Assembly: GCF_013155335.1 (NCBI RefSeq)
Contig: NZ_JABJQZ010000003.1
Location: 1 to 64,000 of the forward strand
Length of the DNA stretch: 64,000 nt
Reading direction: 5' to 3'
Source of the DNA: Nocardioides sp. zg-1230
GTDB lineage: Bacteria; Actinomycetota; Actinomycetes; Propionibacteriales; Nocardioidaceae
The notes under the pieces were generated by a model. That model worked only from the letters and a program-made list of their open reading frames with translations. It had not been told where the DNA came from and ran no database searches. A program made the position numbers and the translations under genes. Positions 1 to 64,000 of the stretch are shown piece by piece. Numbering within the stretch: position 1 is the first letter of the stretch; every line of letters begins with the position of its first letter.

Positions 1-94
1 CCCCCCCGCCACCCCCCCGTCCGTTGACACCGCCCCGCCCACGCCACCCTCCGGGGCCCCCGCCGCGCCCCACCACCGAGAGGAACACGACCAC

Positions 95-397
95 GTGACG
101 ACGAAGATCCGGGCGACGCTCGCCCAGCTGGTGTGGCTCGCGTGCGCGTTCGCCGCACTGCTGCTCGCGGTGGGGGCGCTGCTGATCGCGCTGGACGCCA
201 ACAAGTCCAACGAGCTGGTCCAGGCGATCCTCAGGGGCGCCTCGTGGGCCGACCTGGGGATCTTCTCCCGCCAGGACGGCATCAAGCAGTTCCGCGGCGA
301 CGGTGCCGAGGTCAAGAACGCCCTCTTCAACTGGGGCCTCGCGGCGATCGCGTGGCTGGTGGTGGGACGGGTCCTCGAGCGCATCATCAAGCCCTGA
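95..397 (+). CDS. small two-helix membrane protein, unknown function
   Basis: A 100-residue protein starting at GTG after an AGAGGAAC-type ribosome site. It has a hydrophobic N-terminal helix (about residues 12-33), a charged central loop of about 45 residues, and a second hydrophobic helix near 78-92 ending in a short basic tail. I recognise no enzymatic motif. It stands alone ahead of etfB, separated by 150 bases, so no operon partner is visible. The codon pattern is that of a real high-GC actinobacterial gene. Function is unknown; a conserved small membrane protein is the safest description. Confidence 0.7.
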   Translation: MTTKIRATLAQLVWLACAFAALLLAVGALLIALDANKSNELVQAILRGASWADLGIFSRQDGIKQFRGDGAEVKNALFNWGLAAIAWLVVGRVLERIIKP

Positions 398-431
398 CGG
401 CGCCCGGAGCGGGCGGGGTCGCGGACCGACC

Positions 432-444
432 GTGACAGTGTCAC
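432..444. promoter_or_regulatory. perfect palindrome upstream of etfBA (possible operator)
   Basis: GTGACA-G-TGTCAC is a perfect inverted repeat about 105 bases before the etfB start. Its size suits a dimeric TetR-type regulator. A TTGACC hexamer follows at 483-488, but I cannot find a convincing -10 partner. Operator function is inferred. Confidence 0.3.
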
Positions 445-547
445 TGTGAGCGACTGCACCCCGATCGCCATTCCGGTCGTCGTTGACCGACCAGTAACCT
501 CATAGCCACATCCGAGTGCACAGGAGGGGCCGCGAGGCCACACCACC

Positions 548-1348
548 ATGAACATTGTTGTCTGTGTGAAGTACGTGCCGGACGCCACGGCCGACCGCAA
601 GTTCGAGGACGACAACACCGTCGACCGCGTTGGCGTCGACGGCCTGCTGTCCGAGCTCGATGAGTACGCCGTGGAGCAGGCGCTGCAGTTCCGGGAGAAG
701 CGCGAGGGTGAGGAGATCACCGTCACCGCGCTGACCGTCGGCCCCGAGAAGGCCGTCGACGCGGTGCGCAAGGCGCTCCAGATGGGTGCCGACTCCGGCG
801 TCCACGTCGTCGACGACGCCATCGCCGGCTCCGACTACCTCGGCACCTCCCTGGTGCTCGCCAAGGCGATCGAGAAGGTCAAGGCCGACTCCGGCGCCGA
901 CCTCGTGGTCTGCGGCATGGCCTCCACCGACGCCTCCGGCTCGGTCGTCCCGGCGATGCTCGCCGAGCGCCTCGGCATGCCGCAGGTGACGCTCGCGTCG
1001 GTCGTGGAGTCGCAGGGCGACCAGGTCCGCATCAAGCGCGACAACGAGGGCTCGACCGAGGTCATCGGCGCGACCCTCCCGATCGTGCTGAGCGTGACCG
1101 ACCAGTCGGGCGAGGCCCGCTACCCGTCGTTCAAGGGCATCATGGCGGCGAAGAAGAAGCCGCTCGAGACGTGGTCGCTGACCGACCTCGGCCTCGACGC
1201 CGACCAGGTCGGCCTGTCCGTGGCCTACACGCAGGTCGAGGACACCACCGCCCGCCCGCCGCGCACCGCCGGCGAGATCGTCACCGACGAGGACGGCTCG
1301 GGCGCCGGCGCGCTGGTCGACTTCCTCGCGTCCAAGAAGTTCATCTGA
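548..1348 (+). CDS. etfB: electron transfer flavoprotein subunit beta
   Basis: A 266-residue protein, the normal length for EtfB. It opens with the family's VVCVKYVPDA strand and carries the beta-subunit signature around SFKGIMAAKKK (about residues 197-207). With EtfA it forms the soluble heterodimer that takes electrons from acyl-CoA dehydrogenases and related dehydrogenases and passes them to ETF:quinone oxidoreductase at the membrane. etfA follows after 13 bases on the same strand, so the pair is one operon. The ATG is preceded by purine-rich GAGG at about 11 bases. Confidence 0.96.
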   Translation: MNIVVCVKYVPDATADRKFEDDNTVDRVGVDGLLSELDEYAVEQALQFREKREGEEITVTALTVGPEKAVDAVRKALQMGADSGVHVVDDAIAGSDYLGTSLVLAKAIEKVKADSGADLVVCGMASTDASGSVVPAMLAERLGMPQVTLASVVESQGDQVRIKRDNEGSTEVIGATLPIVLSVTDQSGEARYPSFKGIMAAKKKPLETWSLTDLGLDADQVGLSVAYTQVEDTTARPPRTAGEIVTDEDGSGAGALVDFLASKKFI

Positions 1349-1361
1349 GGAGCAGCCAGAG

Positions 1362-2315
1362 ATGTCTGAGGTTCTTGTTGTCATCGACCACGCCGACGGC
1401 GAGGTCAAGAAGCCGACCTACGAGCTGCTCACCATCGCGCGTCGCCTCGGCGAGCCCGTCGCGGTGTTCTTCGGCTCGCCCGACCAGGGCGACGCCGTGG
1501 CCGAGAAGGTGAAGAAGTACGGCGCCGCGAAGGTGTACGTCGTCGACGACGCGCAGATCAAGGGCTACCTCGTCGCGCCGAAGGCCGAGGCCCTGCAGCA
1601 GCTGGCGGAGAAGACCAGCCCGGCCGCGATCCTGCTGCCCTCGACGTTCGAGAACAAGGAGGTCGCCGGTCGCCTGGCGATCAAGCTGGGCTCGGGCCTG
1701 ATCACCGACGCCGTCGACGTCGCCGACGACGGCACGACGACCCAGTCGGTGTTCGCCGGCAACTACACGGTCCAGGCGAAGGTCACCACCGGCACGCCGA
1801 TCATCACGGTCAAGCCCAACTCCGCTGCCCCCGAGGAGGCGGAAGGTGCCGCCGCGGTCGAGGCGTTCGCCGCGACCATCAGCGACGTCGCGAAGACCGC
1901 CCAGGTGGTCGCCACCCAGCCGCGCCAGTCCACCGGTCGCCCGGAGCTGACCGAGGCCGCGATCGTGGTCTCCGGCGGTCGTGGCACCGGCGGCAACTTC
2001 GAGCCGGTCGAGGGCTTCGCCGACAGCCTCGGTGCGGCCGTGGGTGCCTCGCGCGCCGCGGTCGACTCGGGCTGGATGCCGCACGCCTTCCAGGTCGGCC
2101 AGACCGGCAAGACGGTCTCGCCGCAGCTCTACGTCGCCAACGGCATCTCGGGCGCGATCCAGCACCGCGCCGGCATGCAGACCTCGAAGACCATCGTCGC
2201 GGTCAACAAGGACCCCGAGGCGCCGATCTTCGAGCTCGTCGACTTCGGCGTCGTGGGCGACCTCCACACCGTCCTGCCCGCCGCCACGGAGAAGATCACC
2301 GCGCGCAAGGGCTGA
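1362..2315 (+). CDS. etfA: electron transfer flavoprotein subunit alpha
   Basis: A 317-residue protein of typical EtfA length. The C-terminal FAD-binding domain is clear: VSGGRGTGG near residue 205, [11 protein letters not shown] near 228, the [11 protein letters not shown] stretch, and [11 protein letters not shown] near 287. It binds FAD and pairs with EtfB in fatty-acid and amino-acid oxidation. The ATG has a GAGGAGC ribosome site in the 13-base gap after etfB. A strong hairpin terminator follows the stop codon, ending the two-gene operon. Confidence 0.97.
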
Positions 2316-2339
2316 CCCGCAACGCATCACGCGCACGAC

Positions 2340-2363
2340 CCGGCAGGGTGACCCTGCCGGGTC
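2340..2363 (+). terminator. etfBA terminator
   Basis: ACCCGGCAGGG-TGA-CCCTGCCGGGT forms an 11-bp perfect stem with a three-base loop just after etfA, followed by CGTCGTGCGT. It lies between convergent genes and could serve both strands. Confidence 0.75.
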
Positions 2364-2378
2364 GTCGTGCGTCCGGGC

Positions 2379-3926
2379 TCAACGCCGGGTGCGCCGGACC
2401 GCCCACTCGCCGTCGTCCTCCACGAGCCGCACGGTGTAGCCCGTCCACCTCGCGAAGAGGTCGAAGCGGTAGGGCAGCTCGAAGTTGGACGAGCGGGCCC
2501 CGAGGCAGTCCGTCGGGAAGGTCGGCAGCCGGGTGCGCGACAGCGTCCGCCACCCGTCCGCCGTGGACGCCTTCAGCACGGTGGGCCACCCCCGGTGCCG
2601 GCCGGCCGAGGTGAGCAGGACCGCGGCCTCCGGGCCGTCGGGCACCACCACGTCGCACCGACCACCCACCCCGCCCGGCAGGGTCACCACACCGCGCTCG
2701 GGGGAGATGACGTGGGTCCGGGTGCGACCGGGGACGGCGACGTAGCGGCCGTCGGGCGACAGGCCGTAGGGGTGCCGGCCCATGCGCAGCGCCTGCCACG
2801 GGGTGCCGTCGCGGACGGTGAGGACGACATGGCGACCGCCGCACTTCAGGGCGGCCATCAGGACGCCCGGCGGCTCGGCCCACCAGTTGTCGCCCCACGC
2901 GCAGCGCCTGCGGCCGGCGTCGTACGCGATCGTCGGGGCGCCCCAGGTCTGGCTGGCACGGTCGTAGGCCTGGGCCCGCACCACGCGACGCCCCGCCGAG
3001 CCGACGGCGTACAGGCCCTGCCCCGGGGCCGTGAAGAAGCGCGTGGAGAGCCGGCCGTCGGCAGCGTCGAGCCCCGGAGCAGCGGCCGGAGCGATCGCGG
3101 TGACGGCCCAGGGCGAGACCGCGTCGGCTCGTGAGATGACGGTCACCCGGCCGGGGTCGCTGAAGTCGCCGAACCAGGCGGTGTCGGAGTCGACGTTGGC
3201 GAAGCTGGCGTCCTGGCAGGCATCGTCGAGCGAAACCTCCTGCCGAGCGGGCGCCACGTCCCCGGTGCGGGTGAGCACGAGCAGGCGGCAGCGGCGCGGG
3301 GCGACGTCGGCCCCGTAGAGGTAGGAGACCTGGGCGGCGTCGGTGATGGTGGCGGTCGCGGTGTACTCCCGGCCCGGAGTCCTGAGCGCGTGGCGGGTGA
3401 AGCCCTCCGGTCCCCAGGTGACGTAGCCGCGGAGCTCCGGCCACACCGCTCTGCTCCCGTCGGGGGAGATGCCGGGCTCGTCGTAGGCCTCGCCCTCGAG
3501 CTCGTACGACGACCAGGTGACCGTGTCGGCCGACCACAGGGCGTGGGAGCCGGTCGGGGCCTGGTCCTCGGCGTAGGTCCTCGCGGAGCTGCACGCCGCC
3601 ATGACCGCCACGGCGCCGTTGCTCGTGCGGGCCTCGACGCTGCCGCAGGCGAGATCCTTCTCCCGCAGCACCACCCGGCGCCCGCTCCAGACACCCGTCG
3701 TGGCGTCGAGGCGCTTGCTCCACACCGCGCGCTGGCCCCGGCCCACCCACACGCGGAAGAGGTCGCCGTCGGCCAGCGTCAGCTCGACCCCGCCCTCGAT
3801 CTCCCGCGGCAGGTCGTCCACCCCCGGGACGTCAGCCGGCGCGGGTGGCGAGGCGCCCACGGTCGAGCCGGTCAGGACAGCCGCTGCGGTCGCCAGCGCG
3901 ACCATCACCCCCGTGATGCGAGACAT
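2379..3926 (-). CDS. secreted protein, probable beta-propeller, unknown function
   Basis: A 515-residue protein with a signal peptide: basic start, hydrophobic core at about residues 6-24, and small residues around TVGASPP for cleavage. The mature part contains repeated Trp-rich strands and SPDG turns (near residues 153 and 346), which suggest beta-propeller blades as in WD40/TolB-like proteins. No catalytic motif is recognised. It is convergent with etfA and divergent from proA with 38 bases between starts. Export is well supported; fold is inferred from repeats; function is unknown. Confidence 0.75.
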
Positions 3927-3964
3927 GGCGCCACCCTAGGCCCGCCGGGCCTACGCTGGAGAGC

Positions 3965-5215
3965 ATGAGCAGCGAGGCGGCAGTGCACGAGGTGGCGCGA
4001 AGGGCCCGGACCGCCAGCCATGAGCTCGCCACGGCGACGAGGGCGACCAAGGACGCCGCCCTGCACGCCATGGCCGACGCCCTCGTCGGGTCCTCCGCGG
4101 ACATCCTGGCCGCCAACGCCGAGGACGTCGCGCGCGCCGAGGTGGGCGGCACGCCCGCCAACATCGTCGACCGGCTCCGCCTCGACGACTCCCGGCTCGA
4201 GGCGATGGCGCAGGGCCTGCGCGACGTCGCCGCCCTGCCCGACCCCGTCGGCGAGGTGCTGCGCGGCAGCACGCTGGCCAACGGGCTCGAGCTGCGCCAG
4301 GTGCGGGTGCCGTTCGGCGTGGTCGGGATGATCTACGAGGCCCGCCCCAACGTCACCGCCGACGCTGCCGGGATCTGCCTCAAGGCCGGCAACGCGGTGC
4401 TCCTGCGCGGCTCGTCGAGCGCCCGGTCGAGCAACGCTGCGATCGTCGCCGCGATGCGCGGCGCGCTGGCGGGCAGCGGCCTGCCGGAGGACGTCGTACA
4501 GCTGGTGCCGGGGGAGACCCACGACAGCGTCAAGGCGCTCATGCGGGCCCGCGGGCTCGTCGACGTGCTCATCCCGCGCGGCGGGGCCGGCCTGATCCGC
4601 AGCGTGGTGGAGGAGTCGACGGTGCCGGTCATCGAGACCGGGGTCGGCAACTGCCACGTCTACGTCGACGCCTCGGCCGACCTCGAGCAGGCCCTCGCGA
4701 TCGTGCTCAACTCCAAGACCCACCGCACCAGCGTCTGCAACGCCGCCGAGTCGCTGCTCGTGCACGAGGACGTCGCTGACGAGTTCCTGCCGCTCGTCGT
4801 GGAGGCGCTCCAGGACGCCGGGGTGCTGATCCACGGCGACCCCGCCTTCGCGGAGTACGACGACGTGGTGCCCGTGACCGACGAGGACCACGCGGCGGAG
4901 TTCCTGGCGCTGGAGATCTCCGCGGCCGTCGTGGCTGACGTGGAGGGAGCCATCGAGCACATCCGCCGCTGGTCGTCGGGTCACACCGAGGCGATCCTCG
5001 CCCGCGACCAGGCCACGATCCGGCGCTTCGTCGCCGCGGTCGACTCGGCCGCGGTGATGGTCAACGCCTCCACCCGCTTCACCGACGGCGGGGAGTTCGG
5101 CTTCGGCGCCGAGATCGGCATCTCCACGCAGAAGCTGCATGCCCGCGGCCCGATGGGGCTGCCGGAGATGACGTCGAGCAAGTACGTCGTGGTCGGCGAG
5201 GGCCACGTCAGGTGA
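3965..5215 (+). CDS. proA: glutamate-5-semialdehyde dehydrogenase (gamma-glutamyl phosphate reductase)
   Basis: A 416-residue member of the aldehyde dehydrogenase superfamily, the standard length for ProA. The thiol nucleophile sits in [11 protein letters not shown] (Cys about residue 258), and the C-terminus has the ProA pattern [17 protein letters not shown]. It reduces gamma-glutamyl phosphate to glutamate semialdehyde with NADPH, the second step of proline synthesis. proB is not adjacent, although obg-proB-proA linkage is common in actinobacteria; the upstream neighbour is an unrelated secreted protein on the other strand. Confidence 0.96.
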
Positions 5216-5244
5216 CGCACCGGTGGTGCCGGTAGGGTGACGCC

Positions 5245-5391
5245 ATGCTGAGCACCGTCATCACGCTGGCCGCCGAGGCCGAGAGCGAGCCTGCCGTCCA
5301 CCCCTACGTCGTGGGTGCCATCGCCCTGGCGCTGCTGCTCGTCCTGCTGCTGGCCGTGGTCTCCTTCGGTGGCGGTCGCGAGCACAGCTGA
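5245..5391 (+). CDS. 48-residue single-span membrane protein
   Basis: An ATG-initiated frame of 48 codons between proA and nadD, with GGTAGGG 6-12 bases before the start as a likely ribosome site. The protein has a short acidic N-terminus, one strongly hydrophobic helix (about residues 20-40, rich in Leu/Val/Ala), and a basic, His-containing end. Its stop overlaps the start region of nadD, so it is probably cotranscribed. Position 29 bases after proA and the clear membrane segment argue that it is real. Function is unknown. Confidence 0.6.
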
Positions 5392-5395
5392 TCCG

Positions 5396-6055
5396 GTGAC
5401 CGGTCCCGTGGGGCAGCGCCGCGTCGGGGTGATGGGCGGCACCTTCGACCCCATCCACCACGGCCACCTCGTGGCCGCGTCCGAGGTGCAGGCGTGGTTC
5501 GACCTCGACGAGGTCGTCTTCGTGCCCACCGGCGACCCGTGGCAGAAGAGCGACCGCGTCGTCACCGGCGCCGAGGACCGCTACCTGATGACGGTGGTCG
5601 CCACCGCCGCCAACCCGCGCTTCTACGTCTCGCGCGTCGACATCGACCGGGCCGGGAAGACCTACACGATCGACACGCTGCGCGACCTCAAGGCCGAGAT
5701 GCCCGACGCGGAGCTGTTCTTCATCACCGGCGCCGACGCCCTCGCCGACATCTTCACCTGGCGCGACGTCGAGGAGCTCTTCGAGCTCGCCAACTTCGTC
5801 GGCTGCACGCGCCCCGGCTACGAGATGGACCCCCAGGCGCTCGCCAAGATCCCCGCCGATCGCGTCACCATGGTCGAGATCCCCGCCCTGGCGATCTCCT
5901 CGACCGACTGCCGCGAGCGCAAGCGGCGCGGCGAGCCCGTCTGGTACCTCGTCCCCGACGGCGTCGTCCAGTACATCGCCAAGCACCACCTCTACACCGC
6001 CAGCACGACCACGAGCACCACCACGAGCACGAAGACCAGCAAGGACACTGCATGA
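5396..6055 (+). CDS. nadD: nicotinate-nucleotide adenylyltransferase
   Basis: The nucleotidyltransferase [11 protein letters not shown] motif is near residues 14-26 and the ISSTDCRER motif near residue 165, both diagnostic of NadD. It makes deamido-NAD from nicotinate mononucleotide and ATP. I chose the GTG at 5396, four bases after the preceding stop, because frame upstream of it is arginine/cysteine-rich shadow sequence; this gives 219 residues. The C-terminus has an unusual tail of alternating Thr and Ser (about 18 residues) encoded by ACC/ACG/AGC repeats, beyond the usual end of the fold. It overlaps rsfS by four bases (ATGA). Confidence 0.93.
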
Positions 6056-6411
6056 CTGCCACCGACCACGCCATCGAGCTCGTCGAGATCGCGGCCCAGG
6101 CCGCGCACGACAAGAAGGCCGAGCAGGTGCTCGCCTTCGACGTGAGTGAGCAGCTCGCGATCACCGACGCCTTCGTGCTGGCCAGCGCGACCAACGAGCC
6201 GGCCGTCAAGGCCATCGTTGACGAGGTCGAGGACAAGCTGCGCGAGGCCGGCGCCAAGCCGATCCGCCGCGAGGGCCACAAGGAGGGGCGCTGGGTGCTC
6301 CTCGACTACGGCGAGATCGTGGTCCACGTGCAGCACGAGGAGGAGCGGTCCTTCTACGCCCTCGAGCGACTCTGGAGCGACTGCCCGCTCATCCCGCTGA
6401 CCCTCGCGTGA
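6052..6411 (+). CDS. rsfS: ribosomal silencing factor RsfS
   Basis: A 119-residue protein of the Iojap/DUF143 family, recognised by [19 protein letters not shown] and the [15 protein letters not shown] strand that end in a FYALERLW segment. It binds uL14 on the 50S subunit and blocks subunit joining under poor growth. The start ATG overlaps the nadD stop, and its own stop overlaps the next GTG start, so nadD, rsfS and the phosphatase are translationally coupled. Confidence 0.95.
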
Positions 6412-7037
6412 GGCGCCTGGTCCTGCTCCGCCACGGCCGTACGGCGTGGAACGACACGGGTCGCGCGCAGGGCCACGCCGACGTACCCCTCGACGAGGTC
6501 GGTGAGGCGCAGGCCAAGGCCGTCGCGCCCGTCCTGGCGGCCCTGTCCCCGGTCGCGGTGTGGTCCTCCGACCTCGCCCGCGCCGCCGGCACCGCCGCCG
6601 TCGTCGCGGCCGAGGCGGGGCTCGAGCCGGTGCTCGACGCCCGGCTGCGCGAGTTCGACATCGGCCCGCACCGCGTCGGGCTGACCGACGAGCAGTACGC
6701 CGCCGCCCACCCCGAGGAGCACGCCGCCCTGGTGGCCGGCGACGTCGAGGCGATCCCCGGGCGGGAGACCCCCGACGACGTGCTGGCGCGCTTCCTGCCG
6801 GCCCTGGCGTCGTACGCCGACGCGCTCGGCGACGGCGAGACCGGCCTCGTCGTGTCCCACGGCGCAGCCCTGCGGGTCGCGGTGCCCGCCTTCCTCGAGT
6901 GGCACGACGAGGTGGGTGAGTCCCTCGGGGTGCTCGCCAACTGCGGCTGGATCGTGCTCGAGCACTCCGCCTCGACCTGGACCGGAGGGGTCGTGCGGTG
7001 GCGCCTGACCGCCTGGAACCGGGTCGCGGGTGAGTGA
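6408..7037 (+). CDS. histidine phosphatase family protein (GpgP-like)
   Basis: A 209-residue protein with the phosphoglycerate-mutase-type catalytic motif LLRHGRTAWN (His about residue 8) and a second catalytic VVSHGAALR near residue 150. It starts at GTG overlapping the rsfS stop. In mycobacteria the gene in this position after nadD and rsfS is glucosyl-3-phosphoglycerate phosphatase, so GpgP is a reasonable proposal from synteny; the sequence itself shows only the histidine phosphatase superfamily. Alternatives are a cobalamin-pathway or general phosphatase. Confidence 0.85.
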   Translation: MRRLVLLRHGRTAWNDTGRAQGHADVPLDEVGEAQAKAVAPVLAALSPVAVWSSDLARAAGTAAVVAAEAGLEPVLDARLREFDIGPHRVGLTDEQYAAAHPEEHAALVAGDVEAIPGRETPDDVLARFLPALASYADALGDGETGLVVSHGAALRVAVPAFLEWHDEVGESLGVLANCGWIVLEHSASTWTGGVVRWRLTAWNRVAGE

Positions 7038-7503
7038 CCGCGCCCGCGAGGTCGACCTCGCCCTGAGCCGGCAGCTCGCCAAGGTCATGGACGACGCCGT
7101 GACGGTGCCCGGCACCCGGATCGGGCTGGGCCTCGATGCGGTGATCGGGCTGGTGCCCGGCATCGGCGACGTCGTCGGAAGCGCCCTGTCCGGGATGATC
7201 GTCCGCGACGCGATCCGGGCGCGCGTGCCCATGCCGGTGCTGGCGTGGATGGGGCTCAACCTCGTCGTCGACGCGCTGCTGGGCCTGGTCCCGGGCGTCG
7301 GCGACCTCCTCGACGTCGCCCACCGGGCCAACCGCAAGAACCTCCGCCTGCTGCTCCGCGAGGTCGAGCGCCAGCCGCTCCGCGAGCCGCCGAGCACGGC
7401 GTACGTCGTCGGTGCGGTGGCGCTGATGCTGGTCCCGGTGCTCGCCGGCCTGGCCGTCACGGTGCTCGGGATCTGGCTGCTCTGGCGCCTCGTCACGGGG
7501 TAG
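7030..7503 (+). CDS. DUF4112 domain membrane protein
   Basis: A 157-residue protein with the DUF4112 pattern: two repeats of a Gly-rich GLVPGIGD / GLVPGVGD motif near residues 43-50 and 84-91, each after hydrophobic sequence, and a C-terminal membrane helix at about residues 127-153. It starts at GTG eight bases inside the preceding gene and ends the operon before the tRNA. The domain is widespread; its function is not known. Confidence 0.85.
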   Translation: MSDRAREVDLALSRQLAKVMDDAVTVPGTRIGLGLDAVIGLVPGIGDVVGSALSGMIVRDAIRARVPMPVLAWMGLNLVVDALLGLVPGVGDLLDVAHRANRKNLRLLLREVERQPLREPPSTAYVVGAVALMLVPVLAGLAVTVLGIWLLWRLVTG

Positions 7504-7514
7504 GGGACCCCGAT

Positions 7515-7544
7515 TTCACCTGCCGGTCGGGTGTCGGCTAATGT
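7515..7544 (+). promoter_or_regulatory. candidate promoter of tRNA-Ala
   Basis: TTCACC followed after 18 bases by TAATGT (7539-7544) would place the transcript start close to 7551, just before the tRNA at 7556. It is recognised by eye only. Confidence 0.35.
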
Positions 7545-7555
7545 TCTGCGCTGTT

Positions 7556-7628
7556 GGGGCTGTGGCGCAGCTGGTAGCGCATCTGCATGGCATGCAGAGG
7601 GTCAGGGGTTCGAGTCCCCTCAGCTCCA
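7556..7628 (+). tRNA. tRNA-Ala (GGC anticodon)
   Basis: A complete 73-base cloverleaf. The acceptor GGGGCTG pairs with CAGCTCC with one G-T; the anticodon arm TCTGC/GCAGA encloses loop ATGGCAT with anticodon GGC; the T arm AGGGG-TTCGAGT-CCCCT is standard; the discriminator is A. The last 42 bases lie in the 43-bp attachment repeat and are now supplied by the integrated element. No CCA follows the discriminator (the DNA reads CAA), while the displaced chromosomal end at attR does encode CCA. Confidence 0.97.
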
Positions 7629-7629
7629 C
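7587..7629 (+). repeat. attL, 43-bp attachment repeat inside tRNA-Ala
   Basis: This 43-bp segment, from the anticodon loop to the tRNA 3' end, recurs perfectly at 19148-19190. Sequences outside the repeat diverge at once on both sides. It is the core site used by a tyrosine integrase that targets the 3' half of tRNA genes. Confidence 0.95.
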
Positions 7630-7635
7630 AAGAAG

Positions 7636-7679
7636 GAATCGGCGGTCTACCTGCAGAAACGCGGGGAGGCCGCCGATTC
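7636..7679 (+). terminator. element-borne terminator for tRNA-Ala
   Basis: GAATCGGCGGTCT (7636-7648) pairs with AGGCCGCCGATTC (7667-7679) over 13 bp with one G-T pair; CTCATTTGG follows in part. It lies seven bases after the tRNA, so the element replaces the chromosomal terminator now stranded at 19197-19226. Confidence 0.6.
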
Positions 7680-8113
7680 TCATTTGGTCGAGATGAGCGG
7701 GAGACCACGGCGCAGACCACGGGTCGGGCTTGGTCGGCCGCTTCACATGCCCGTGACCCGCCCCAACCTCATGTCATGCCGCTGGTGTTGCCGCGAGCCG
7801 ATGTCCGGTGGCGTTGGGGAGCTGCCCGAACGCCCGCGTGTCGGTAGTGGTGGGCACGCCACCCGTCGGCGTTCTGGTGACGGGAGGGGGCCGGAGTCGG
7901 AGTCGGGAGTCGGAGTCGGGAGTCGGGTGCGGGTGATGACGGCGACGAGTCCACGAGAAATCTTCTGAGGGAGTTTCCGCAGGTGGTCGCCGAAGTCGTG
8001 CCCTGATCGCCTCTGCCCCCTCCCGAGGGCGTCTGAACTTCTCGTGCGATCTTCTGCAGCCTGCTCTCACCGGAGGCCCAGAGCGGGTCTCCACGAGAGG
8101 CCAGGAGGCCACC
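7680..8113. other. noncoding left end of the element
   Basis: I find no gene here. The segment holds short direct repeats of GAGTCGG at 7893-7927 and other small repeats, and could include integrase arm-binding sites or the promoter of the gene at 8114. Open frames crossing it are low-quality and overlap the tRNA. Confidence 0.5.
7893..7927 (+). repeat. short tandem repeat, GAGTCGG units
   Basis: Five units of GAGTCGG/GAGTCGGG in tandem with 6-7 base periodicity. There are no spacers of CRISPR type. It may be a recombinase arm or replication site, or simple slippage. Confidence 0.6.
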
Positions 8114-8563
8114 ATGAGCGCCACGACCACCCGCAAGTCCGCGACCCGCAAGCCCGCCGCGAAGGCTGCTCCGAAAGAGCAGAAGCCCGAGCCGGTCGAG
8201 ATCAAGGCGACCGCGAAGAAGGAGTCCGAGCCGCAGCCTGAGCCCAAGACCCTGATCGAAGCGCTCACGACTGGGCAGGCCGCGCTGATCAAGGTCCGCG
8301 CCAACAAGACGACCCGCTCGCTTCCCTACCTCGCCGTGGGGACGGAGGAGCGGAAGCAGGCCGAGGCTGTCGCGAAGATGCGGGAGGGTGGCGCGACCGT
8401 GGACAGCATTGCCGAGTCGTTGAAGGTGTCCACTGCGACCGCCCGACGTTTCCTGACGAACCTCGCCCTCGCCCACGCGGTGGAGGCTGGTGACCACGAC
8501 AAGGCGTGGACTAAGGGCGCCCGCGAGGTCATCGTCCACACCGTGGAGGCGAAGAAGGCGTGA
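8114..8563 (+). CDS. basic-tailed helix-turn-helix protein, unknown
   Basis: A 149-residue protein with an ATG preceded by CCAGGAGGCC. Residues 1-45 are a low-complexity tail rich in Lys, Ala, Thr and Glu, like bacterial histone-like tails. Residues about 90-125 contain a helix-turn-helix (TVDSIAESLKVSTATARRF) followed by a short wing region. A DNA-binding or nucleoid-type role within the element is inferred. It is the first gene from attL and is followed by a hairpin. Confidence 0.7.
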   Translation: MSATTTRKSATRKPAAKAAPKEQKPEPVEIKATAKKESEPQPEPKTLIEALTTGQAALIKVRANKTTRSLPYLAVGTEERKQAEAVAKMREGGATVDSIAESLKVSTATARRFLTNLALAHAVEAGDHDKAWTKGAREVIVHTVEAKKA

Positions 8564-8593
8564 GCCGCCGTCACAACTGAAAGCACGACTCCG

Positions 8594-8624
8594 AGAGGGG
8601 CTGGCCTACGGGCTGGCCTCTCTT
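8594..8624 (+). terminator. possible terminator after the HTH gene
   Basis: GAGAGG (8594-8599) pairs with CCTCTC (8619-8624), followed by TTTG. The loop contains a GGCTGGCC repeat. The stem is short, so support is modest. Confidence 0.4.
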
Positions 8625-8662
8625 TGACGACGTAATTCCCTGCACTCAGGAATGATGGACGG

Positions 8663-9022
8663 ATGACTGATCTCAAGGTGTCGCTAGACGAGGTTGTCCT
8701 CATCACGGCGCGCAACAACAAAGAAATCCGGGTCACGCAGAACATGTACGACGCGCTAGCAAAGTTGCGCCCAGTCCTCGTCGATGCCGCTCGCCGAGGA
8801 ACAACGGTCACGTATAAGGATGCAGCGGTCGCGACCGACAACGCATACCTGCCGCAGGGGCTCGGCCCGGCGCTGGACGTGCTCAGCGAGGACTGCTTCC
8901 GACGCGATGAGCCGTCGCTCGCGTCGCTGGTCGTTCGCAGTGATGTTGGGGAGGTCGGCGACGCGTTCGTCGGAGACGCCGAAGATGAGCGCGAGGCCTG
9001 CTGGCAGCACTGGCAGCGATAG
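8663..9022 (+). CDS. hypothetical protein, small globular domain
   Basis: A 119-residue protein beginning ATGACTGATCTC after GATGGACGG. The central part (VTYKDAA...LPQGLGPALDVLSEDCFRR...LASLVVRSD) resembles an uncharacterised small domain seen near restriction-type or HNH nucleases in actinobacteria, with a Gly-Leu-Gly turn, a conserved Cys and an LVV strand; this is recall of a pattern, not a search. It ends in Trp-rich CWQHWQR. It is not clearly coupled to a neighbour. Confidence 0.6.
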   Translation: MTDLKVSLDEVVLITARNNKEIRVTQNMYDALAKLRPVLVDAARRGTTVTYKDAAVATDNAYLPQGLGPALDVLSEDCFRRDEPSLASLVVRSDVGEVGDAFVGDAEDEREACWQHWQR

Positions 9023-9134
9023 CCGCTGCGCCGACTCTGGCGCGTGAAGAGCGGTGTGTCGGCCCCTCGGGCCACCCGACCCCTGCTCCTCGGTCTAGTG
9101 GCCGAAAGGGGCCGTGTCGGCTGACGTGGCGCAG

Positions 9135-9608
9135 TTAGCCCACCGGCAAGATGCCCAAAACGTCCCAGCGATCCTTCCATTTGGTCAATCGCTTGCTCGT
9201 GATCGCGTGGTGTTGACTGGTGCCACCGCGTGCTCGCTGACCGCCGTGGCGAGCGAGATAGGCCGCGTGGTGCTCGTGAATGTCGTTCTCCACCCACCAA
9301 GCGGGCGCGATGTAGAAGTCGGGATGCTCCGGACCGAGGTCGACGAAGATCCAGAACTTCTCTTCTGTCGGGTCCTCTTGCCGGGGATGCGCGTCGCGCG
9401 CCACGTTGGCGTGCCAACTGCCCGCCGTCTTGGTCTTTACCTGAATCGCGATCTTGCGGAGATGCTCCGCATCGCTGGCGAGCAGGTCGATCCCTTTCAT
9501 GTTGCCGCTGAAGGTGACGGCATAGCCGCCGCGCCGGTGAATCTCTGCCGCGACGAAGTGTTCGCCTGCCGGACCGACCTGACCCGTGTGGAGCTTCATG
9601 CTTGGCAT
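9135..9608 (-). CDS. probable PD-(D/E)XK nuclease-like protein
   Basis: A 157-residue protein with a plausible nuclease core: GEHFVAAEIHRRG (Glu 16 or 22), GIDLLA (Asp 41), then IQVKTK with Gln 56 and Lys 58 as a Q-x-K version of the (D/E)-x-K motif. A Trp-rich segment (KFWIFVDL, PAWWVENDI) follows. This order matches DUF4365-type and Mrr/Holliday-resolvase-like proteins that are often found in defence or mobile-element cargo. It lies 30 bases behind a small HTH gene on the same strand, probably one transcript. Activity is inferred; the E/D-x-K substitution deserves testing. Confidence 0.6.
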   Translation of the reverse strand: MPSMKLHTGQVGPAGEHFVAAEIHRRGGYAVTFSGNMKGIDLLASDAEHLRKIAIQVKTKTAGSWHANVARDAHPRQEDPTEEKFWIFVDLGPEHPDFYIAPAWWVENDIHEHHAAYLARHGGQRARGGTSQHHAITSKRLTKWKDRWDVLGILPVG

Positions 9609-9638
9609 TGAACACGAGGCTCGGGGCCTTGGGTCAGG

Positions 9639-9833
9639 TCACCCGGCCAGCGGGTGCGGGTGGGCCCGATAGAAGTCGCGGAGCGACTTGATGGTGATGC
9701 AGCCGCGCTCGTCGGTCGCGAGCTTGCCGTCCGCGATCTGGCTGCGGACGAAGTCGGGCGAGCGTTCCCACTCGCGGGCGAGCTGTCCGATGGTCAGGCC
9801 GTCTCGGTAGGCGGCGGTCGGTGCCTTGGGCAT
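9639..9833 (-). CDS. small helix-turn-helix (excisionase/MerR-like) protein
   Basis: A 64-residue protein; I chose the internal ATG at 9833 because GAAGGAGACC sits seven bases before it. The fold is a single HTH_17-like domain: TIGQLAREWERSPDFVRSQI, then a short wing GKLATDERGCITIKS, then a final helix DFYRAHPH. Such proteins act as excisionases or local regulators. It is upstream of the probable nuclease in the same direction and divergent from the membrane protein at 9902. Confidence 0.65.
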   Translation of the reverse strand: MPKAPTAAYRDGLTIGQLAREWERSPDFVRSQIADGKLATDERGCITIKSLRDFYRAHPHPLAG

Positions 9834-9901
9834 GGCGGTCTCCTTCGTTGGTCCTGCGGACCAGTACACAGATGATTGGCGCGGTTCTGGGCTCACGAAC
9901 G

Positions 9902-10651
9902 ATGTCGGAGCTGGCAACTACCTTGCTCCTCATGGATGTGACGAAGTGGGGCGCAGCAGAGTGGGCTGCATTCGGCGCGGTCGGAGCGGTCGTTGTCTAC
10001 ATTGTTCTCGGGGTGATCGCGCTCCGGCAGTTGGGCGAATCTCGTCGGCTCCGAGAGTTGGAGCACCGGCCCTACGTGCTAGTGGATTGGTACTTCAAGG
10101 GCTTCTTCGTTGCGCTGGAGGTCCGCAACATTGGTCGGACCCCGGCTCGTGACGTTCGGGTGACCTTTGACAAGCCCCTGCAAGCCACCGTCAAAGCGCG
10201 CGTGCCGGACTTCAGCATCTTCGAATCTCCGATTCCCCTGATGGCTCCTGGCCGAGTCATCAGGCTCCCTATGGGCACAGGGCCAGAGTTCTTCAAGGAC
10301 GGCGCTGACGTCCCGCTCTCATATTCGGCTCACGTCAAGTACACCGACATGACCGGGAAGCAGGAGTACGACGACCCGCCGTTGCTCCTTGACCTTGAGC
10401 CCTACAAGCACACGACTGCACCAAGGGACAACGCTGCCGAACTAGTGGATGCCGTCCGCAACGTGCGGGACACGCTCAACAAGTGGAACTCGCACAACGG
10501 CCTGAAGGTCGTCTCGACGGACCGGCTGAGGTATGACCGCCGTGAGGAGCGGTGGGATCACTTCTACGAGGCCCGACGGATGATCCGCGAGGGTGGCGTC
10601 AAGCGACTCTGGCAGTTCGAGACAGAGCGGTTGAAGCGGCGCTTTGGCTAG
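9902..10651 (+). CDS. membrane-anchored protein of unknown function
   Basis: A 249-residue protein with one N-terminal membrane helix (about residues 20-42) and a soluble remainder. The first soluble part has an immunoglobulin/CARDB-like look (ALEVRNIGRTPARDVRVTFD, then a run of beta strands); the C-terminal 70 residues are charged and helical. The start is uncertain: ATG at 9902 or ATG at 9932 (MDVTKWGAAEW) both lack a strong ribosome site. The divergent HTH-nuclease pair next door makes a small module possible. No known function is recognised. Confidence 0.6.
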   Translation: MSELATTLLLMDVTKWGAAEWAAFGAVGAVVVYIVLGVIALRQLGESRRLRELEHRPYVLVDWYFKGFFVALEVRNIGRTPARDVRVTFDKPLQATVKARVPDFSIFESPIPLMAPGRVIRLPMGTGPEFFKDGADVPLSYSAHVKYTDMTGKQEYDDPPLLLDLEPYKHTTAPRDNAAELVDAVRNVRDTLNKWNSHNGLKVVSTDRLRYDRREERWDHFYEARRMIREGGVKRLWQFETERLKRRFG

Positions 10652-10688
10652 CCGCCGTGGTCGCAGCCGTGGTCGACGCTGGGTCCGT

Positions 10689-10707
10689 CACGCTCGGGTC
10701 GAGCGTG
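10689..10707 (+). terminator. weak hairpin after the membrane protein
   Basis: CACGCTC-GGGTC-GAGCGTG, a 7-bp perfect stem in the 98-base gap between two same-strand genes. It lacks a T run. Confidence 0.3.
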
Positions 10708-10749
10708 GCGACCCTCGGCTGGCGTAGGCGATGTGCCTAGAATCCGCGG

Positions 10750-11220
10750 ATGGCTTTGAACTTCGGTGGGCAGCGAATTCGGATTACTGGCGTCGGTCCG
10801 TGGTCGATCCAGTGGGAATATCTGCCCACGAATCGCGAGATCGTTCGTCGGGTGCTAGCCGACATAGAGATCCGTGAGGTGTTCTACGGAGCGGTGGCGC
10901 AGGAAGACCCGGAGTTCTGTCGCGTCTCGATGATGGAAGTGCGCGACATCATGACTGGAGAGTTGGCACGTGTAGAGCAGGGTGATGCCCTCGATTACGA
11001 CCTGCGCATCATTCGAAACGCCGCCAAGGAGTTCAACACCGAGGCGGGCGGGAGTGCTCGGAACTTTCTCCGTGATCCAGAGCTCTTTGCACGGGCGCTC
11101 GACACCATGCGCAACGCGGTCGCACCACCGATCCGCCGTATGGCCGTTGCGTACAACGTGTTGATTGATCACCGCCTCGACGCCGGACTACCTCCCAGCG
11201 TTTACAAGGTCGTCCCCTGA
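10750..11220 (+). CDS. hypothetical protein
   Basis: A 156-residue, mostly helical, charged soluble protein starting at ATG after GAATCCGCGG. I recognise no domain. The central helix region (NREIVRRVLADIEIREVFYGAV, split by acidic turns) and the C-terminal PPIRRMAVAYNVLIDHRLDAG helix give no catalytic signature. Its 3' end overlaps the integrase gene tail-to-tail by 19 bases, so transcripts converge here. It is cargo of unknown role. Confidence 0.6.
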   Translation: MALNFGGQRIRITGVGPWSIQWEYLPTNREIVRRVLADIEIREVFYGAVAQEDPEFCRVSMMEVRDIMTGELARVEQGDALDYDLRIIRNAAKEFNTEAGGSARNFLRDPELFARALDTMRNAVAPPIRRMAVAYNVLIDHRLDAGLPPSVYKVVP

Positions 11221-12494
11221 GGCCGTCCATTGTCCGGTAGGGGCGCGATGCTGACCACGTCGTCTCTACCCCCGCCGTAAAGCCGCTCAACGATTGCGTC
11301 CATGCTCGGGTCGTCCTGATAGACCTTCGTGTAGACGTCCATCGTGGTCTTGATCGACGTGTGGCCCATCCAGTCCTTCAAGACGTGGGGAGGGACGCCC
11401 TCTTGGGCTCGCAGGCTCGCGAAGGAGTGCCGGAGGTCATACACACGAGGCGCGTTCTCGTCGGTGAAGCCAGCGGCCTTGACTGCCCGCTTCCACTGCC
11501 TGCGGGCGAACATCTTGTAGACGAAGAACTCGCCCTGATCCGCGAACACGAAGTCGTCAGCGCCAAGCCGGCGATCCTCGACGTAGGACCAGAACTCAGT
11601 CATGACTGCCTTAGGCACCGGCACGACCCGACCCTTGGACTTGACCGTCTTCGTTCGCCCCACGCTGAGCACGCCGTTGAGGTCCTGGATGGTGTCCTCG
11701 ACCTGCACGCGGCACCGCAACTGGTCGACGTTGCGGACTCGGAGACCCGCCAGTTCGCCCGGTCGAAAGCCCGTCCAGAACGCCAGTAGCGCGAAGAGCC
11801 GGTAGCGACCCTCCGGCAGGTGGCCGATGATCGCCTCGGCTTGGTGCCTCGTCAGCGGGCGAGCTTCGAAGTCCTTCCCACTGATCTTGCGTAGCCGCTT
11901 CTGGAAGTGCTCCGTCGGAGCCTCGTTGATGTACCGCTCCTCCACTGCGTAGGCGAATACTGACCGCGCGACGCTGAAGATCTTGTGCTCAGTCTCCTGG
12001 CTCAATCCGTTGGGCTTGCCCTTCGCGAGCACCTTGCCCGTGGGGGAGAGGCGGGCGGGGCGAGGCTTGCGGATGTTCTCGATCAGCCGGCGAACGTCCT
12101 CGCGGCTGATGTCGGAGATGGCGACGTTGTCCCATTGGCTGAGGTGGCGACTCAGAAGGTGGCGATAGCCCGAGACGGTCCGCGGTCGGAGAGTTTCGCC
12201 GAACGCGTCGAGCCACTCGTTGCTCACCGTCGCCCACGTGACCGCGCCTCGATCCGGACTGATGTAGGTCCGATTGCTGATCGCCTGCGCCGTGCTGATC
12301 TGGAATGCCTTCGCTTCCTTCAAGGTGCGGAAGGTCCTACCTCGGACCATCGCCTCGCCGTTGCTGGAGATGGTGTTCGGATCGCGGTATCGCACTTCAT
12401 ATCCGCGCAGCGTGAACGGGTCGTCCTTCCTGTGCCGGTAGCGGATGCCCTTCTCTCCCGGGACTGGGCCGACGTACTGCTTCTTAGGTGCCAT
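11202..12494 (-). CDS. int: tyrosine-type site-specific integrase
   Basis: A 430-residue tyrosine recombinase. An N-terminal arm-binding AP2-like part is followed by a core-binding SAM-like domain (about residues 85-160) and the catalytic domain. Catalytic residues: Arg 244 (GFRPGEL), Arg 355 in YDLRHSF (the usual first His of the H-x-x-R box is Tyr 352, common in actinobacterial integrases), His 378 (GHTS) and Tyr 388 (VYTKV). The ATG has AGGAG seven bases before it. It should catalyse integration into the 3' end of tRNA-Ala. It lies near the centre of the element rather than beside an att site, which is unusual. Confidence 0.95.
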   Translation of the reverse strand: MAPKKQYVGPVPGEKGIRYRHRKDDPFTLRGYEVRYRDPNTISSNGEAMVRGRTFRTLKEAKAFQISTAQAISNRTYISPDRGAVTWATVSNEWLDAFGETLRPRTVSGYRHLLSRHLSQWDNVAISDISREDVRRLIENIRKPRPARLSPTGKVLAKGKPNGLSQETEHKIFSVARSVFAYAVEERYINEAPTEHFQKRLRKISGKDFEARPLTRHQAEAIIGHLPEGRYRLFALLAFWTGFRPGELAGLRVRNVDQLRCRVQVEDTIQDLNGVLSVGRTKTVKSKGRVVPVPKAVMTEFWSYVEDRRLGADDFVFADQGEFFVYKMFARRQWKRAVKAAGFTDENAPRVYDLRHSFASLRAQEGVPPHVLKDWMGHTSIKTTMDVYTKVYQDDPSMDAIVERLYGGGRDDVVSIAPLPDNGRPQGTTL

Positions 12495-12515
12495 GTGAAT
12501 CTCCTATCGGTGAAT

Positions 12516-12625
12516 GACCCTCTGCTGTCGAGGGCCGACAAGGCGTACAGAACGAAGGGCAGGGATCGAAAGGACCTCTGCTGCTCCATCTCCGTGTGGA
12601 GTGAGGGGAGGGCGACCCTCTGCTG
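12516..12625. repeat. three direct repeats GACC(C)TCTGCTG before int
   Basis: Copies at 12516-12527, 12573-12583 (one C fewer) and 12614-12625 in the 270-base gap between the divergent int and lipoprotein genes. They could be regulator or recombinase binding sites. No other gene is visible in the gap. Confidence 0.5.
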
Positions 12626-12764
12626 CGCTGGCAGAACCGCACTCGTCGTCTGACCAGCGGAGTCCGCGCTTCAGCGCGTCAGGAGACCAACGAGGAGACC
12701 ACGGGAGCAGTCGGGAAGCGGCGTTCGCCAGCGGGAGGCCGAGGTATCGGCAAAGATCGTTGTC

Positions 12765-13631
12765 ATGCGTTCCTTGACTGCGACGGTGCTGGTTGTCTGT
12801 CTGTCTGCCCTATCGGCATGCGGTGGCGAGGGGGACTCAAAGGAGGCGAATGCAGACACAAGCGCCACCACTACCCCGTCTGCCGAGCCCTCCGACACCG
12901 AGACGACGGAGCCAGCCCCGCCACCTCCGGACAAGGACGGTGACGGCGTGCCAGACGATCAGGACGTCTACCCGAACAACCCGCTGGCCGACGTTCCGGA
13001 GTCGATCGAGGTTGTCTGCGACGTCAAGGGCGGCAGGACTCGGTTTCTCATCGACCGGGTCAAGCCGAACTGGAAGGAAGTTTGGAACACGCCTCTACCG
13101 CAGAAGCGGGGAGCGTTCGGGCCGACGGTGTACTGCGAGTCGTACGGAGGTCGCCTGGAGCCCGTGTCTGGAATCGAGCAGGCGCTCAACGACGCCGACA
13201 AGAAGCCAGACAAGTACACACTCCGAATTCCGTACGAGCAGTGTGTGGAGCACGGCACCAACTGGACGATGAACGAGTGGCCCGTGGGAGATGGACAGGT
13301 CAAGGAAGCGCAGCAAGCCCTTTTGCTCTGCCCCAACCATCCCGATGCTGCCGCGATCAGGTCACGTATCGCTGACGTCGGTGTTCTACAGACGGCGATC
13401 AAGGAAGGCCGCGCCTTCGGCGACGGCAATTATCGCGTCGGAACGGGTGTCCAGCCCGGAACATACTTCACCGAGAACGTCGAGAATTGCTATTGGGAGC
13501 GTCTTGACTCCGCAGGCAACATCATCGACAACAACTTCATCTCCAGCGGCCTTCGGGTAGAGGCCACCATCTCGGCGTCGGACTTCTCGTTCCATGCCGA
13601 GGGCTGTGGGATGTGGCGGCAGGTCGCATAG
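12765..13631 (+). CDS. secreted lipoprotein with Ca-binding repeat
   Basis: A 288-residue protein with a lipoprotein signal: hydrophobic residues 5-17 and lipobox LSAC with Cys 19. A Thr/Ser/Pro/Glu-rich linker follows, then a thrombospondin type-3-like calcium motif DKDGDGVPDDQD (about residues 56-67). The C-terminal 70 residues match a domain common on actinobacterial secreted proteins: VGTGVQPGTYFTEN, then CYWERL, then a final CGMW. It should sit on the outer face of the membrane. It is divergent from int. Lipoproteins in temperate elements can block superinfection, but that role is only a suggestion here. Confidence 0.75.
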   Translation: MRSLTATVLVVCLSALSACGGEGDSKEANADTSATTTPSAEPSDTETTEPAPPPPDKDGDGVPDDQDVYPNNPLADVPESIEVVCDVKGGRTRFLIDRVKPNWKEVWNTPLPQKRGAFGPTVYCESYGGRLEPVSGIEQALNDADKKPDKYTLRIPYEQCVEHGTNWTMNEWPVGDGQVKEAQQALLLCPNHPDAAAIRSRIADVGVLQTAIKEGRAFGDGNYRVGTGVQPGTYFTENVENCYWERLDSAGNIIDNNFISSGLRVEATISASDFSFHAEGCGMWRQVA

Positions 13632-13733
13632 CGACAGCCGATCTGCGGGGTGAGCGAATGCGGGTCGGCCTCGGTGCCCACATCGGGGCTGGTCCCACGT
13701 TCTAAGGCCGAATGCGCCGATGCTCGTCGGTGA

Positions 13734-14207
13734 CTAGCGCAGCCGTGGGCCGGGTAGCGGGTGCGGTGGCCGGTCGTGGAGCAGGGAAGGCAGCCGCTCG
13801 ACGTTGGATGGCGGAATAGCGCGGGTCTCCTCAACAATCTCGGCGTCCACGATGTCGTCACCGACGTCGACCAGGATTCCGTCGAGGGCCTCCTGCCACG
13901 GCTCGATCATGACCTTGACCTCGTTGCGGTTCTCATAGGTCAGCAGGAACTCAGCGACCTTGCGGCGCTCGGAGAACGGGATGCGCTTGTCGCCCATCGC
14001 CTTGACGAGCATCGATGCCGCGTCGTCCTGTGCCATGAGGATGCGCTCTTGAGCCTTGCGCCTGACCTGAGGTGCTGCTCCGCCGTGCTTGTTGCACACG
14101 ACGCTGCCCTTCATCGCCCACTTGGCACACTGCTCGCCCCAGCGGTTCGTCGCCTTACATCGGACCTTCTGCGGATACGCCCCGCCACGTCGTCTCGGCT
14201 TGCTCAT
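13734..14207 (-). CDS. phage-like Cys/His-motif protein
   Basis: A 157-residue protein whose N-terminus has C17-x9-C27-x10-C38-x2-H41 followed by GGAAPQVRRKAQ, a pattern common in actinophages and prophages near packaging genes, probably a small zinc site. A helical middle (residues 50-95) and an acidic, Pro-rich C-terminus follow. No DNA-packaging activity can be shown from sequence. The start overlaps the stop of the winged-helix gene by four bases (ATGA), so the two are coupled. It is the best pointer to a phage or satellite origin. Confidence 0.65.
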   Translation of the reverse strand: MSKPRRRGGAYPQKVRCKATNRWGEQCAKWAMKGSVVCNKHGGAAPQVRRKAQERILMAQDDAASMLVKAMGDKRIPFSERRKVAEFLLTYENRNEVKVMIEPWQEALDGILVDVGDDIVDAEIVEETRAIPPSNVERLPSLLHDRPPHPLPGPRLR

Positions 14208-14494
14208 AGGTTCCTCTCTTCATGGGTTGAGTCGAGGCCGATCACCTCGATGCGAAGTCCTGGTCTGCCGTACCTTCCGACGTTCGCCGGCGCGAGTGAG
14301 ACGAGCCCTTCGGCCTCAAGCTCGTGCAGCGCGTCTCGTAGTGCTTGCCGTGGGGAGGAGGAGAGTCGACTGATGACGCGACCCTTACCGCAGAGCCCCT
14401 TGCTCAGATCGCTGAACAGGAGCGTCGGCCGCCCGTCTGATTCGAACCAGCCCCAGACGAGGTCTCGGATCGACGCGTGCCTACTGGTGGTCAT
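14204..14494 (-). CDS. winged-helix-like protein
   Basis: A 96-residue protein. The order helix, helix (SSSPRQALRDALHELEAEG) and beta wing (LVSLAPANVGRYGRPGLRIEVI) fits a winged-helix DNA-binding fold as in GntR/MarR-like or replication-accessory domains. It is in the same direction as the rep genes upstream, separated by the GGAGGGAA repeat region. The exact role, regulator or replication accessory, is unknown. Confidence 0.6.
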   Translation of the reverse strand: MTTSRHASIRDLVWGWFESDGRPTLLFSDLSKGLCGKGRVISRLSSSPRQALRDALHELEAEGLVSLAPANVGRYGRPGLRIEVIGLDSTHEERNL

Positions 14495-14565
14495 GACTAC
14501 TGACTCCTGCGGTCGAGGGAAGTAAGAAGCCGATATGTGGCTGTGCGCTGGGAGGTAGCCCCTTG

Positions 14566-14651
14566 TTCCCTCCCCCTAAGGGGCGGAGGGGAGGGAATCA
14601 AGGGCTTCCCTCCAGCAGCCACGGAGGGGAAGGGAGGGAAGGCGGAGGGAA
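14566..14651. repeat. GGAGGGAA repeat cluster beside the rep gene (possible origin)
   Basis: Five copies of an 8-mer GGAGGGAA in 86 bases: 14590-14597, 14633-14640 and 14644-14651 direct; 14566-14573 and 14606-14613 inverted. The outer pair at 14566-14575 and 14588-14597 forms a 10-bp perfect stem. The cluster directly follows the RepA-like gene, so an iteron-type origin or autoregulatory site is plausible. Purine strand bias is strong. Confidence 0.5.
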
Positions 14652-14663
14652 GGCGGGAAGGCG

Positions 14664-15767
14664 TCACGACTCCTCCTTCGGAGCGTGCTCTTTGAGCCAC
14701 TGCCTCGTGGAAGGACCGATCTTCTTTCGAACGATGAGCCCCTCGGATTCCAAGCTCGACAGCGCTCCGCTGAGTCCGCCCTTCTTCGTGACGTTGAGTC
14801 GCTTCTCCAGATCGCCGACGATCGCGCCCTTGCCTTCGACCGTTGCTAGGGCGTTGAGAATCTCGGGCTTCCACTTGTCGATCCCGTTGGTTCGGCGGTT
14901 GCCGTCAGCCCCCGTGAGTCGACGCGTGCTGCGGTCGTACTCCAGCTTGAACTCGGGCACGTAGCCGGAGCCCGTGCGGCCTTCCATGTAGAGGAAGCGA
15001 TCCTGATGTTCGTCCTTGGCAAGGATCATGCGATTGTCGGCCCAGTCATCGAGGGCTGTTGCGCCACGCGACCTCTCCTCACCGAAGCCCTGCTCGCTTC
15101 GCCCGGTGTGTACGTAGAGAAACAAGTCCTTGACTCCTGACTCCTCCTTGATCACGTCGAGCACGTCGGTGAAGGCGTTCACGTCGTCGTTGCTGTTCTC
15201 GCTACCGAAGCCCTTGAACGCTCGACGGTGCGGGTCGAGATGAAGGACCTCAACGTCCATCTCCGAGCACCACTTGATGAGCTCTTCTTGATTGCGCGTG
15301 CCGACGAGGCTGAACGGCACTCCGCGCAGGTTCAGCAGCGCGATGCGCTTGCGCTTCCGGATGCCTTGATCCTCTAGCCAGTCGAGCATGTCCGAGTCGG
15401 TCAGCTCGTAGTTGAGCAACCCGATCCGGCCGCTGGGTTTGATCACCGAGTAGCGACCGAGGAAGTCGTCCCCGTCCGCGAGGCTGCGGAGCATGTTTCC
15501 GCCGAGGGTGGTCTTTCCCGTCTTGAAACGAGCCGTGATCGTGGTGCTGTGGCCCACTTCGTGGAAGCCCTCGATGCGATGGGGCGTCTCGTCTGGTCGC
15601 GGGCGGGCAAGCGCCTCAGCCAACGTCAGCCTCGGAAGCACGATCTGGCGCTTCTCGGCTTCCTCTTCAGCCAGGATGCGCGCCGCTTCCTGCCTCACGC
15701 GAAGTCGACCCAGCTCCTTGCTGAGGAGCGTCGCGTGGGCGCTCTGAGAGTTGCCCTTATTGCTCAC
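14664..15767 (-). CDS. RepA-like AAA ATPase / replicative helicase
   Basis: A 367-residue protein with a RecA-type ATPase core: Walker A ARFKTGKTT (residues 79-87), Walker B-like VLHLDP (Asp 178), and a sensor-like YVHTG segment with GATALDDWAD further on, the order seen in RepA/AAA_25 helicases of plasmids and phages. The C-terminal 75 residues look like a winged helix (ILNALATVEGKGAIVGDLEKRL). It probably unwinds or loads at an element origin. It overlaps the DUF3854 gene by four bases, matching primase-helicase pairs. Replication by the element is inferred. Confidence 0.8.
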   Translation of the reverse strand: MSNKGNSQSAHATLLSKELGRLRVRQEAARILAEEEAEKRQIVLPRLTLAEALARPRPDETPHRIEGFHEVGHSTTITARFKTGKTTLGGNMLRSLADGDDFLGRYSVIKPSGRIGLLNYELTDSDMLDWLEDQGIRKRKRIALLNLRGVPFSLVGTRNQEELIKWCSEMDVEVLHLDPHRRAFKGFGSENSNDDVNAFTDVLDVIKEESGVKDLFLYVHTGRSEQGFGEERSRGATALDDWADNRMILAKDEHQDRFLYMEGRTGSGYVPEFKLEYDRSTRRLTGADGNRRTNGIDKWKPEILNALATVEGKGAIVGDLEKRLNVTKKGGLSGALSSLESEGLIVRKKIGPSTRQWLKEHAPKEES

Positions 15768-16549
15768 GACGCGACCTGTCCCGAGCCCGCTTCTCCCTGC
15801 GGCCCCCTCCTGTGCGACGGCCTCACCAGAGCCCGTAGATCGCCGACGGTGTGCCCAGCAACGAAGTAGTCATCTAGCCCCGTCTTGGCCCCGTTCTGTC
15901 CGGCAGGCAGGTCGGCCCAGAACACCCGGGCACCCAAGCGCAGCAAGAAGCCGGTGAGGCGTTGCCGAGCTTCCTGCACCTTCTGGTTAGTGACCTGATC
16001 GCTGTCGAACACGATGGTGAACGCGCGCTCCGTAGGGAAGTGACCCCACTCGTCGCACGGCACCGAGTACGAGTACGGACGGCCGCTCTCGCTACGCGGC
16101 CGATACACGAAGTTGTCCACGCCCGAGAGTCCGAGACAGACGAGCCCGCGAGACGTCGCAGCGTCAGCCTTCTTGTGGCCCTCGGTGATTAGCACTCCAA
16201 CGCCCGGGTCTTTAAGCCGCTCAAGCATCGACGGGTGGACGTCGATGTAGTTCCGGGCCCGTCTCGGAGCGAGGTACTTCAACTGGCGCTGCGACTCCGG
16301 ATCAACGATTGGCACGTCGGGCCGGTAGATCGCGGGTGACGGAGTCAGGGAGGGGGCAGGAGTCGGGGGATGCAGAGGGATCAGTAGACCCCTCTCGCTG
16401 CCTCGCCAGTGAACGCGAGGGCGGAACCCGTACTCGCGAAGTTCCTCCGGGTCGCGGATCGTGCGATAGCCCCGCTGCTTCACTACCTCGGGTGATATCC
16501 CGCTCTCGTCAACCAGCATTCGATAATGCCGTCGGGCGAGCTTCTTCAC
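15764..16549 (-). CDS. DUF3854 / TOPRIM-like primase-associated protein
   Basis: A protein of 261 residues from the GTG at 16549, which has AAAGGA six bases before it. An upstream TTG at 16630 in the same frame would add 27 residues but lacks a ribosome site. The DUF3854 core is visible: LKYLAPRRAR, then VLITEGHKKADA (TOPRIM-like Glu), and TIVFDSD (Asp pair), as in primase-like domains of mobile elements. A Pro-rich linker precedes it. The stop overlaps the RepA-like start, so both proteins probably act together in initiating element replication. Confidence 0.75.
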   Translation of the reverse strand: MKKLARRHYRMLVDESGISPEVVKQRGYRTIRDPEELREYGFRPRVHWRGSERGLLIPLHPPTPAPSLTPSPAIYRPDVPIVDPESQRQLKYLAPRRARNYIDVHPSMLERLKDPGVGVLITEGHKKADAATSRGLVCLGLSGVDNFVYRPRSESGRPYSYSVPCDEWGHFPTERAFTIVFDSDQVTNQKVQEARQRLTGFLLRLGARVFWADLPAGQNGAKTGLDDYFVAGHTVGDLRALVRPSHRRGPQGEAGSGQVAS

Positions 16550-16843
16550 GTCGATTCCTTTCGCGTTATTGCCGCTAATCACGTCGGCTGGCACCAGCCT
16601 ACGGAATGTGAGCCCCTTATCCGGGCTCAAAATTCATTGCCCTGCTCCAACCAATTTCAGGCGAGAGGTTTTCTCGCTGACAGACCGTGGAACAATGGGC
16701 CGTGGCGCTTCTTCCTTTCACGCCTGCGGCCTAATCAACCGCGAACTTCCGGCCTCACCGTTCTGACCCGTCCGGTGGGGCCGGATCTTCTTTATGCTGA
16801 GGGCGTCCCCTGAATGCGCGGCTGAGCCGCACCCCTGATAGGA
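16550..16843. other. intergenic region before the rep operon
   Basis: No gene is seen. The stretch is less GC-rich around 16600-16700 and should contain the promoter of the DUF3854-RepA operon on the minus strand. I cannot define a -35/-10 pair with confidence. Confidence 0.45.
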
Positions 16844-16890
16844 CCGAGCGGGCGGGGCTGGCGCGTTACGAAAACACCCCACCCGCTCGG
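16844..16890 (-). terminator. terminator between the RHH operon and the rep operon
   Basis: CCGAGCGGG-C-GGGG (16844-16857) pairs with CCCC-A-CCCGCTCGG (16877-16890), 13 pairs with one mismatch and a 19-base loop. It lies four bases after the stop of the gene at 16895. Confidence 0.6.
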
Positions 16891-16894
16891 AGAC

Positions 16895-17245
16895 TCAGGC
16901 CGCGGAGCGGCGGAAGGGTCGCGGCTCGATGGTGAGGCCGCTGCGGGGGTCGTTGAGCGCGTCGAGGATCAGCGCTCGGAGGGCGAGTCGGTCGACCATC
17001 CGGCCTCGTGCTCGCAGGTGCTGGCGAGTCCGACCGCTCAGCAGATGGACGGGCATCAGGTATCCGCGACCCGAGCGAAGCCCTTGCTCTTCCTCCCACG
17101 CGGTGTAGACCTCGTGCAGCAGGCGGACCGACTTCCGTGGCTTGACCCCGGTCGGTCGGACACCGTGACTGTCCTGGATGTGGTTCAGGTCGTCCCACGT
17201 GAGTGGGGGCTCTTGGGCGTTACGCTGGCTAGGCACGCTAACCAC
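16895..17245 (-). CDS. hypothetical basic protein
   Basis: A 116-residue, Arg-rich protein with no recognised domain. It has a helix-rich middle (SVRLLHEVYTAWEEEQGL) and two short basic helices (RARGRMVDRLALRALILDAL). It is the last gene before a strong hairpin in the minus-strand cluster that begins with the RHH gene at 18254. A nucleic-acid role is possible from charge only. Confidence 0.55.
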   Translation of the reverse strand: MVSVPSQRNAQEPPLTWDDLNHIQDSHGVRPTGVKPRKSVRLLHEVYTAWEEEQGLRSGRGYLMPVHLLSGRTRQHLRARGRMVDRLALRALILDALNDPRSGLTIEPRPFRRSAA

Positions 17246-17359
17246 ACACCTTCCCGTGTGTTTGATGGTGCCCCGCGAGATTCGTTGGCGCGTCCTCGCG
17301 GGGTCACCGGGTTCAGTTCGGATGAGTGGCGCTCCGCCTAGCCCCGGAGCGTCCGGATG

Positions 17360-17839
17360 TCACATGAGGGCCGCCGCACCTCGCTTCCGCTGGTCCTCGG
17401 CGAGGTCAACGGCGAGGCTCGGCCTGCGGTCGTTGAGCGTGGGGAAGCGGGAGTAGAACTCCGTCAGGTAACCGACCGGGTCCTCGTCCATCGCCTGTCG
17501 CTTGGCCTCGACGGACTGGAGAGACTCGAGCACCTTCTCCAAGGTGATGCGCTCGTTGATCAGCCGCTTCTGGAGCTTCGCCAAGTCCTTCCACGGCACC
17601 TCGTTGCGCTCGGCCTGTTTGCGGACAGCGACCAGTCGTTCCTGTAGGCCGTCAAGGCGAGCAAGGACGTCCTTGGCCTTCTGCTGGTCGCGTGCTCGGC
17701 TGTCGCGAATCTCGCTCCGAACCCGCTGCTCGTCTGCCGCCCGAGCCCTCGCCTCCCACGTTGCGATGAAGTTGTTGTCAGCGATGCTGAGGCCGGGCAC
17801 GTTCCTCATCTGGAACGCCTGTTGTGCGTAGTAGTCCAT
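17360..17839 (-). CDS. coiled-coil protein, unknown
   Basis: A 159-residue protein dominated by a long charged helix (about residues 25-125) with heptad-like spacing of Leu and Ala, broken by VPWKDLAKLQ. The end (GYLTEFYSRFPTLNDRRPSLAVDLAEDQ) is a shorter, separate segment. No catalytic motif is seen. It follows the 55-residue protein with a three-base gap, so translation is likely coupled. A structural or partner-binding role is possible. Confidence 0.6.
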   Translation of the reverse strand: MDYYAQQAFQMRNVPGLSIADNNFIATWEARARAADEQRVRSEIRDSRARDQQKAKDVLARLDGLQERLVAVRKQAERNEVPWKDLAKLQKRLINERITLEKVLESLQSVEAKRQAMDEDPVGYLTEFYSRFPTLNDRRPSLAVDLAEDQRKRGAAALM

Positions 17840-17842
17840 CGG

Positions 17843-18010
17843 TCAGCCCCTCAGGTGTGGCGGGAGCGACTGGTTGCCAGCCCGCTCCTCTGCGTAGATG
17901 TCCTCAAGTTCCTTGGTGCGTCGACGCTGAGCGAGTACCGCGTCCTCGGCCTTGAGCTGGTAGTCATACGTCCGGTCGAGCTCTTCGCGGATCTGTTCGA
18001 GTTCACGCAT
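17843..18010 (-). CDS. 55-residue charged helical protein
   Basis: The start ATG at 18010 overlaps the end of the RHH gene by eight bases, and the next gene follows after three bases. The protein is one long charged helix (MRELEQIREELDRTYDYQ...) ending in a Pro-rich tail. The tight packing between two same-strand genes supports it as real. Function is unknown. Confidence 0.55.
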   Translation of the reverse strand: MRELEQIREELDRTYDYQLKAEDAVLAQRRRTKELEDIYAEERAGNQSLPPHLRG

Positions 18011-18254
18011 CGGGGACCCCTTCCATCGCTTCGTGAATGACCTCCTGGGCGCGGGCGACCGCCGTAGCGTCGTCCGCCCCCCGAGCGCCGATGGTGGACT
18101 TCGCCTCCGCGACAAGAGCTGCATCGAGCAGCGCCCGCAAGTAGTCGCTCGAAGTGATCCCGTGCATGGCCGCAACTTCGTTCAGATAGTCGCGTTGCTT
18201 GATCGACACCCGAAATGTCAGATTGATCGGAAAGTCGCTGTGACTCTTTGGCAT
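18003..18254 (-). CDS. ribbon-helix-helix type DNA-binding protein
   Basis: An 83-residue protein starting at the second ATG (18254), ten bases after AGGAGG; the first ATG at 18263 is too close to that site. The N-terminal strand LTFRVSIKQRDYLNEVAAMHGITSSDYLRALL fits the RHH/CopG pattern, with a strand and two helices. Such small proteins regulate plasmid or phage operons. It is first in a four-gene minus-strand cluster and has the best promoter of the element just upstream. Confidence 0.7.
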   Translation of the reverse strand: MPKSHSDFPINLTFRVSIKQRDYLNEVAAMHGITSSDYLRALLDAALVAEAKSTIGARGADDATAVARAQEVIHEAMEGVPDA

Positions 18255-18347
18255 ATCTCGCATTCCTCCTTTGCCTAGTGCCTTGCGGCTTGCTGGTTAC
18301 CGCATGGCATAAACCTAGGGAATACGGGCATCCATTTGGGGCTCGGA

Positions 18348-18376
18348 AATAAATTGCTTCATATGGCCGAGGTCAA
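18348..18376 (-). promoter_or_regulatory. candidate promoter of the RHH operon
   Basis: On the minus strand TTGACC (18376-18371) and TTTATT (18353-18348) are spaced by exactly 17 bases, in the most AT-rich stretch of the element and about 95 bases before the RHH start. Confidence 0.55.
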
Positions 18377-18458
18377 TGTTTAGTTGTCAAGAAGCAGCGC
18401 ATCTGAGGGTGCTCGGAACCCCGTCTGCATCGTGGGGAGACGAGGAACCGGGCAGCCC

Positions 18459-18674
18459 TCAGGCGTCGCCGCCTTGGGCGAGGTAGGCCTCGACGCTCTC
18501 GGGCAGGACGAGGCGACGAGCGCCGACCTTGACGGACTGCACCTTCCCGTCGCGCACAATCCGCCACGCCGTCTTCGAACTGACGTGCAGCAGCTCGGCC
18601 AGCGACAGCGGGTGGTCGCCGTCCTTCGGTGTCGTCCTTGCGTCGACGCGAATGAGCGGTTTGGTCAGATCCAT
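18459..18674 (-). CDS. xis: excisionase-family HTH protein
   Basis: A 71-residue protein from the ATG at 18674, which follows GAGAGGAAG by four bases. It is a typical MerR/HTH_17 excisionase: HPLSLAELLHVSSKTAWRIVRDG, then the wing VQSVKVGARRLVLPESVEAYL. It is the likely directionality factor for the integrase and lies nearest attR. A nested hairpin in its upstream leader suggests transcriptional attenuation. Confidence 0.75.
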   Translation of the reverse strand: MDLTKPLIRVDARTTPKDGDHPLSLAELLHVSSKTAWRIVRDGKVQSVKVGARRLVLPESVEAYLAQGGDA

Positions 18675-18710
18675 GGGGCTTCCTCTCGGAAGGCTCGCGC
18701 CAGAAAGCAA

Positions 18711-18747
18711 GACGCCGGACACGAGCCGGTTGGCTCTGCCCGGCGTC
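18711..18747 (-). promoter_or_regulatory. nested hairpin in the xis leader (attenuator-like)
   Basis: GACGCCGG (18711-18718) pairs with CCGGCGTC (18740-18747); inside it GAGCC (18723-18727) pairs with GGCTC (18732-18736). On the minus strand the stem is followed by TTGCTTTC, so it could terminate transcription entering xis. Confidence 0.5.
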
Positions 18748-19147
18748 CGTTCTGGAGAACTCAGGACCCACACAGTCGAACAGTCACAAGGGTTCCGACT
18801 GACCTATCGCCCGTGTCGCTCCGGACTTGATCAACCAGCGCCGCACTACCTCCCAGTTATCTTCCTCGGACGTGCGACCGACCGACTGGGATACGCCGTT
18901 CTGTTCTGACAGCAGGCCGACATCGAGGCAGGCTCCGACCCGCGCGCCAAGGCTTCCGAGGCCTCCGGATCGCAGTTGGAAGCAATCTGTCCGACGCTGA
19001 CCCCGGTTGACCCAACTCGACCACTTCTAGACCACGGGCCACCCCTCGTCGGCGCTCGTCTGCCGTGGTCTGCGGCTCACCTCGGACTCAGCGTTCCGAG
19101 CGTGGAATCGGCCCTGACCTGCACGAACACCAAGCGGCTCTGTCGCA
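18748..19147. other. noncoding right end of the element
   Basis: About 400 bases with no supportable gene. It would be expected to hold the xis promoter and integrase/excisionase arm sites next to attR, but I could not identify them. Confidence 0.5.
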
Positions 19148-19190
19148 ATGGCATGCAGAGGGTCAGGGGTTCGAGTCCCCTCAGCTCCAC
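19148..19190 (+). repeat. attR, displaced tRNA-Ala 3' end
   Basis: A perfect 43-bp copy of the attL core. It is the original chromosomal end of the tRNA-Ala gene and is followed by CA, so that the full CCA end was encoded. It has no 5' half and is not a functional tRNA. Confidence 0.95.
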
Positions 19191-19196
19191 CAACAC

Positions 19197-19226
19197 AGAA
19201 GGCCCGCGGACACCCGCGGGCCTTCT
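19197..19226 (+). terminator. original tRNA-Ala terminator, now stranded
   Basis: AGAAGGCCCGCGG-ACAC-CCGCGGGCCTTCT, a perfect 13-bp stem and four-base loop, six bases after attR. It would have ended the tRNA transcript before the element inserted. Confidence 0.8.
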
Positions 19227-19237
19227 GGCATTTCGGT

Positions 19238-19284
19238 GATCGGGGAACGTTGGCTCGCCCAGGGCGAGCCGGAAGTCCCCGATC
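19238..19284. repeat. extended two-part hairpin upstream of rocD
   Basis: GATCGGGGA pairs with TCCCCGATC (outer, 9 bp) and GGCTCGCC with GGCGAGCC (inner, 8 bp) around a three-base loop; the two stems are joined by a symmetric 5/5 internal loop. It lies 55 bases before the rocD start. Confidence 0.6.
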
Positions 19285-19338
19285 CGCCGGCGAGGCGTGG
19301 ACTCGGCGTTCGGACGGGCTCGGTGGCACCATGTGCCC

Positions 19339-20595
19339 ATGACCGCGACCGACGTCTCCACGGGCACCACCCCCGCCCAGATCTCCGAGCGCACCGCCTC
19401 CCACATCGAGGCGACCGAGCGCTACGCAGCGCACAACTACCACCCGCTCCCCGTGGTGCTCGCCGAGGGCGACGGCGCGTGGGTCATCGACGTCGACGGC
19501 AAGCGCTACCTCGACTGCCTGGCCGGCTACTCGGCGCTCAACTTCGGCCACTCCAACGAGCGTCTCGTCGCGGTCGCGCGCGAGCAGCTGGGCCGCCTCA
19601 CGCTGACCAGCCGGGCGTTCTTCAACGACAAGCTCAGCGGCTTCGCCGAGGCCCTGTGCCGGCTGACCGGCAAGGACATGATCCTGCCGATGAACTCCGG
19701 CGCCGAGGCTGTCGAGACCGCGATCAAGGTCAGCCGCAAGTGGGGTTACGAGGTCAAGGGCGTGCCCGCCGGCCAGGCCACGATCATCACGATGGAGGGC
19801 AACTTCCACGGCCGCACCACCACCATCGTCAGCTTCTCCGACGACGACGTGGCGACCTCTGGCTACGCCCCGTTCACCACCGGCTTCCGCGGCGTGAAGT
19901 ACGGCGACATCGAGGCGATCGCCTCGGCCATCGACGACACCACGGTGGCCGTCCTCTTCGAGCCCATCCAGGGCGAGGGCGGCGTGGTCATGCCGCCCGA
20001 GGGCTTCCTGCGCGACCTGCGCGCGCTGTGCACCGAGCGCAACGTCCTGATGGTGGCCGACGAGATCCAGTCCGGCCTGGCCCGCTCCGGCAAGACGTTC
20101 GCGTGCGACCACGAGGACGTGGTCCCCGACATCTACATCATGGGCAAGGCGCTCGGCGGCGGCATCTACCCGGTCTCCGCGATCGCGGCCGACCGCGAGG
20201 TCATGGACGTCATCACCCCCGGCTCCCACGGCTCGACCTTCGGCGGCAACCCGCTCGCCGCGGCCATCGGCACCGAGGTCGTCGCCATGCTCGAGGAGGG
20301 CACCTTCCAGGCGCGCTCGGCCGAGATCGGCGAGCAGCTCCGGGCCGGCTTCGGCCCGCTCGTCGGCCAGGGTCTGTCCGACGTCCGCGTCCGCGGCGCC
20401 TGGGCCGGCATCGACATCGACCCGACCCTCATGTCCGGTCGCCAGATGTCGGAGGCGCTGATGGCGCGCGGCATCCTCGCCAAGGACACCCACGGCTCGA
20501 CCGTCCGCTTCGCCCCGCCGCTGGTCGCCAGCGACGAGGACATCGCCGGGCTGATCGCCGCCGTCGCCGAGATCCTCGCCGCCGCCCGTTCCTGA
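19339..20595 (+). CDS. rocD: ornithine aminotransferase (class III PLP enzyme)
   Basis: A 418-residue class III aminotransferase. The PLP lysine is in MGKALGGGIYP, with NSGAEAVETAIK, GNFHGRT and EPIQGEGG typical of ornithine-oxo-acid transaminases. It would turn ornithine and 2-oxoglutarate into glutamate semialdehyde, linking arginine breakdown to proline and glutamate. I start at the ATG at 19339; frame upstream runs into the attR region. A VOC protein follows after 14 bases. 4-aminobutyrate or acetylornithine aminotransferase are less likely given the overall match. Confidence 0.87.
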   Translation: MTATDVSTGTTPAQISERTASHIEATERYAAHNYHPLPVVLAEGDGAWVIDVDGKRYLDCLAGYSALNFGHSNERLVAVAREQLGRLTLTSRAFFNDKLSGFAEALCRLTGKDMILPMNSGAEAVETAIKVSRKWGYEVKGVPAGQATIITMEGNFHGRTTTIVSFSDDDVATSGYAPFTTGFRGVKYGDIEAIASAIDDTTVAVLFEPIQGEGGVVMPPEGFLRDLRALCTERNVLMVADEIQSGLARSGKTFACDHEDVVPDIYIMGKALGGGIYPVSAIAADREVMDVITPGSHGSTFGGNPLAAAIGTEVVAMLEEGTFQARSAEIGEQLRAGFGPLVGQGLSDVRVRGAWAGIDIDPTLMSGRQMSEALMARGILAKDTHGSTVRFAPPLVASDEDIAGLIAAVAEILAAARS

Positions 20596-20609
20596 CCCGT
20601 TCCGAGGAG

Positions 20610-21332
20610 ATGGCCGCCCGCTTCGACCACCTCGTCGTCGCCGTCGAGGACCTCGACGACGCGGCCGCCCGCTGGCGCGCGGCCGGGCTGTCCGCGGAGC
20701 GCGGGGGAGCGCACCCGGTCGGCACGGAGAACGTGCTCGTGCGCGGTCCCGGCGCGGCGTACGTCGAGCTGATCGCGGCCGGCCGCGACGAGTCGAACCC
20801 GTGGCTCGACCGCATCCGCTCGGCGCGCGGGCCGATCTCGTGGGCCGTGGCGGTCGACGACCTCGACGAGGCCCGTACGTCGCTGCTGGCAGCCGGCTTC
20901 GAGCCCGGCCCGCCGGTGCCCGGCTCGCGCCGCACGCCCGACGGCGAGCTGCTCGAGTGGCGGGTCTGCGACGTCGGCCCGGGGCCGTACGACGGCTCGC
21001 TGCCGTTCCTGATCGAGTGGATGACCCCGATGGGTGCGGGTCCGCCCGACGGTCCGGTCGTGGAGTCGCTGGTGCTGACGCCTCCCGACCCCGGTCGCGT
21101 CAGCGACCTGCTGGTCGCCCTCGGGCTCGACCCGGTCCGGCACGGTGAGGGCCTGGGTCTCCAGGTCGGCGAGCCTCGTGACGACGGCTCGGCGCGCTGG
21201 TCGATGGTGTGGGACGACGACGGCTCCGTGCCGGCAGTGACGCTGGAGCTCACGGTTGCGGGGACGGACGGCGGACCGGCCGTGGTCCTCGACGGGGTCG
21301 CCCTCGTCAGGTGGCCGGCGCGGCGCGGCTGA
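20610..21332 (+). CDS. VOC/glyoxalase-like protein
   Basis: A 240-residue protein with a Glyoxalase_3-like domain: FDHLVVAVEDLDDAA at the N-terminus, an AAYVELIAAG strand, and a second half-domain near VESLVLTPPDPGRVSDLL. This is the fold of two or more beta-alpha-beta-beta-beta units that often binds a metal. The ATG follows GAGGAG with almost no spacing, so the start is slightly uncertain. It may be cotranscribed with rocD. Substrate is unknown. Its end overlaps the ankyrin gene on the opposite strand. Confidence 0.8.
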   Translation: MAARFDHLVVAVEDLDDAAARWRAAGLSAERGGAHPVGTENVLVRGPGAAYVELIAAGRDESNPWLDRIRSARGPISWAVAVDDLDEARTSLLAAGFEPGPPVPGSRRTPDGELLEWRVCDVGPGPYDGSLPFLIEWMTPMGAGPPDGPVVESLVLTPPDPGRVSDLLVALGLDPVRHGEGLGLQVGEPRDDGSARWSMVWDDDGSVPAVTLELTVAGTDGGPAVVLDGVALVRWPARRG

Positions 21333-21606
21333 GCCGGGCGACGACTCTCTCGAGCCCGGCGGTCCGGGCCGCCTCCAGTGGCGTCATCGCCTCGAGCGGG
21401 GAGACCAGCGTCGGGGAGGCGCCGTGGTCGAGGAGCAGCAGCGCCACCTCGGCACGACCCTCCTCGATGGCGGCGACGAGCGCGGTTGACTGGAGCTCCG
21501 GATGGACGAAGTCGACGTCCACCCCGGCGTCGAGGTGGTGGCGGACGAGCTCGACGTCGCCGGCGCAGGCCGCCGCGAAGAACGCCTTGTAGTCCCCGTG
21601 GGACAT
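21307..21606 (-). CDS. small ankyrin-repeat protein
   Basis: A 99-residue protein with about three ankyrin repeats: KAFFAAACAGDVELVRHHLDAGVDVDF, then STALVAAIEEGRAEVALLLLDHGAS, then MTPLEAARTAGLERVVARL. Such proteins bind other proteins. The ATG follows AGGGGGG at five bases and lies 11 bases after the SDR stop, so it is in the SDR operon. It overlaps the VOC gene by 26 bases at the 3' ends. Confidence 0.85.
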   Translation of the reverse strand: MSHGDYKAFFAAACAGDVELVRHHLDAGVDVDFVHPELQSTALVAAIEEGRAEVALLLLDHGASPTLVSPLEAMTPLEAARTAGLERVVARLSRAAPAT

Positions 21607-21617
21607 CAGCCCCCCCT

Positions 21618-22379
21618 TCAGGCGATCGTGAGCCCGCCGTCGACCGGGATCGTCTGCCCGGTGACGTAGCCCGCGGCGTCGGAGGCCAGCCACACTGCGG
21701 TTGCGGCCAGCTCGTGCGGGTCGCCCTTGCGGCCGGCCGGCACGCGGGTCATCACGCTGTCGAGGTAGCCCTCGGGGTAGGTGTCGGTCATCTCGGAGGA
21801 GAAGAAGCCCGGCGCGAGAGCGTTGACCCGGATGCCCTTGCGGCCCATCCACTGCTGGGCCAGGTCGCGGGTGAGGCCGCCGAGGCCCGCCTTCGAGGCG
21901 GAGTACGCCGCCTGCGGCAGGCCGCCGGTGGTGAGGCCGAGGATCGAGGAGATGTTGACGATGCTCGACCCGGGTTGCATGACGCGGCCACACGCCTGGG
22001 CCATCCAGTAGCAGCCGTTGAGGTTGACGTCGATGACGGAGCGGAACTCCTCGGGCGTCTCGCGGGTGGCAGGAACGGCCGTGCCGACGCCGGCGTTGTT
22101 GACGAGCACGTCCACCCGGCCGAACTTCGCCATCGCCTCGTCCACGAGCCGCTGGCACTGCTCGGGGTCAGCCACGTCGGTCGCAACCGTGAGCACCCGC
22201 CGGCCGGTCGAGCGGACGGAGTCCGCGACCCGCTCGAGCTTGTCGACGCGGCGGGCTCCGAGCACGACGTCGGCGCCTGCCTCGGCGAAGCAGTGCGCGA
22301 ACGCGACACCCAGCCCGCTCGATGCGCCGGTGACGATGACGACCTTGCCGTCGAGGCGGAAGAGATCCATGACGCTCAT
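21618..22379 (-). CDS. SDR family oxidoreductase
   Basis: A 253-residue classical short-chain dehydrogenase: TGASSGLG near residue 18 for NAD(P) binding, NNAG near 95, catalytic Ser (NISSI), and YSASK (Tyr about 160, Lys about 164), ending in the usual TGQTIPVDGG. The substrate cannot be told; many such proteins reduce keto groups or oxidise secondary alcohols in acyl-CoA or steroid pathways. It is upstream of the ankyrin gene and 11 bases after the MFS stop. Confidence 0.9.
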   Translation of the reverse strand: MSVMDLFRLDGKVVIVTGASSGLGVAFAHCFAEAGADVVLGARRVDKLERVADSVRSTGRRVLTVATDVADPEQCQRLVDEAMAKFGRVDVLVNNAGVGTAVPATRETPEEFRSVIDVNLNGCYWMAQACGRVMQPGSSIVNISSILGLTTGGLPQAAYSASKAGLGGLTRDLAQQWMGRKGIRVNALAPGFFSSEMTDTYPEGYLDSVMTRVPAGRKGDPHELAATAVWLASDAAGYVTGQTIPVDGGLTIA

Positions 22380-22390
22380 GCCCCCGGACC

Positions 22391-23641
22391 TTAGGACGTG
22401 CCGCTCGTCACCCTCGTCACGGGGGTCATCGGCGCCCGCGGGAGGTCGCGCACGGAGCGGGAGCAGAGCACGAGGGCGACCACGGCGACGTACGCGACCG
22501 CCGAGGCGACCAGGACCGGCGTGAAGCCGAAGGCGAGTGCGAGCGGGCCGTAGGCGAGCTGGCCGACCGGTATCGCCACGAACGAGCCGAGGGCGTCGTA
22601 GGAGTAGGCGCGCGAGAGCATGCCGTCCTCGATGTTCTCCTGCATCGCCAGGTTCCAGCCCATGCCGAAGACCTCGATCCCGGCCCCGGCCAGGAAGGCC
22701 GTGGTGACGAGGCCGACAAGGGTGGGGGAGACGCCGAGCAGGAGCATCGGCGGCGCCATCATCGCCACGCCGAGCATGCCGAGCAGCAGCGGTCGCTCGA
22801 GGCGTACGCGCAGCAGGACGATCGTGGTGAGGAGCAGGCCGACGGCCTCAGCCGACAGCACGATGCCCCAGGCCTGGCGACCGATGGTGTCGTCGGCGAC
22901 CGCCGGCCCCAACGTGGACCAGGCGCCCGCGTGGATCGCGTTGAGCACGCTGAAGCCGACGACCACGATCCACAGCCAAGGGGTCGCCCAGAAGAAGGAC
23001 CAGCCCTCCCGCAGCTCGCGCAGCGTGTCGGGCACCTCGGCCCGGGGCGGCCTGGCGGGCAGGCGCACCGGCATGAGGAGCAGTGCGGCGAGCAACCAGG
23101 TGGTGGCATCGACGGCGAGGGCCCAGCCCGAGCCGACCGTGACGACCAGCAGGGCGCCGATCGTGGGTCCGAGCACCATCATGCCGTTGCGCGTCAGGGA
23201 GACCAGGGCGTTGGCCGGCTGGAGCTCCGAGCGCTCGACCAGCTGTGGCAGCACGCTGGCCATCGCGGGGAACCCGATGCCGGACACGATCCCGTGGACG
23301 ATGGAGAGCGCGACCAGCATCCAGATGTCGGCCTCACCCGCCAGCACGAGCAGGGCTATGGCGCCCTGGCTGAACGCGGAGGCGAGGTTGGAGAACTGCA
23401 GCACCAGGGTCCGCGGGAACCGGTCCGCGATCACGCCGCCGTAGAGCAGCAGCGCGATCATCGGGATCGTGTGGGCGGCCAGCACCTGGCCGAGGGCAGC
23501 AGGGGAGTCGGTGATGTCCAGCACGGCGAACGCGAGCGCGATGCTGGCCATCATGTTGCCGAGCGTGTTGACGAGGCGTGAGGCGAAGTACCACGCGAAG
23601 TTGCGGTTGCGCAGGGGCGCGATCGCGGAGGCCCAGGTCAT
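22391..23641 (-). CDS. MFS transporter (efflux type)
   Basis: A 416-residue protein with 10-12 hydrophobic helices and the first-loop pattern YGGVIADRFPR, typical of MFS_3/enterobactin-exporter-like drug efflux proteins. The start ATG at 23641 overlaps the stop of the ArsR gene by four bases; frame upstream of it belongs to the ArsR gene in another register. The pairing with a dedicated regulator suggests substrate-induced efflux. Confidence 0.88.
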   Translation of the reverse strand: MTWASAIAPLRNRNFAWYFASRLVNTLGNMMASIALAFAVLDITDSPAALGQVLAAHTIPMIALLLYGGVIADRFPRTLVLQFSNLASAFSQGAIALLVLAGEADIWMLVALSIVHGIVSGIGFPAMASVLPQLVERSELQPANALVSLTRNGMMVLGPTIGALLVVTVGSGWALAVDATTWLLAALLLMPVRLPARPPRAEVPDTLRELREGWSFFWATPWLWIVVVGFSVLNAIHAGAWSTLGPAVADDTIGRQAWGIVLSAEAVGLLLTTIVLLRVRLERPLLLGMLGVAMMAPPMLLLGVSPTLVGLVTTAFLAGAGIEVFGMGWNLAMQENIEDGMLSRAYSYDALGSFVAIPVGQLAYGPLALAFGFTPVLVASAVAYVAVVALVLCSRSVRDLPRAPMTPVTRVTSGTS

Positions 23642-24207
23642 CGGTCGGTCTCCCGTCCCGGCGCCCAGCGGGCCTCGTCGCCCTCGAGGCCGCCGGACAT
23701 CGTGAAGGCGTTGGTGGTGAGGCTGATGTGCACGGTGTCGGGGGTACCGGCCGGCCGGGCCTCGGCGTGGAGCAGGTGGGACGCCTCGTGGAGTAGGTCG
23801 AGGGCGCGCCGCCATGCCTCGAGCGGCACCCAGGCCTCGAGGTCGCTCGACGAGCCCGACCCGCGCCCTGCGTCCCGCAGCCGCCGCTCGACCTCGACGC
23901 TGCTGGCGCGCGCGTAGGCGATCCGGTCGTCGATCGCGCTCGAGCGGTCCGCGACCTCCCGCGCGGCGTCGTACCGGTAGCGCTTGGCGACGCCGCCGCG
24001 GATCTTCTCCTCGCTCTCCACCACGAGCTCGCCGACGTCGTGCAGCTGGCGCAGGTGGTAGGACGCGTTGGCGTGGGTCAGGTCGAGCGCGCGGGCGACC
24101 TCGGCGGCGCTCATCGCCTCGGCCGTGAGCAGCGACATGATGCGCAGCCGCACCGGGTGCGCCGTCGCGCGCAGCCGCGCCACTGCCTCGGAGTCGGCCT
24201 CGTCCAT
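23638..24207 (-). CDS. ArsR-type winged-helix regulator
   Basis: A 189-residue protein with an N-terminal winged helix: AHPVRLRIMSLLTAEAMSAAEVARALDLTHANASYHLRQL, then the wing YRYD. The C-terminal half is a helical ligand or dimer domain. I prefer the ATG at 24207 (GGAGGG four bases before) over the GTG at 24219. It is translationally coupled to the MFS gene and probably represses it. Metal-binding Cys pairs of classical ArsR are absent, so an organic ligand is likelier. Confidence 0.85.
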   Translation of the reverse strand: MDEADSEAVARLRATAHPVRLRIMSLLTAEAMSAAEVARALDLTHANASYHLRQLHDVGELVVESEEKIRGGVAKRYRYDAAREVADRSSAIDDRIAYARASSVEVERRLRDAGRGSGSSSDLEAWVPLEAWRRALDLLHEASHLLHAEARPAGTPDTVHISLTTNAFTMSGGLEGDEARWAPGRETDR

Positions 24208-24556
24208 CTCACCCTCCACGAGTCGTTGGGGAGCGAGTGTGGGCGACGGAGTGGCCGACTGTCAAACACTTCTTGGACGGTTGGGGCGGGCGGGCCGCGC
24301 AGCGCGGGGTAGTCCAGTGGGCTGTGGTCGGTCTTGGAGGCGTACGACGACCATCCCTCGCTGGACTACCCCGGCCCGGCAGCCAGTCCTCACTGGACTA
24401 CCCCGGGCCGCCGCGGGTCTGTCCGAGGAGGGTCCCGCGGTCGCCCCTGAGGCCACCCTGACTCGACCCCGGAAGGGGATGATTCCGGCCCACCGGCGTG
24501 CTTGGCTTGTCATCGACAAGGGAGCGGGCACCCGGCCCGCCCGAGGAGTGAGTGAG
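24208..24556. other. 349-base intergenic region between arsR-type gene and DUF4870 gene
   Basis: No gene is visible. It contains the three 13-bp boxes at 24306-24404 and must carry the divergent promoters. CACTTCTTGGACGG at 24269-24282 is a loose promoter-like patch only. Confidence 0.5.
24306..24404. repeat. three copies of CTGGACTACCCCG (operator candidate)
   Basis: One inverted copy (24306-24318, GGGGTAGTCCAGT) and two direct copies (24361-24372 and 24392-24404). The first and third are exact reverse complements over 13 bp. The layout between divergent genes suits a regulator such as the adjacent ArsR-type protein. Confidence 0.5.
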
Positions 24557-25030
24557 ATGTCCGACCAGTACCCCACCGACCCGCAGGCGGGCGACCCGAC
24601 GCGTGCCTACGGCCAGCAGCCGGAGAGCGCATACCGCGCCGTCCCGACGACGATGTCCCCGCAGGACGAGCGCACCTGGGGCGCGATCAGCCACGCCGGC
24701 GCCGTGGTCGCGATGATCTGCTCCGCCGGCTTCCTCGGGTTCCTGGCCTCGATCGCGGTCTACGTCATCTACAAGGACCGTGGCCCCTTCGTCCGCGCGC
24801 ACGCGGCGAACTCGATCAACGTCCAGATCTCCATGTTCATCTGGCTCGTCGTCGCCACGGTGCTCTACGTCGTCCTCGGCCTCGTCACCCTCGGCATCGG
24901 CTTCGTCGTCTTCCTGCCGGTCTTCCTCGTGCCCCCGGTCGTGGCCGGCATCATGCACGTCATCGGTGCGGTGAAGGCCTACAACGGCGAGTGGTGGAAC
25001 CCGCCGTTCACCCCGCAGTTCGTCCGCTGA
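24557..25030 (+). CDS. DUF4870 domain membrane protein
   Basis: A 157-residue protein with a hydrophilic N-terminus of about 50 residues rich in Gln/Pro/Tyr, then three hydrophobic helices (about residues 49-72, 92-118 and 122-140). The middle pattern (AISHAGAVVAMI, KDRGPFVRAHAANSINVQIS) is DUF4870/Tic20-like. The ATG is at 24557. Function is not known. Its 3' end overlaps the nucleotidyltransferase gene by 23 bases. Confidence 0.9.
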   Translation: MSDQYPTDPQAGDPTRAYGQQPESAYRAVPTTMSPQDERTWGAISHAGAVVAMICSAGFLGFLASIAVYVIYKDRGPFVRAHAANSINVQISMFIWLVVATVLYVVLGLVTLGIGFVVFLPVFLVPPVVAGIMHVIGAVKAYNGEWWNPPFTPQFVR

Positions 25031-25799
25031 CCTCACTGGTCAGCTCGCGCAGCAGCTCGTCCTGCCAGGCGAACGCCGCCCGGGCCCGGTCCGACAGACC
25101 GGGTCCGGGCAGCAGCGCCTCCACCTGCTCGGCCGTGCCTGCGGGCAGGTCGGTGCGCAGGTAGCGCAGCCCGAAGTCGTGGCGTGCCGGGCAGTGCCGG
25201 ACCCGCAGCAGCCGCACCAGGGGCTCGACGGCGAAGCGCAGGTGGAGGCCCGTCGCCTCGGCCAGGTCGCCCCGCGCGATCGCCCGCTCCACCAGCCACG
25301 CCCCGGTCTGCCGGCGTGCGGTCGCCTGGTCGACGACCTGCGCACGCTGCGCCTGCATCTCCGCCTCGTCGTCGTCCTCGAGCAGCAGGAGACCGTCGGG
25401 GTCGTGCAGGACCATCGGTACGCCGTGTCGGCGGGTGTCCATCGTGAGCCGCTCCGGCGTGGTCTGGATGACGACGTCGAGCAGGCGCGTCGGGCGGGAC
25501 AGGTCGGCGGCGTCGGGCTGGAGGTGGATGAAGCACTGCCGGCCGGTGGGCCACGTGGCCTCTGGCAGCTCCCACACGTGGTCGACGTCGAGCTCGCGCC
25601 GCACAAGGGCGAGCACGGCGTCGTACGTCGTCGCGGCGTCGCCGCTGCACCAGGCCTCGACGTCGAGGTCGGAGTGCTCGTCCCAGCCGCCGGTCACCGC
25701 GGATCCGTTGACCACGACCACCTGCAGGGCGGGCACGTGGCGGGGGAGCTCGGTGAGGAGCCGCAGGCAGTCGTCGTACCTGCTCAGGTCAGCGCTCAT
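25008..25799 (-). CDS. nucleotidyltransferase-fold protein
   Basis: A 263-residue protein with the polymerase-beta/kanamycin nucleotidyltransferase motif VVNGSAVTGGWDEHSDLDVE (about residues 28-47: Gly-Ser then Asp-x-Asp). A third acidic strand RLLDVVIQTTP follows. The helical C-terminal half resembles aminoglycoside adenylyltransferase-type helper domains. It might modify a small molecule or RNA; no substrate is evident. Start ATG at 25799, 35 bases from the leuS leader peptide on the other strand. Confidence 0.72.
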   Translation of the reverse strand: MSADLSRYDDCLRLLTELPRHVPALQVVVVNGSAVTGGWDEHSDLDVEAWCSGDAATTYDAVLALVRRELDVDHVWELPEATWPTGRQCFIHLQPDAADLSRPTRLLDVVIQTTPERLTMDTRRHGVPMVLHDPDGLLLLEDDDEAEMQAQRAQVVDQATARRQTGAWLVERAIARGDLAEATGLHLRFAVEPLVRLLRVRHCPARHDFGLRYLRTDLPAGTAEQVEALLPGPGLSDRARAAFAWQDELLRELTSEVSGRTAG

Positions 25800-25821
25800 G
25801 CCGTGCAGTATCCCGGGGAGG

Positions 25822-25827
25822 TATGCT
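25822..25827 (+). promoter_or_regulatory. candidate -10 of leuS leader transcript
   Basis: TATGCT ends seven bases before the leader-peptide GTG, so transcription could begin at that GTG and the leader would be leaderless. No good -35 is seen. Confidence 0.4.
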
Positions 25828-25833
25828 GGTGCC

Positions 25834-25869
25834 GTGCACGAGCAGCTCCTTCTTCGACAGCCGCGCTGA
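25834..25869 (+). CDS. Leu-rich leader peptide of leuS
   Basis: An 11-residue frame starting at GTG, VHEQLLLRQPR, with three consecutive Leu codons CTC-CTT-CTT. CTT is a rare codon in this GC-rich genome. The peptide ends 37 bases before a terminator stem with a T run ahead of leuS, the arrangement of ribosome-mediated attenuation: shortage of charged tRNA-Leu would stall the ribosome and let transcription reach leuS. An overlapping ATG frame at 25823 (41 codons) exists but has no such codon signal. Confidence 0.7.
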   Translation: MHEQLLLRQPR

Positions 25870-25905
25870 TCGGGATCTCCCACCCGCGGAGACCGACGCG
25901 CGGCC

Positions 25906-25929
25906 ACCCCTCCATGTGAGGGGTTTTTT
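25906..25929 (+). terminator. leuS leader terminator (attenuator)
   Basis: ACCCCTC (25906-25912), loop CATGT, GAGGGGT (25918-25924), then a run of T to 25929. A competing stem CCGCGC (25861-25866)/GCGCGG (25898-25903) overlaps the leader stop codon. Confidence 0.75.
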
Positions 25930-25983
25930 CATGCCCGACCCAGCCTGACTTCCAGCACCACCCGCACCTGCAGAGGACACGCC

Positions 25984-28470
25984 ATGAGCAGCCCAGACAC
26001 CGGAGCCCACGACGCCGAGCGCGCGACGTACGACATCGCCGCCACCGAGACGAAGTGGCAGCGGGTCTGGGAGGAGCTCCAGCCCTTCCGGGCCGACGAC
26101 GACAGCCCGCGCGAGAAGCGCTACGCGCTGACGATGTTCCCCTACCCGAGCGGCGACCTGCACATGGGCCACGCCGAGGTGTTCGCGCTGCACGACGTGG
26201 TGGCGCGCTACTGGTGGCAGCGCGGCTACGAGGTGCTGAACCCGATGGGCTTCGACTCCTTCGGCCTGCCCGCGGAGAACGCCGCGATCCGCAACGACGA
26301 GCACCCTGACACCTACACGCGCGCCAACATCGCGCGCTCGATCGAGTCGTGCAAACGGTACGCCGCGTCGTTCGACTGGACGCGCACCTTCAACACCTCC
26401 GACCCCGGCTACTACCGCTGGACGCAGTGGTTGTTCCTGGAGCTCTACGAGCGCGGCCTGGCCTACCGCAAGAACAGCCCGGTCAACTGGTGCCCGCAGG
26501 ACCAGACGGTCCTGGCCAACGAGCAGGTCGTCGGCGGCATGTGCGAGCGCTGCGGGGCGGAGGTGACGAAGAAGGAGCTGACCCAGTGGTACTTCAAGAT
26601 CACCGACTACGCCCAGGAGCTGCTGGACGGCCTGGACGAGCTGGAGAAGACCTGGCCCGACCGCGTCGTCACGGCCCAGCGCAACTGGATCGGTCGCTCC
26701 GAGGGTGCCCACGTCGACTTCGTCGTGGAGGGTCGTGACGAGCCGGTCACCGTCTACACGACGCGGCCCGACACGCTGTTCGGCGCGACCTTCATGGTGG
26801 TGGCGGCCGACGCTGCCCTGGCCTCCGAGCTGGTCACCGACGAGCAGCGCCCGGCGCTCGACGCCTACCTGGTCGAGGTCCGCAAGGAGACCGAGATCAA
26901 CCGGCTGGCCACCGACCGCGCCAAGACCGGTGTCTTCCTGGGCGTCCACGCGACCAACCCGCTGACCGGCACCCGGATCCCGGTGTACGCCGCCGACTAC
27001 GTGCTGGCCGACTACGGCACCGGCGCGATCATGGCGGTCCCCGGCCAGGACCAGCGCGACTGGGAGTTCGCCGAGGCGTTCGACCTGCCGGTCGTCCGCA
27101 CGGTCCAGCCGCCCGAGGGCTGGGAGGGCGAGGCCTTCACCGGCGACGGTCCGGCGATCAACTCCGCCAACGACGAGATCGACCTGTCCGGGATGGGCGT
27201 CGCGGAGGCCAAGACCACGACGATCGCCTACCTGGAGCGCCAGGGGCTGGGTCGCGGCACGGTCAACTTCCGACTGCGCGACTGGCTGGTGAGCCGCCAG
27301 CGCTTCTGGGGCCCGCCGATCCCGATCATCCACTGCCCCGTCGACGGCGAGGTCCCGGTCCCCGCGGACCAGCTGCCCGTCACCCTGCCCGACCTGCGCG
27401 GCGCCGACCTGAAGCCCAAGGGCACCTCGCCCCTGGGCGGGGCGACCGACTGGGTCCAGGTCGAGTGCCCGACCTGCGGCGGCCCCGCGACGCGCGACAC
27501 CGACACCATGGACACCTTCGTCGACTCGTCCTGGTACATGTTCCGCTACTGCTCGCCGCACGACGACACCCAGGCGTTCGACAGCGCGAAGGTCAACGCG
27601 TGGATGCCGTGCAATCTCTACGTCGGTGGCGTCGAGCACGCCGTGCTGCACCTGCTCTACGGCCGCTTCATGACCAAGGTCCTGAACGACATGGGCCTGG
27701 TCGACTTCCGCGAGCCGTGGGCGGCCCAGCTCAACCAGGGCTTCGTGATCAACCAGGGCAAGAAGATGAGCAAGTCCCTGGGCAACGGCGTCAACCTGGG
27801 CGAGCAGCTGGCGGCGTTCGGCGTGGACTCGGTGCGCCTCACGCTGGTCTTCGCCGGCCCGCCCGAGGACGACATCGACTGGGCCAACATGTCGCCGGAC
27901 GGGTCGCTGCGCTTCCTGCAGCGGGCCTGGCGGCTGTCGGGCGACGTCACCTCGGCCCCGGGCGTCGACGTCACGACCGGCGACATCGCGCTGCGGCGTA
28001 CGACCGCGCGCACCGTGCACGACGCGGCCGAGCTGGTCGAGACCTACCGCTTCAACGTGATGGTCGCCCGGGTGATGGAGCTGGTCAACGCGACCCGCAA
28101 GGCCATCGACTCCGGCTGCGGGCCGGCCGACCCGGCGGTGCGCGAGGCGACCGAGGCGGTGGCCATCCTGCTGTCCCTGGTCGCGCCCTACACGGCCGAG
28201 GAGATGTGGGAGCGGCTGGGCCACCAGCCCACCGTCGTCCGGGTCGGGTGGCCCGAGGTCGACGAGGCGCTGCTGGTGGAGGACACCGTCACCGCCGTCG
28301 TGCAGGTCAAGGGCAAGGTCAAGGCGCGCCTGGAGGTCGCCCCGGACGTGTCCGACGCCGACCTGGAGGCGGCTGCGCTGGCCGACGCCGGCGTGCAGCG
28401 GGCCATCGACGGCGCGACGGTGCGCAAGGTGATCGTGCGCGCGCCCAAGCTGGTCAACATCGTCGTCTGA
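25984..28470 (+). CDS. leuS: leucine-tRNA ligase
   Basis: An 828-residue class I synthetase. HMGH in [14 protein letters not shown] (about residues 51-64) and KMSKS in [11 protein letters not shown] (near residue 594) form the active site; the editing domain contains [13 protein letters not shown]; paired Cys (CERCG, CPTCGG) mark zinc-type insertions. It charges tRNA-Leu. The ATG is followed by a poorly conserved N-terminal extension. It sits behind a Leu-codon leader and attenuator, so it is probably induced by leucine starvation. Confidence 0.98.
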
Positions 28471-28505
28471 CCCGACCCGCCCTGCTCCGTCCAGCGAACG
28501 ACGAA

Positions 28506-28534
28506 CCGGCCCCGCGGCGATGCCGCGGGGCCGG
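28506..28534. terminator. bidirectional terminator after leuS
   Basis: CCGGCCCCGCGG-CGATG-CCGCGGGGCCGG: a 12-bp perfect stem between convergent leuS and the subtilase gene. Confidence 0.8.
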
Positions 28535-28553
28535 TGTCGTGCTCAGGCGTGCG

Positions 28554-30131
28554 TCACGGTCGGTCGAGGCCGAAGGTGTAGCTGCCCGAACCGGAGTACG
28601 ACTCCACGCGCCACGAGTAGTAGCCCGAGGTGCCGGTGTAGGTGATCGTCTCCTGCGAGGTGCTGCTGATGCCCTGGGCGACGACGACCCAGGTGGAGCC
28701 GTTCCACTTCTCGAGGTAGAGGTCGAAGTCGGTGCCCGAGGGGCCGGAGATGCAGCCCACGTGGGTGCCGGCGCCCGAGTTGTAGTAGTCGCTCGTGCCG
28801 GGGTGGTAGGACACGCCACCGGAGGTCAGCGAGCCGGTCTCGGTCTCGGGCATGGAGCTGCAGGTGGTCGGGGTCGGGTCCGGCGGCGGGGTGGTGCCGC
28901 CGGTGCCGACGTACAGCAGGCGGTTCGGCGAGCCGGTCCCGGCGTTGGTGACCTTGTTGGGCGTCGCGTTGGTGATCAGCGCGCTGCCCACCGTCGCCGG
29001 GGAGGCCGACGGGTTGCCCTGGAGGTAGAGCGCCGCGGCGCCGGCGACGTGCGGGGTCGCCATCGACGTACCGCTGATGGTGTTGGTCGCCGAGGTGCCG
29101 GTGTGCCAGGCAGAGGTGATGTTGGAGCCGGGGGCGAACATGTCGAGGCACGAGCCGATGTTGCTGAAGCTCGACCGGGCGTCGGTGTTGGTCGTCGACC
29201 CGATGGTCAGGCCTGCCGCGACGCGGGCCGGCGAGCTGTTGCACGCGTTGGCGCCGGAGTCGTTGCCCGCGGCCAGGGCGTAGGTGACGCCGTCGGCGAT
29301 CGAGTTGCTGACCGCCGTGTCGAGGGCCGAGGAGATGCCTCCGCCGAGGCTCATGTTGGCCACGGCGGGGGACCCCGCGGTGTGGTTCTGGGTGACCCAG
29401 TCGACGCCGGCGATGACGCCGGAGTTGGACCCGCTGCCGTTGCAGTCGAGCACCCGCACCGCCACCAGGCGCACGCCCTTGGCGACGCCGTACGTCGACC
29501 CGCCGACGGTGCCGGCGACGTGCGTGCCGTGGCCGTTGCAGTCGCTGGTGCCGCGCCCGTCGTTGATCGCGGTGTAGCCCGTGACCGCGCGGCCACCGAA
29601 CTCGGAGTGCGAGCTGAGCACGCCGGTGTCGATGATGTAGGCGGTCACGCCCGCGCCGGTGGCGTTGTAGGTGTAGGCGTTGTTGAGCGGCAGGTCGCGC
29701 TGGTCGATCCGGTCCAGGCCCCACGTGGCGGGGGACTGGGTCGCGTCGAGCTGCACCGGCTTGTCGGCCTCGATGTAGGCGACGTTGGGGTTCTTGCGCA
29801 GCGCGGTGAGCGCCTTGGCGTTGAGCCGGGCGGCGAAGCCGTCGAGCACCGCGGTGTAGGTGTGGCTGATGGTCGCGCCCTCGGCGCGCACCTCGGCCTT
29901 GGCGGCGCCGAGGCTCTTGCCGGGCGCCTCCTTGTCGAGGACCACGATGTAGCGGTCGTCGGCGGCGGTGCCGAGGACCGGCGCGAGGCCGTCGTCGGAA
30001 ACGGAGGCCTGCGGGGCCTCCTGGGGCTCCTCCGTGCCGGCCGCGTGGGTGGCGGTCGGGGTGAGGGCGAGTGCGGCACCGGCGAGCGAGGCGATCAGGC
30101 CTGCTGCCAGTCGAGGGCGTGCATGGTTCAT
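28554..30131 (-). CDS. secreted S8 subtilisin-like protease (proteinase K type)
   Basis: A 525-residue preproprotease. Signal peptide about residues 1-31; inhibitor I9-like propeptide about 58-125; catalytic domain about 140-400 with Asp 168 (IIDTG), His 201 (GHGTHVAG), oxyanion Asn 290 (AAGND) and Ser 356 ([11 protein letters not shown]). A Pro/Thr linker near 405 leads to a C-terminal pre-peptidase (PPC) domain of beta strands. It should be exported, self-cleaved and degrade external protein. I start at the ATG at 30131, which has AAGGATCC before it. Confidence 0.95.
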
Positions 30132-30251
30132 CGTGGATCCTTCCCGAGACAGATGGACGAGGCCGACCCTGACGGCCGGCGCGGTCCCGGGCAAGGGGCA
30201 GGCCTCGCTTAACACTTAACTCCCGCCCGGTCCTCGCCCCGGGTCCCGGCC

Positions 30252-31124
30252 TCAGCTGCTCGGCCAGCTCCAGCGGATCCCGGTCGTGCCGGGGGCGGTG
30301 TCGGTGTGCACCAGGTGGGCCCGTCGGTCCTCGTCCAGGGCGATCGGCTGCTCGCGGCCCTCGGTGATGGCCGCCACGCGTTCGGGGAGTGCCCGCGCGT
30401 CGAACGCGACCTCGAGCAGGTACTCGCGCATCGGCAGGCGCAGCCGGCGGGTGTACTCGCGCTCGCACGGGCCGGGGGCGGGGGAGACGACGTCGTACTT
30501 CACGATCACGGTCTCGCCGCGGCGCAGCGGCCGGAAGAAGAGCAGCTCCGCGCCGACGACGCCCGCCTCGGGGTCGCGCTCGACCCGCCCCAACGCGCAG
30601 CCGCGCAGCGGCCGGATCTCCGGCAGGCCGGAGCCCAGGTCGTCCTGGGAGTGCATCACGACGCGGCGGTCGGGTCCGTCCGCGCGCGCCCGCATCGCCT
30701 GCCGCACGGTGAGGCGCACCTGCCGACGGTCCGGCCCGAGGCGCAGGATGTCGTGCACCGAGACCCGCGCCAGCTCGGTGTCCCAGCTGGTGTCCAGCCG
30801 GCCCAGGACGGCCGAGTGCGCCTCCTCGGGCCACAGGACGTCGAGGCCCCGCACGGCCCGGCGCGGGGTGCGCTCCCGGGTGCTGGGGAGGGTGGCGGTG
30901 AGGCTGCCCGACGGCAGGCCCAGGACGTCCTCGAGGTGCGGCAGGGCCGCCAGCGACGACCGGCGCCCGGGCTCGCTGCGCCCGGACCGCCAGTAGCTCA
31001 GCGTGGCCGCGCTCACCGACACCCCGCGCTGGGCGAGGTGCTCGGTGATCCGGTCCAGGCCCAGGCCGCGGGCGTCGATGGCGGCCCGGAGTGCGTCGGC
31101 GAAGCGCTCGGGCCGGTCGGGCAT
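30252..31124 (-). CDS. XRE-type HTH protein with large C-terminal domain
   Basis: A 290-residue protein with an N-terminal helix-turn-helix (FADALRAAIDARGLGLDRITEHLAQRGVSVSAATLSYW) of the XRE type that includes the SGRSEPGRRSS recognition region. The remaining 200 residues are beta-rich with no known ligand domain. It sits alone on the minus strand, divergent from degV with 96 bases between starts, so it may regulate degV or itself. Confidence 0.75.
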   Translation of the reverse strand: MPDRPERFADALRAAIDARGLGLDRITEHLAQRGVSVSAATLSYWRSGRSEPGRRSSLAALPHLEDVLGLPSGSLTATLPSTRERTPRRAVRGLDVLWPEEAHSAVLGRLDTSWDTELARVSVHDILRLGPDRRQVRLTVRQAMRARADGPDRRVVMHSQDDLGSGLPEIRPLRGCALGRVERDPEAGVVGAELLFFRPLRRGETVIVKYDVVSPAPGPCEREYTRRLRLPMREYLLEVAFDARALPERVAAITEGREQPIALDEDRRAHLVHTDTAPGTTGIRWSWPSS

Positions 31125-31220
31125 CCGGACATCCAACCTGAGGCCACCACGCCCCGCAAGGACGGGGCCGCCCGCGAGCGAGGCTCCGGGCGCGGGTCCG
31201 GAGCCACTAGCCTTCGGGAT

Positions 31221-32078
31221 GTGTCCGGCACCGTCATCGTCACCGACTCGACCGCGAGCCTGCCCGCCGAGCTGGCGCAGGAGCGCGGCATCCGGGTCGT
31301 GCCGCTTCAGGTGGTGATCGGCGCCCGGGTGCTCGACGAGGGACCCGACGGTGCCACGCCCGAGGTGGTCGCCGAGGCGCTGCGCGACTTCGTCCCGGTC
31401 AGCACCTCCCGGCCGGCGCCGGCGCTGTTCGCCGAGCTCTACCGCTCGCTGGCGGCCGAGGGTGCCGAGGAGATCGTGTCGGTGCACCTCTCCGGCGAGA
31501 TGAGCGGCACCTTCGAGTCCGCCCAGCTCGCCGCCCTGGAGGTCGAGCTGCCCGTGCACGTCGTCGACTCCGGCCAGGTCGGCATCGCGACCGGTTACGC
31601 CGCGCTCACGGCGGCCGACGTGCTGGACTCCGGCGGGACCGCGGAGGAGGCTGCCCGGGCGGCTCTCGCCCGCGGGCAGGCGGCGACCTCGTTGTTCTAC
31701 GTCGACACCCTGGAGTACCTGCGACGGGGCGGGCGCATCGGCGCCGCCGCGGCGATCTTCGGCAGCGCGCTGTCGGTCAAGCCCCTGCTCGAGATCGCCG
31801 AGGGCCGGGTCGCACCGCGTGAGCGCGTGCGTACGGCGTCGCGCGCCCTCGCGCGCCTCGCCGAGCTGGCGGTCGAGGCGGCCGGCGACCAGCCGGTCGA
31901 CGTGTGCGTGTCTCACCTCGCCAACGCCGGCCGCGCCGAGGAGCTCGCCGCCGCGCTGACCGACCGGCTCGCTGACGGGCTGGAGGGGCGCGAGGTGATG
32001 TGCGGCGAGCTCGGGGCCGTGCTCGGCGCGCACGTCGGGCCCGGCATGGTCGCGGTCTGCGTCGCCCCGCGGCCCTGA
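31221..32078 (+). CDS. DegV family fatty-acid-binding protein
   Basis: A 285-residue protein of the DegV/EDD fold: VTDSTASLP at the N-terminus, TSRPAPALFAELY near 75-90, SGEMSGTFESA near 105, and an LEYLRRGGRIG segment. DegV proteins bind a long-chain fatty acid; in FakB partners of FakA they deliver it for phosphorylation, but no fakA is nearby. It begins at GTG 31221, after an XRE gene on the other strand. Confidence 0.9.
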   Translation: MSGTVIVTDSTASLPAELAQERGIRVVPLQVVIGARVLDEGPDGATPEVVAEALRDFVPVSTSRPAPALFAELYRSLAAEGAEEIVSVHLSGEMSGTFESAQLAALEVELPVHVVDSGQVGIATGYAALTAADVLDSGGTAEEAARAALARGQAATSLFYVDTLEYLRRGGRIGAAAAIFGSALSVKPLLEIAEGRVAPRERVRTASRALARLAELAVEAAGDQPVDVCVSHLANAGRAEELAAALTDRLADGLEGREVMCGELGAVLGAHVGPGMVAVCVAPRP

Positions 32079-32154
32079 GCGAGACACGGGACCGCTGTCC
32101 ACAGATTGCCGATCGCCCCTGTCGACGCGGCGCGAGCGTTCCTAGCGTGGAGGC

Positions 32155-33045
32155 ATGCGCCGATCCCAGTCGTCCTCCGAGCACGCCGAGGCGGTGTCGC
32201 GGCGGCTGGCGACGCTGAGCGCCGAGCTCGCCGCTGTGCGCGACGAGCCTGCCGACCCGGCTGGCCCGGCCGACCCGGCGTGGGGGCACACGCGGGTCCG
32301 TGAGCGTCCCGACGCGGTTCCCGTACCTGCGGCGGTCCCCGTCGTCCCGCCGCTGCCCGGGCGTCACGCCTCGCGTCGGCTGCGGGTCGGCGGCCTGCAG
32401 CTCGGTCCGGTGCACGTCGCCGTCGTCGCCGTGGTCGCGGCCCTGGCCGTCGGGATCGCCGCGTGGTGGGCGGTGCGCGACCAGGCCCGCGCCGTTCCGG
32501 TCGCACCCTCGGCCTCCGGGTCCGCATCCGAGTCCGGGTCGCCCGAGCAGCTCGCCCCCGTGGTGTCGTCGGACGCTGCGGCACCGGGCGACCAGGGTCC
32601 GGGGGTGACCGACGCCGGTGAGGAGCTGGTGGTCGACGTAGCCGGCAAGGTACGTCGCCCCGGCATCGCGGTGCTGCCTGCCGGTTCGCGCGTCGTCGAC
32701 GCGCTCGACGCGGCGGGCGGTGCCAGGCGCGGCGTCGACCTGACCTCGCTCAACCTCGCCCGCCCGGTCGTCGACGGCGAGCAGATCCTCGTGGGCGTCG
32801 CCCCCGCGGCAGGCGTCGCCGGCACGGTCGACGCCCCGGCCCCCGACGGTGCGACGCTCGTCAACCTCAACACCGCCGACCAGGCCGCGCTCGACACCCT
32901 GCCCGGCGTCGGGCCCGTGACGGCCGACGCGATCCTCGCCTGGCGCGACGCCAACGGCGCGTTCACCTCCGTCGACGAGCTCCTGGAGGTCGACGGCATC
33001 GGGGAGGCCACCCTCGCCGACCTCGCCCCGCTCGTCACGCTCTGA
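32155..33045 (+). CDS. comEA: ComEA-type DNA-binding competence protein
   Basis: A 296-residue protein. A soluble N-terminus of about 80 residues precedes one membrane helix (about 86-106), a Ser/Pro-rich spacer, an SLBB-type domain (VDVAGKVRRPGIAVLPAGSRVVDALDAAGG) and a C-terminal double helix-hairpin-helix (VNLNTADQAALDTLPGVGPVTADAILAWR), which binds DNA without sequence preference. It is next to comEC, nine bases away, as in naturally competent bacteria. Confidence 0.93.
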   Translation: MRRSQSSSEHAEAVSRRLATLSAELAAVRDEPADPAGPADPAWGHTRVRERPDAVPVPAAVPVVPPLPGRHASRRLRVGGLQLGPVHVAVVAVVAALAVGIAAWWAVRDQARAVPVAPSASGSASESGSPEQLAPVVSSDAAAPGDQGPGVTDAGEELVVDVAGKVRRPGIAVLPAGSRVVDALDAAGGARRGVDLTSLNLARPVVDGEQILVGVAPAAGVAGTVDAPAPDGATLVNLNTADQAALDTLPGVGPVTADAILAWRDANGAFTSVDELLEVDGIGEATLADLAPLVTL

Positions 33046-33054
33046 CCGGCGGTC

Positions 33055-35322
33055 GTGCCCGACCTGCGCGCGGTCGCCCTCGGGCTCGGCGCGTGGGCGG
33101 GTGCGCTCGTCGTGCTGCTCGCGCCGGGGTGGGTGGCCCTCGGGGCGGTCGTCTCGACCGTCGCGGTCGTCGGGACGGGAGTGGTCCGCCGCTGGTGGTC
33201 CCTCGCGTGGCTCGGCCCGCTCGGAGCGCTCGTGGCGGTCGCGGGCGTCGCCGCACTCCAGCACACCCTGCTCACGACGTCACCCCTCGCCGCGCTGGCC
33301 GACGACGGCGCGGTCGTGGACCTCGAGCTCGAGCTGACCTCGGACGTGCGGATGGCGAGCGGGCGGTTCGGCGACCTCCAGGTCGTCCGGGCCGAGGTGA
33401 CGCGGGTCGAGGGCCGGGGGAGCGCCTGGTCGCTCGCCGCACCGGTGGTGGTGATGGCCGACGCCGGCTGGCCCCGGCTGCCACTCGGCACGAGGCTGGA
33501 GACGACGGCGCGGCTGGTGCCCGGGGACGGTGACGTCGCCGCCCTCGTACGTCCCACCGGGGAGCCGCGGGTGGTGGGGGAGCCGGACGTCTGGTGGGAC
33601 GCCGCCGCGGGCGTACGACGATCGGTGCGCGCCGCGGTCGCCGGACGCGACGCCGACGCGCGCGAGCTGGTGCCGGCGCTCGTGGTCGGGGACGACGGCG
33701 GGCTCGACCCCGACCTCGCCGACGACTTCCGCACCACCGGGCTGACCCACCTGCTGGCGGTGAGCGGCACCAACCTGACGCTGGTGGTGGGGTTCTTGCT
33801 CGTCCTCGGTCGCTGGGTCGGGGTGCGCGGCCCCTGGCTCTACGCCCTGGGCGTGCTCGGCATCGTCGGCTTCGTGCTGACGGCGCGCGCCGAGCCCAGC
33901 GTCGTACGCGCTGCCGCCATGGGCTCCGTGGCGCTGGTCGGCATGGGTCGCAACGGCCGGTCGCGGGGTGTGCGTGGCCTCGGGGTCGCCGTGCTCGGGC
34001 TGCTGCTGGTCTGGCCGCGGCTGGCCGTGACGGCGGGGTTCGCGCTGTCGGCGCTGGCGACGGCGGGGATCCTGCTGCTGGCCCCGGTCTGGCGCGACGC
34101 ACTGATGTGGTGGACGCCGCGCTGGGTCGCCGAGGCGGTGTCGGTGCCGCTGGCGGCCCAGGTCGCCTGCACGCCGGTGGTGGCGGCCCTCTCGGGGCAG
34201 GTCAGCCTGGTCGCGGTGGGCGCCAACCTGTTGGCCGCACCTGCGGTCGCGCCGGCGACCGTGCTCGGGCTGTCCGGCGGCCTGCTCGGGCTGGTCTGGG
34301 ACCCCCTCGGTGTCGCAGTCGCGGCCCCGGCGGCGTGGTCGGCAGGCTGGATCATCGCGGTCGCCCGGTGGGGAGCGGGCATCCCGACGGCGGCCGTCGA
34401 CTGGGGCACGGGCCCCGTCGCTCTCGGTCTGCTCACGGCGCTCTGCCTGCTGACGGTGCCGCTCGCGCCGCGGGTGCTCGGCCGACCGGGGTCGACGCTG
34501 GCCTGCACCGGGCTGCTGGTGGTGGTCATGCTGGTCCGGCCGCCCAGCCCCGGTTGGCCGCCCGACGGCTGGGTGCTCGCGATGTGCGACGTCGGGCAGG
34601 GGGACGCCCTCGTCCTGCGCTCCGGACCCGCGTCCGCGGTGGTCGTCGACGCAGGCCCCGAGCCGGAGGCGACCGACGCCTGCCTCGACCGGCTCGCGGT
34701 CGCCTCGGTGCCCCTCCTCGTGCTCACGCACTTCCATGCCGACCACGTGGGCGGGGCGGCCGGCGTGCTGGACGGCCGCGACGTGGACGACGTCGAGGGC
34801 ACCGCGCTGCACGAGCCGGGCGAGGGCGTCACCGAGGTCGGGCGTGCGGTCGGTCGCGAACCGGTGCCCGCGGCGTACGGGCTCACCCGCCGGATCGGGG
34901 AGGTGACGCTCCAGACCGTGTGGCCCCGGCCGGGAGCGAGGCCCACCGACCCCGCGGAGAGCGCGCCCAACAACGCCAGCGTCGTCCTCGTCGCCGAGGT
35001 CGCCGGGGTGCGGGTCCTGCTGACCGGCGACGTCGAGCCGTCGGCGCAGGCGGCGCTGGCCCGCGACCTCGCCGGGCTGCGGGTCGACGTGCTCAAGGTG
35101 CCCCACCACGGCAGCCGGCACCAGGACCTCGACTGGCTGACCTCGCTCGGCGCGCGGCTCGCGCTGGTGTCGGTGGGGGAGGACAACGACTACGGGCACC
35201 CCGCTCCCGACCTGCTGTCCGCGCTGTCCGCGGCGGGCGCGGAGGTGTGGCGCACGGACGTCTCGGGCGACGTGGTCGTGGTGGTCCGGGACGGTGAGCT
35301 CGGTGTCGTCGCCGGTGGATAG
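33055..35322 (+). CDS. comEC: ComEC/Rec2 DNA uptake channel
   Basis: A 755-residue membrane protein starting at GTG. The first half has an OB-like external part (about residues 75-160) and the Competence domain of many helices (about 200-490); the last 250 residues form a metallo-beta-lactamase-type domain with LTHFHADHVGG and PHHGSRHQD. It should carry single strands across the membrane. It follows comEA and precedes holA by 12 bases, the order usual in actinobacteria. Confidence 0.95.
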   Translation: MPDLRAVALGLGAWAGALVVLLAPGWVALGAVVSTVAVVGTGVVRRWWSLAWLGPLGALVAVAGVAALQHTLLTTSPLAALADDGAVVDLELELTSDVRMASGRFGDLQVVRAEVTRVEGRGSAWSLAAPVVVMADAGWPRLPLGTRLETTARLVPGDGDVAALVRPTGEPRVVGEPDVWWDAAAGVRRSVRAAVAGRDADARELVPALVVGDDGGLDPDLADDFRTTGLTHLLAVSGTNLTLVVGFLLVLGRWVGVRGPWLYALGVLGIVGFVLTARAEPSVVRAAAMGSVALVGMGRNGRSRGVRGLGVAVLGLLLVWPRLAVTAGFALSALATAGILLLAPVWRDALMWWTPRWVAEAVSVPLAAQVACTPVVAALSGQVSLVAVGANLLAAPAVAPATVLGLSGGLLGLVWDPLGVAVAAPAAWSAGWIIAVARWGAGIPTAAVDWGTGPVALGLLTALCLLTVPLAPRVLGRPGSTLACTGLLVVVMLVRPPSPGWPPDGWVLAMCDVGQGDALVLRSGPASAVVVDAGPEPEATDACLDRLAVASVPLLVLTHFHADHVGGAAGVLDGRDVDDVEGTALHEPGEGVTEVGRAVGREPVPAAYGLTRRIGEVTLQTVWPRPGARPTDPAESAPNNASVVLVAEVAGVRVLLTGDVEPSAQAALARDLAGLRVDVLKVPHHGSRHQDLDWLTSLGARLALVSVGEDNDYGHPAPDLLSALSAAGAEVWRTDVSGDVVVVVRDGELGVVAGG

Positions 35323-35334
35323 TCTGGGCGCACC

Positions 35335-36321
35335 ATGGCTCGCACTCCCTCCGCCGCGCAGGTCCTCGGCCACGTCGTCCTCGTGACGGGCAAGGAGGAG
35401 TACCTCTCGTCGCGCACCGTCGCCTCGGTGCGCGACGCCGTCCGGGCCCACGACGCCGAGGCCGAGATGGCCGAGTCGACGGCCTCCGACCTGACGCTGG
35501 CGTCCCTGGGTGAGATGTCCGCGCCGTCGCTGTTCTCCTCGATCCGGTGCGTCATCGTCCGGGGCCTGGAGGACCTGCCCGACGAGTCCGTCGACGGGCT
35601 CCTCGACTACTGCGGCGCCCCGGCCGACGACGTGGCCCTCGTGCTCGTGCACTCCGGCGGGCAGAAGGGCAGCGGCGTGCTGACCAAGCTCCGCAAGCTG
35701 TCGCCGGTGACCGAAGTGAAGTCGGAGGAGGTCAGGCCGAGCGAGATGGTCGGCTTCGTGACCTCCGAGGTCGCCTCGCACGGCGCGCGGATCGACTCCG
35801 ATGCGGCCGCGTTCCTGGTGCAGGCTGTCGGCACCGACCTGCGCTCGCTGGCCGCCGCGGCCGACCAGCTGACCAACGACTTCCACGGAGAGCCGCTCAC
35901 CGTCGACAAGGTCCAGCGCTACTTCGGCGGCCGCGCCGAGGCCAAGTCGTTCACCGTCGCCGATGCCGCCTTCGCCGGCCGTCGCGCCGCGGCCCTGGAG
36001 GAGCTGCGCTGGGCGCTCGACTCCGGGACCTCCCCGGTGCTGGTCACCTCGGCGATGGCGGCGTCCGCCCGCAGCCTCGCGCGCTACCTCGGCGCCCCGC
36101 GCGGCGCCCGCGACGCCGACCTCGCCCGCGACCTCGGCGTACCTCCCTGGAAGGTGCGCACCGTCCGCGACCAGTCACGCTCGTGGAGTCCCGAGGGCAT
36201 TGCCGCCGCCGTCCGTGCCGTCGCCCACGCCGACGCCGACATCAAGGGCCAGGCCCACGACGCGTCCTACACCCTCGAGCGACTGGTGCTCACCGTCGCC
36301 GGGCTGCGCGACGGGCGCTGA
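35335..36321 (+). CDS. holA: DNA polymerase III subunit delta
   Basis: A 328-residue protein with the HolA/clamp-loader delta pattern: VTGKEEYLSSR at the N-terminus, VRGLEDLPDE, a LVQAVGTDLRSLAAAADQL helix, and a C-terminal collar (FTVADAAFAGRRAAALEELRWAL). It opens the beta clamp within the clamp loader. It is 12 bases after comEC, as in many Gram-positives, and is followed by a strong hairpin. The ATG gives the family's typical length. Confidence 0.94.
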   Translation: MARTPSAAQVLGHVVLVTGKEEYLSSRTVASVRDAVRAHDAEAEMAESTASDLTLASLGEMSAPSLFSSIRCVIVRGLEDLPDESVDGLLDYCGAPADDVALVLVHSGGQKGSGVLTKLRKLSPVTEVKSEEVRPSEMVGFVTSEVASHGARIDSDAAAFLVQAVGTDLRSLAAAADQLTNDFHGEPLTVDKVQRYFGGRAEAKSFTVADAAFAGRRAAALEELRWALDSGTSPVLVTSAMAASARSLARYLGAPRGARDADLARDLGVPPWKVRTVRDQSRSWSPEGIAAAVRAVAHADADIKGQAHDASYTLERLVLTVAGLRDGR

Positions 36322-36339
36322 GCGCCCCGGAAAGGCAGA

Positions 36340-36362
36340 ACACCCGCCACGAGGGCGGGTGT
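36340..36362. terminator. terminator between holA and rpsT
   Basis: ACACCCGCC-ACGAG-GGCGGGTGT: a 9-bp stem between convergent genes, 18 bases after holA. Confidence 0.75.
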
Positions 36363-36380
36363 CGCAGGTGAAGGTCCGCG

Positions 36381-36641
36381 TCAGAGCGAGGCGGTCTTCT
36401 TGGCGATCGACGACTTGCGGTTGGCGGCCTGGTTGGCGTGGATGACGCCCTTCGAGGCGGCCTTGTCGAGGGCCTTCATCGCGTCGCGACCGGCAGCCGC
36501 GGCGGCGTCCTTGTCGCCGGCCTCGGACAGCTCGCGGAACTTGCGCACGGCGGTCTTCAGGCGCGACTTCACCGCCTGGTTGCGCTGACGGCGCAGCTCG
36601 TTCTGCTTGTTGCGCTTGATCTGGGACTTGATGTTCGCCAC
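36381..36641 (-). CDS. rpsT: 30S ribosomal protein S20
   Basis: An 86-residue Lys/Arg/Ala-rich protein with the exact S20 pattern ([26 protein letters not shown] at the start and KKTASL at the end). It binds 16S rRNA early in 30S assembly. It is monocistronic, with a leader of about 110 bases if the candidate promoter upstream is right. Confidence 0.98.
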
Positions 36642-36757
36642 GTGTGGATCCTCGGAGCTAGAACTGGTCTGGAATGGAAGTCTGGTGCCTGTCGGCTGCC
36701 TGGCAATCCCCCGCTCTCAGACGGAGTGAGGGTCGGGTGCCGGACATGCAGGGAGAA

Positions 36758-36787
36758 ACACTACCGGCACGCGTCGCGGGCGCCCAA
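36758..36787 (-). promoter_or_regulatory. candidate rpsT promoter
   Basis: On the minus strand TTGGGC (36787-36782) and TAGTGT (36763-36758) are 18 bases apart. It lies about 117 bases before the rpsT start, leaving an unusually long untranslated leader. Confidence 0.35.
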
Positions 36788-36811
36788 ATCGCCTGAGCAC
36801 TCGGAAACGGA

Positions 36812-37756
36812 TCAACGTCCGCTGCGTCGGGCGACGGCCTCCAGCATCCTGCGCGACTCGCGGATGCGGAAATCATTGAGCGTGGGCAGGTTGACGTCGA
36901 CCGCGACCACCGAGCGCACCGCGAGGTGTGCGCCGAAGCCGGCGAGGAAGGCGGTCACGGCCTCCTCGCCGGCCGCCGCGAGCGCGGGGGAGGACGCCGC
37001 CGAGGTGTCGAACCACGGGTCGTCGACCCGCTCGAGCCGCGCCAGCAGCGGGTCGGCCCAGGAGGGACCCCGCGCGGCCGTGCCCCAGTCGACAAAGACG
37101 ACCTCGCCGCCGGGGCGCCGCATCAGGTTGTCGACGCGGATGTCCCAGTGGGCCACGTGCGGCATCGGCAGGGCGGCGTGGTGGTGCAGCACCTCGGCCC
37201 AGCCCTCGGGGTCGGAGCGCAGCCAGTCCGGCACGGGGGTCGCGGCGGGGGCGTCGGCCAGCGTCGCGAGGCAGTGGGCCCACTTGCCGAAGACGTGCGC
37301 GACGTCGACGAGGTCCACCGACGCCGGGACGTCACGGCGCTGCAGCACCTCAGCAAGCCGCTCGACCCCGGTGAGGACCGACTCGAGCTCCGCGGCGTCC
37401 GCGAAGTCGGGGTGGCGTCCCTCGACGTCCTCGATCAGCAGCGCCACCCACGCTCCGTCGTCGTACGACGCCAGCAGCCGCGCCCACAGTTCGTGCTCGC
37501 CGAGGTGGTGGAGCACGCCGATCTCGCGACGGAAGAGGACCGGGGTGTCGGGGTTGAGCTCGGCGCCGACCGCCTTGACGAAGGCGCGGGTGCCGTCGGC
37601 GCACGTCAGGCGCGTCGCGCACCCCGGTGACATCCCGCCGACCTGCTCGGCCGTCGCGACGACGGGTGAGCCGAGCTGCTCGTCGACCCAGGAGCGGACC
37701 GCGGCCGGCACGGCGTCGTAGGTGAGGCGTACGCCGACCGCGCGCGGGGCGGTCAC
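36812..37756 (-). CDS. aminoglycoside-phosphotransferase-like kinase (second of two)
   Basis: A 314-residue protein of the APH/choline kinase fold: LTYDAVPAAVRSW start, HWDIRVDNLM catalytic loop (Asp) and VFVDWGTAARG for metal binding. The N-lobe GGMSPGCATRL is a nucleotide loop. The GTG start overlaps the stop of the related upstream gene by four bases. The two share fold and layout but differ, which suggests old duplication or paired recruitment. Substrate is unknown; there is no reason to call it a resistance gene. Confidence 0.8.
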   Translation of the reverse strand: MTAPRAVGVRLTYDAVPAAVRSWVDEQLGSPVVATAEQVGGMSPGCATRLTCADGTRAFVKAVGAELNPDTPVLFRREIGVLHHLGEHELWARLLASYDDGAWVALLIEDVEGRHPDFADAAELESVLTGVERLAEVLQRRDVPASVDLVDVAHVFGKWAHCLATLADAPAATPVPDWLRSDPEGWAEVLHHHAALPMPHVAHWDIRVDNLMRRPGGEVVFVDWGTAARGPSWADPLLARLERVDDPWFDTSAASSPALAAAGEEAVTAFLAGFGAHLAVRSVVAVDVNLPTLNDFRIRESRRMLEAVARRSGR

Positions 37757-38715
37757 ACCCAGCCCCGCCGCTCCGCCAGCCAGTCCCAGCAGACCTCGCC
37801 CTGCCACCGCTGGTGGTCGCGGATGTGCGGCGACGACGGTGGCACAGGCAGCTCGCACTGGGTGAAGAAGTAGCCGACGTAGAGCGCGAGGTTGACGTCG
37901 AAGGCCTCCGGGTCGACGTCCCGGAGGAGGCGGCGCCGGGCGATCACCGCGTCGACGTCGACACCCTCGCCCCGCGGCCCGATGAGCGCGGCGAACGAGT
38001 CGAACCACGCGGCGCCGCGCACCGGCCAGTTCCAGTCGCAGACCAGTGCCCGGCCGTCCGGGTCGATGAGCACGTTGTCGGAGCGGATGTCGGTGTGGAC
38101 CAGCGTGTCGCCGCCGACGACCTCCGCGTAGCGCCGCGCCAGCGTCTCGGCCTCCGCGAGCCGCTCCGCGTCGAGGTCCGTACGCCGCTCGCGCAGGTCC
38201 GGCCAGCCCTCGAGGAGCGGGGCGAAGTCGTCGGCCGCCGTGTCGAGCCGCAGCTCCGGTGGGGACGGCGTCATCACGTCGGCGACGACCTCGAGGGAGT
38301 CGAGCAGGGCGTCGAGGTCGTCGGCCTGCCACGGCCGGTGCGGCGCGCGGGCGGCGACGTACTCGATGCCGAGCACCACCCAGTCGTCGTCGAGGTGCCA
38401 CAGCAGGCGCGGGGCGGGCACGCCCTCCGGCAGGGCGGTGAGCTTGCGCGCCTCCTCGCGGTAGGAGTCGGCGAACATCCGCTGTGCCTTGACCGAGGCC
38501 GCCTTCACGAAGTGGCGCGACCCGTCCTCGCACGCCAGCACGGACGCGAAGCCCGGGGTGAACCCGCTGGTCTGGGAGACCGCCGAGACGACGGGGGACC
38601 CGCACTTCCGCTCGATCCAGGCCCGCAGGTTGGGCGGGAGGAAGGACCACTCGAGCCGCCGCGCGGTCTTCCCGTGCGGGGCGGGGTAGGGGGCGATCGA
38701 GGAGGAGCGGGCCAT
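37753..38715 (-). CDS. aminoglycoside-phosphotransferase-like kinase (first of two)
   Basis: A 320-residue APH-fold kinase: TSGFTPGFASVL nucleotide loop, FVKAASVKAQ with the Lys for ATP, HTDIRSDNVLI catalytic loop, and VCDWNWPV metal site. It is the leading gene of a two-gene operon with the kinase at 36812. The ATG at 38715 leaves 84 bases to the divergent GNAT gene. Substrate is unknown. Confidence 0.82.
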   Translation of the reverse strand: MARSSSIAPYPAPHGKTARRLEWSFLPPNLRAWIERKCGSPVVSAVSQTSGFTPGFASVLACEDGSRHFVKAASVKAQRMFADSYREEARKLTALPEGVPAPRLLWHLDDDWVVLGIEYVAARAPHRPWQADDLDALLDSLEVVADVMTPSPPELRLDTAADDFAPLLEGWPDLRERRTDLDAERLAEAETLARRYAEVVGGDTLVHTDIRSDNVLIDPDGRALVCDWNWPVRGAAWFDSFAALIGPRGEGVDVDAVIARRRLLRDVDPEAFDVNLALYVGYFFTQCELPVPPSSPHIRDHQRWQGEVCWDWLAERRGWV

Positions 38716-38799
38716 GGCGGCATCCTTCCCCACGACTCGGGAGCGCCACGACCGGATATCGGGTGGAGGTCCCGGCGGGCGCCCAGCGAGACTGGCGCC

Positions 38800-39327
38800 A
38801 TGCCTGAGCTCGTGCTGCCGACCACCACTGTCCGCGAGTCGTTCCTGGAGGCGATGGACGAGTTCGTCGCCGAGGGCGCCGAGTTCAGCCAGACGGCCGC
38901 GTGGATCGAGCACAACGCGCCCGGCTGGAAGGACCCCGACGCCTTCGCGGCCTTCGTCGCGGCCGTGCGGGCCGACGCCGCCGAGGACACCCCGCGCCCG
39001 GAGTGGCACGTGCCGTGCACGACCCTGTGGTGGATCGACGGCGCGGACTACCTCGGCCGGATCGCGATCCGGCACCGGCTCAACGACTTCCTCCTCGACG
39101 TGGGTGGGCACATCGGGTACGACGTGCGCCCGACGCGGCGGCGCGAGGGCCACGCGACCGCGATGCTGCAGCACGCCCTGCCGTGGGCGCTCGGGCTCGG
39201 GATCGACCCGGCCCTGGTCACCTGCGACACCGACAACTTCGGCTCGATCCGCGTCATCGAGGCGGCGGGCGGCGTGCTGGAGGACGTGCGCGGGGTGAAG
39301 CGGCGCTACTGGGTGCCGACGTCCTGA
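38800..39327 (+). CDS. GNAT family acetyltransferase
   Basis: A 175-residue protein with the acetyl-CoA loop region RPTRRREGHATAML (about residues 111-124) after strand IGYDV, and NFGSIRVIEAAGG near the C-terminus, typical of GNAT enzymes. The acceptor is unknown. Start ATG at 38800. It overlaps the EamA transporter gene tail-to-tail by 22 bases. Confidence 0.88.
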   Translation: MPELVLPTTTVRESFLEAMDEFVAEGAEFSQTAAWIEHNAPGWKDPDAFAAFVAAVRADAAEDTPRPEWHVPCTTLWWIDGADYLGRIAIRHRLNDFLLDVGGHIGYDVRPTRRREGHATAMLQHALPWALGLGIDPALVTCDTDNFGSIRVIEAAGGVLEDVRGVKRRYWVPTS

Positions 39328-40235
39328 GGGTCGGGGTCCGGAACCGGAGCCGGCGTACGACGGGTGCGCGTCGCCGCGCCCACCCCGACCACCGCGACCA
39401 CCAGGCCGACGAGCTGGGTGGGCGACATGGTCTCGCCGAGCACCAGCCAGGCGAGCACGGCGGTGACCGGGGGACTCAGGAAGAAGAGGCTGGCCGCCGC
39501 CCCCGACCCGCCGCGCAGCACCAGCAGGGCCAGCAGCACGAGGCCGACGATCGAGTTCACGACCGCGAGGAACACCACGGACACGACCGCCTGCCGGGCG
39601 TCGGTGACCGGCCAGACGCCCTCGGTGAGCCACCCGAGCACGAGCAGCGGCGGTGCGGAGACGGCGAACTGTGCCGCGGCCGACCACAGCAGGTCGGGCT
39701 GTGCACCGATCCAGCGTTGGCCGAGGGTGCCGAGGCTGAGGGTCAGCATGCTGAGGCACCCGACGAGCACCGCGACCGGACCGCCGGCGTGGCCGAGGTC
39801 CGCGCCGAGCACGAGGAGCACCCCCACGACCCCGGTGGCGAAACCGGCGACCTGGAGCATCGAGACCCGCTCGCCCAGGACGGCAGCCGCCAGCAGGGCG
39901 GTCAGGACGGGGCTGAGGGCGTGCAGGAGCGAGGCGAGCGTCGCACCGAGGCCCAGGTCGAAGGCGACGTACATCAGCCCGAACTGGACGGCGTTCATCA
40001 CGAAGCCAACGACCGCGACCCGGCGGAAGGTGTGCCGGTCCATCCGGGTCGGCCGCCGGAGCGCCACGGCCAGTCCCGCGGCGAGGAGTGCCGCCAGGAC
40101 GAACCGCCAGCCGAGCACCGAGAACGGCCCTGCCGCCTCGACCGCCGCGGGACCCGAGATGTAGCCGGACGACCACACGAGCACGAAGGCTGCTGCCGGG
40201 ACCAGGGGCAGCGTCGTTCCGGTCCGAGAGGTCAC
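39306..40235 (-). CDS. EamA/DMT family transporter
   Basis: A 309-residue protein with ten hydrophobic helices in two EamA repeats (VLVWSSGYISGP at the start; LLLALLVLRGGSGAAASLFFLSPPVTAVLAWLVLGE in the second repeat, here quoted in pieces as LVLRGG and PVTAVLAWL). Such proteins export amino acids, nucleosides or toxic metabolites. It is divergent from lepA. No regulator is adjacent. Confidence 0.88.
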   Translation of the reverse strand: MTSRTGTTLPLVPAAAFVLVWSSGYISGPAAVEAAGPFSVLGWRFVLAALLAAGLAVALRRPTRMDRHTFRRVAVVGFVMNAVQFGLMYVAFDLGLGATLASLLHALSPVLTALLAAAVLGERVSMLQVAGFATGVVGVLLVLGADLGHAGGPVAVLVGCLSMLTLSLGTLGQRWIGAQPDLLWSAAAQFAVSAPPLLVLGWLTEGVWPVTDARQAVVSVVFLAVVNSIVGLVLLALLVLRGGSGAAASLFFLSPPVTAVLAWLVLGETMSPTQLVGLVVAVVGVGAATRTRRTPAPVPDPDPQDVGTQ

Positions 40236-40264
40236 CCCTGCACGCTAGCGTCCGGCTGCACCTG

Positions 40265-40306
40265 CTCCCACGTCGCCGGTTCGGCAGGCCACGGCCCGCG
40301 TGGGAG
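40265..40306. repeat. inverted repeat between eamA and lepA
   Basis: CTCCCACG and CGTGGGAG are separated by 26 bases in the 110-base gap between divergent starts. It may be an operator or stem near the lepA promoter; AGAATG follows. Confidence 0.3.
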
Positions 40307-40345
40307 AATGCTCCGACCCCGCCGTCGTACTCCTGAAAGCAGTCC

Positions 40346-42220
40346 GTGAGCCTCAAGAACGCGCCGCAGCCTGGCTCGACCGACCCGTCGATCATCCGCA
40401 ACTTCTGCATCATCGCGCACATCGACCACGGCAAGTCGACGCTCGCCGACCGGATGCTGCAGCTGACCGGCGTCGTCGACGAGCGGGCCTCGCGCGCGCA
40501 GTACCTCGACCGGATGGACATCGAGCGCGAGCGCGGCATCACGATCAAGTCGCAGGCCGTGCGGATGCCGTGGACGGTCCCGACGGACAACTCCGAGGAC
40601 GCCGAGCCCGGCACCTACGTCCTCAACATGATCGACACCCCGGGCCACGTCGACTTCACCTACGAGGTCTCCCGCAGCCTCGAGGCGTGCGAGGCCGCCG
40701 TCCTGCTCGTCGACGCGGCGCAGGGCATCGAGGCGCAGACGCTGGCCAACCTCTACCTGGCGATGGCCGCCGACCTCCACATCATCCCGGTGCTGAACAA
40801 GATCGACCTGCCGAGCGCCAACGTGGAGAAGTACGCCGCCGAGCTCGCCGGCCTGGTCGGCTGCGAGCCCGAGGAGGTGCTGCTCACCAGCGCCAAGACC
40901 GGCGTCGGCGTCGAGGCGCTGCTCAACGAGATCGTGAAGCAGACCCCGCCGCCGGTGGGTGACGCGGACGCGCCGGCACGCGCCCTGATCTTCGACTCCG
41001 TGTACGACACCTACCGCGGCGTGGTCACCTACGTCCGGGTCGTCGACGGGAAGCTCAGCCACCGCGACCGGATCAAGATGATGTCGACCAACGCCGTCCA
41101 CGAGATGCTCGAGGTCGGCGTGATCAGCCCCGAGCCGGTGAAGGCGGGCGAGATCGGCGTCGGCGAGGTCGGCTACCTGATCACCGGCGTGAAGGACGTG
41201 CGCCAGTCGCGCGTCGGTGACACGGTCACCTCCCAGCACCACGGGGCCACCGAGTCGCTCGGCGGCTACAAGCACCCCAACCCGATGGTCTACGCGGGGC
41301 TCTACCCGATCGACGGCGACGACTACCCGGGCCTGCGTGACGCCCTGGAGAAGCTGCAGCTGAACGACGCGGCGCTGACCTACGAGCCGGAGACCTCCGG
41401 CGCGCTGGGCTTCGGCTTCCGCTGCGGGTTCCTCGGCCTGCTCCACATGGAGATCACCCGCGACCGGCTCGAGCGCGAGTTCGACCTCGACCTCATCTCG
41501 ACCGCGCCCAACGTGGTCTACGAGGTCGCCCTCGACGACGGCACCGAGGTCGAGGTCACCAACCCGAGCGAGTACCCCGACGGCAAGGTCGCCGAGGTCC
41601 GCGAGCCCGTCGTGAAGGCGACCATCCTCGCGCCGTCCGACTACATCGGCACGATCATGGAGCTCTGCCAGCTCAAGCGCGGCAACCTGCAGGGGATGGA
41701 CTACCTCTCCGAGGACCGCGTCGAGATGCGCTACACGCTGCCGATGGGCGAGATCGTCTTCGACTTCTTCGACCAGCTGAAGTCGCGCACCAAGGGTTAC
41801 GCCTCCCTCGACTACGAGCGTTCCGGCGAGCAGGCCGCGGACCTGGTGAAGGTCGACATCCTGCTGCAGGGCGAGCCGGTCGACGCGTTCAGCGCGATCG
41901 TGCACCGCGACGCCGCCTACTCCTACGGCGTGATGATGGCCGGCAAGCTCAAGGACCTCATCCCGCGCCAGCAGTTCGAGGTGCCGATCCAGGCCGCCAT
42001 CGGCGCGCGCGTCATCGCTCGCGAGACCATCCGCGCCATCCGCAAGGACGTGCTGGCCAAGTGCTACGGCGGCGACATCAGCCGCAAGCGCAAGCTGCTG
42101 GAGAAGCAGAAGGCCGGCAAGAAGCGGATGAAGAACATCGGCTCCGTGGAGGTGCCGCCGGAGGCCTTCGTCGCGGCGCTGTCCACCACGCAGCCGGCGG
42201 AGAAGTCCGGCAAGAAGTGA
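40346..42220 (+). CDS. lepA: elongation factor 4 (LepA)
   Basis: A 624-residue translational GTPase starting at GTG. G1 AHIDHGKST, the switch region RGITI, G3 DTPGHVDF and G4 NKID are intact, and the C-terminal domain with [15 protein letters not shown] is the LepA-specific one that contacts A-site tRNA. It acts on stalled or mistranslocated ribosomes. Its stop overlaps the HutD-like gene by four bases (GTGA). Confidence 0.98.
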
Positions 42221-42669
42221 CGCGCGAGCTCGCGCGGGCCGACGACGGGTCCTGGCGGATCAGCCTGGCCGACGTCGACCGCGACGGCCCCTTCCCGGCT
42301 GCTCCCGGTCGCCATCGCCTGCTGACCGTCGTCGACGGGCCGGTCCTCGACCTCGAGGTCGACGGAGAGGCGCACGTCGTCGAGCCGCACCGACCGTTCG
42401 CCCTCCCCGGCGACGCGACCGCCGCCGCGTCGGTGCCGGAGGGCCCCGTCCGGGTGCTCGACGTGGTCGTCGACCCGCTGCTCGTCCGGGCCTTCGTCAC
42501 GGTGCTCGAGCTGGGGCGTTCCTCGACCCTGCCGGTGGCCGCGGACCAGGCGGCGTACGTCGTCTCGGGTCACCGCGACGGGCCGGCGGCGGGCACGCTG
42601 GTGCGAGGTCCCGGTGAGGTCACCGGCCGGTGCACCGTGGCGGTCGCGACGCTCGAGCAGGTCAGCTGA
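42217..42669 (+). CDS. HutD/Ves family cupin-like protein, short
   Basis: A 150-residue protein starting at GTG inside the lepA stop. The N-terminal pattern [29 protein letters not shown] matches the HutD/Ves family of bicupins. Typical members have about 180-200 residues, so this one has a reduced second half but no frameshift is visible. HutD has been linked to histidine use in other bacteria; no hut gene is in the window. Its end overlaps the DinB-like gene by eight bases. Confidence 0.75.
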
Positions 42670-43258
42670 TCGACGGCTGCCAGCCGGGGTCGCGACCGAG
42701 CCGGGCCAGCAGCCGGTCGGTCACCGAGGCGTCCGGGCCGACCTCCACGGCGTCGGCACACACGCCCTCGGAGTGCAGCGCGGGGCCCCAGCCGTCGGCC
42801 GTGGCGTGCAGGTCGGCTGCCTCGGCGTCGCTGACCGACCACTCCTGCCCGGTGGCGCGGGCGACGTCGGAGCCGTGCACGACGAGGTCCCAGCCGTAGA
42901 AGTCGGCGATCGTGGCGGCGATCGTCGTCGGGCCGAAGTAGCCGTCGTACTCCCGGGCGGCCACGCCGTCGGCCGCGAGCACCGACGTGACGTGGGCGCG
43001 CTGGGCCCGCCACGCGGCGGCCGGGTCGGTGAGGTCGGGCTGGGGGCCGGCGGCCAGGCCCTGCCGTTCGAGGAAGTCACGCTGTGTCTCGAGCACATGG
43101 CCGACGACGTCGCGGGCGCTCCAGCCCTCGCACGGTGAGGGGACGTCCCACCGGCCCGTGGAGGCGTCGACCGCCTCCACGACCCGGGTGAACCGGTCGG
43201 CGCGCTGCTGGAACAGTGAGAGGAGGTCGTCGGTGGTCGGGGTCGTGGTCTGCGTCAT
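42662..43258 (-). CDS. TIGR03086/mycothiol-dependent-maleylpyruvate-isomerase-like (DinB fold) protein
   Basis: A 198-residue protein of the four-helix DinB-like metal-binding fold that in actinobacteria includes TIGR03086 proteins: SPCEGWSARDVVGHVLETQRDF (first metal His), then FYGWDLVVHGSDVARATGQ (second His), and a final helical tail. Such enzymes often use mycothiol. The substrate is not known. It is divergent from the AraC gene, so that regulator may act on it. Confidence 0.85.
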   Translation of the reverse strand: MTQTTTPTTDDLLSLFQQRADRFTRVVEAVDASTGRWDVPSPCEGWSARDVVGHVLETQRDFLERQGLAAGPQPDLTDPAAAWRAQRAHVTSVLAADGVAAREYDGYFGPTTIAATIADFYGWDLVVHGSDVARATGQEWSVSDAEAADLHATADGWGPALHSEGVCADAVEVGPDASVTDRLLARLGRDPGWQPSIS

Positions 43259-43309
43259 GTCCCCACTGTGGCTGCGCAGGCGTCGGGGGCGATTGTGATA
43301 ATCCGACAC

Positions 43310-44158
43310 ATGACCAACCGCACGGGGGCGGACGGCCCGCAGCGGGTGGACCCGATCGACCGGGCCCACCTGACGGGCGTGAGCCGGCCGTCGCCGCCGA
43401 TCCACCGCTATGCGCCGAGCGAGCGCCTCGCCGACCTGGTGGAGCGCTACTGGGTCCCCGTCTGGTCGCTGGCCGAGCCGTCGACGCAGAGCACGCTCCA
43501 ACACCCGGTCTGCCTGGTGGTCGTCAGCGACACCTATGCCCGCTTCTACGGTGTCACCCGCGGCCGGTCGAGCGTGACGCTGGAGGGCGACGGCTGGGCC
43601 GTGGGCACGATGCTCACCCCCGCCGCCGGCCGGCTGGTCCTCGGCCGGTCCGTCGCCGAGGTCGCCGACACCTGGGTCGACCTGCGCGACCTGCAGGTCG
43701 ACACCACCCTCCCCGACGACGTGCGCGCGGAGATGCAGGGTGACCCGCACGACCCCGCCGCCCACCTCGCCGCGATCGCGCACGTCGAGTCCTGGTTGGC
43801 CGGCCACCTGCCTGTCGACACGGCCGGCCACCTGGTCAACCGGCTGGTGGCCCGGCTCGGCGAGCAGCCCGAGATCACCCGGGTCGACGAGCTCGCCCGC
43901 GAGGCCGGGTTGTCCGAGCGCAGCCTGCAGCGGCTGGTGGAGCAGCGCATCGGACTCAGCCCGAAGTGGCTGCTGCAGCGACGTCGGTTGCACGACGCGG
44001 TGGAGGCGCTCAAGGCGGGACGCGGCAGCCTCGCCGAGATGGCGGCCGACCTGGGCTACGCCGACCAGGCCCACTTCACCCACGACTTCCGCACCGTCAC
44101 CGGCATGACGCCGGGGGACTACCTCAAGGACCAGCCCCTCAGACCGCCTCACGGGTGA
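43310..44158 (+). CDS. AraC family regulator
   Basis: A 282-residue protein with an N-terminal beta-barrel ligand domain of AraC type and two C-terminal helix-turn-helix motifs: VDELAREAGLSERSLQRLV and LAEMAADLGYADQAHFTHDFR, followed by the conserved GMTPGDYL. I start at the ATG at 43310, 51 bases from the divergent DinB-like gene; an in-frame ATG-like start at 43268 is less likely. It overlaps the AlkZ-like gene by 20 bases at the 3' ends. Confidence 0.88.
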   Translation: MTNRTGADGPQRVDPIDRAHLTGVSRPSPPIHRYAPSERLADLVERYWVPVWSLAEPSTQSTLQHPVCLVVVSDTYARFYGVTRGRSSVTLEGDGWAVGTMLTPAAGRLVLGRSVAEVADTWVDLRDLQVDTTLPDDVRAEMQGDPHDPAAHLAAIAHVESWLAGHLPVDTAGHLVNRLVARLGEQPEITRVDELAREAGLSERSLQRLVEQRIGLSPKWLLQRRRLHDAVEALKAGRGSLAEMAADLGYADQAHFTHDFRTVTGMTPGDYLKDQPLRPPHG

Positions 44159-45227
44159 GGGTCACCTCGGTGACCGTGATGCCCAGGGCCGACTCGAGGG
44201 CGGCCACGGGCCGGTCGAGCTCGGCCCGGCGCGGCCGCCTCGTCCGCGCGAACCACGTCACCTCGAGCGGACGACGGCGCGTCGTTCCGGCCGCCCGCCA
44301 GCGGCCGGTGATCCGTCCGTCGACGAGCAGCGGCGGGAGCAGCATCCCGTTGGACTCGTTCCACAGCCGTCGGTGGTGCTCGGGGTCCACGAACCGGTCG
44401 CGAGCCTTCGAGTCGTAGCCGCACAGCAGGGCGTCGAACTCCGGGAGCAGCCGCACGCCCGGCAGGTCCCGCGGCGCGGGGGCGTCCGGCAGGTCGAGGT
44501 ACACCCGCCCGCCGGGCCCCTCCTGCTCGACCACCTCCAGGCCGGCGAGCCCGTCCGCCACCGCCGCGAGCGGGATGCCGGCCCACCAGGCGACGTCCTG
44601 CCGCGACGACGGACCGTGGGCCCGGAGGTGGTGTCGGACGACGTCGGTCAGCGTGGCCGGCCCGGTGCGGTCGAAGGTGCCGTAGACCGGCTTGCCCTGC
44701 CCCTCCCAGCGGTCACCCGAGGCCGGACGCCGCACGAGGCCGCCGTGGGCGAAGCCGAGGTAGCGGCCCGGACCCGCCGCGGCCGCGTCGAGCGCGGCGG
44801 GGGCGTGGCGGCCCAGCCACGCGTCGACGTGGGCGCGGAGCTGGTCCGGGGTGCGCCACTCGCGGGCGTGGCCCTCGAGGGAGGTCCACAGGTCGGCGAG
44901 CTGCACGTCGCTGAGGCCGAGCAGGCGCGCCCAGCGCGGGTGCTGCCCGACGCGGGTCGCCTCTGCGAGCACGGTGTAGCCCTCGGGCGTGGCCGTGTGG
45001 ACGGTGCCGCGGATCGTGCTCCCGCGAACGATCTCCCCGGCGTCGTACGCCGCGGTGATCTCGGCATGGGTGACCCCGGGGAACCGCGCGCCGAGGCCGA
45101 TGAAGGCCGAGCGCGCCGTCTGCGTCTGCAGGTCGCCGATGGCCCCCACCCGGCCGGCCACCGTGCCGGGGTCGTCGGGGAACTGGCGGGACAGAGACGC
45201 AGCTGCCAGGTCGTCCCAGCTGAGCAT
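44139..45227 (-). CDS. winged-helix (HTH_42) AlkZ-like DNA glycosylase
   Basis: A 362-residue protein of the HTH_42/DUF1006 family. The catalytic QxQ pattern appears as LQTQTARSAF near residue 34, and several winged-helix units follow (EIVRGSTIRGTVHT, then LTDVVRHHLRAHGPSSRQDVAWWAG). Members such as AlkZ and YcaQ unhook DNA crosslinks or remove alkylated purines. The repair role is inferred from family and motif. Confidence 0.82.
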   Translation of the reverse strand: MLSWDDLAAASLSRQFPDDPGTVAGRVGAIGDLQTQTARSAFIGLGARFPGVTHAEITAAYDAGEIVRGSTIRGTVHTATPEGYTVLAEATRVGQHPRWARLLGLSDVQLADLWTSLEGHAREWRTPDQLRAHVDAWLGRHAPAALDAAAAGPGRYLGFAHGGLVRRPASGDRWEGQGKPVYGTFDRTGPATLTDVVRHHLRAHGPSSRQDVAWWAGIPLAAVADGLAGLEVVEQEGPGGRVYLDLPDAPAPRDLPGVRLLPEFDALLCGYDSKARDRFVDPEHHRRLWNESNGMLLPPLLVDGRITGRWRAAGTTRRRPLEVTWFARTRRPRRAELDRPVAALESALGITVTEVTLTREAV

Positions 45228-45257
45228 GCCGTCACCCTAGTGCGGCGCCGGGACCTG

Positions 45258-46199
45258 CTACTGCGATTCCGACGGGAACCCGCCGGCCCGGAGCAGCGCC
45301 CCGGGCAGGCGCTTGCCGAGCCGCTGCTCCAGCCAGGCGGTCGTCACCGTGGTGGTGGCGAGGTCCAGGCCGGTGTCCACGCCCATCCGGTCGAAGAGGT
45401 AGACGAGGTCCTCCGTGGCCACGTTGCCCGTCGCGTTGGGGGCGAACGGGCAGCCGCCCGTCCCGCCGATGCTGGCGTCGAGCGTGCGGACCCCCGCGGC
45501 ATGGGCGGCCACGGCGTTGGCCACGCCGGTGTGCCGGGTGTCGTGGAGGTGGAGGCGGAGGGGTACGTCGACCCCGGAGCCGGCGGCCACCTCGCGCGCC
45601 AGGGCGAGCCGGGACGTGACCTGGGTCGGCACGGCCACCCCGATGGTGTCGGCCAGCGCCAGCTCGTCGGGCCCCCCGTCGACCACACGGCCGAGCACCT
45701 CGCGCAACCGCTCCTCGGGGACCTCGCCCTCGAACGGGCAGCCGAAGGCGGCACCGATGGTGACGGTCGTGAAGAGCCCCGCCTCGCGGGCCCTGCCGAC
45801 GAGCGCGGCGGCCTGCCGGCAGGCCTCCTCGGTGGTGACGCCCTGGTTGCGCAGGCAGAAGGTGTCGGTCGCCACGACGACGACGTCGACCTCGTCCACC
45901 CCGGCCCCCAGGGCGCGGTCGAGGCCGCGGTCGTTCATGACCAGGCCGGCATAGGAGACCCCGTCGGGACGGGGGAGAGCAGCCATCACCTCGTCGGCGT
46001 CGGCCATCTGCGGCACCCGGGCAGGGTTGACGAAGCTGGTCACCTCGATGCGGCGGGCGCCGGCGCGCACCGCCCGCTCCACGAGCTCGACCTTGTCCGC
46101 GGTCGAGAGGATCGTGCTCTCGTTCTGCAGGCCGTCGCGAGGAGCCACCTCGACGATGCCCATCCGGCCGAGGCGGTCCGTCGCGTCCGGCGCTGTCAC
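45258..46199 (-). CDS. HMG-CoA lyase-like (HMGL) carbon-carbon lyase
   Basis: A 313-residue protein with VEVAPRDGLQNE (metal/Arg/Asp start of the barrel), HLHDTRHTGVANA (two metal His), and GGTGGCPFAPNATGN with the catalytic Cys. HMGL enzymes cleave 3-hydroxy-3-methylglutaryl-CoA or related 3-hydroxyacyl-CoA to acetyl-CoA and a keto acid. It is last in the catabolic operon and overlaps the hydrolase gene by four bases. The CoA transferase at the head of the operon would supply the CoA ester. Confidence 0.92.
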   Translation of the reverse strand: MTAPDATDRLGRMGIVEVAPRDGLQNESTILSTADKVELVERAVRAGARRIEVTSFVNPARVPQMADADEVMAALPRPDGVSYAGLVMNDRGLDRALGAGVDEVDVVVVATDTFCLRNQGVTTEEACRQAAALVGRAREAGLFTTVTIGAAFGCPFEGEVPEERLREVLGRVVDGGPDELALADTIGVAVPTQVTSRLALAREVAAGSGVDVPLRLHLHDTRHTGVANAVAAHAAGVRTLDASIGGTGGCPFAPNATGNVATEDLVYLFDRMGVDTGLDLATTTVTTAWLEQRLGKRLPGALLRAGGFPSESQ

Positions 46200-46834
46200 C
46201 GGTCACCGCCTCGTGCGTCGGCGAGGTAGTCGAGGGCCGTCGCCTCGTCGACCACCTCGGCGTACTTGGCCGCCAGGTCGCGCAGGTTGGACGCGTGGGG
46301 CTCGGGGGCGCGGTCGCCGACCGCGTCCGCGACCACCAGCGGCACGAAGCCGTGCTGGATCGCGTCGACGGCCGTGGCGCGGATGCACCCGCTGGTGCTG
46401 ACGCCGATCACGACCACGGTGTCGATGCCGCGCGCGTGCAGGGTGGAGGCCAGGGAGGTGCCGAAGAACGCACTTGCGTACTGCTTGACGACCACCAGCT
46501 CGTCGTCCGTCGGCGCGACGGGTGCCATCAGCTCGCCCATCGGCCCGTCGCCGACGAGGTCCCGCAGCGCGGGGACCTTGCGGAAGAACACCCCACCGTC
46601 CGCCCCGCCGGCGGCGTAGCGCACGCGGGTGTGCACCACCGGGACCTCGTGCTGCCGGGCCGCCGCCAGCACCCGGGCGGCGGAGTGCAGGCAGGCGTCG
46701 TCGGGCAGGCACAGTGCGCTGGCGGGGTCGAAGTAGGCCCGCATCATGTCGACGGCGAGGACGACCGGGGACGCGCCCGGCCGGAGCGAGCCCCCGAAGG
46801 GGTCGCCCGGTGGCAGCGTGGACTCGTCAGTCAC
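46196..46834 (-). CDS. isochorismatase-family cysteine hydrolase
   Basis: A 212-residue cysteine hydrolase with the catalytic triad visible: Asp in VVLAVDMMRAYF (about residue 29), Lys in VVVKQYASAFFGT (about 117), and Cys in GVSTSGCIRATAVDA (about 150). The family includes N-carbamoylsarcosine amidohydrolase and other amidases. Between hydantoinase genes and an HMGL, it probably hydrolyses the amide or carbamoyl product of ring opening. It lies six bases after hyuB. Confidence 0.88.
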   Translation of the reverse strand: MTDESTLPPGDPFGGSLRPGASPVVLAVDMMRAYFDPASALCLPDDACLHSAARVLAAARQHEVPVVHTRVRYAAGGADGGVFFRKVPALRDLVGDGPMGELMAPVAPTDDELVVVKQYASAFFGTSLASTLHARGIDTVVVIGVSTSGCIRATAVDAIQHGFVPLVVADAVGDRAPEPHASNLRDLAAKYAEVVDEATALDYLADARGGDR

Positions 46835-46840
46835 GTGGGG

Positions 46841-48712
46841 TCACCGGGGGATCGGGGGCCGCGGAGCGGGCAGGCCGGTCTCCTCGAGGGCGCGCTCGAG
46901 GATCGTCTCCAGCGGCGGACCCATGTCGAAGGTGGGCAGCGGGTCGGGCCGTCCGGCGCCCAGCTCGCTGCGCAGCGACTCGGTCGCGGCGACGTCGACC
47001 GTGCCGGCCTCGTCGCACACGACGCCGTACCTGCGGGCGCCGTCGGCCGAGACGAGGCCGCGCCTGACCTCGAGCCCGACCAGGTCGGGGTCACGGGCGA
47101 GCGGGTCGCCCCAGCCGCCGCCGCCCCAGGTCACGAAGTGCAGCAGGTCGCCACGCGCCACGGGTACGTCGTGCACCTTGCTGCCGAGGACCTCGGTCGT
47201 GCCGTCTGCCCGCTCGAGCCACTTGCGGCCGCGAGCGCCGGGCTCGCCGCCGTTGACGCCCCAGGGATAGGTGAGCCAGCGGTCGTCGTGGATCGCGATG
47301 GTGCCGGCCTCGAGGAAGCGGTAGGCCACGTCGACGCCGTTGCCGCCGCGGTGCACGCCCGCGCCTCCGGTGTCGGCCACGGTCTCCCAGCGCTCGATGC
47401 GGAGCGGGTAGTAGGACTCGAGGTACTCGCAGGGGATGTTGACGAACGACGGCCACAGCGAGTGGCCGTCGGGGCCGTCGCCGATCGGGCGGCCGGGGAT
47501 GCCGCCGAAGCCGATGGAGTAGAGCTGGAACCACTCGCCCTTCCGGTCGCCCTCTCCGTAGGTGCCGGAGTACATGAAGTGCGGTGAGGACGAGAAGCCG
47601 GCGGCGTTGAGCAGGTCGGGGTTGGTCTGGCCGAGCAGACCGCCGAAGAGGTCGAACACGCGACCGATGCCGTGGTTGCGGGCGTTGAGCGCGGCCGGGT
47701 ACTGGGGCTTCCAGAACGAGTCGTCCGGGATCTCGACGTCGACGAGGGGGTAGAAGCCGTCGTTCCAGAGGATCTGCGGGTCGGCCACGGTGATCATGTA
47801 GATCCCGAAGAACATCCGGACGAGGTTCTCGTTGATGTAGTAGTTGATCGGTCCCTGGGCCTGCGGGCTGCTGCCGGTGAAGTCGAGCAGCACCTTGTCG
47901 CCGGTGCGGGTGAGGCTCAGCTTGAGCTCGTAGGGCCCGTAGCCGAGACCGTCGTCGCAGATGTAGTCGGTGAAGGACAGGGTCTTGCCCTCCTCGAACA
48001 CCATCGCCAGGAGCGTCTTCATCGCGCGGTAGTTGCGGTCGAGCAGCGCGTCGAGCGCCGAGTTGTAGGTGTCCACGCCGAAGCGGGCGCACAGCTCCTG
48101 CACGCGGCGGGCGGCCGTGCGGCAGGCGGCGACGATGCCGTTGAGGTCGGCGCGGTTCCAGTCGGGCTTGCGGACCTGGTTGAGGATGATCCGCAGCGCG
48201 TCGTCGTCGAGCACTCCCTTCTTGTAGAGCCGGAAGGGCGGGATGACGACGCCCTCCTCGTAGATGGTGCGCGCGTCCGTCGGCATGGACGCCGGGGTCT
48301 TGCCGCCGACGTCGGACATGTGGCCGAACATCGACGACCAGCCCACGATGCGGCCGTCGAAGAAGATCGGCATCACCACCAGCCAGTCGTTCGCGTGGCT
48401 GATCGCCGCGCCGCACGAGTAGGGGTCCGACGTCAGCAGGACGTCGCCCTCCTCGATCGTGCCGTCGAAGTTGTCGAGGAAGTCGGGGATGGACAGCCCG
48501 AACTGGCCGACCATCATCTTGCCGTCGCGGTTCGCGATGAGCGGGAACTCGTCGTGCTGCTCGCGGATGCCGGGGGAGAGGGCGGTGCGGAACAGCACCT
48601 CGTCCATCTCGTAGCGGGCGTTGCGCAGGGCGTTCTCGACGAGGTCGAGGGTCACCAGGTCCACCTCCACCTGCTGCATCGGGGAGGTGTTGGTCTCGAT
48701 CAGGCGTGCCAT
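46841..48712 (-). CDS. hyuB: hydantoinase/oxoprolinase subunit B family
   Basis: A 623-residue protein of the HyuB/acetone-carboxylase-alpha family: DLVENALRNARYEMDEVLFRTALSPGIREQHDEFP at the start (quoted in part) and a SDPYSCGAAISHANDWLVV segment. With HyuA it forms ATP-dependent enzymes such as N-methylhydantoinase, 5-oxoprolinase or acetophenone carboxylase. Three bases separate it from hyuA, so the two are cotranslated. The substrate is not fixed by sequence alone. Confidence 0.93.
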   Translation of the reverse strand: MARLIETNTSPMQQVEVDLVTLDLVENALRNARYEMDEVLFRTALSPGIREQHDEFPLIANRDGKMMVGQFGLSIPDFLDNFDGTIEEGDVLLTSDPYSCGAAISHANDWLVVMPIFFDGRIVGWSSMFGHMSDVGGKTPASMPTDARTIYEEGVVIPPFRLYKKGVLDDDALRIILNQVRKPDWNRADLNGIVAACRTAARRVQELCARFGVDTYNSALDALLDRNYRAMKTLLAMVFEEGKTLSFTDYICDDGLGYGPYELKLSLTRTGDKVLLDFTGSSPQAQGPINYYINENLVRMFFGIYMITVADPQILWNDGFYPLVDVEIPDDSFWKPQYPAALNARNHGIGRVFDLFGGLLGQTNPDLLNAAGFSSSPHFMYSGTYGEGDRKGEWFQLYSIGFGGIPGRPIGDGPDGHSLWPSFVNIPCEYLESYYPLRIERWETVADTGGAGVHRGGNGVDVAYRFLEAGTIAIHDDRWLTYPWGVNGGEPGARGRKWLERADGTTEVLGSKVHDVPVARGDLLHFVTWGGGGWGDPLARDPDLVGLEVRRGLVSADGARRYGVVCDEAGTVDVAATESLRSELGAGRPDPLPTFDMGPPLETILERALEETGLPAPRPPIPR

Positions 48713-48715
48713 GGC

Positions 48716-50791
48716 TCAGCCCTCCTGGCTCTGGTCGACGGGTCGGATGAGGAGGCTGCCGCTCGGATGGACGGTGGCGGCGTGGTCCCGCAGGACGAGG
48801 GTGGTGGAGTCCATCTCGGTGATCACGGCGGGCCCGGTGACGACGTTTCCGGCCAGGAGCAGCGAACGGTCGTAGACGTCGGCGTCCACCATCGCGCCGT
48901 CGGACCAGATCCGGTGCTGCTCCACCCGAGCGGCCGAGGGGTCGGCGCCGCCGTCCTCCAGCTGGACGGACCCGACCTCGGGCCGGGGAGCGTCGGCGGT
49001 GGCGCGCAGCGTCACGAGCTCGTGCTCGGCGTCGAGCACGAAGGAGAACAACCGGTCGTGCTCGGTGTCGAACGCCTTGCCGAGCGCCGCGAGTCCTCCG
49101 CCGCTGCCGTCGAAGGCGTCGATGTCGACCGGCACCGGGATCTCGAACCCCTGGCCGTGGTAGCGCAGGTCCGCGGAGTAGGTCACCCGGAGGTCGTCCT
49201 CGGGCACGCCCTCGGCCGTCAGCGTCCCGCGCGCCGACGCGGCGAGGTCGTCGAGGATGGCGCGCAGGTCGTCGTCGGTGAGCTCGGAGAAGCGGCGTAC
49301 GAGGGTGCGGACCGCCTCGTCGCGCAGGCTGGTCGTCGCATCCCCGTAGGCGCAGAGCACCCCGGGCGAGGGCGGGATGATGACCGGCCACGAGCCCGTG
49401 AGCCGGCCGAGTGCGTTGGCGTGCAGCGGTCCGGCCCCGCCGAAGGCGACGAGCGCGAAGTCGCGGGGGTCGAAGCCCTGCTGCACCGAGACCAGGCGCA
49501 GGGCGCCGAACATGTTCTCGTTGACGATGTCGATGATGCCGGCCGCCGCGGCCTCGACGGAGTCGAGCCCGGTGGCGTCGGCGATGGTCTGCACGGCGGC
49601 GCGGGCCGCGTCAGGGTCGAGGGCGACCTCGCCACCGGCGAGCGCGCTCGGGAGGTGGCCGAGCACCACGTTGGCGTCGGTGACGGTCGGCTCGGTCCCA
49701 CCGGCTGCGTACGCCGCCGGGCCGGGCGCCGCACCGGCTGACTGGGGGCCGACCCGCAGTGCCTGGGTCAGCGGCGGGACGTGGGCGATGGACCCGCCGC
49801 CGGCACCCACCGTGCGGACGTCGACCGACGTCGCGCGCACCTTGAGGTCACCCACGGTGGTCTCGCGGCCGATGCGGGGTGCGAGGTCCTCGACGAGCGC
49901 GACGTCGGTCGACGTGCCGCCCATGTCGAAGGTGAGGAAGTTGCGGTGGCCGGTCTGGGCGGCCACCCACGCGGCACCCGTCACGCCTCCTGCGGGTCCC
50001 GAGAGCAGGAGGTTCACCGGGTTGTCCGATGCCACGCCCGCCGAGACGAGCCCGCCGTCGCTGCGCAGGATCGACAGCGAGCCGCTGACGCCCGAGTCGC
50101 GCAGCTGGTCCTCGAGGTTGGCGACGTAGCGCCTCACCTGCGGCTGGACCGCGGCGTTGGCCACCGTGGTGATCGTGCGCTCGTACTCCCGCAGCTCGGG
50201 CAGCACCGACGACGACAGCGACACCGCGATGCCGGGCAGCTCCTCCGCGGCGATCTCGCCGACCCGTTGCTCGTGGGCGGCGTTGGCGTAGGAGTTGATC
50301 AGGCTGATGCTGAGGGCCTCGATGCCGCGGCCGGCCAGCGCTCGCAGCTGGGTGCGTACGTCGTCCTCGTCGAGCTCGGTGACCACCGTGCCGTCGCTGG
50401 CGATGCGCCCGCGCACCTCGACGGTGTCCTCCAGCGCGGCCAGGGGCTCGGGCTTGGGCCAGATGATCCAGCCGGCCAGGCCCCCGGGGACGAAGGACCG
50501 GGCGATCTGCAGCACCTGGCGGAACCCGTGGGTCGTCACGAGCCCGACCCGGGCGCCCTTGCCCTCGAGGATGGCGTTGGTCGCGACCGTCGTGCCGTGG
50601 AAGACGTCGCCGACCGACGTCCGCTCGATGCCGGCGGCCGCGCAGGCCTGGTCGATGCCGCGCAGCACGCCCACGGACTGGTCCTCGGGGGTGGAGGAGG
50701 TCTTGGCGCGGAACGTCGCGCCCGAGTCCTCGTCGATCAACAGGATGTCGGTGAACGTGCCACCCACGTCGACGCCGAGCCGGTAGGTCAT
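48716..50791 (-). CDS. hyuA: hydantoinase/oxoprolinase subunit A family
   Basis: A 691-residue protein with an ASKHA-type ATP site: RLGVDVGGTFTDILL at the N-terminus, HGTTVATNAILEGKGA, and FDMGGTSTDVALVED near residue 285. It activates the carbonyl of a cyclic amide or ketone by phosphorylation for HyuB. It is second in the operon, 32 bases after the CoA transferase stop. Family membership is firm; N-methylhydantoinase versus carboxylase function is open. Confidence 0.94.
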   Translation of the reverse strand: MTYRLGVDVGGTFTDILLIDEDSGATFRAKTSSTPEDQSVGVLRGIDQACAAAGIERTSVGDVFHGTTVATNAILEGKGARVGLVTTHGFRQVLQIARSFVPGGLAGWIIWPKPEPLAALEDTVEVRGRIASDGTVVTELDEDDVRTQLRALAGRGIEALSISLINSYANAAHEQRVGEIAAEELPGIAVSLSSSVLPELREYERTITTVANAAVQPQVRRYVANLEDQLRDSGVSGSLSILRSDGGLVSAGVASDNPVNLLLSGPAGGVTGAAWVAAQTGHRNFLTFDMGGTSTDVALVEDLAPRIGRETTVGDLKVRATSVDVRTVGAGGGSIAHVPPLTQALRVGPQSAGAAPGPAAYAAGGTEPTVTDANVVLGHLPSALAGGEVALDPDAARAAVQTIADATGLDSVEAAAAGIIDIVNENMFGALRLVSVQQGFDPRDFALVAFGGAGPLHANALGRLTGSWPVIIPPSPGVLCAYGDATTSLRDEAVRTLVRRFSELTDDDLRAILDDLAASARGTLTAEGVPEDDLRVTYSADLRYHGQGFEIPVPVDIDAFDGSGGGLAALGKAFDTEHDRLFSFVLDAEHELVTLRATADAPRPEVGSVQLEDGGADPSAARVEQHRIWSDGAMVDADVYDRSLLLAGNVVTGPAVITEMDSTTLVLRDHAATVHPSGSLLIRPVDQSQEG

Positions 50792-50823
50792 GCTGCTCTC
50801 CCTTGGTGGTCGTGTGGTGCGGT

Positions 50824-52029
50824 TCAGATGACGCCGTCGGCGCGCAGGGACGACAGCTCGTCGTCCCCGAGTCCGAGCAGGCCCCGGTAGACCGCGTCGT
50901 TGTGCTCGCCGAGGGCCGGTCCGACGTGGCGGACCGACCCGGGGCTCTCCGAGAGCTTGGGGGCGACGTTGTGCATCGCGAACTCACCCAGGTCCGGGTG
51001 GGCCAGGCGGACGATCGCCTCACGGGCGGCGAAGTGCTCGTCGGCCAGCATGTCCTTGGCGCGGAAGATGCGCCCCGCCGGTACGCCGCCGGCGTGCAGG
51101 CGCTCGAGGAGGTCGTCGGCCGCCACCGTCGTGCTCCACTCGGCGATCAGGCCGTCGAGCTCCTCCATGTGCTTCCCCCGGGCGCCGTGGGTGGCGTAGT
51201 GCTCGTGGGTCGCCAGCTCCGGGCGGCCCATCACGTCGGCGAGCCGGCGGAACACGGTGTCCTGGTTGGCAGCGATGAGGACCATCTCGCCGTCGGCGGT
51301 GGGGTAGACGTTGCTCGGCGAGACGTTGGGCAGCGTGGTGCCGGTCCGCTCGCGCTGGTAGCCGGCCACCTGCCACTCGGGCACGAGCGACTCCATCAGG
51401 GCCAGCACGGCCTCGTAGATGGCGGAGTCGACCACCTGGCCGCGACCGGTGCGGCCGCGCTGGTGCAGGGCGACGAGGGTGCCCAGGCAGGCGAAGGTGG
51501 CCGCGAGGGAGTCGCCGAGGGAGACGCCCGAGCGAGCGGGCGGGCGGTCCGGGTCGCCGGTCACGTAGCGGATCCCGCCCATCGCCTCGCCGATCGAGCC
51601 GTAGCCCGCGCGGGCGGCGTACGGACCGGTCTGGCCGAAGCCCGTGACCCGGGTGACGACCAGGCCGGGGTTGGTCTCCCACAGCGTCTCGGGAGCCAGG
51701 CCCCAGCGCTCGAGGGTGCCGGGTCGGAAGTTCTCGATGAGCACGTCGGCGTCGGCGAGGAGGCGCCGGACCAGGTCCTGACCGCGCTCGGTGCGCAGGT
51801 CCGCGGTGACCGACTTCTTGTTGCGCGCCACCACGGGCCACCACAGCGACTGCCCGTAGGGCTTCTCGCGGCCCCACTGGCGCATCGGGTCACCGTGGGC
51901 CGGGTCCTCGACCTTGATGACCTCCGCCCCGAAGTCACCGAGGAGCTGGCCGCAGAACGGGCCGGCCAGGAGCTGGCCGAGCTCGACGACGCGGAGGTCG
52001 TCGAGAGGGAGGGCGGACGAGGGGGGCAC
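50824..52029 (-). CDS. CaiB/BaiF family CoA transferase
   Basis: A 401-residue class III CoA transferase from the GTG at 52029, which has GAAAGG six bases before it. Visible: LDDLRVVELGQLLAGPFCGQLLGDFGAEVIKVEDP, with the catalytic Asp region around GDSLAA and GFGQTGPYAARAGYG (quoted in parts). It moves CoA between carboxylic acids. It is the first gene of the five-gene catabolic operon, divergent from gntR. A TTGCATAC box lies just upstream of its start. Confidence 0.9.
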   Translation of the reverse strand: MPPSSALPLDDLRVVELGQLLAGPFCGQLLGDFGAEVIKVEDPAHGDPMRQWGREKPYGQSLWWPVVARNKKSVTADLRTERGQDLVRRLLADADVLIENFRPGTLERWGLAPETLWETNPGLVVTRVTGFGQTGPYAARAGYGSIGEAMGGIRYVTGDPDRPPARSGVSLGDSLAATFACLGTLVALHQRGRTGRGQVVDSAIYEAVLALMESLVPEWQVAGYQRERTGTTLPNVSPSNVYPTADGEMVLIAANQDTVFRRLADVMGRPELATHEHYATHGARGKHMEELDGLIAEWSTTVAADDLLERLHAGGVPAGRIFRAKDMLADEHFAAREAIVRLAHPDLGEFAMHNVAPKLSESPGSVRHVGPALGEHNDAVYRGLLGLGDDELSSLRADGVI

Positions 52030-52038
52030 GCACGGCCT

Positions 52039-52050
52039 TTCGTATGCAAC
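52039..52050. promoter_or_regulatory. GntR operator candidate, operon side
   Basis: TTCGTATGCAAC, read on the minus strand as GTTGCATACGAA, shares TTGCATAC(A/G)A with the box at 52136-52147. It lies 10 bases before the CoA transferase start. Confidence 0.5.
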
Positions 52051-52135
52051 CTGGACCCACTGTGTGAGGCAGGTCATAGTGGACGACGCCGACGCTAGCG
52101 AGGTACAGCCGCAGGCGTCAACGGTCGATCCATGA

Positions 52136-52147
52136 ATTGCATACAAT
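52136..52147. promoter_or_regulatory. GntR operator candidate, gntR side
   Basis: ATTGCATACAAT, an imperfect palindrome typical of FCD-subfamily operators (TTGTATGCAA class). It includes a TACAAT at 52142-52147 that could be the gntR -10. Confidence 0.55.
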
Positions 52148-52183
52148 TGCGGTACGCCGACAGCTGGCCTAGGGTTCGCGACC

Positions 52184-52891
52184 ATGACGCAGGACGCAGG
52201 CCCGGACGTCGCCGACGCAGGCAAGGCGGCCGAGGTCACCTACGCCACCATCCGCCGGCAGATCCTCAGCGGCGAGCGCGCGAGTGGCGAGTGGCTGCGC
52301 GAGGGCGACCTGGCCGCGGCGATCGGGGTGAGCCGTACGCCGGTGCGCGAGGCCCTGCGCCGGCTCGCGGCAGAGGGGCTGGTGCGGCACGAGCCCAACC
52401 GCGGCGTCCAGGTCGAGGACTGGGGCGTCGGGGACCTCGACGAGATCTTCAGCCTGCGCTCGCAGCTCGAGCCGTGGGGGTGCGGGCTCGCCGCGGCCAC
52501 CGGCCTGGCCGACCTCGACGCGCTCGGGGCGCTCGCCGACCGGATGGACGAGGAGGCGCGACGCCGGCCGCCCGACCTCGACGCCATCACCGAGCTCAAC
52601 AACGAGTTCCACCGCGCCGTGCTCGAGGCGTCCGGCAACGGCCGCCTGGTCGGCCTGGTGTCCTCGGTGGTGGAGGTGCCCCTGGTCTGGCGCACGTTCT
52701 CGCACTACTCACCTGAGGCCATGCGGCGCAGCCTCGCGCACCACCACGAGATCGTGCAGGCGCTCGCAGCGCGCGACGCCGAGTGGGCCGAGTCCGTCAT
52801 GCGATCCCACGTGCGGGCCGCTTGGGCGAGCCTCCGTGAGGAGCACCAGGGCGCGGTTCAGCCGCGCATCGGGCCGCCGGGGCGGTTGTAG
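52184..52891 (+). CDS. GntR family regulator, FCD subfamily
   Basis: A 235-residue protein: N-terminal winged helix (REGDLAAAIGVSRTPVREALRRLAAEGLV) and C-terminal FCD ligand domain with metal-binding His (NNEFHRAVLEASGN; SLAHHHEIVQAL). These regulators respond to small acids and usually repress the neighbouring divergent operon. Two TTGCATAC boxes between it and the CoA transferase gene are the likely targets. Its end overlaps the XdhC-like gene by 34 bases. Confidence 0.93.
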   Translation: MTQDAGPDVADAGKAAEVTYATIRRQILSGERASGEWLREGDLAAAIGVSRTPVREALRRLAAEGLVRHEPNRGVQVEDWGVGDLDEIFSLRSQLEPWGCGLAAATGLADLDALGALADRMDEEARRRPPDLDAITELNNEFHRAVLEASGNGRLVGLVSSVVEVPLVWRTFSHYSPEAMRRSLAHHHEIVQALAARDAEWAESVMRSHVRAAWASLREEHQGAVQPRIGPPGRL

Positions 52892-53310
52892 GACTCGGCG
52901 ACGACCTCCGCCACCACGGACAGCGCGATCTCGCCCGGCCCCTTGCCGCCGAGGTCGTGGCCCGCCGGGACGTGGAGGGTCGACACGTCCACGCCCTCCG
53001 CCGTCAGGTCCTCGAGCAGGCCGGCCGCCCGGCCCCGGCTGGCCATCATCGCGACGTACGACGCCTCCGAGGCCAGCGCGGCTCGCAGCACCGCCGGTGC
53101 GTCCGGGGCGTCGTGGTCGCACAGCACCACCGCGTCACCGGCCCGCGGGTCCAGACCCGGGCCTCCGTCGTCGGCGGCCTCCACCACCACGGTGCGCCCG
53201 ACCGTGGACGCGATGGCGGCGATCGACCGCGCGATCGGGTTGTCGCTCAGGACCAGGATGCGCCCGTGCCGGACCTCATCGTCCGACCACGGCTGCTCGC
53301 GTCCACCCAT
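52858..53310 (-). CDS. XdhC-like Rossmann protein, short form
   Basis: A 150-residue protein containing only the C-terminal Rossmann half of XdhC/CoxI-type proteins: ILVLSDNPIARSIAAIA, DAVVLCDHDAPDAPAVLRAAL, ASYVAMMASRGRAAGLLEDL, and PAGHDLGGKGPGEIALSVVAEVVAE. These proteins help insert the molybdenum cofactor into xanthine dehydrogenase-type enzymes. No molybdoenzyme is in the window. I prefer the ATG at 53310; a GTG at 53319 is possible. Confidence 0.78.
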   Translation of the reverse strand: MGGREQPWSDDEVRHGRILVLSDNPIARSIAAIASTVGRTVVVEAADDGGPGLDPRAGDAVVLCDHDAPDAPAVLRAALASEASYVAMMASRGRAAGLLEDLTAEGVDVSTLHVPAGHDLGGKGPGEIALSVVAEVVAESYNRPGGPMRG

Positions 53311-53333
53311 GCCCCTCACCCTAGGCTCGCGGC

Positions 53334-54266
53334 ATGCCCGTCACCATCCCTGCGGGGCTGCTCGCCCAGCGGGCGCTCGGCGACGACTGGGGACGTTGGC
53401 TGGACCGGCTGCCGCGGCTGGCCGCAGAGCTGCTCAGCGAGTGGGGGCTGCGGCAGGTCGCCACCTCGCTCCACGGCTTCTGCTCGCTGGTGCTGCCGGT
53501 CGTCGACGCCCACGGCGCGCCCGGTGCCCTCAAGGTCGGCTTCGACGGCGACGACGAGTCCCTGCACGAGGGACTCGCCCTGCAGCACTGGGGCGGGAGG
53601 GGCGCCGTACGACTGCAACGGGCCGACCCGCGCCGCCGGGCGCTCCTCCTGGACTGGCTCCCCGGGCCCGACCTCGGCGACTCCTGGGAGGTCGAGGCCT
53701 GTGAGGTGGTCGGCGCGCTCTACGGCCGGCTCCACATCCCGGCGATGCCGCAGCTGGCCACCGTTGCGTCGTACGTCGAGCGGTGGCTGCACGACCTCGA
53801 CGCGCTCGGCCGCGACGTCCCCGTCCCGCGACGCTACGTCGAGCAGGCACTGTCGCTCGGGCCCGACCTGCTCGCCGACGAGGTCGCGCCGGTGGTCGTG
53901 CACGGTGACCTCCACTACGCCAACGTCCTGGCCGACGACGCAGGGGAGTGGCTGGCCATCGACCCCAAGCCGATGGCGGGCGACCCGCACTACGAGCCCG
54001 CGCCGATGCTCTGGAACCGGATGGAGGAGCTCAGTGGCGCGAGCGCGGTGGGTTCGGTGCGCGACGGCCTGCGCCGCCGCTTCCACGCGCTGGTCGACGC
54101 AGGCGGCCTCGACGAGGCGCGCGCCCGGGACTGGGTGGTGGTCCGGATGGTGCTCAACGCCGGCTGGGCCGTGCAGGACGCGCGCCGGGCCGGACGTGAC
54201 CTGCTGCCCGCGGAGCAGGAGTGGATCACCCGCTGCATCGCCGTCACCAAGGCCGTCCAGGACTGA
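53334..54266 (+). CDS. APH(6)/hydroxyurea-kinase-type phosphotransferase
   Basis: A 310-residue protein of the PF04655-type kinase family: LKVGFDGDDESLHEG (nucleotide Lys), VVHGDLHYANVL catalytic loop (Asp) and AIDPKPMAGDPHYEPAPML metal site. Streptomycin 6-phosphotransferases belong here, but chromosomal homologues are common in actinobacteria without a known substrate. It is divergent from the XdhC-like gene by 23 bases. Confidence 0.8.
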   Translation: MPVTIPAGLLAQRALGDDWGRWLDRLPRLAAELLSEWGLRQVATSLHGFCSLVLPVVDAHGAPGALKVGFDGDDESLHEGLALQHWGGRGAVRLQRADPRRRALLLDWLPGPDLGDSWEVEACEVVGALYGRLHIPAMPQLATVASYVERWLHDLDALGRDVPVPRRYVEQALSLGPDLLADEVAPVVVHGDLHYANVLADDAGEWLAIDPKPMAGDPHYEPAPMLWNRMEELSGASAVGSVRDGLRRRFHALVDAGGLDEARARDWVVVRMVLNAGWAVQDARRAGRDLLPAEQEWITRCIAVTKAVQD

Positions 54267-54318
54267 CCAAAGTCGAAATGTCGCCCGTCTGACGGGACAT
54301 TCGCCGCGTTTGCTACCG

Positions 54319-54332
54319 CTGGGTAAACCCAG
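54319..54332. promoter_or_regulatory. palindrome CTGGGT-AA-ACCCAG upstream of fadD
   Basis: A perfect 6+2+6 inverted repeat 86 bases before the fadD start, near a TAGGTTAC patch. It resembles a TetR-type operator by shape only. Confidence 0.35.
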
Positions 54333-54417
54333 TGATCTAGGTTACAGCCCAAGTCTTCCAGCTTGCCCCGCTGTGTGGTGCTGCCGCGCCACGCTCCGAC
54401 GAATGAGTAGGTAACAG

Positions 54418-56238
54418 ATGCCGACCACCATCGACACGGCCTTCCTCGACACGATGCCGCCCAACGTCGCCGTCCAGTTCTTCGACCGCGTCACCGCGAC
54501 CCCCGACGCCGAGGCCTTCCGCTTCCCGCGGGGTGAGGCGTGGGAGTCCGTCACCTGGAAGCAGGCCGGCGACAAGGTCGAGGCGCTGGCCGCGGGCCTG
54601 ATCGCGCTGGGCGTCGAGCCCGAGCAGCGCGTCGGCATCGCGTCCGGCACACGTTACGAGTGGATCCTCGCGGACCTCGCGATCATGTGTGCCGCCGGTG
54701 CCACCACCACGGTCTACCCGACCACCAACGCCGAGGACACCGTCTACATCCTGGGCGACTCCGAGAGCCGTGTGGTCTTCGCCGAGGACGACGAGCAGGT
54801 CGCCAAGCTCACCGCGCACCGTTCCGAGCTGCCCCACGTGAGCAAGGTCGTCACCTTCGATGGGAAGACCGACGGAGACTGGATCATCTCGTTGGACGAC
54901 CTCGCCGCGCTCGGCGCCGAGAAGCTCGCCGAGCAGCCCGACGTGGTGCGTACGACGTCGCAGGCGATCCGCCCCGACCAGCTGGCGACCCTCATCTACA
55001 CCTCCGGCACCACCGGCCGTCCCAAGGGCGTACGGCTGCGGCACTCCTCGTGGGTCTACGAGGGCGAGGCCATCCGCGCGCAGAACATCCTGTCCGAGAG
55101 CGACCTCGAGTTCCGCTGGCTGCCGATGGCCCACTCGTTCGGCAAGGTGCTGATGTCGACGCAGATGGCCTGCGGCTTCGCCGCGGCGATCGACGGTCGC
55201 GTCGAGAAGATCGTCGACAACCTCGGCGTGGTCAAGCCGACCTTCATGGGTGCCGCACCGCGCATCTTCGAGAAGGCGCACGGCCGCATCATCACCATGC
55301 AGGCCGCCGAGGGCGGCGCCAAGGAGAAGATCTTCAAGAAGGCCTTCGACGTCGGCCTCGAGGTCGAGCGCCGCAAGCGCGAGGGCCAGTCCGTGCCGAT
55401 CGGCCTGAAGGTCCAGCACGGCCTGTTCGACAAGCTGGTCTTCTCCAAGATCCGCGACCGCTTCGGTGGGAACGTCCGCTTCTTCATCTCCGGTGCGGCG
55501 GCGCTCAACCGCGACATCGCCGAGTGGTTCGGCGTGGCCGGCATCAAGATCCTCGAGGGCTACGGCCTCACCGAGACCTCGGCCGGTTCCTTCGTCAACC
55601 ACCCCGACCGCAACAAGTTCGGCACCGTGGGTCCGGTCTTCCCGGGCAGCGAGGTCAAGCTCGGCGACAACGACGAGATCATGATCAAGGGTCCCGGCGT
55701 GATGGACGGCTACCACAACCTCCCCGAGGAGACGGCGAAGACGCTGACCTCCGACGGGTGGCTGCACACCGGTGACAAGGGCGCCCTCGACGAGGACGGC
55801 CACCTGGTCATTACCGGCCGTATCAAGGAGCTGTTCAAGACCTCCGGCGGCAAGTACATCGCGCCGCCGGCGATCGAGTCGAAGTTCAAGGCGGTCTGCC
55901 CCTACGCCAGCCAGTTCATGGTCTTCGGCGACGAGCGCAACTACTGCGTCGCGCTCATCACCCTCGACCCCGACGCGATGGCCGGCTGGGCCGAGGAGAA
56001 CGGCATGGGCGGGAAGTCCTACACGGAGATCGTGCAGTCCGACGAGGTGCAGAAGATGGTCGGCGACTACGTCGACGAGCTCAACAGCCACCTCAACCGC
56101 TGGGAGACCATCAAGAAGTGGAAGCTCCTCGACCACGACCTCACCGTCGAGTCGGGTGAGCTCACGCCTTCGATGAAGGTCAAGCGCAACGTCGTGCAGG
56201 AGAACAACCAGGCGCTCATCGACCAGATGTACGCCTAG
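54418..56238 (+). CDS. long-chain fatty acyl-CoA synthetase (FadD15-like)
   Basis: A 606-residue AMP-forming acyl-CoA synthetase. The P-loop YTSGTTGRPKGVRL is near residue 194, YGLTETSAG near 382, TGDKGALDEDGHLVITGRIKE near 450, and the catalytic Lys in LTPSMKVKRNVV near 590. It activates long-chain fatty acids for beta-oxidation or lipid synthesis. The ATG has GAGTAGG before it. A strong hairpin follows the stop codon. Confidence 0.92.
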   Translation: MPTTIDTAFLDTMPPNVAVQFFDRVTATPDAEAFRFPRGEAWESVTWKQAGDKVEALAAGLIALGVEPEQRVGIASGTRYEWILADLAIMCAAGATTTVYPTTNAEDTVYILGDSESRVVFAEDDEQVAKLTAHRSELPHVSKVVTFDGKTDGDWIISLDDLAALGAEKLAEQPDVVRTTSQAIRPDQLATLIYTSGTTGRPKGVRLRHSSWVYEGEAIRAQNILSESDLEFRWLPMAHSFGKVLMSTQMACGFAAAIDGRVEKIVDNLGVVKPTFMGAAPRIFEKAHGRIITMQAAEGGAKEKIFKKAFDVGLEVERRKREGQSVPIGLKVQHGLFDKLVFSKIRDRFGGNVRFFISGAAALNRDIAEWFGVAGIKILEGYGLTETSAGSFVNHPDRNKFGTVGPVFPGSEVKLGDNDEIMIKGPGVMDGYHNLPEETAKTLTSDGWLHTGDKGALDEDGHLVITGRIKELFKTSGGKYIAPPAIESKFKAVCPYASQFMVFGDERNYCVALITLDPDAMAGWAEENGMGGKSYTEIVQSDEVQKMVGDYVDELNSHLNRWETIKKWKLLDHDLTVESGELTPSMKVKRNVVQENNQALIDQMYA

Positions 56239-56252
56239 GACGGTTCGACGAC

Positions 56253-56284
56253 ACGGGTGCCGGTGGGAGACCACCGGCACCCGT
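56253..56284 (+). terminator. terminator after the acyl-CoA synthetase gene
   Basis: ACGGGTGCCGGTGG-GAGA-CCACCGGCACCCGT: a perfect 14-bp stem with a four-base loop, followed by TCGTGC. Confidence 0.8.
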
Positions 56285-56315
56285 TCGTGCGTCCGGCGCG
56301 TGGTTGGATACCGGC

Positions 56316-57533
56316 GTGCCCCCCGCCCAGCCCGACGGCGACGTCGCCCCCGAGGACGGCCTGCTGCCTGACGAGGCGTGGGCTGAGTTCGGCAGCAAGC
56401 CGTTCGGCCTCTACGTGCACGTGCCGTTCTGCTCGGTGCGCTGCGGCTACTGCGACTTCAACACCTACACCGCCCAGGAGCTCGGCGACGAGGTCGGTGC
56501 CAGCCGCTCGTCGTACGCCGAGGCGGCGATCCGCGAGATCCGCTTCGCGCGCCAGGTGCTCGGCCACCGCGACGTCCCCATCGAGACGATCTTCTTCGGC
56601 GGGGGCACCCCCACCCTGCTGAAGCCCGCCGACCTCGGCGCCATCGTGGCCAGTGCCGCGGCCGAGTTCGGGCTCGTCGACGACGTCGAGATCACCACCG
56701 AGGCCAACCCCGACAGCGTCGCCGCCTGGGACCTCGAGGAGCTGCGGACCGCCGGCTTCAACCGGATCAGCTTCGGCATGCAGTCCGCGGTCGACCACGT
56801 GCTGCGCACGCTCGACCGCACCCACGACCCGATGCGGGTGCCCGCTGCCGTGGAGTGGGCCCGCCGGGCCGGCTTCGAGGACGTCAGCCTCGACCTCATC
56901 TACGGCACGCCGGGGGAGTCGCTGGCCGACTGGGAGACCTCGGTCGACGCCGCCCTGGGCTGCCGCCCCGACCACGTCTCCGCCTACTCCCTCATCGTCG
57001 AGGAGGGCACCGCGATGGGCCGCCAGGTCAAGCGCGGCGAGCTGCCGATGCCCGACGAGGACGACCTGGCCGACAAGTACCACCTCGTCGACGAGAAGCT
57101 GTCCGCTGCCGGGATGAGCTGGTACGAGGTGTCCAACTGGGCGACCTCGCCCGACCACTGGTGCCGCCACAACCTCCTCTACTGGACCGGCGGCCACTGG
57201 TGGGGCGTCGGCCCGGGCGCGCACTCGCACGTCGGCGGCGTGCGCTGGTGGAACGTCAAGCACCCGGCGGCGTACGCCGAGCGGCTCGGCCGCGGCGTGT
57301 CCCCGGCCCTCGCCCGCGAGGTGCTCGGCTACCACGACCAGCGCGTGGAGCGGATCCTGCTGGAGATCCGGCTCGTCGAGGGCCTCCCGGTCACGGCCCT
57401 CGAGGCCACCGGCCGCTCCCACGTCGCCCGGCTCGTGGCTGACGGCCTCGTCGAGCTCGCCGCCGAGCGGCTCGTCCTCACCCAGCGCGGCCGGCTGCTC
57501 GCCGACGCGATCGTCCGCGACCTCGTCGACTGA
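56316..57533 (+). CDS. hemW: radical SAM heme chaperone HemW
   Basis: A 405-residue protein from the GTG at 56316; a TTG at 56304 is possible. The radical SAM triad is CSVRCGYC in VPFCSVRCGYCDFN (three Cys), preceded by YVHVPF; FFGGGTPTLL and EANPD are typical of the HemW/HemN-like group; the C-terminal wHTH-like HemW end is present. HemW binds heme and SAM and helps deliver heme; it lacks the longer N-terminal of true coproporphyrinogen oxidase HemN. It is convergent with DUF3097. Confidence 0.92.
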   Translation: MPPAQPDGDVAPEDGLLPDEAWAEFGSKPFGLYVHVPFCSVRCGYCDFNTYTAQELGDEVGASRSSYAEAAIREIRFARQVLGHRDVPIETIFFGGGTPTLLKPADLGAIVASAAAEFGLVDDVEITTEANPDSVAAWDLEELRTAGFNRISFGMQSAVDHVLRTLDRTHDPMRVPAAVEWARRAGFEDVSLDLIYGTPGESLADWETSVDAALGCRPDHVSAYSLIVEEGTAMGRQVKRGELPMPDEDDLADKYHLVDEKLSAAGMSWYEVSNWATSPDHWCRHNLLYWTGGHWWGVGPGAHSHVGGVRWWNVKHPAAYAERLGRGVSPALAREVLGYHDQRVERILLEIRLVEGLPVTALEATGRSHVARLVADGLVELAAERLVLTQRGRLLADAIVRDLVD

Positions 57534-57546
57534 AGCATCGCTCCCG

Positions 57547-58395
57547 TCAGGGGGCCGTGGTGAAGTCGATGAGCTCCTCGACCCGGCCGAGGAGCGCGGG
57601 CTCGAGGTCGGCGAAGGACGTGACCCGGCCGAGGATGTGCTTCCAGGCGCGGGCGATGTCGGCCTGGTCGCGGTGCGGCCAGCCGAGCTGCTGGCAGGTG
57701 CCGGTCTTCCAGTCGATGCCCTTGGGGACGTGGGGCCAGCGGGCGATCCCGAGCCGGTCGGGCTTGACCGCCTGCCAGATGTCGATGAACGGGTGGCCGA
57801 CGACCAGGACGTGCTTGCCGATGGGGGAGCGGGCGATGCCCTGCGCGATGCGCGCCTCCTTGGACCCGGCGACCAGGTGGTCGACCAGGACGCCGACGCG
57901 CCGCTGCGGGCCCGGCTTGAAGTCGCGCAGGTGCTCGGCGAGGTCGTCGACGCCGCCGAGGTACTCGACCACCACGCCCTCGATCCGCAGGTCGTCTCCC
58001 CAGACCTTCTCGACGAGCTCGGCGTCGTGCCGGCCCTCGACGAAGATCCGGCTGGCGCGGGCCACGCGGGCCCGCGTGTTGGGCACCGCGACGGATCCCG
58101 ACGCCGTACGCGCGGGAGCGGCGGGCGCGCCGGCCCGCACCGGGCGGGTGAGGATCACCGGCTTGCCCTCGAGCAGGAAGCCCGGGCCGAGGGGGAACGT
58201 GCGCCGCTTGCCGCGGCGGTCCTCCAGCGTCAGCGTGTCGATGTCGCGGTCAACGGCGACGACCTCGCCGCACCAGTCGGTGGTGACCTCCTCGACGACC
58301 ATCCCGAGCTCGGTCGGCACCTCGGTGGCGCGGCCGTTCCTCGGGACACGCCAGTCACCGGAGAGGACGTCGGTTCCGTAGCGATCCTGGGGCAC
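57547..58395 (-). CDS. DUF3097 domain protein
   Basis: A 282-residue actinobacteria-specific DUF3097 protein: a small beta domain (GEVVAVDRDIDTLTLEDRRGKRRTFPLGPGF) and a TOPRIM-like half (RIFVEGRHDAELVEKVWGDDLR, then VGVLVDHLVAGSKE, then VGHPFIDIWQAV), with Glu and Asp residues suited to metal. A nucleic-acid role is inferred. It is convergent with hemW and starts 20 bases from no other gene. Confidence 0.9.
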   Translation of the reverse strand: MPQDRYGTDVLSGDWRVPRNGRATEVPTELGMVVEEVTTDWCGEVVAVDRDIDTLTLEDRRGKRRTFPLGPGFLLEGKPVILTRPVRAGAPAAPARTASGSVAVPNTRARVARASRIFVEGRHDAELVEKVWGDDLRIEGVVVEYLGGVDDLAEHLRDFKPGPQRRVGVLVDHLVAGSKEARIAQGIARSPIGKHVLVVGHPFIDIWQAVKPDRLGIARWPHVPKGIDWKTGTCQQLGWPHRDQADIARAWKHILGRVTSFADLEPALLGRVEELIDFTTAP

Positions 58396-58453
58396 CGGTC
58401 CACGTTAGGCGTCGCCCGGCCCGCAGGCCGGGTGGCACGCCGGTCAGTTCACG

Positions 58454-58813
58454 TCAGTCGTCGGAGGACGTGTCCTGTCCGGCGCCGCCGCCGGACTCGG
58501 CGTCCCCGGCCTGGTCGGGCGCCTGGCTCGCGCCGTCGTCGTTGCCGAGGTCCTCCTGGGTGGCGTCCATCTCGAGCTCCTCGCGGCTCTTGGTCGCCTC
58601 GTCGTCGGGGTCGAGAGGCTCGGCCAGCGGGTTGTCCTCGCCGGGCTGCAGGTCCTCGGGCAGCTGGTCGTCGGAGATGCCGCCCAGCGTCGCGTCGTCG
58701 GGCGAGGCGGTACCGCCGGAGTGGTCGGAGTCGGCGGGGCTGGTGCCGCTGCCCGCCTTCGGCGTGTCGGTCGACTCCGGGTTGTCGGTCTGGGACTCGC
58801 TGTTCTCGGTCAT
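58454..58813 (-). CDS. acidic disordered protein
   Basis: A 119-residue protein almost without hydrophobic stretches, rich in Asp, Glu, Ser, Gly, Pro and Gln. It is very likely disordered. No motif is seen. It lies between DUF3097 and the MBL gene, each on the minus strand, with 58 bases before the MBL gene end. Real coding is supported by its start and the steady codon pattern. Function is unknown. Confidence 0.6.
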   Translation of the reverse strand: MTENSESQTDNPESTDTPKAGSGTSPADSDHSGGTASPDDATLGGISDDQLPEDLQPGEDNPLAEPLDPDDEATKSREELEMDATQEDLGNDDGASQAPDQAGDAESGGGAGQDTSSDD

Positions 58814-58870
58814 GCCCCAGTCCTACTGGGCCGACCGCACCGGGACCAGCCCCCGGGGGGTGTGGCCCGG

Positions 58871-59734
58871 TCAGACGAGGGGCAGCCGCTTCTGGCTGCG
58901 GGGCAGGTGCTCGTAGCCGAGCCGGACGGCACTTTCGAGCAGCTCGGGGTCCCACGGCCACTCGCCCGTGGCAAGCGCCTCGGACTGCGGCACGCCGCGC
59001 GAGGCCAGGTCGCGGATGGTCTCGGCGATGACGCCGAGCTCGACGCGCTGGTCCTGCACGAACGCCTTGTCGACGACCCTCCCGTGACCGGGCACCACCA
59101 CGGTCGCGTCGGTCATCAGGCCCAGGACGAGGTCGAGCGTCATCGGCCACTCCAGCGGCCAGGAGTCGTCGCCGATGAAGGGCGGGTCGGACTCCTCGAC
59201 GAGGTCGCCGCCCACCAGCACGTCGGCGTCCGGCACGCGTACGACGAGGTCGCCGGCCGTGTGTCCCCGCCCGGGGTGGATCAGCTCGACGGCACGGTCG
59301 CCGAGGTCGAGCTGCACGGCGGAGGAGAAGGTGTGGGTCGGCAGACGCACGGTGGTCGCGAGGATCTCCTCACGACGCGGGTGATCGGCGGCCTGCTCGT
59401 ACGTCTCGAAGACACCTCGGGCTGAGTCCTCGATGTGGTCGCGCGCCCATTCGGTGGCGTGGATCGGCATCTCGCCGAACTGCTCGACCATGGTGGCGTT
59501 GCCGAAGTGGTGGTCCCAGTGCTCGTGGGTGTTGACCAGCCCGGTCAGCGGGCCCGCGCCGAGCCGGCGTACGTCGTCGGCGACCACGCGTGCCTCGGCG
59601 GCGGACCCGTGTGTGTCGATCATGAGGAGGCCGTCGGACCCGCCGACCAGGGTGATGTTGACCTGCATCCAGTCGTAGTGCGCCACCCAGACTCGGGGTG
59701 CGACCTCGGTGAAGCGTGGGGTGTCGTCCGGCAT
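58871..59734 (-). CDS. MBL-fold metallo-hydrolase
   Basis: A 287-residue protein with the MBL metal motif [12 protein letters not shown] (H-x-E-x-D-H, a variant of HxHxDH), then [26 protein letters not shown] and PGHGRVVDK. The Glu in place of the second His is seen in some family branches. It is a hydrolase, perhaps of a lactone or glutathione-type thioester. The ATG at 59734 is divergent from hrcA. Confidence 0.88.
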
Positions 59735-59763
59735 GTCGGCGAGCCTACGGACTCCTAGTAGTG

Positions 59764-59790
59764 TTGGCACTCGGATAATCCGAGTGCCAG
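59764..59790 (+). promoter_or_regulatory. CIRCE operator of hrcA
   Basis: TTGGCACTC-N9-GAGTGCCAG matches the CIRCE consensus (TTAGCACTC-N9-GAGTGCTAA) with two changes per arm. The spacer contains GATAAT (59774-59779), a probable -10, so HrcA would directly block the polymerase. Confidence 0.92.
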
Positions 59791-59816
59791 AAGCCGACGT
59801 GCAGAGGAGGGCCTCG

Positions 59817-60839
59817 ATGGTCGACGACCGCAAGCTCGACGTGCTCCGCGCGATCGTGGAGGACTACGTCGCGACCGAGGAGCCGGTCGGCTCCAAGGCG
59901 CTCGTCGAGCGGCACGGCCTCGGCGTCTCCCCGGCGACGGTCCGCAACGACATGGCGGCGCTGGAGGACGAGGGCTACATCCACCAGCCCCACACCAGCG
60001 CCGGTCGCGTGCCCACCGACAAGGGCTACCGGCTCTTCGTCGACAAGCTCACCACGCTCAAGCCGATGAGCGCGGCCGAGCGGCGGGCCATCGCGACCCT
60101 GCTCGACGGCGCCGTCGACCTCGACGACGTCGTGCAGCGCTCGGTGCGGCTGCTCAGCCAGCTGACCCGCCAGGTCGCGATCGTGCAGTACCCGACGCTC
60201 TCGCGCTCCACGGTCCGCCACATCGAGCTGGTCTCGCTCACGCCGACCCGGGTGATGGTCATCCTGATCCTCAGCACCGGTCGGGTCGAGCAGCGCCTCG
60301 TCGAGCTCGACGCACCCGTGGTCGACACCGACCTCGCCGAGCTGCGGGTCGCGGTCAACCAGGCCAGCGCCGGCGTGCAGATCGCGGCCGCCACCGTGGC
60401 GCTCGCCGACCTGCCCGACGACGTACGCCCGGAGCAGGTCGACTCCGCCCGCGCGATCGTCACCGTGCTGACCGAGGCGATGTCCGACCACCGCAGCGAC
60501 GAGCGCGTCGCGGTCGGCGGCACCGCCAACCTCGCCCGCTACGGCGACTTCGACACCGCCGTACGACCGTTGCTGGAGGCGCTGGAGGAGCACGTCGTGC
60601 TGCTCAAGCTATTGGGGGAGTCGGGGACCGACGCGCTGACGGTGCGCATCGGCCACGAAGGCCCCTACTCCGAGCTCTCGGCCACGAGCGTCGTGGCCAC
60701 CGGCTACGGCCCGCAGGAGTTCCACCTCGGCTCCCTCGGCGTCGTCGGCCCCACCCGCATGGACTACCCCGGATCCATGGCAGCCGTGCGCGCCGTCGCG
60801 CGCTACGTCTCCCGGATCCTCGATGAAGGAAACCAGTGA
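59817..60839 (+). CDS. hrcA: heat-inducible transcription repressor HrcA
   Basis: A 340-residue protein with the HrcA N-terminal winged helix ([10 protein letters not shown]-type; here [21 protein letters not shown], then [32 protein letters not shown]) and the HrcA C-terminal dimer domain. It binds CIRCE and is stabilised by GroEL. The ATG has AGGAGG nine bases before it, and the CIRCE box is 27 bases upstream, so it is autoregulated. Its stop overlaps dnaJ by four bases. Confidence 0.97.
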
Positions 60840-62008
60840 CCCAGGACCCCTACGAGATCCTCGGCGTCTCGCGCGACGCGAGCGCCGACGACGTGAAGAA
60901 GGCCTACCGCAAGCTCGCGCGGCAGCTCCACCCCGACGTCAACCCCGACCCGGAGACCCAGGAGCGGTTCAAGGACGTCTCGCGCGCCTACGAGGTGCTG
61001 AGCGACCCCGGCAAGCGGGCGGCGTACGACCGTGGCGGTGACGCGTTCAGCCAGGGCTTCGGCGGTGCCGGGCAGGGCTTCAGCTTCACCGACATCATGG
61101 ACGCGTTCTTCGGCGGCGGTGCCGCCGGCGGAGGTGCCCAGACCCGCGGCCCGCGCTCGCGTGCCCGCCGCGGGCAGGACGCCCTCATCCGGCTCGACGT
61201 CGAGCTCGCCGAGGCCGCCTTCGGCGTCACCCGCGACCTCAAGGTCGACACCGCGCTGCGCTGCGAGGCGTGCGAGGGGCAGGGCACCGCGCCCGGCACC
61301 AAGCCGGTCACCTGCGAGACCTGCCACGGCCAGGGCGAGGTCGCCGTGGTCCAGCGCTCGTTCCTAGGCGAGATCCGCACCCTGCGCCCGTGCGCGGCGT
61401 GCCGCGGCTACGGCTCGATCATCCCCGACCCCTGCCGGGAGTGCTCCGGCGACGGCCGCGTGCGCTCGCGCCGCACCCTGACGGTCAAGATCCCCGCCGG
61501 CGTCGACCACGGCACCCGCGTCCAGCTCACCGGTCAGGGCGAGGTCGGTCCCGGTGGTGGCCCGGCCGGCGACCTCTACGTCGAGATCCACGTCGAGTCC
61601 CACCCGACCTTCACCCGCCACGGCAACGACCTCCACACGACGATCTCCCTGCCGATGACGGCGGCCGCGCTCGGCACGCAGCTCACGCTGCCGCTGCTCG
61701 AGGCCGACCTGCCGGCCTCGTCCGACGACTCGTCGGAGACGGTGACCACCTACGACCTCGACATCCGCCCCGGCACGCAGTCGGGCAGCGAGCAGGTCGT
61801 CCGCGGCTTCGGGGTGCCGAGCCTGCGCGGGGGTCGCGGCGACCTCGTCGTCAGCATCGCCGTCGAGACGCCCACCCGCCTCGACCCGCGCCAGGAGGAG
61901 CTGCTGCGCGAGCTCGCGGCGATCCGCGGCGAGGAGCAGCCCGACGGCAAGAACGAGGCGCCGCACAAGTCGATGTTCGGCCGGCTCCGCGACGCCTTCC
62001 AGGGCTGA
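60836..62008 (+). CDS. dnaJ: co-chaperone DnaJ
   Basis: A 390-residue type I DnaJ: J domain with HPD (LHPDVNPD, near residues 32-37), Gly/Phe region ([10 protein letters not shown]), four CxxCxGxG zinc repeats ([32 protein letters not shown]), and C-terminal substrate domains. It stimulates DnaK ATPase. The GTG start overlaps hrcA, a usual actinobacterial arrangement for the second dnaJ (dnaJ2) under HrcA control. Confidence 0.97.
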
Positions 62009-62023
62009 GCCGGGCCGCCACCG

Positions 62024-62764
62024 ATGTCGCTCCCGGTCCACCTCGTCGAATCGCTCGACGGCACGGCGCCCGGCTCGGTCGTCGAGGTGACGGGTGACGA
62101 GGCGCACCACGCCGTCGCCGTACGCCGCCTGCGCGAGGGTGAGCAGGTCGTGCTGACCGACGGCCAGGGCACCTCGGTCACGGGGTCGGTGACCTCGACC
62201 GGCAAACGGACCTTCTCCGTCACCGTCTCGTCCGTCACCCAGGATCCCCGGCCCGAGCCGGCGATCACCGTCGTGCAGGCCCTGCCCAAGGGCGACCGCG
62301 GTGAGCTCGCCGTCGAGGTCCTCACTGAGGTCGGGGTCGACCGCATCGTGCCGTGGGCGGCCTCGCGGTCGGTGGCGGTGTGGAAGGGCGAGCGCGCCGC
62401 GAAGTCCCACGCGAAATGGCAGGCGACCGCACGCGAGGCGGCCAAGCAGTCGCGGCGCTCCTGGCTGCCGACCGTCACGCCCCTGGCCTCAACGGCCGAC
62501 CTCGCCACCCTCGTCGCGGAGGCCGACCTCGCGCTGGTGCTGCACGAGGACGCCACCCTGCCGCTGGGCGCGCTCGAGGTCCCCGAGGCGGGCCGGATCG
62601 TGCTCGTGGTGGGGCCGGAGGGCGGCATCAGTCCCGACGAGCAGGCGGTGCTGACCGACGCCGGCGCCCACGCCGTACGTCTCGGCGCGGAGGTGCTGCG
62701 CACGTCCACCGCCGGTGTCGTCGCCGTCGCCGCGGTGCTGGCCCGCACCTCCCGCTGGGCCTGA
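62024..62764 (+). CDS. rsmE: 16S rRNA (uracil(1498)-N(3))-methyltransferase
   Basis: A 246-residue SPOUT methyltransferase: an N-terminal PUA-like part and the SAM knot with VVGPEGGISPDE, then RLGAEVLRTSTA. It methylates U1498 in the 30S decoding site. It follows dnaJ by 15 bases, the usual hrcA-dnaJ-rsmE order. Confidence 0.95.
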   Translation: MSLPVHLVESLDGTAPGSVVEVTGDEAHHAVAVRRLREGEQVVLTDGQGTSVTGSVTSTGKRTFSVTVSSVTQDPRPEPAITVVQALPKGDRGELAVEVLTEVGVDRIVPWAASRSVAVWKGERAAKSHAKWQATAREAAKQSRRSWLPTVTPLASTADLATLVAEADLALVLHEDATLPLGALEVPEAGRIVLVVGPEGGISPDEQAVLTDAGAHAVRLGAEVLRTSTAGVVAVAAVLARTSRWA

Positions 62765-62773
62765 TCCCGACGG

Positions 62774-63760
62774 CTACTGCACCGTGACCGTCTTCGTGTC
62801 GACGGCCGGGCCGTTGCCCTCAGCGCCGCCGGAGGGGTCGTCGGTCTCGCACTGGACGACGACCTCGCCGCTGACGCCGTCGAGCGGCAGCGCGACCTCG
62901 AACGGGAAGAGCCGGTCCTCCATCCAGGCCTCGGTCTGGTAGGGCTCGATCGCCACCTCCTGGCCGTCCTGCAGGAGCCGGCACGGCCCGCTGGCCTCGA
63001 ACGAGTTGGCCACGCCGGTCACGGTCAGGGTGTCGCCGGTGACGGTGTCGCCCTCGGCCGGGGAGGTGATGTTGACCAGGTTGAGGGTGCGCAGGACGGA
63101 GGCCGCCTCGAACGGCGCCTCCGTCGGCAGGCCGAAGAGCGGTGCCCCGCCCTCGCGCTGCACCTGCACCGGCACGCGTTCCTGCTGCACGCCCTGCAGC
63201 GTGCGCACGAGCTGCTGGAGGGCGAGCTTCGCGTCGCGCCTCGACATCCCGTCCGGGCGGTCGGTGAAGCCGTCCGAGGGGATCTCGACCAGGAGCACGC
63301 CGTCGGTCGCCTGGACCGAGGCGATCTCGACGCCGGGCCAGAGCGTCCGGTAGTCGGGGTCGACCGGCTGGCCGCCTCCGGCGACCAGCCGGGCCGCCTC
63401 GGTCAGCGGGTCGCCCTCGACGCGCTGGAACTCGCGGAACAGCACGGTGCGGCCCCCGGGACCGTCGCCGGCGAAGTAGACCGGGACCGCGGTGCCGGAC
63501 GCGGCCGGCGACTCGGATGCGGGTTCGGTCGGCTCGGGCGACTCGGTGGGGGACTCGGCAGGAGAGGTCGAACCGGGCTCCTCCGAGGGCTGCGGCTCCT
63601 CGGTCGCGGTGCCCGTCTCGTCGGAGACCGGCGTCGCGTCGTCGCTGCACGCGGTGAGGGCCAGGGTGCTCGCCACGACGACGGCCGCGGCGCCCGCCCA
63701 GCGTCGTACGGCTCGCGGCCGGGCCGGTCGGACCGGTCGAGGGATGGTGGGGAAGGTCAT
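62774..63760 (-). CDS. GerMN/Gmad2 lipoprotein
   Basis: A 328-residue lipoprotein: basic start, hydrophobic residues about 22-36, and lipobox LTAC. After a Glu/Ser/Pro-rich linker, the GerMN domain (VPVYFAGDGPGGRTVLFREF, then PLTEAARLVAGG) and a Gmad2 beta domain (NITSPAEGDTVTGDTLTVTG) follow. In spore formers such domains help germination; in Nocardioides-like bacteria they are extracytoplasmic proteins of unknown role. I begin at the ATG at 63760. It is convergent with rsmE. Confidence 0.88.
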   Translation of the reverse strand: MTFPTIPRPVRPARPRAVRRWAGAAAVVVASTLALTACSDDATPVSDETGTATEEPQPSEEPGSTSPAESPTESPEPTEPASESPAASGTAVPVYFAGDGPGGRTVLFREFQRVEGDPLTEAARLVAGGGQPVDPDYRTLWPGVEIASVQATDGVLLVEIPSDGFTDRPDGMSRRDAKLALQQLVRTLQGVQQERVPVQVQREGGAPLFGLPTEAPFEAASVLRTLNLVNITSPAEGDTVTGDTLTVTGVANSFEASGPCRLLQDGQEVAIEPYQTEAWMEDRLFPFEVALPLDGVSGEVVVQCETDDPSGGAEGNGPAVDTKTVTVQ

Positions 63761-63834
63761 GCTCGTCACGGTAGTGGGACGCGCAGGCGCCGCTTCCGGT
63801 CCCACGCCGCGTCGCGAGAGCCTAGGCTTGGTGC

Positions 63835-64000
63835 ATGAGCGAGACGGCCCCCGACTGCATCTTCTGCAAGATCGTCGCCGGCGAGGTCCCGGCCGACGTG
63901 CTCGGCCGCAACGACCACGCCGTCTCGATCAAGGACCTCAACCCGCAGGCGCCGTTCCACGCGCTGGTCATCTCGGTGGACCACCACGACAACGCCGCCG
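63835..64000 (+). CDS. HIT family protein, 5' part only
   Basis: The first 55 residues of a histidine-triad protein, cut by the window edge: CIFCKIVAGEVPADVL at the start and LNPQAPFHALVI further on. The catalytic HxHxHxx motif lies beyond the window. Such enzymes hydrolyse purine nucleotide phosphoramidates. The ATG is at 63835. Confidence 0.88.
   Translation, partial: MSETAPDCIFCKIVAGEVPADVLGRNDHAVSIKDLNPQAPFHALVISVDHHDNAA

What the first reader, a model, noticed from the sequence alone, without database searches (positions are those of the whole stretch)
7587..19190. An 11.6-kb integrated element with clean 43-bp att repeats in tRNA-Ala
The perfect 43-bp duplication, the integrase, two Xis-like proteins, and the change in base use all mark one foreign element. 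Its gene set does not match a standard prophage or ICE.
Basis: partly seen in the sequence, partly recalled or inferred. Interest (0 to 1): 0.72.

Follow-up and report, generated by a model that had tools for sequence, protein, structure and literature searches.

The report
Probable phage-satellite island in tRNA-Ala
This is an 11.6-kb stretch of foreign DNA inserted into a tRNA gene of a GC-rich bacterium, probably an actinobacterium; its genes suggest that it copies itself and then borrows a phage's shell to spread, but this has not been tested in the laboratory.

Summary
A perfect 43-bp repeat (7587-7629, 19148-19190) flanks 11.5 kb of 63.6% GC DNA in a 72.6% GC window. The left copy is the 3' end of tRNA-Ala(GGC). 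Same-genus relatives have the tRNA without the element and with the native terminator right behind it; in the window that terminator lies beyond attR.
The element carries a tyrosine integrase, Xis-like genes, a two-gene replication module (DUF3854 protein, AAA ATPase) and cargo. No capsid, portal, TerL, tail, relaxase or FtsK gene was recognised.
The key gene is 13734-14207, an HGG-motif protein. In viral loci with its motif, TerL was detected in 35 of 80; it lies downstream on the same strand in all 35 and within 600 bp in 26, against 31 of 340 control genes. The family profile's two best PDB hits are small terminases.
A same-genus sibling (L222) keeps the core at another tRNA-Ala, with replicase and cargo exchanged and the integrase only 22% identical. 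Best reading: a PICI-like phage satellite that redirects a helper's packaging with its own TerS. Induction, packaging and helper are untested.

The parts
7556..7629 (+). tRNA-Ala(GGC), the integration target; its 3' 43 bp are attL
   Evidence: ARAGORN; Rfam tRNA 65.2 bits
7587..7629 (+). attL core, 43 bp
7635..7680 (+). Terminator-like hairpin carried by the element directly behind the tRNA; would stand in for the displaced native terminator
   Evidence: -35.1 kcal/mol, z -5.8; a similar sequence and hairpin in sibling L222
8114..8563 (+). HTH protein, 149 aa, part of the conserved core
   Evidence: weak HTH matches; 70% identical in sibling L222
9135..9608 (-). Mrr-like nuclease candidate, 157 aa; cargo
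   Evidence: Mrr_cat E 0.0022, below cut-off; no match in sibling L222
9639..9833 (-). second small HTH/Xis-like protein
   Evidence: weak HTH_58, below cut-off; 44% identical in L222
9902..10651 (+). probable membrane protein (by eye: hydrophobic N-terminal stretch); cargo
   Evidence: matches phrog_9607 and phrog_11802, unknown function; no match in L222
10750..11220 (+). DUF6650-like protein; cargo
   Evidence: PF20355 E 8e-4, below cut-off; no match in L222
11202..12494 (-). tyrosine integrase, 430 aa
   Evidence: PF00589 8.5e-21; phrog_1 8e-63
12765..13631 (+). secreted lipoprotein with Rv1352/Rv1906c domain; cargo
   Evidence: NF053833 1.1e-15, above cut-off; no match in L222
13734..14207 (-). 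HGG-motif protein, 157 aa: candidate small terminase (TerS)
   Evidence: position relative to TerL in viral loci; A3 profile vs solved small terminases; phrog_3678 1.1e-8
14204..14494 (-). winged-HTH-like protein just upstream of the TerS candidate
   Evidence: weak GntR, below cut-off; 37% identical and same place in L222
14496..14663 (.). purine-rich repeats with a 29-nt inverted repeat between the ATPase and the wHTH gene: possible origin or pac site, a guess
   Evidence: fold z -1.4, not significant
14664..15767 (-). AAA_25 replicative ATPase, 367 aa
   Evidence: PF13481 4.8e-16; phage DnaB-like/primase-helicase relatives
15764..16630 (-). DUF3854 protein, probable primase/replication partner of the ATPase
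   Evidence: PF12965 5.5e-16; relatives include plasmid replication and phage primase proteins
16895..17245 (-). conserved core protein, 116 aa, unknown
   Evidence: 63% identical in L222
17360..17839 (-). conserved core protein, 159 aa, unknown
   Evidence: 65% identical in L222; found in 2 of 209 genus genomes, own included
17843..18010 (-). conserved core protein, 55 aa
   Evidence: 78% identical in L222
18003..18263 (-). NikA-like, probably ribbon-helix-helix DNA-binding protein, 86 aa
   Evidence: PF21983 3.2e-4, below cut-off; 71% identical in L222
18459..18671 (-). HTH_17 Xis/AlpA-like protein at the head of the left-reading gene block
   Evidence: PF12728 8.6e-8, above cut-off; TIGR01764 1.7e-5, below cut-off
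19148..19190 (+). attR core, 43 bp
19196..19228 (+). native tRNA-Ala terminator-like hairpin, displaced by the insertion
   Evidence: -31.9 kcal/mol, z -8.2; a like sequence sits right behind the tRNA in relatives, closest in L034

Best explanation
The element is a PICI-like phage satellite. Shown: it inserted by site-specific recombination into the 3' end of tRNA-Ala, keeps the tRNA sequence whole and carries a hairpin of its own where the terminator was. Inferred: when a helper phage infects, the Xis-like protein and integrase cut it out. The DUF3854 protein and AAA ATPase replicate the circle. The HGG protein acts as a small terminase that marks element DNA for the helper's large terminase, so that the element travels in helper particles. 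The lipoprotein, membrane protein and nuclease are exchangeable cargo, perhaps against other phages. It makes no particle of its own.
For: Integration. Integrase and replication genes. No capsid, portal, TerL, tail or lysis gene recognised among the 17 ORFs scanned. HGG protein as TerS: TerL detected in 35 of 80 motif-matched viral loci, same strand and downstream in 35 of 35, within 600 bp in 26, against 31 of 340 other genes in the same loci; in named phages Mae-JY09 and D_HF5_3 it is the gene directly before TerL; the A3 profile's two best of 177,635 PDB sequences are small terminases (E 0.0015, 0.0046). Same kind elsewhere: ATPase-HGG-Int in this order on one strand in L076, L078, L234 and L245 as in the window; L222 keeps 9 of the 16 element proteins compared, the integrase at only 22% identity. 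An att-bounded 10.0-kb element with a related ATPase (L080) has TerL, portal, major capsid and head-connector genes and no tail gene among those scanned, the cf-PICI plan.
Against: The window's HGG protein alone has no meaningful PDB hit, Foldseek finds no significant PDB match, and the model is poor from about residue 91 on. HGG genes are not next to TerL in the stretches viewed of phages Kozie, Megan, Mimi, TripleJ and Montesquieu, nor in the 8 same-genus loci with TerL or portal, where TerL or portal lies some 2.5-6.5 kb downstream; HGG may have other roles. No TerL was detected in 45 of 80 viral loci, and some of the 35 are near-duplicates. One of the 11 same-genus HGG-Int loci without TerL (L244) has a tape-measure gene, and related ATPases also occur in probable whole prophages (L084). 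No clear helper prophage in the host by two TerL families: phrog_9 none, phrog_2 two weak hits. No Stl-type repressor was identified. Excision, packaging and transfer were not observed.
Confidence: 0.64

Rival explanations
1. An integrative mobilizable element or stripped-down actinomycete integrative element (AICE-like): it excises and replicates with its own module, but moves by conjugation with the relaxase or FtsK-type pump of another element.
For: Integrase plus Xis plus an own replication module is also the AICE plan (recalled). The protein 18003-18263 resembles the mobilization protein NikA (3.2e-4, below cut-off). Sibling L222 has a Prim-Pol replicase, a type known from AICEs (recalled).
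Against: No relaxase and no FtsK/TraB match among the 17 scanned ORFs. The HGG protein and its TerL linkage are not explained. Related ATPases sit with packaging or capsid genes in L077, L079, L080, L084 and L089.
Confidence: 0.2
2. A prophage remnant that has lost its late genes.
For: Integrase, replication genes and a TerS-like gene are all phage-type; the size is below that of a usual tailed phage.
Against: The core ORFs are open and the att sites perfect. Much of the same reduced gene set is kept as a unit in L222 in another species and another tRNA gene. No fragments of structural genes recognised among the ORFs scanned.
Confidence: 0.1
3. The HGG protein is not a terminase but a small zinc-binding DNA protein of another kind; the element is then a satellite that relies on a cos-like site or on general transduction, or one of the other rivals (these odds overlap with those).
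For: HGG genes away from TerL in several phages; the motif resembles NCBI's HGGxSTG domain (NF041373, below cut-off).
Against: 26 of 35 directly before TerL against 31 of 340; small-terminase matches of the helical part.
Confidence: 0.25

Closest known systems
TerS-carrying PICIs (SaPI type)
   Same: Integrase, own replication module, small terminase candidate, no recognised capsid/tail/lysis genes, cargo, near the usual size (criteria in PMC6092414, passages read)
   Different: Probably actinobacterial; replication by DUF3854 protein plus separate AAA ATPase; TerS candidate with an HGG zinc-knuckle-like motif; no Stl repressor recognised; induction and packaging untested
Candidate PICIs of Mycobacterium (PMC10654092) and predicted Actinomycetota PICIs (mentioned in PMC10690885)
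   Same: Islands of actinobacteria; in the Mycobacterium ones tyrosine integrases at tRNA genes and some DNA helicases
   Different: The Mycobacterium ones were defined by a major capsid gene (passages read); none is recognised in the window element
Capsid-forming PICIs
   Same: Related AAA ATPase in an att-bounded 10-kb element with TerL, portal and capsid (L080)
   Different: Window element lacks recognisable capsid and TerL genes
Rhodococcus qingshengii pDJL3 (NZ_CP025962, 15.9 kb circular)
   Same: AAA ATPase (31% over 84% of the query) and integrase
   Different: Carries its own terminase and tape-measure genes; no HGG hit

Membership tests
PICI (criteria in PMC6092414) | Integrase | tested here: met
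   PF00589 8.5e-21
PICI (criteria in PMC6092414) | Replication module | tested here: met
   AAA_25 4.8e-16 and DUF3854 5.5e-16
PICI (criteria in PMC6092414) | Master transcriptional regulator (Stl or AlpA type) | tested here: inconclusive
   HTH_17 protein 18459-18671 and other small DNA-binding candidates; which one is the switch is unknown
PICI (criteria in PMC6092414) | No phage structural or lysis genes | tested here: met
   none recognised in Pfam and PHROGs scans of 17 ORFs; several ORFs have no match at all
PICI (criteria in PMC6092414) | Size typically 12-15 kb | tested here: inconclusive
   11.56 kb from att to att, just below
PICI (criteria in PMC6092414) | att site never used by prophages | not tested
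   The 8 relatives examined lack this element at the site; no survey of prophages at this tRNA
PICI (criteria in PMC6092414) | Small terminase or helper cos/pac site (in some PICIs) | tested here: inconclusive
   HGG protein is a candidate TerS; no biochemical proof
PICI (criteria in PMC6092414) | Induction and packaging by a helper phage | not testable with these tools
   needs a culture
Capsid-forming PICI | Own capsid, portal and large terminase | tested here: not met
   none recognised
ICE / AICE | Relaxase or FtsK/TraB-type transfer gene | tested here: not met
   none recognised
Prophage | Structural, packaging-motor and lysis genes | tested here: not met
   none recognised

The most novel reading that the evidence does not exclude
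The element belongs to an undescribed lineage of actinobacterial TerS-only satellites. A fixed core (NikA-like, 55-aa, 159-aa and 116-aa proteins, wHTH, HGG protein) is combined freely with different integrases, replicases and cargo. Its HGG protein is a small-terminase family so far filed as unknown function. Related replication ATPases serve both these TerS-only satellites and capsid-forming ones, so the replication unit is the backbone on which two packaging strategies are swapped.
Probability: 0.45. Interest if true: 0.66.

Novelty: new variant of a known kind. Interest (0 to 1): 0.52.

Why it matters
In the passages read, the Mycobacterium candidates were found by their capsid genes (PMC10654092) and the Streptomyces satellites carry capsid genes (PMC10690885); other predicted Actinomycetota PICIs come from a survey that I could not read. 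A TerS-only class would be missed by capsid-based searches. If the HGG protein is a small terminase, then a protein whose PHROGs family is listed as unknown (phrog_3678) gains a function and such islands can be searched for by one motif: in this genus 30 of 209 genomes carry an HGG match, own included, and 11 of the 30 neighbourhoods that I examined have it near a tyrosine integrase without TerL or portal.

Tried and rejected
Closest viral relatives by back-translated peptides of the ATPase, the DUF3854 protein, the HGG protein and the 159-aa core protein: no confirmed relative in viral contigs. One scan of genome contigs with the DUF3854 protein gave one locus, a Rubrobacteraceae MAG contig. 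The 159-aa core protein has no match in plasmids. The ATPase and the DUF3854 protein have no PDB match by phmmer. Defence-system models, 10 of the element's proteins scanned: only weak HTH matches to CRISPR regulators (CARF3/CasR) on 8114-8563; not taken as a defence gene. Iteron-like origin: only a purine-rich repeat tract at 14496-14663, whose fold is not clearly better than shuffles; left as a guess. Promoter and terminator scans gave no more than shuffles. A replacement hairpin inside attL as a general trait of such islands: present in the window, L222 and L080, absent in L078, L082 and L092, so not general. Foldseek on the HGG model gave no significant PDB match; the viral library gave two matches at E <= 0.001, a WRC protein and an unnamed Megan protein. 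Mutual exclusion of HGG and TerL among the 18 ATPase neighbourhoods (HGG in 7, TerL in 5, both in 0) is suggestive but too small a sample to lean on; a 6e-5 TerL fragment in L092 and the weak TerL-like hit in L093 were not counted. In one search a 6e-5 TerL fragment in L233 was likewise not counted. A paper search on tRNA terminators of integrative elements gave two papers, not opened. Neither the phylum nor the genus was named by any search; 'actinobacterium' is inferred from the high GC and from the named relatives of its genes, and my guess from recall for the genus is Nocardioides.
Full report
Observation. The perfect 43-bp repeat is at the stated coordinates and is the only direct repeat of at least 30 bp in the window. 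The left copy is the 3' end of tRNA-Ala(GGC), 7556-7629. The 11,518 bp between the copies have 63.65% GC, the rest of the window 72.6%; 3-kb stretches inside and outside do not overlap in GC.

Insertion is shown by relatives. From the relatives found I fetched 8 same-genus genomes with the left flank. The element has no blastn match in any of them, and in all 8 the left-flank and right-flank matches share 43 bp at the end of the tRNA. In L039 and L044 the right flank continues in one unbroken alignment; in L036, L037 and L045 its main part follows about 50 bp on; in L034, L035 and L038 about 2.5, 1.7 and 1.1 kb of other DNA lie between. The exact 43 bp were found in 6 of the 8 (not in L037 and L045), each time directly followed by a hairpin-like sequence, as read by eye. 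In the window this hairpin lies beyond attR (19196-19228, z -8.2), and the element carries a hairpin of its own behind the tRNA (7635-7680, z -5.8). The integrase has no relative at E <= 1e-40 in the other 214 of 215 genus genomes searched.

Gene set. Pfam and PHROGs scans of 17 ORFs, NCBIfam and PADLOC scans of 10 each: tyrosine integrase; HTH_17 Xis/AlpA-like protein; a protein with a sub-threshold NikA match; DUF3854 protein and AAA_25 ATPase in overlapping genes; wHTH-like protein; HGG protein; lipoprotein with an Rv1352/Rv1906c domain; probable membrane protein; DUF6650-like protein; Mrr-like nuclease candidate (sub-threshold). No capsid, portal, TerL, tail, lysis, relaxase or FtsK match. 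PADLOC gave only weak HTH matches to CRISPR regulators, on 8114-8563.

Replication module. DUF3854 relatives include plasmid replication proteins and phage primases; in a sample of the class 7 of 394 genomes, own included, have one. The ATPase has relatives at E <= 1e-15 in 15 of 391 genomes of the order and 4 of 396 of the phylum sample, own included in both. Its best relatives in named phages are annotated as DnaB-like helicases; in plasmids the one hit is Rhodococcus pDJL3, a 15.9-kb circle with integrase, terminase and tape measure.

Neighbourhoods of the ATPase relatives. All 18 non-own matches of these two searches were fetched and scanned for marker proteins. HGG proteins occur in 7 of 18 (L076, L078, L081, L082, L088, L090, L093), TerL in 5 of 18 (L077, L079, L080, L084, L089), both in none; a short 6e-5 TerL match in L092 and a weak TerL-like hit in L093 are not counted. 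Of 11 loci tested for repeats of a tRNA end, five show one of 21-48 bp that brackets the ATPase and integrase: L078 12.2 kb, L080 10.0 kb, L081 11.9 kb, L082 6.6 kb, L092 6.4 kb. L080 has integrase, ATPase, TerL, portal, major capsid, scaffold and head-connector matches and no tail gene among those scanned, the layout of a capsid-forming PICI. L084 also has a tape-measure gene and may be a whole prophage, so the ATPase is not confined to satellites.

The HGG protein. Named phages: it is the gene before TerL in Microcystis phage Mae-JY09 (E 1e-6) and in oral phage D_HF5_3 (E 7e-5); in Neferthena and Chepli gene 1 stands before TerL but the window protein matches it only weakly (E 3 and 0.3); Neferthena gene 1 matches phrog_3678 at 9e-59, which the window protein matches at 1.1e-8 over the motif part. 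In the stretches viewed of Kozie, Megan, Mimi, TripleJ and Montesquieu it is not adjacent to TerL. To avoid picking cases I scanned viral contigs for the motif: 92 stretches reported, 80 loci held, each with an HGG ORF. TerL was detected by iterated phmmer in 35 of 80; in all 35 it lies downstream on the same strand, in 26 within 600 bp and in 9 within 3 kb. Three pairs of loci look like near-duplicates by equal gap and TerL length (L101/L165, L105/L118, L123/L154); counting each pair once leaves 24 of 32. Control: 31 of 340 other called genes in those loci have TerL downstream within 600 bp. A profile of 35 family members (A3) has as its two best PDB matches small terminase subunits 6w7t (E 0.0015) and 7joq (E 0.0046), aligned over the helical part behind the motif; the next best, a copper regulator, has E 0.3. 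The window protein alone has no such match, and the AlphaFold model (mean pLDDT 73.8) gives no significant PDB fold match.

Same genus. A3 matches 30 of 209 genomes, own included, in 33 places. I fetched 30 neighbourhoods that hold 31 of these; the other two are the window and L093. Of the 30, 11 have a tyrosine integrase and no TerL or portal (one of them, L244, has a tape-measure gene; one, L233, a short 6e-5 TerL match not counted), 8 have TerL or portal (downstream on the HGG strand in 8 of 8, some 2.5-6.5 kb away), 8 only serine recombinases, 3 none. The order ATPase-HGG-integrase on one strand is shared by the window, L076, L078, L234 and L245.

The sibling. L222, in another species of the genus, sits in another tRNA-Ala with a 47-bp repeat, 13.3 kb apart. 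It keeps the NikA-like (71%), 55-aa (78%), 159-aa (65%) and 116-aa (63%) proteins, wHTH (37%), HGG (38%), second Xis-like (44%) and the HTH protein 8114-8563 (70%) in the same order, plus a distant integrase (22%): 9 of the 16 proteins compared. Its first gene is also an HTH_17 protein. The DUF3854/AAA pair is replaced by one 670-aa Prim-Pol protein with a sub-threshold AAA_25 match, and the cargo differs. Its att arm and inner hairpin resemble the window's. The 159-aa protein occurs at E <= 1e-8 in 2 of 209 genus genomes, these two. This argues for a maintained, modular element and against a decaying prophage.

Mechanism. Shown: site-specific insertion, open core genes, a recurring architecture. 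Inferred: phage-triggered excision, self-replication, TerS-directed packaging by a helper's TerL. Helper: none evident in the host genome by two TerL families, so it may be an incoming phage.

Known work. PICI criteria are from PMC6092414 (passages read). Actinobacterial candidates are reported in PMC10654092 (passages and abstract) and PMC10690885 (passages); PMC10023795 (passages) suggests that small actinobacterial elements may be satellites. Searches for satellites or PICIs with actinobacteria, Nocardioides, DUF3854 or an HGG terminase gave no listing whose title or abstract start describes a TerS-only actinobacterial satellite or names the HGG protein a terminase; I did not open most of the listed papers. 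The large survey by de Sousa and colleagues (PMC10085698) is not held and may contain such elements.

Noticed in passing
L003, own genome C1:973906-974278: A tRNA-Ala-like gene is followed by three head-to-tail units of about 98 bp, each a broken tRNA-Ala copy with an intact-looking 3' half.
   Followed up: partly
L029 and L030, own genome C4:154272-157793 and C8:157916-161437: 3,522 bp with a 471-aa integrase frame are 100% identical in two contigs, in opposite orientation: a duplicated element or assembly redundancy.
   Followed up: partly
L080, 3311-13301: A 10.0-kb att-bounded element in tRNA-Val with integrase, ATPase, TerL, portal, major capsid and connectors, no tail gene among those scanned: a capsid-forming PICI layout in the same order.
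   Followed up: yes
L248, 3540-15151: An 11.56-kb island in tRNA-Leu (49-bp repeat) with HGG protein, integrase and a cargo pair of GmrSD-like nuclease and EcoRI-type methylase.
   Followed up: partly
L093, 4575-19501: Same-genus locus at tRNA-Leu with integrase, ATPase and HGG protein plus a tape-measure and a weak TerL-like gene: perhaps a satellite or prophage of mixed type.
   Followed up: partly
window 14496-14663: Purine-rich GGGAAGG repeats and a 29-nt inverted repeat between the replication ATPase and the wHTH gene.
   Followed up: partly
own genome C3:65846-66304 and C1:1128270-1128653: Weak matches to a large-terminase family (E 2.4e-4 and 6.2e-4), probably other ATPases.
   Followed up: no
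window 7630-7635: Insertion changes the bases after the tRNA's discriminator: a CCA end is encoded at attR and in some relatives (L034, L038, L044) but not at attL; other relatives (L035, L036, L039) do not encode it either.
   Followed up: no
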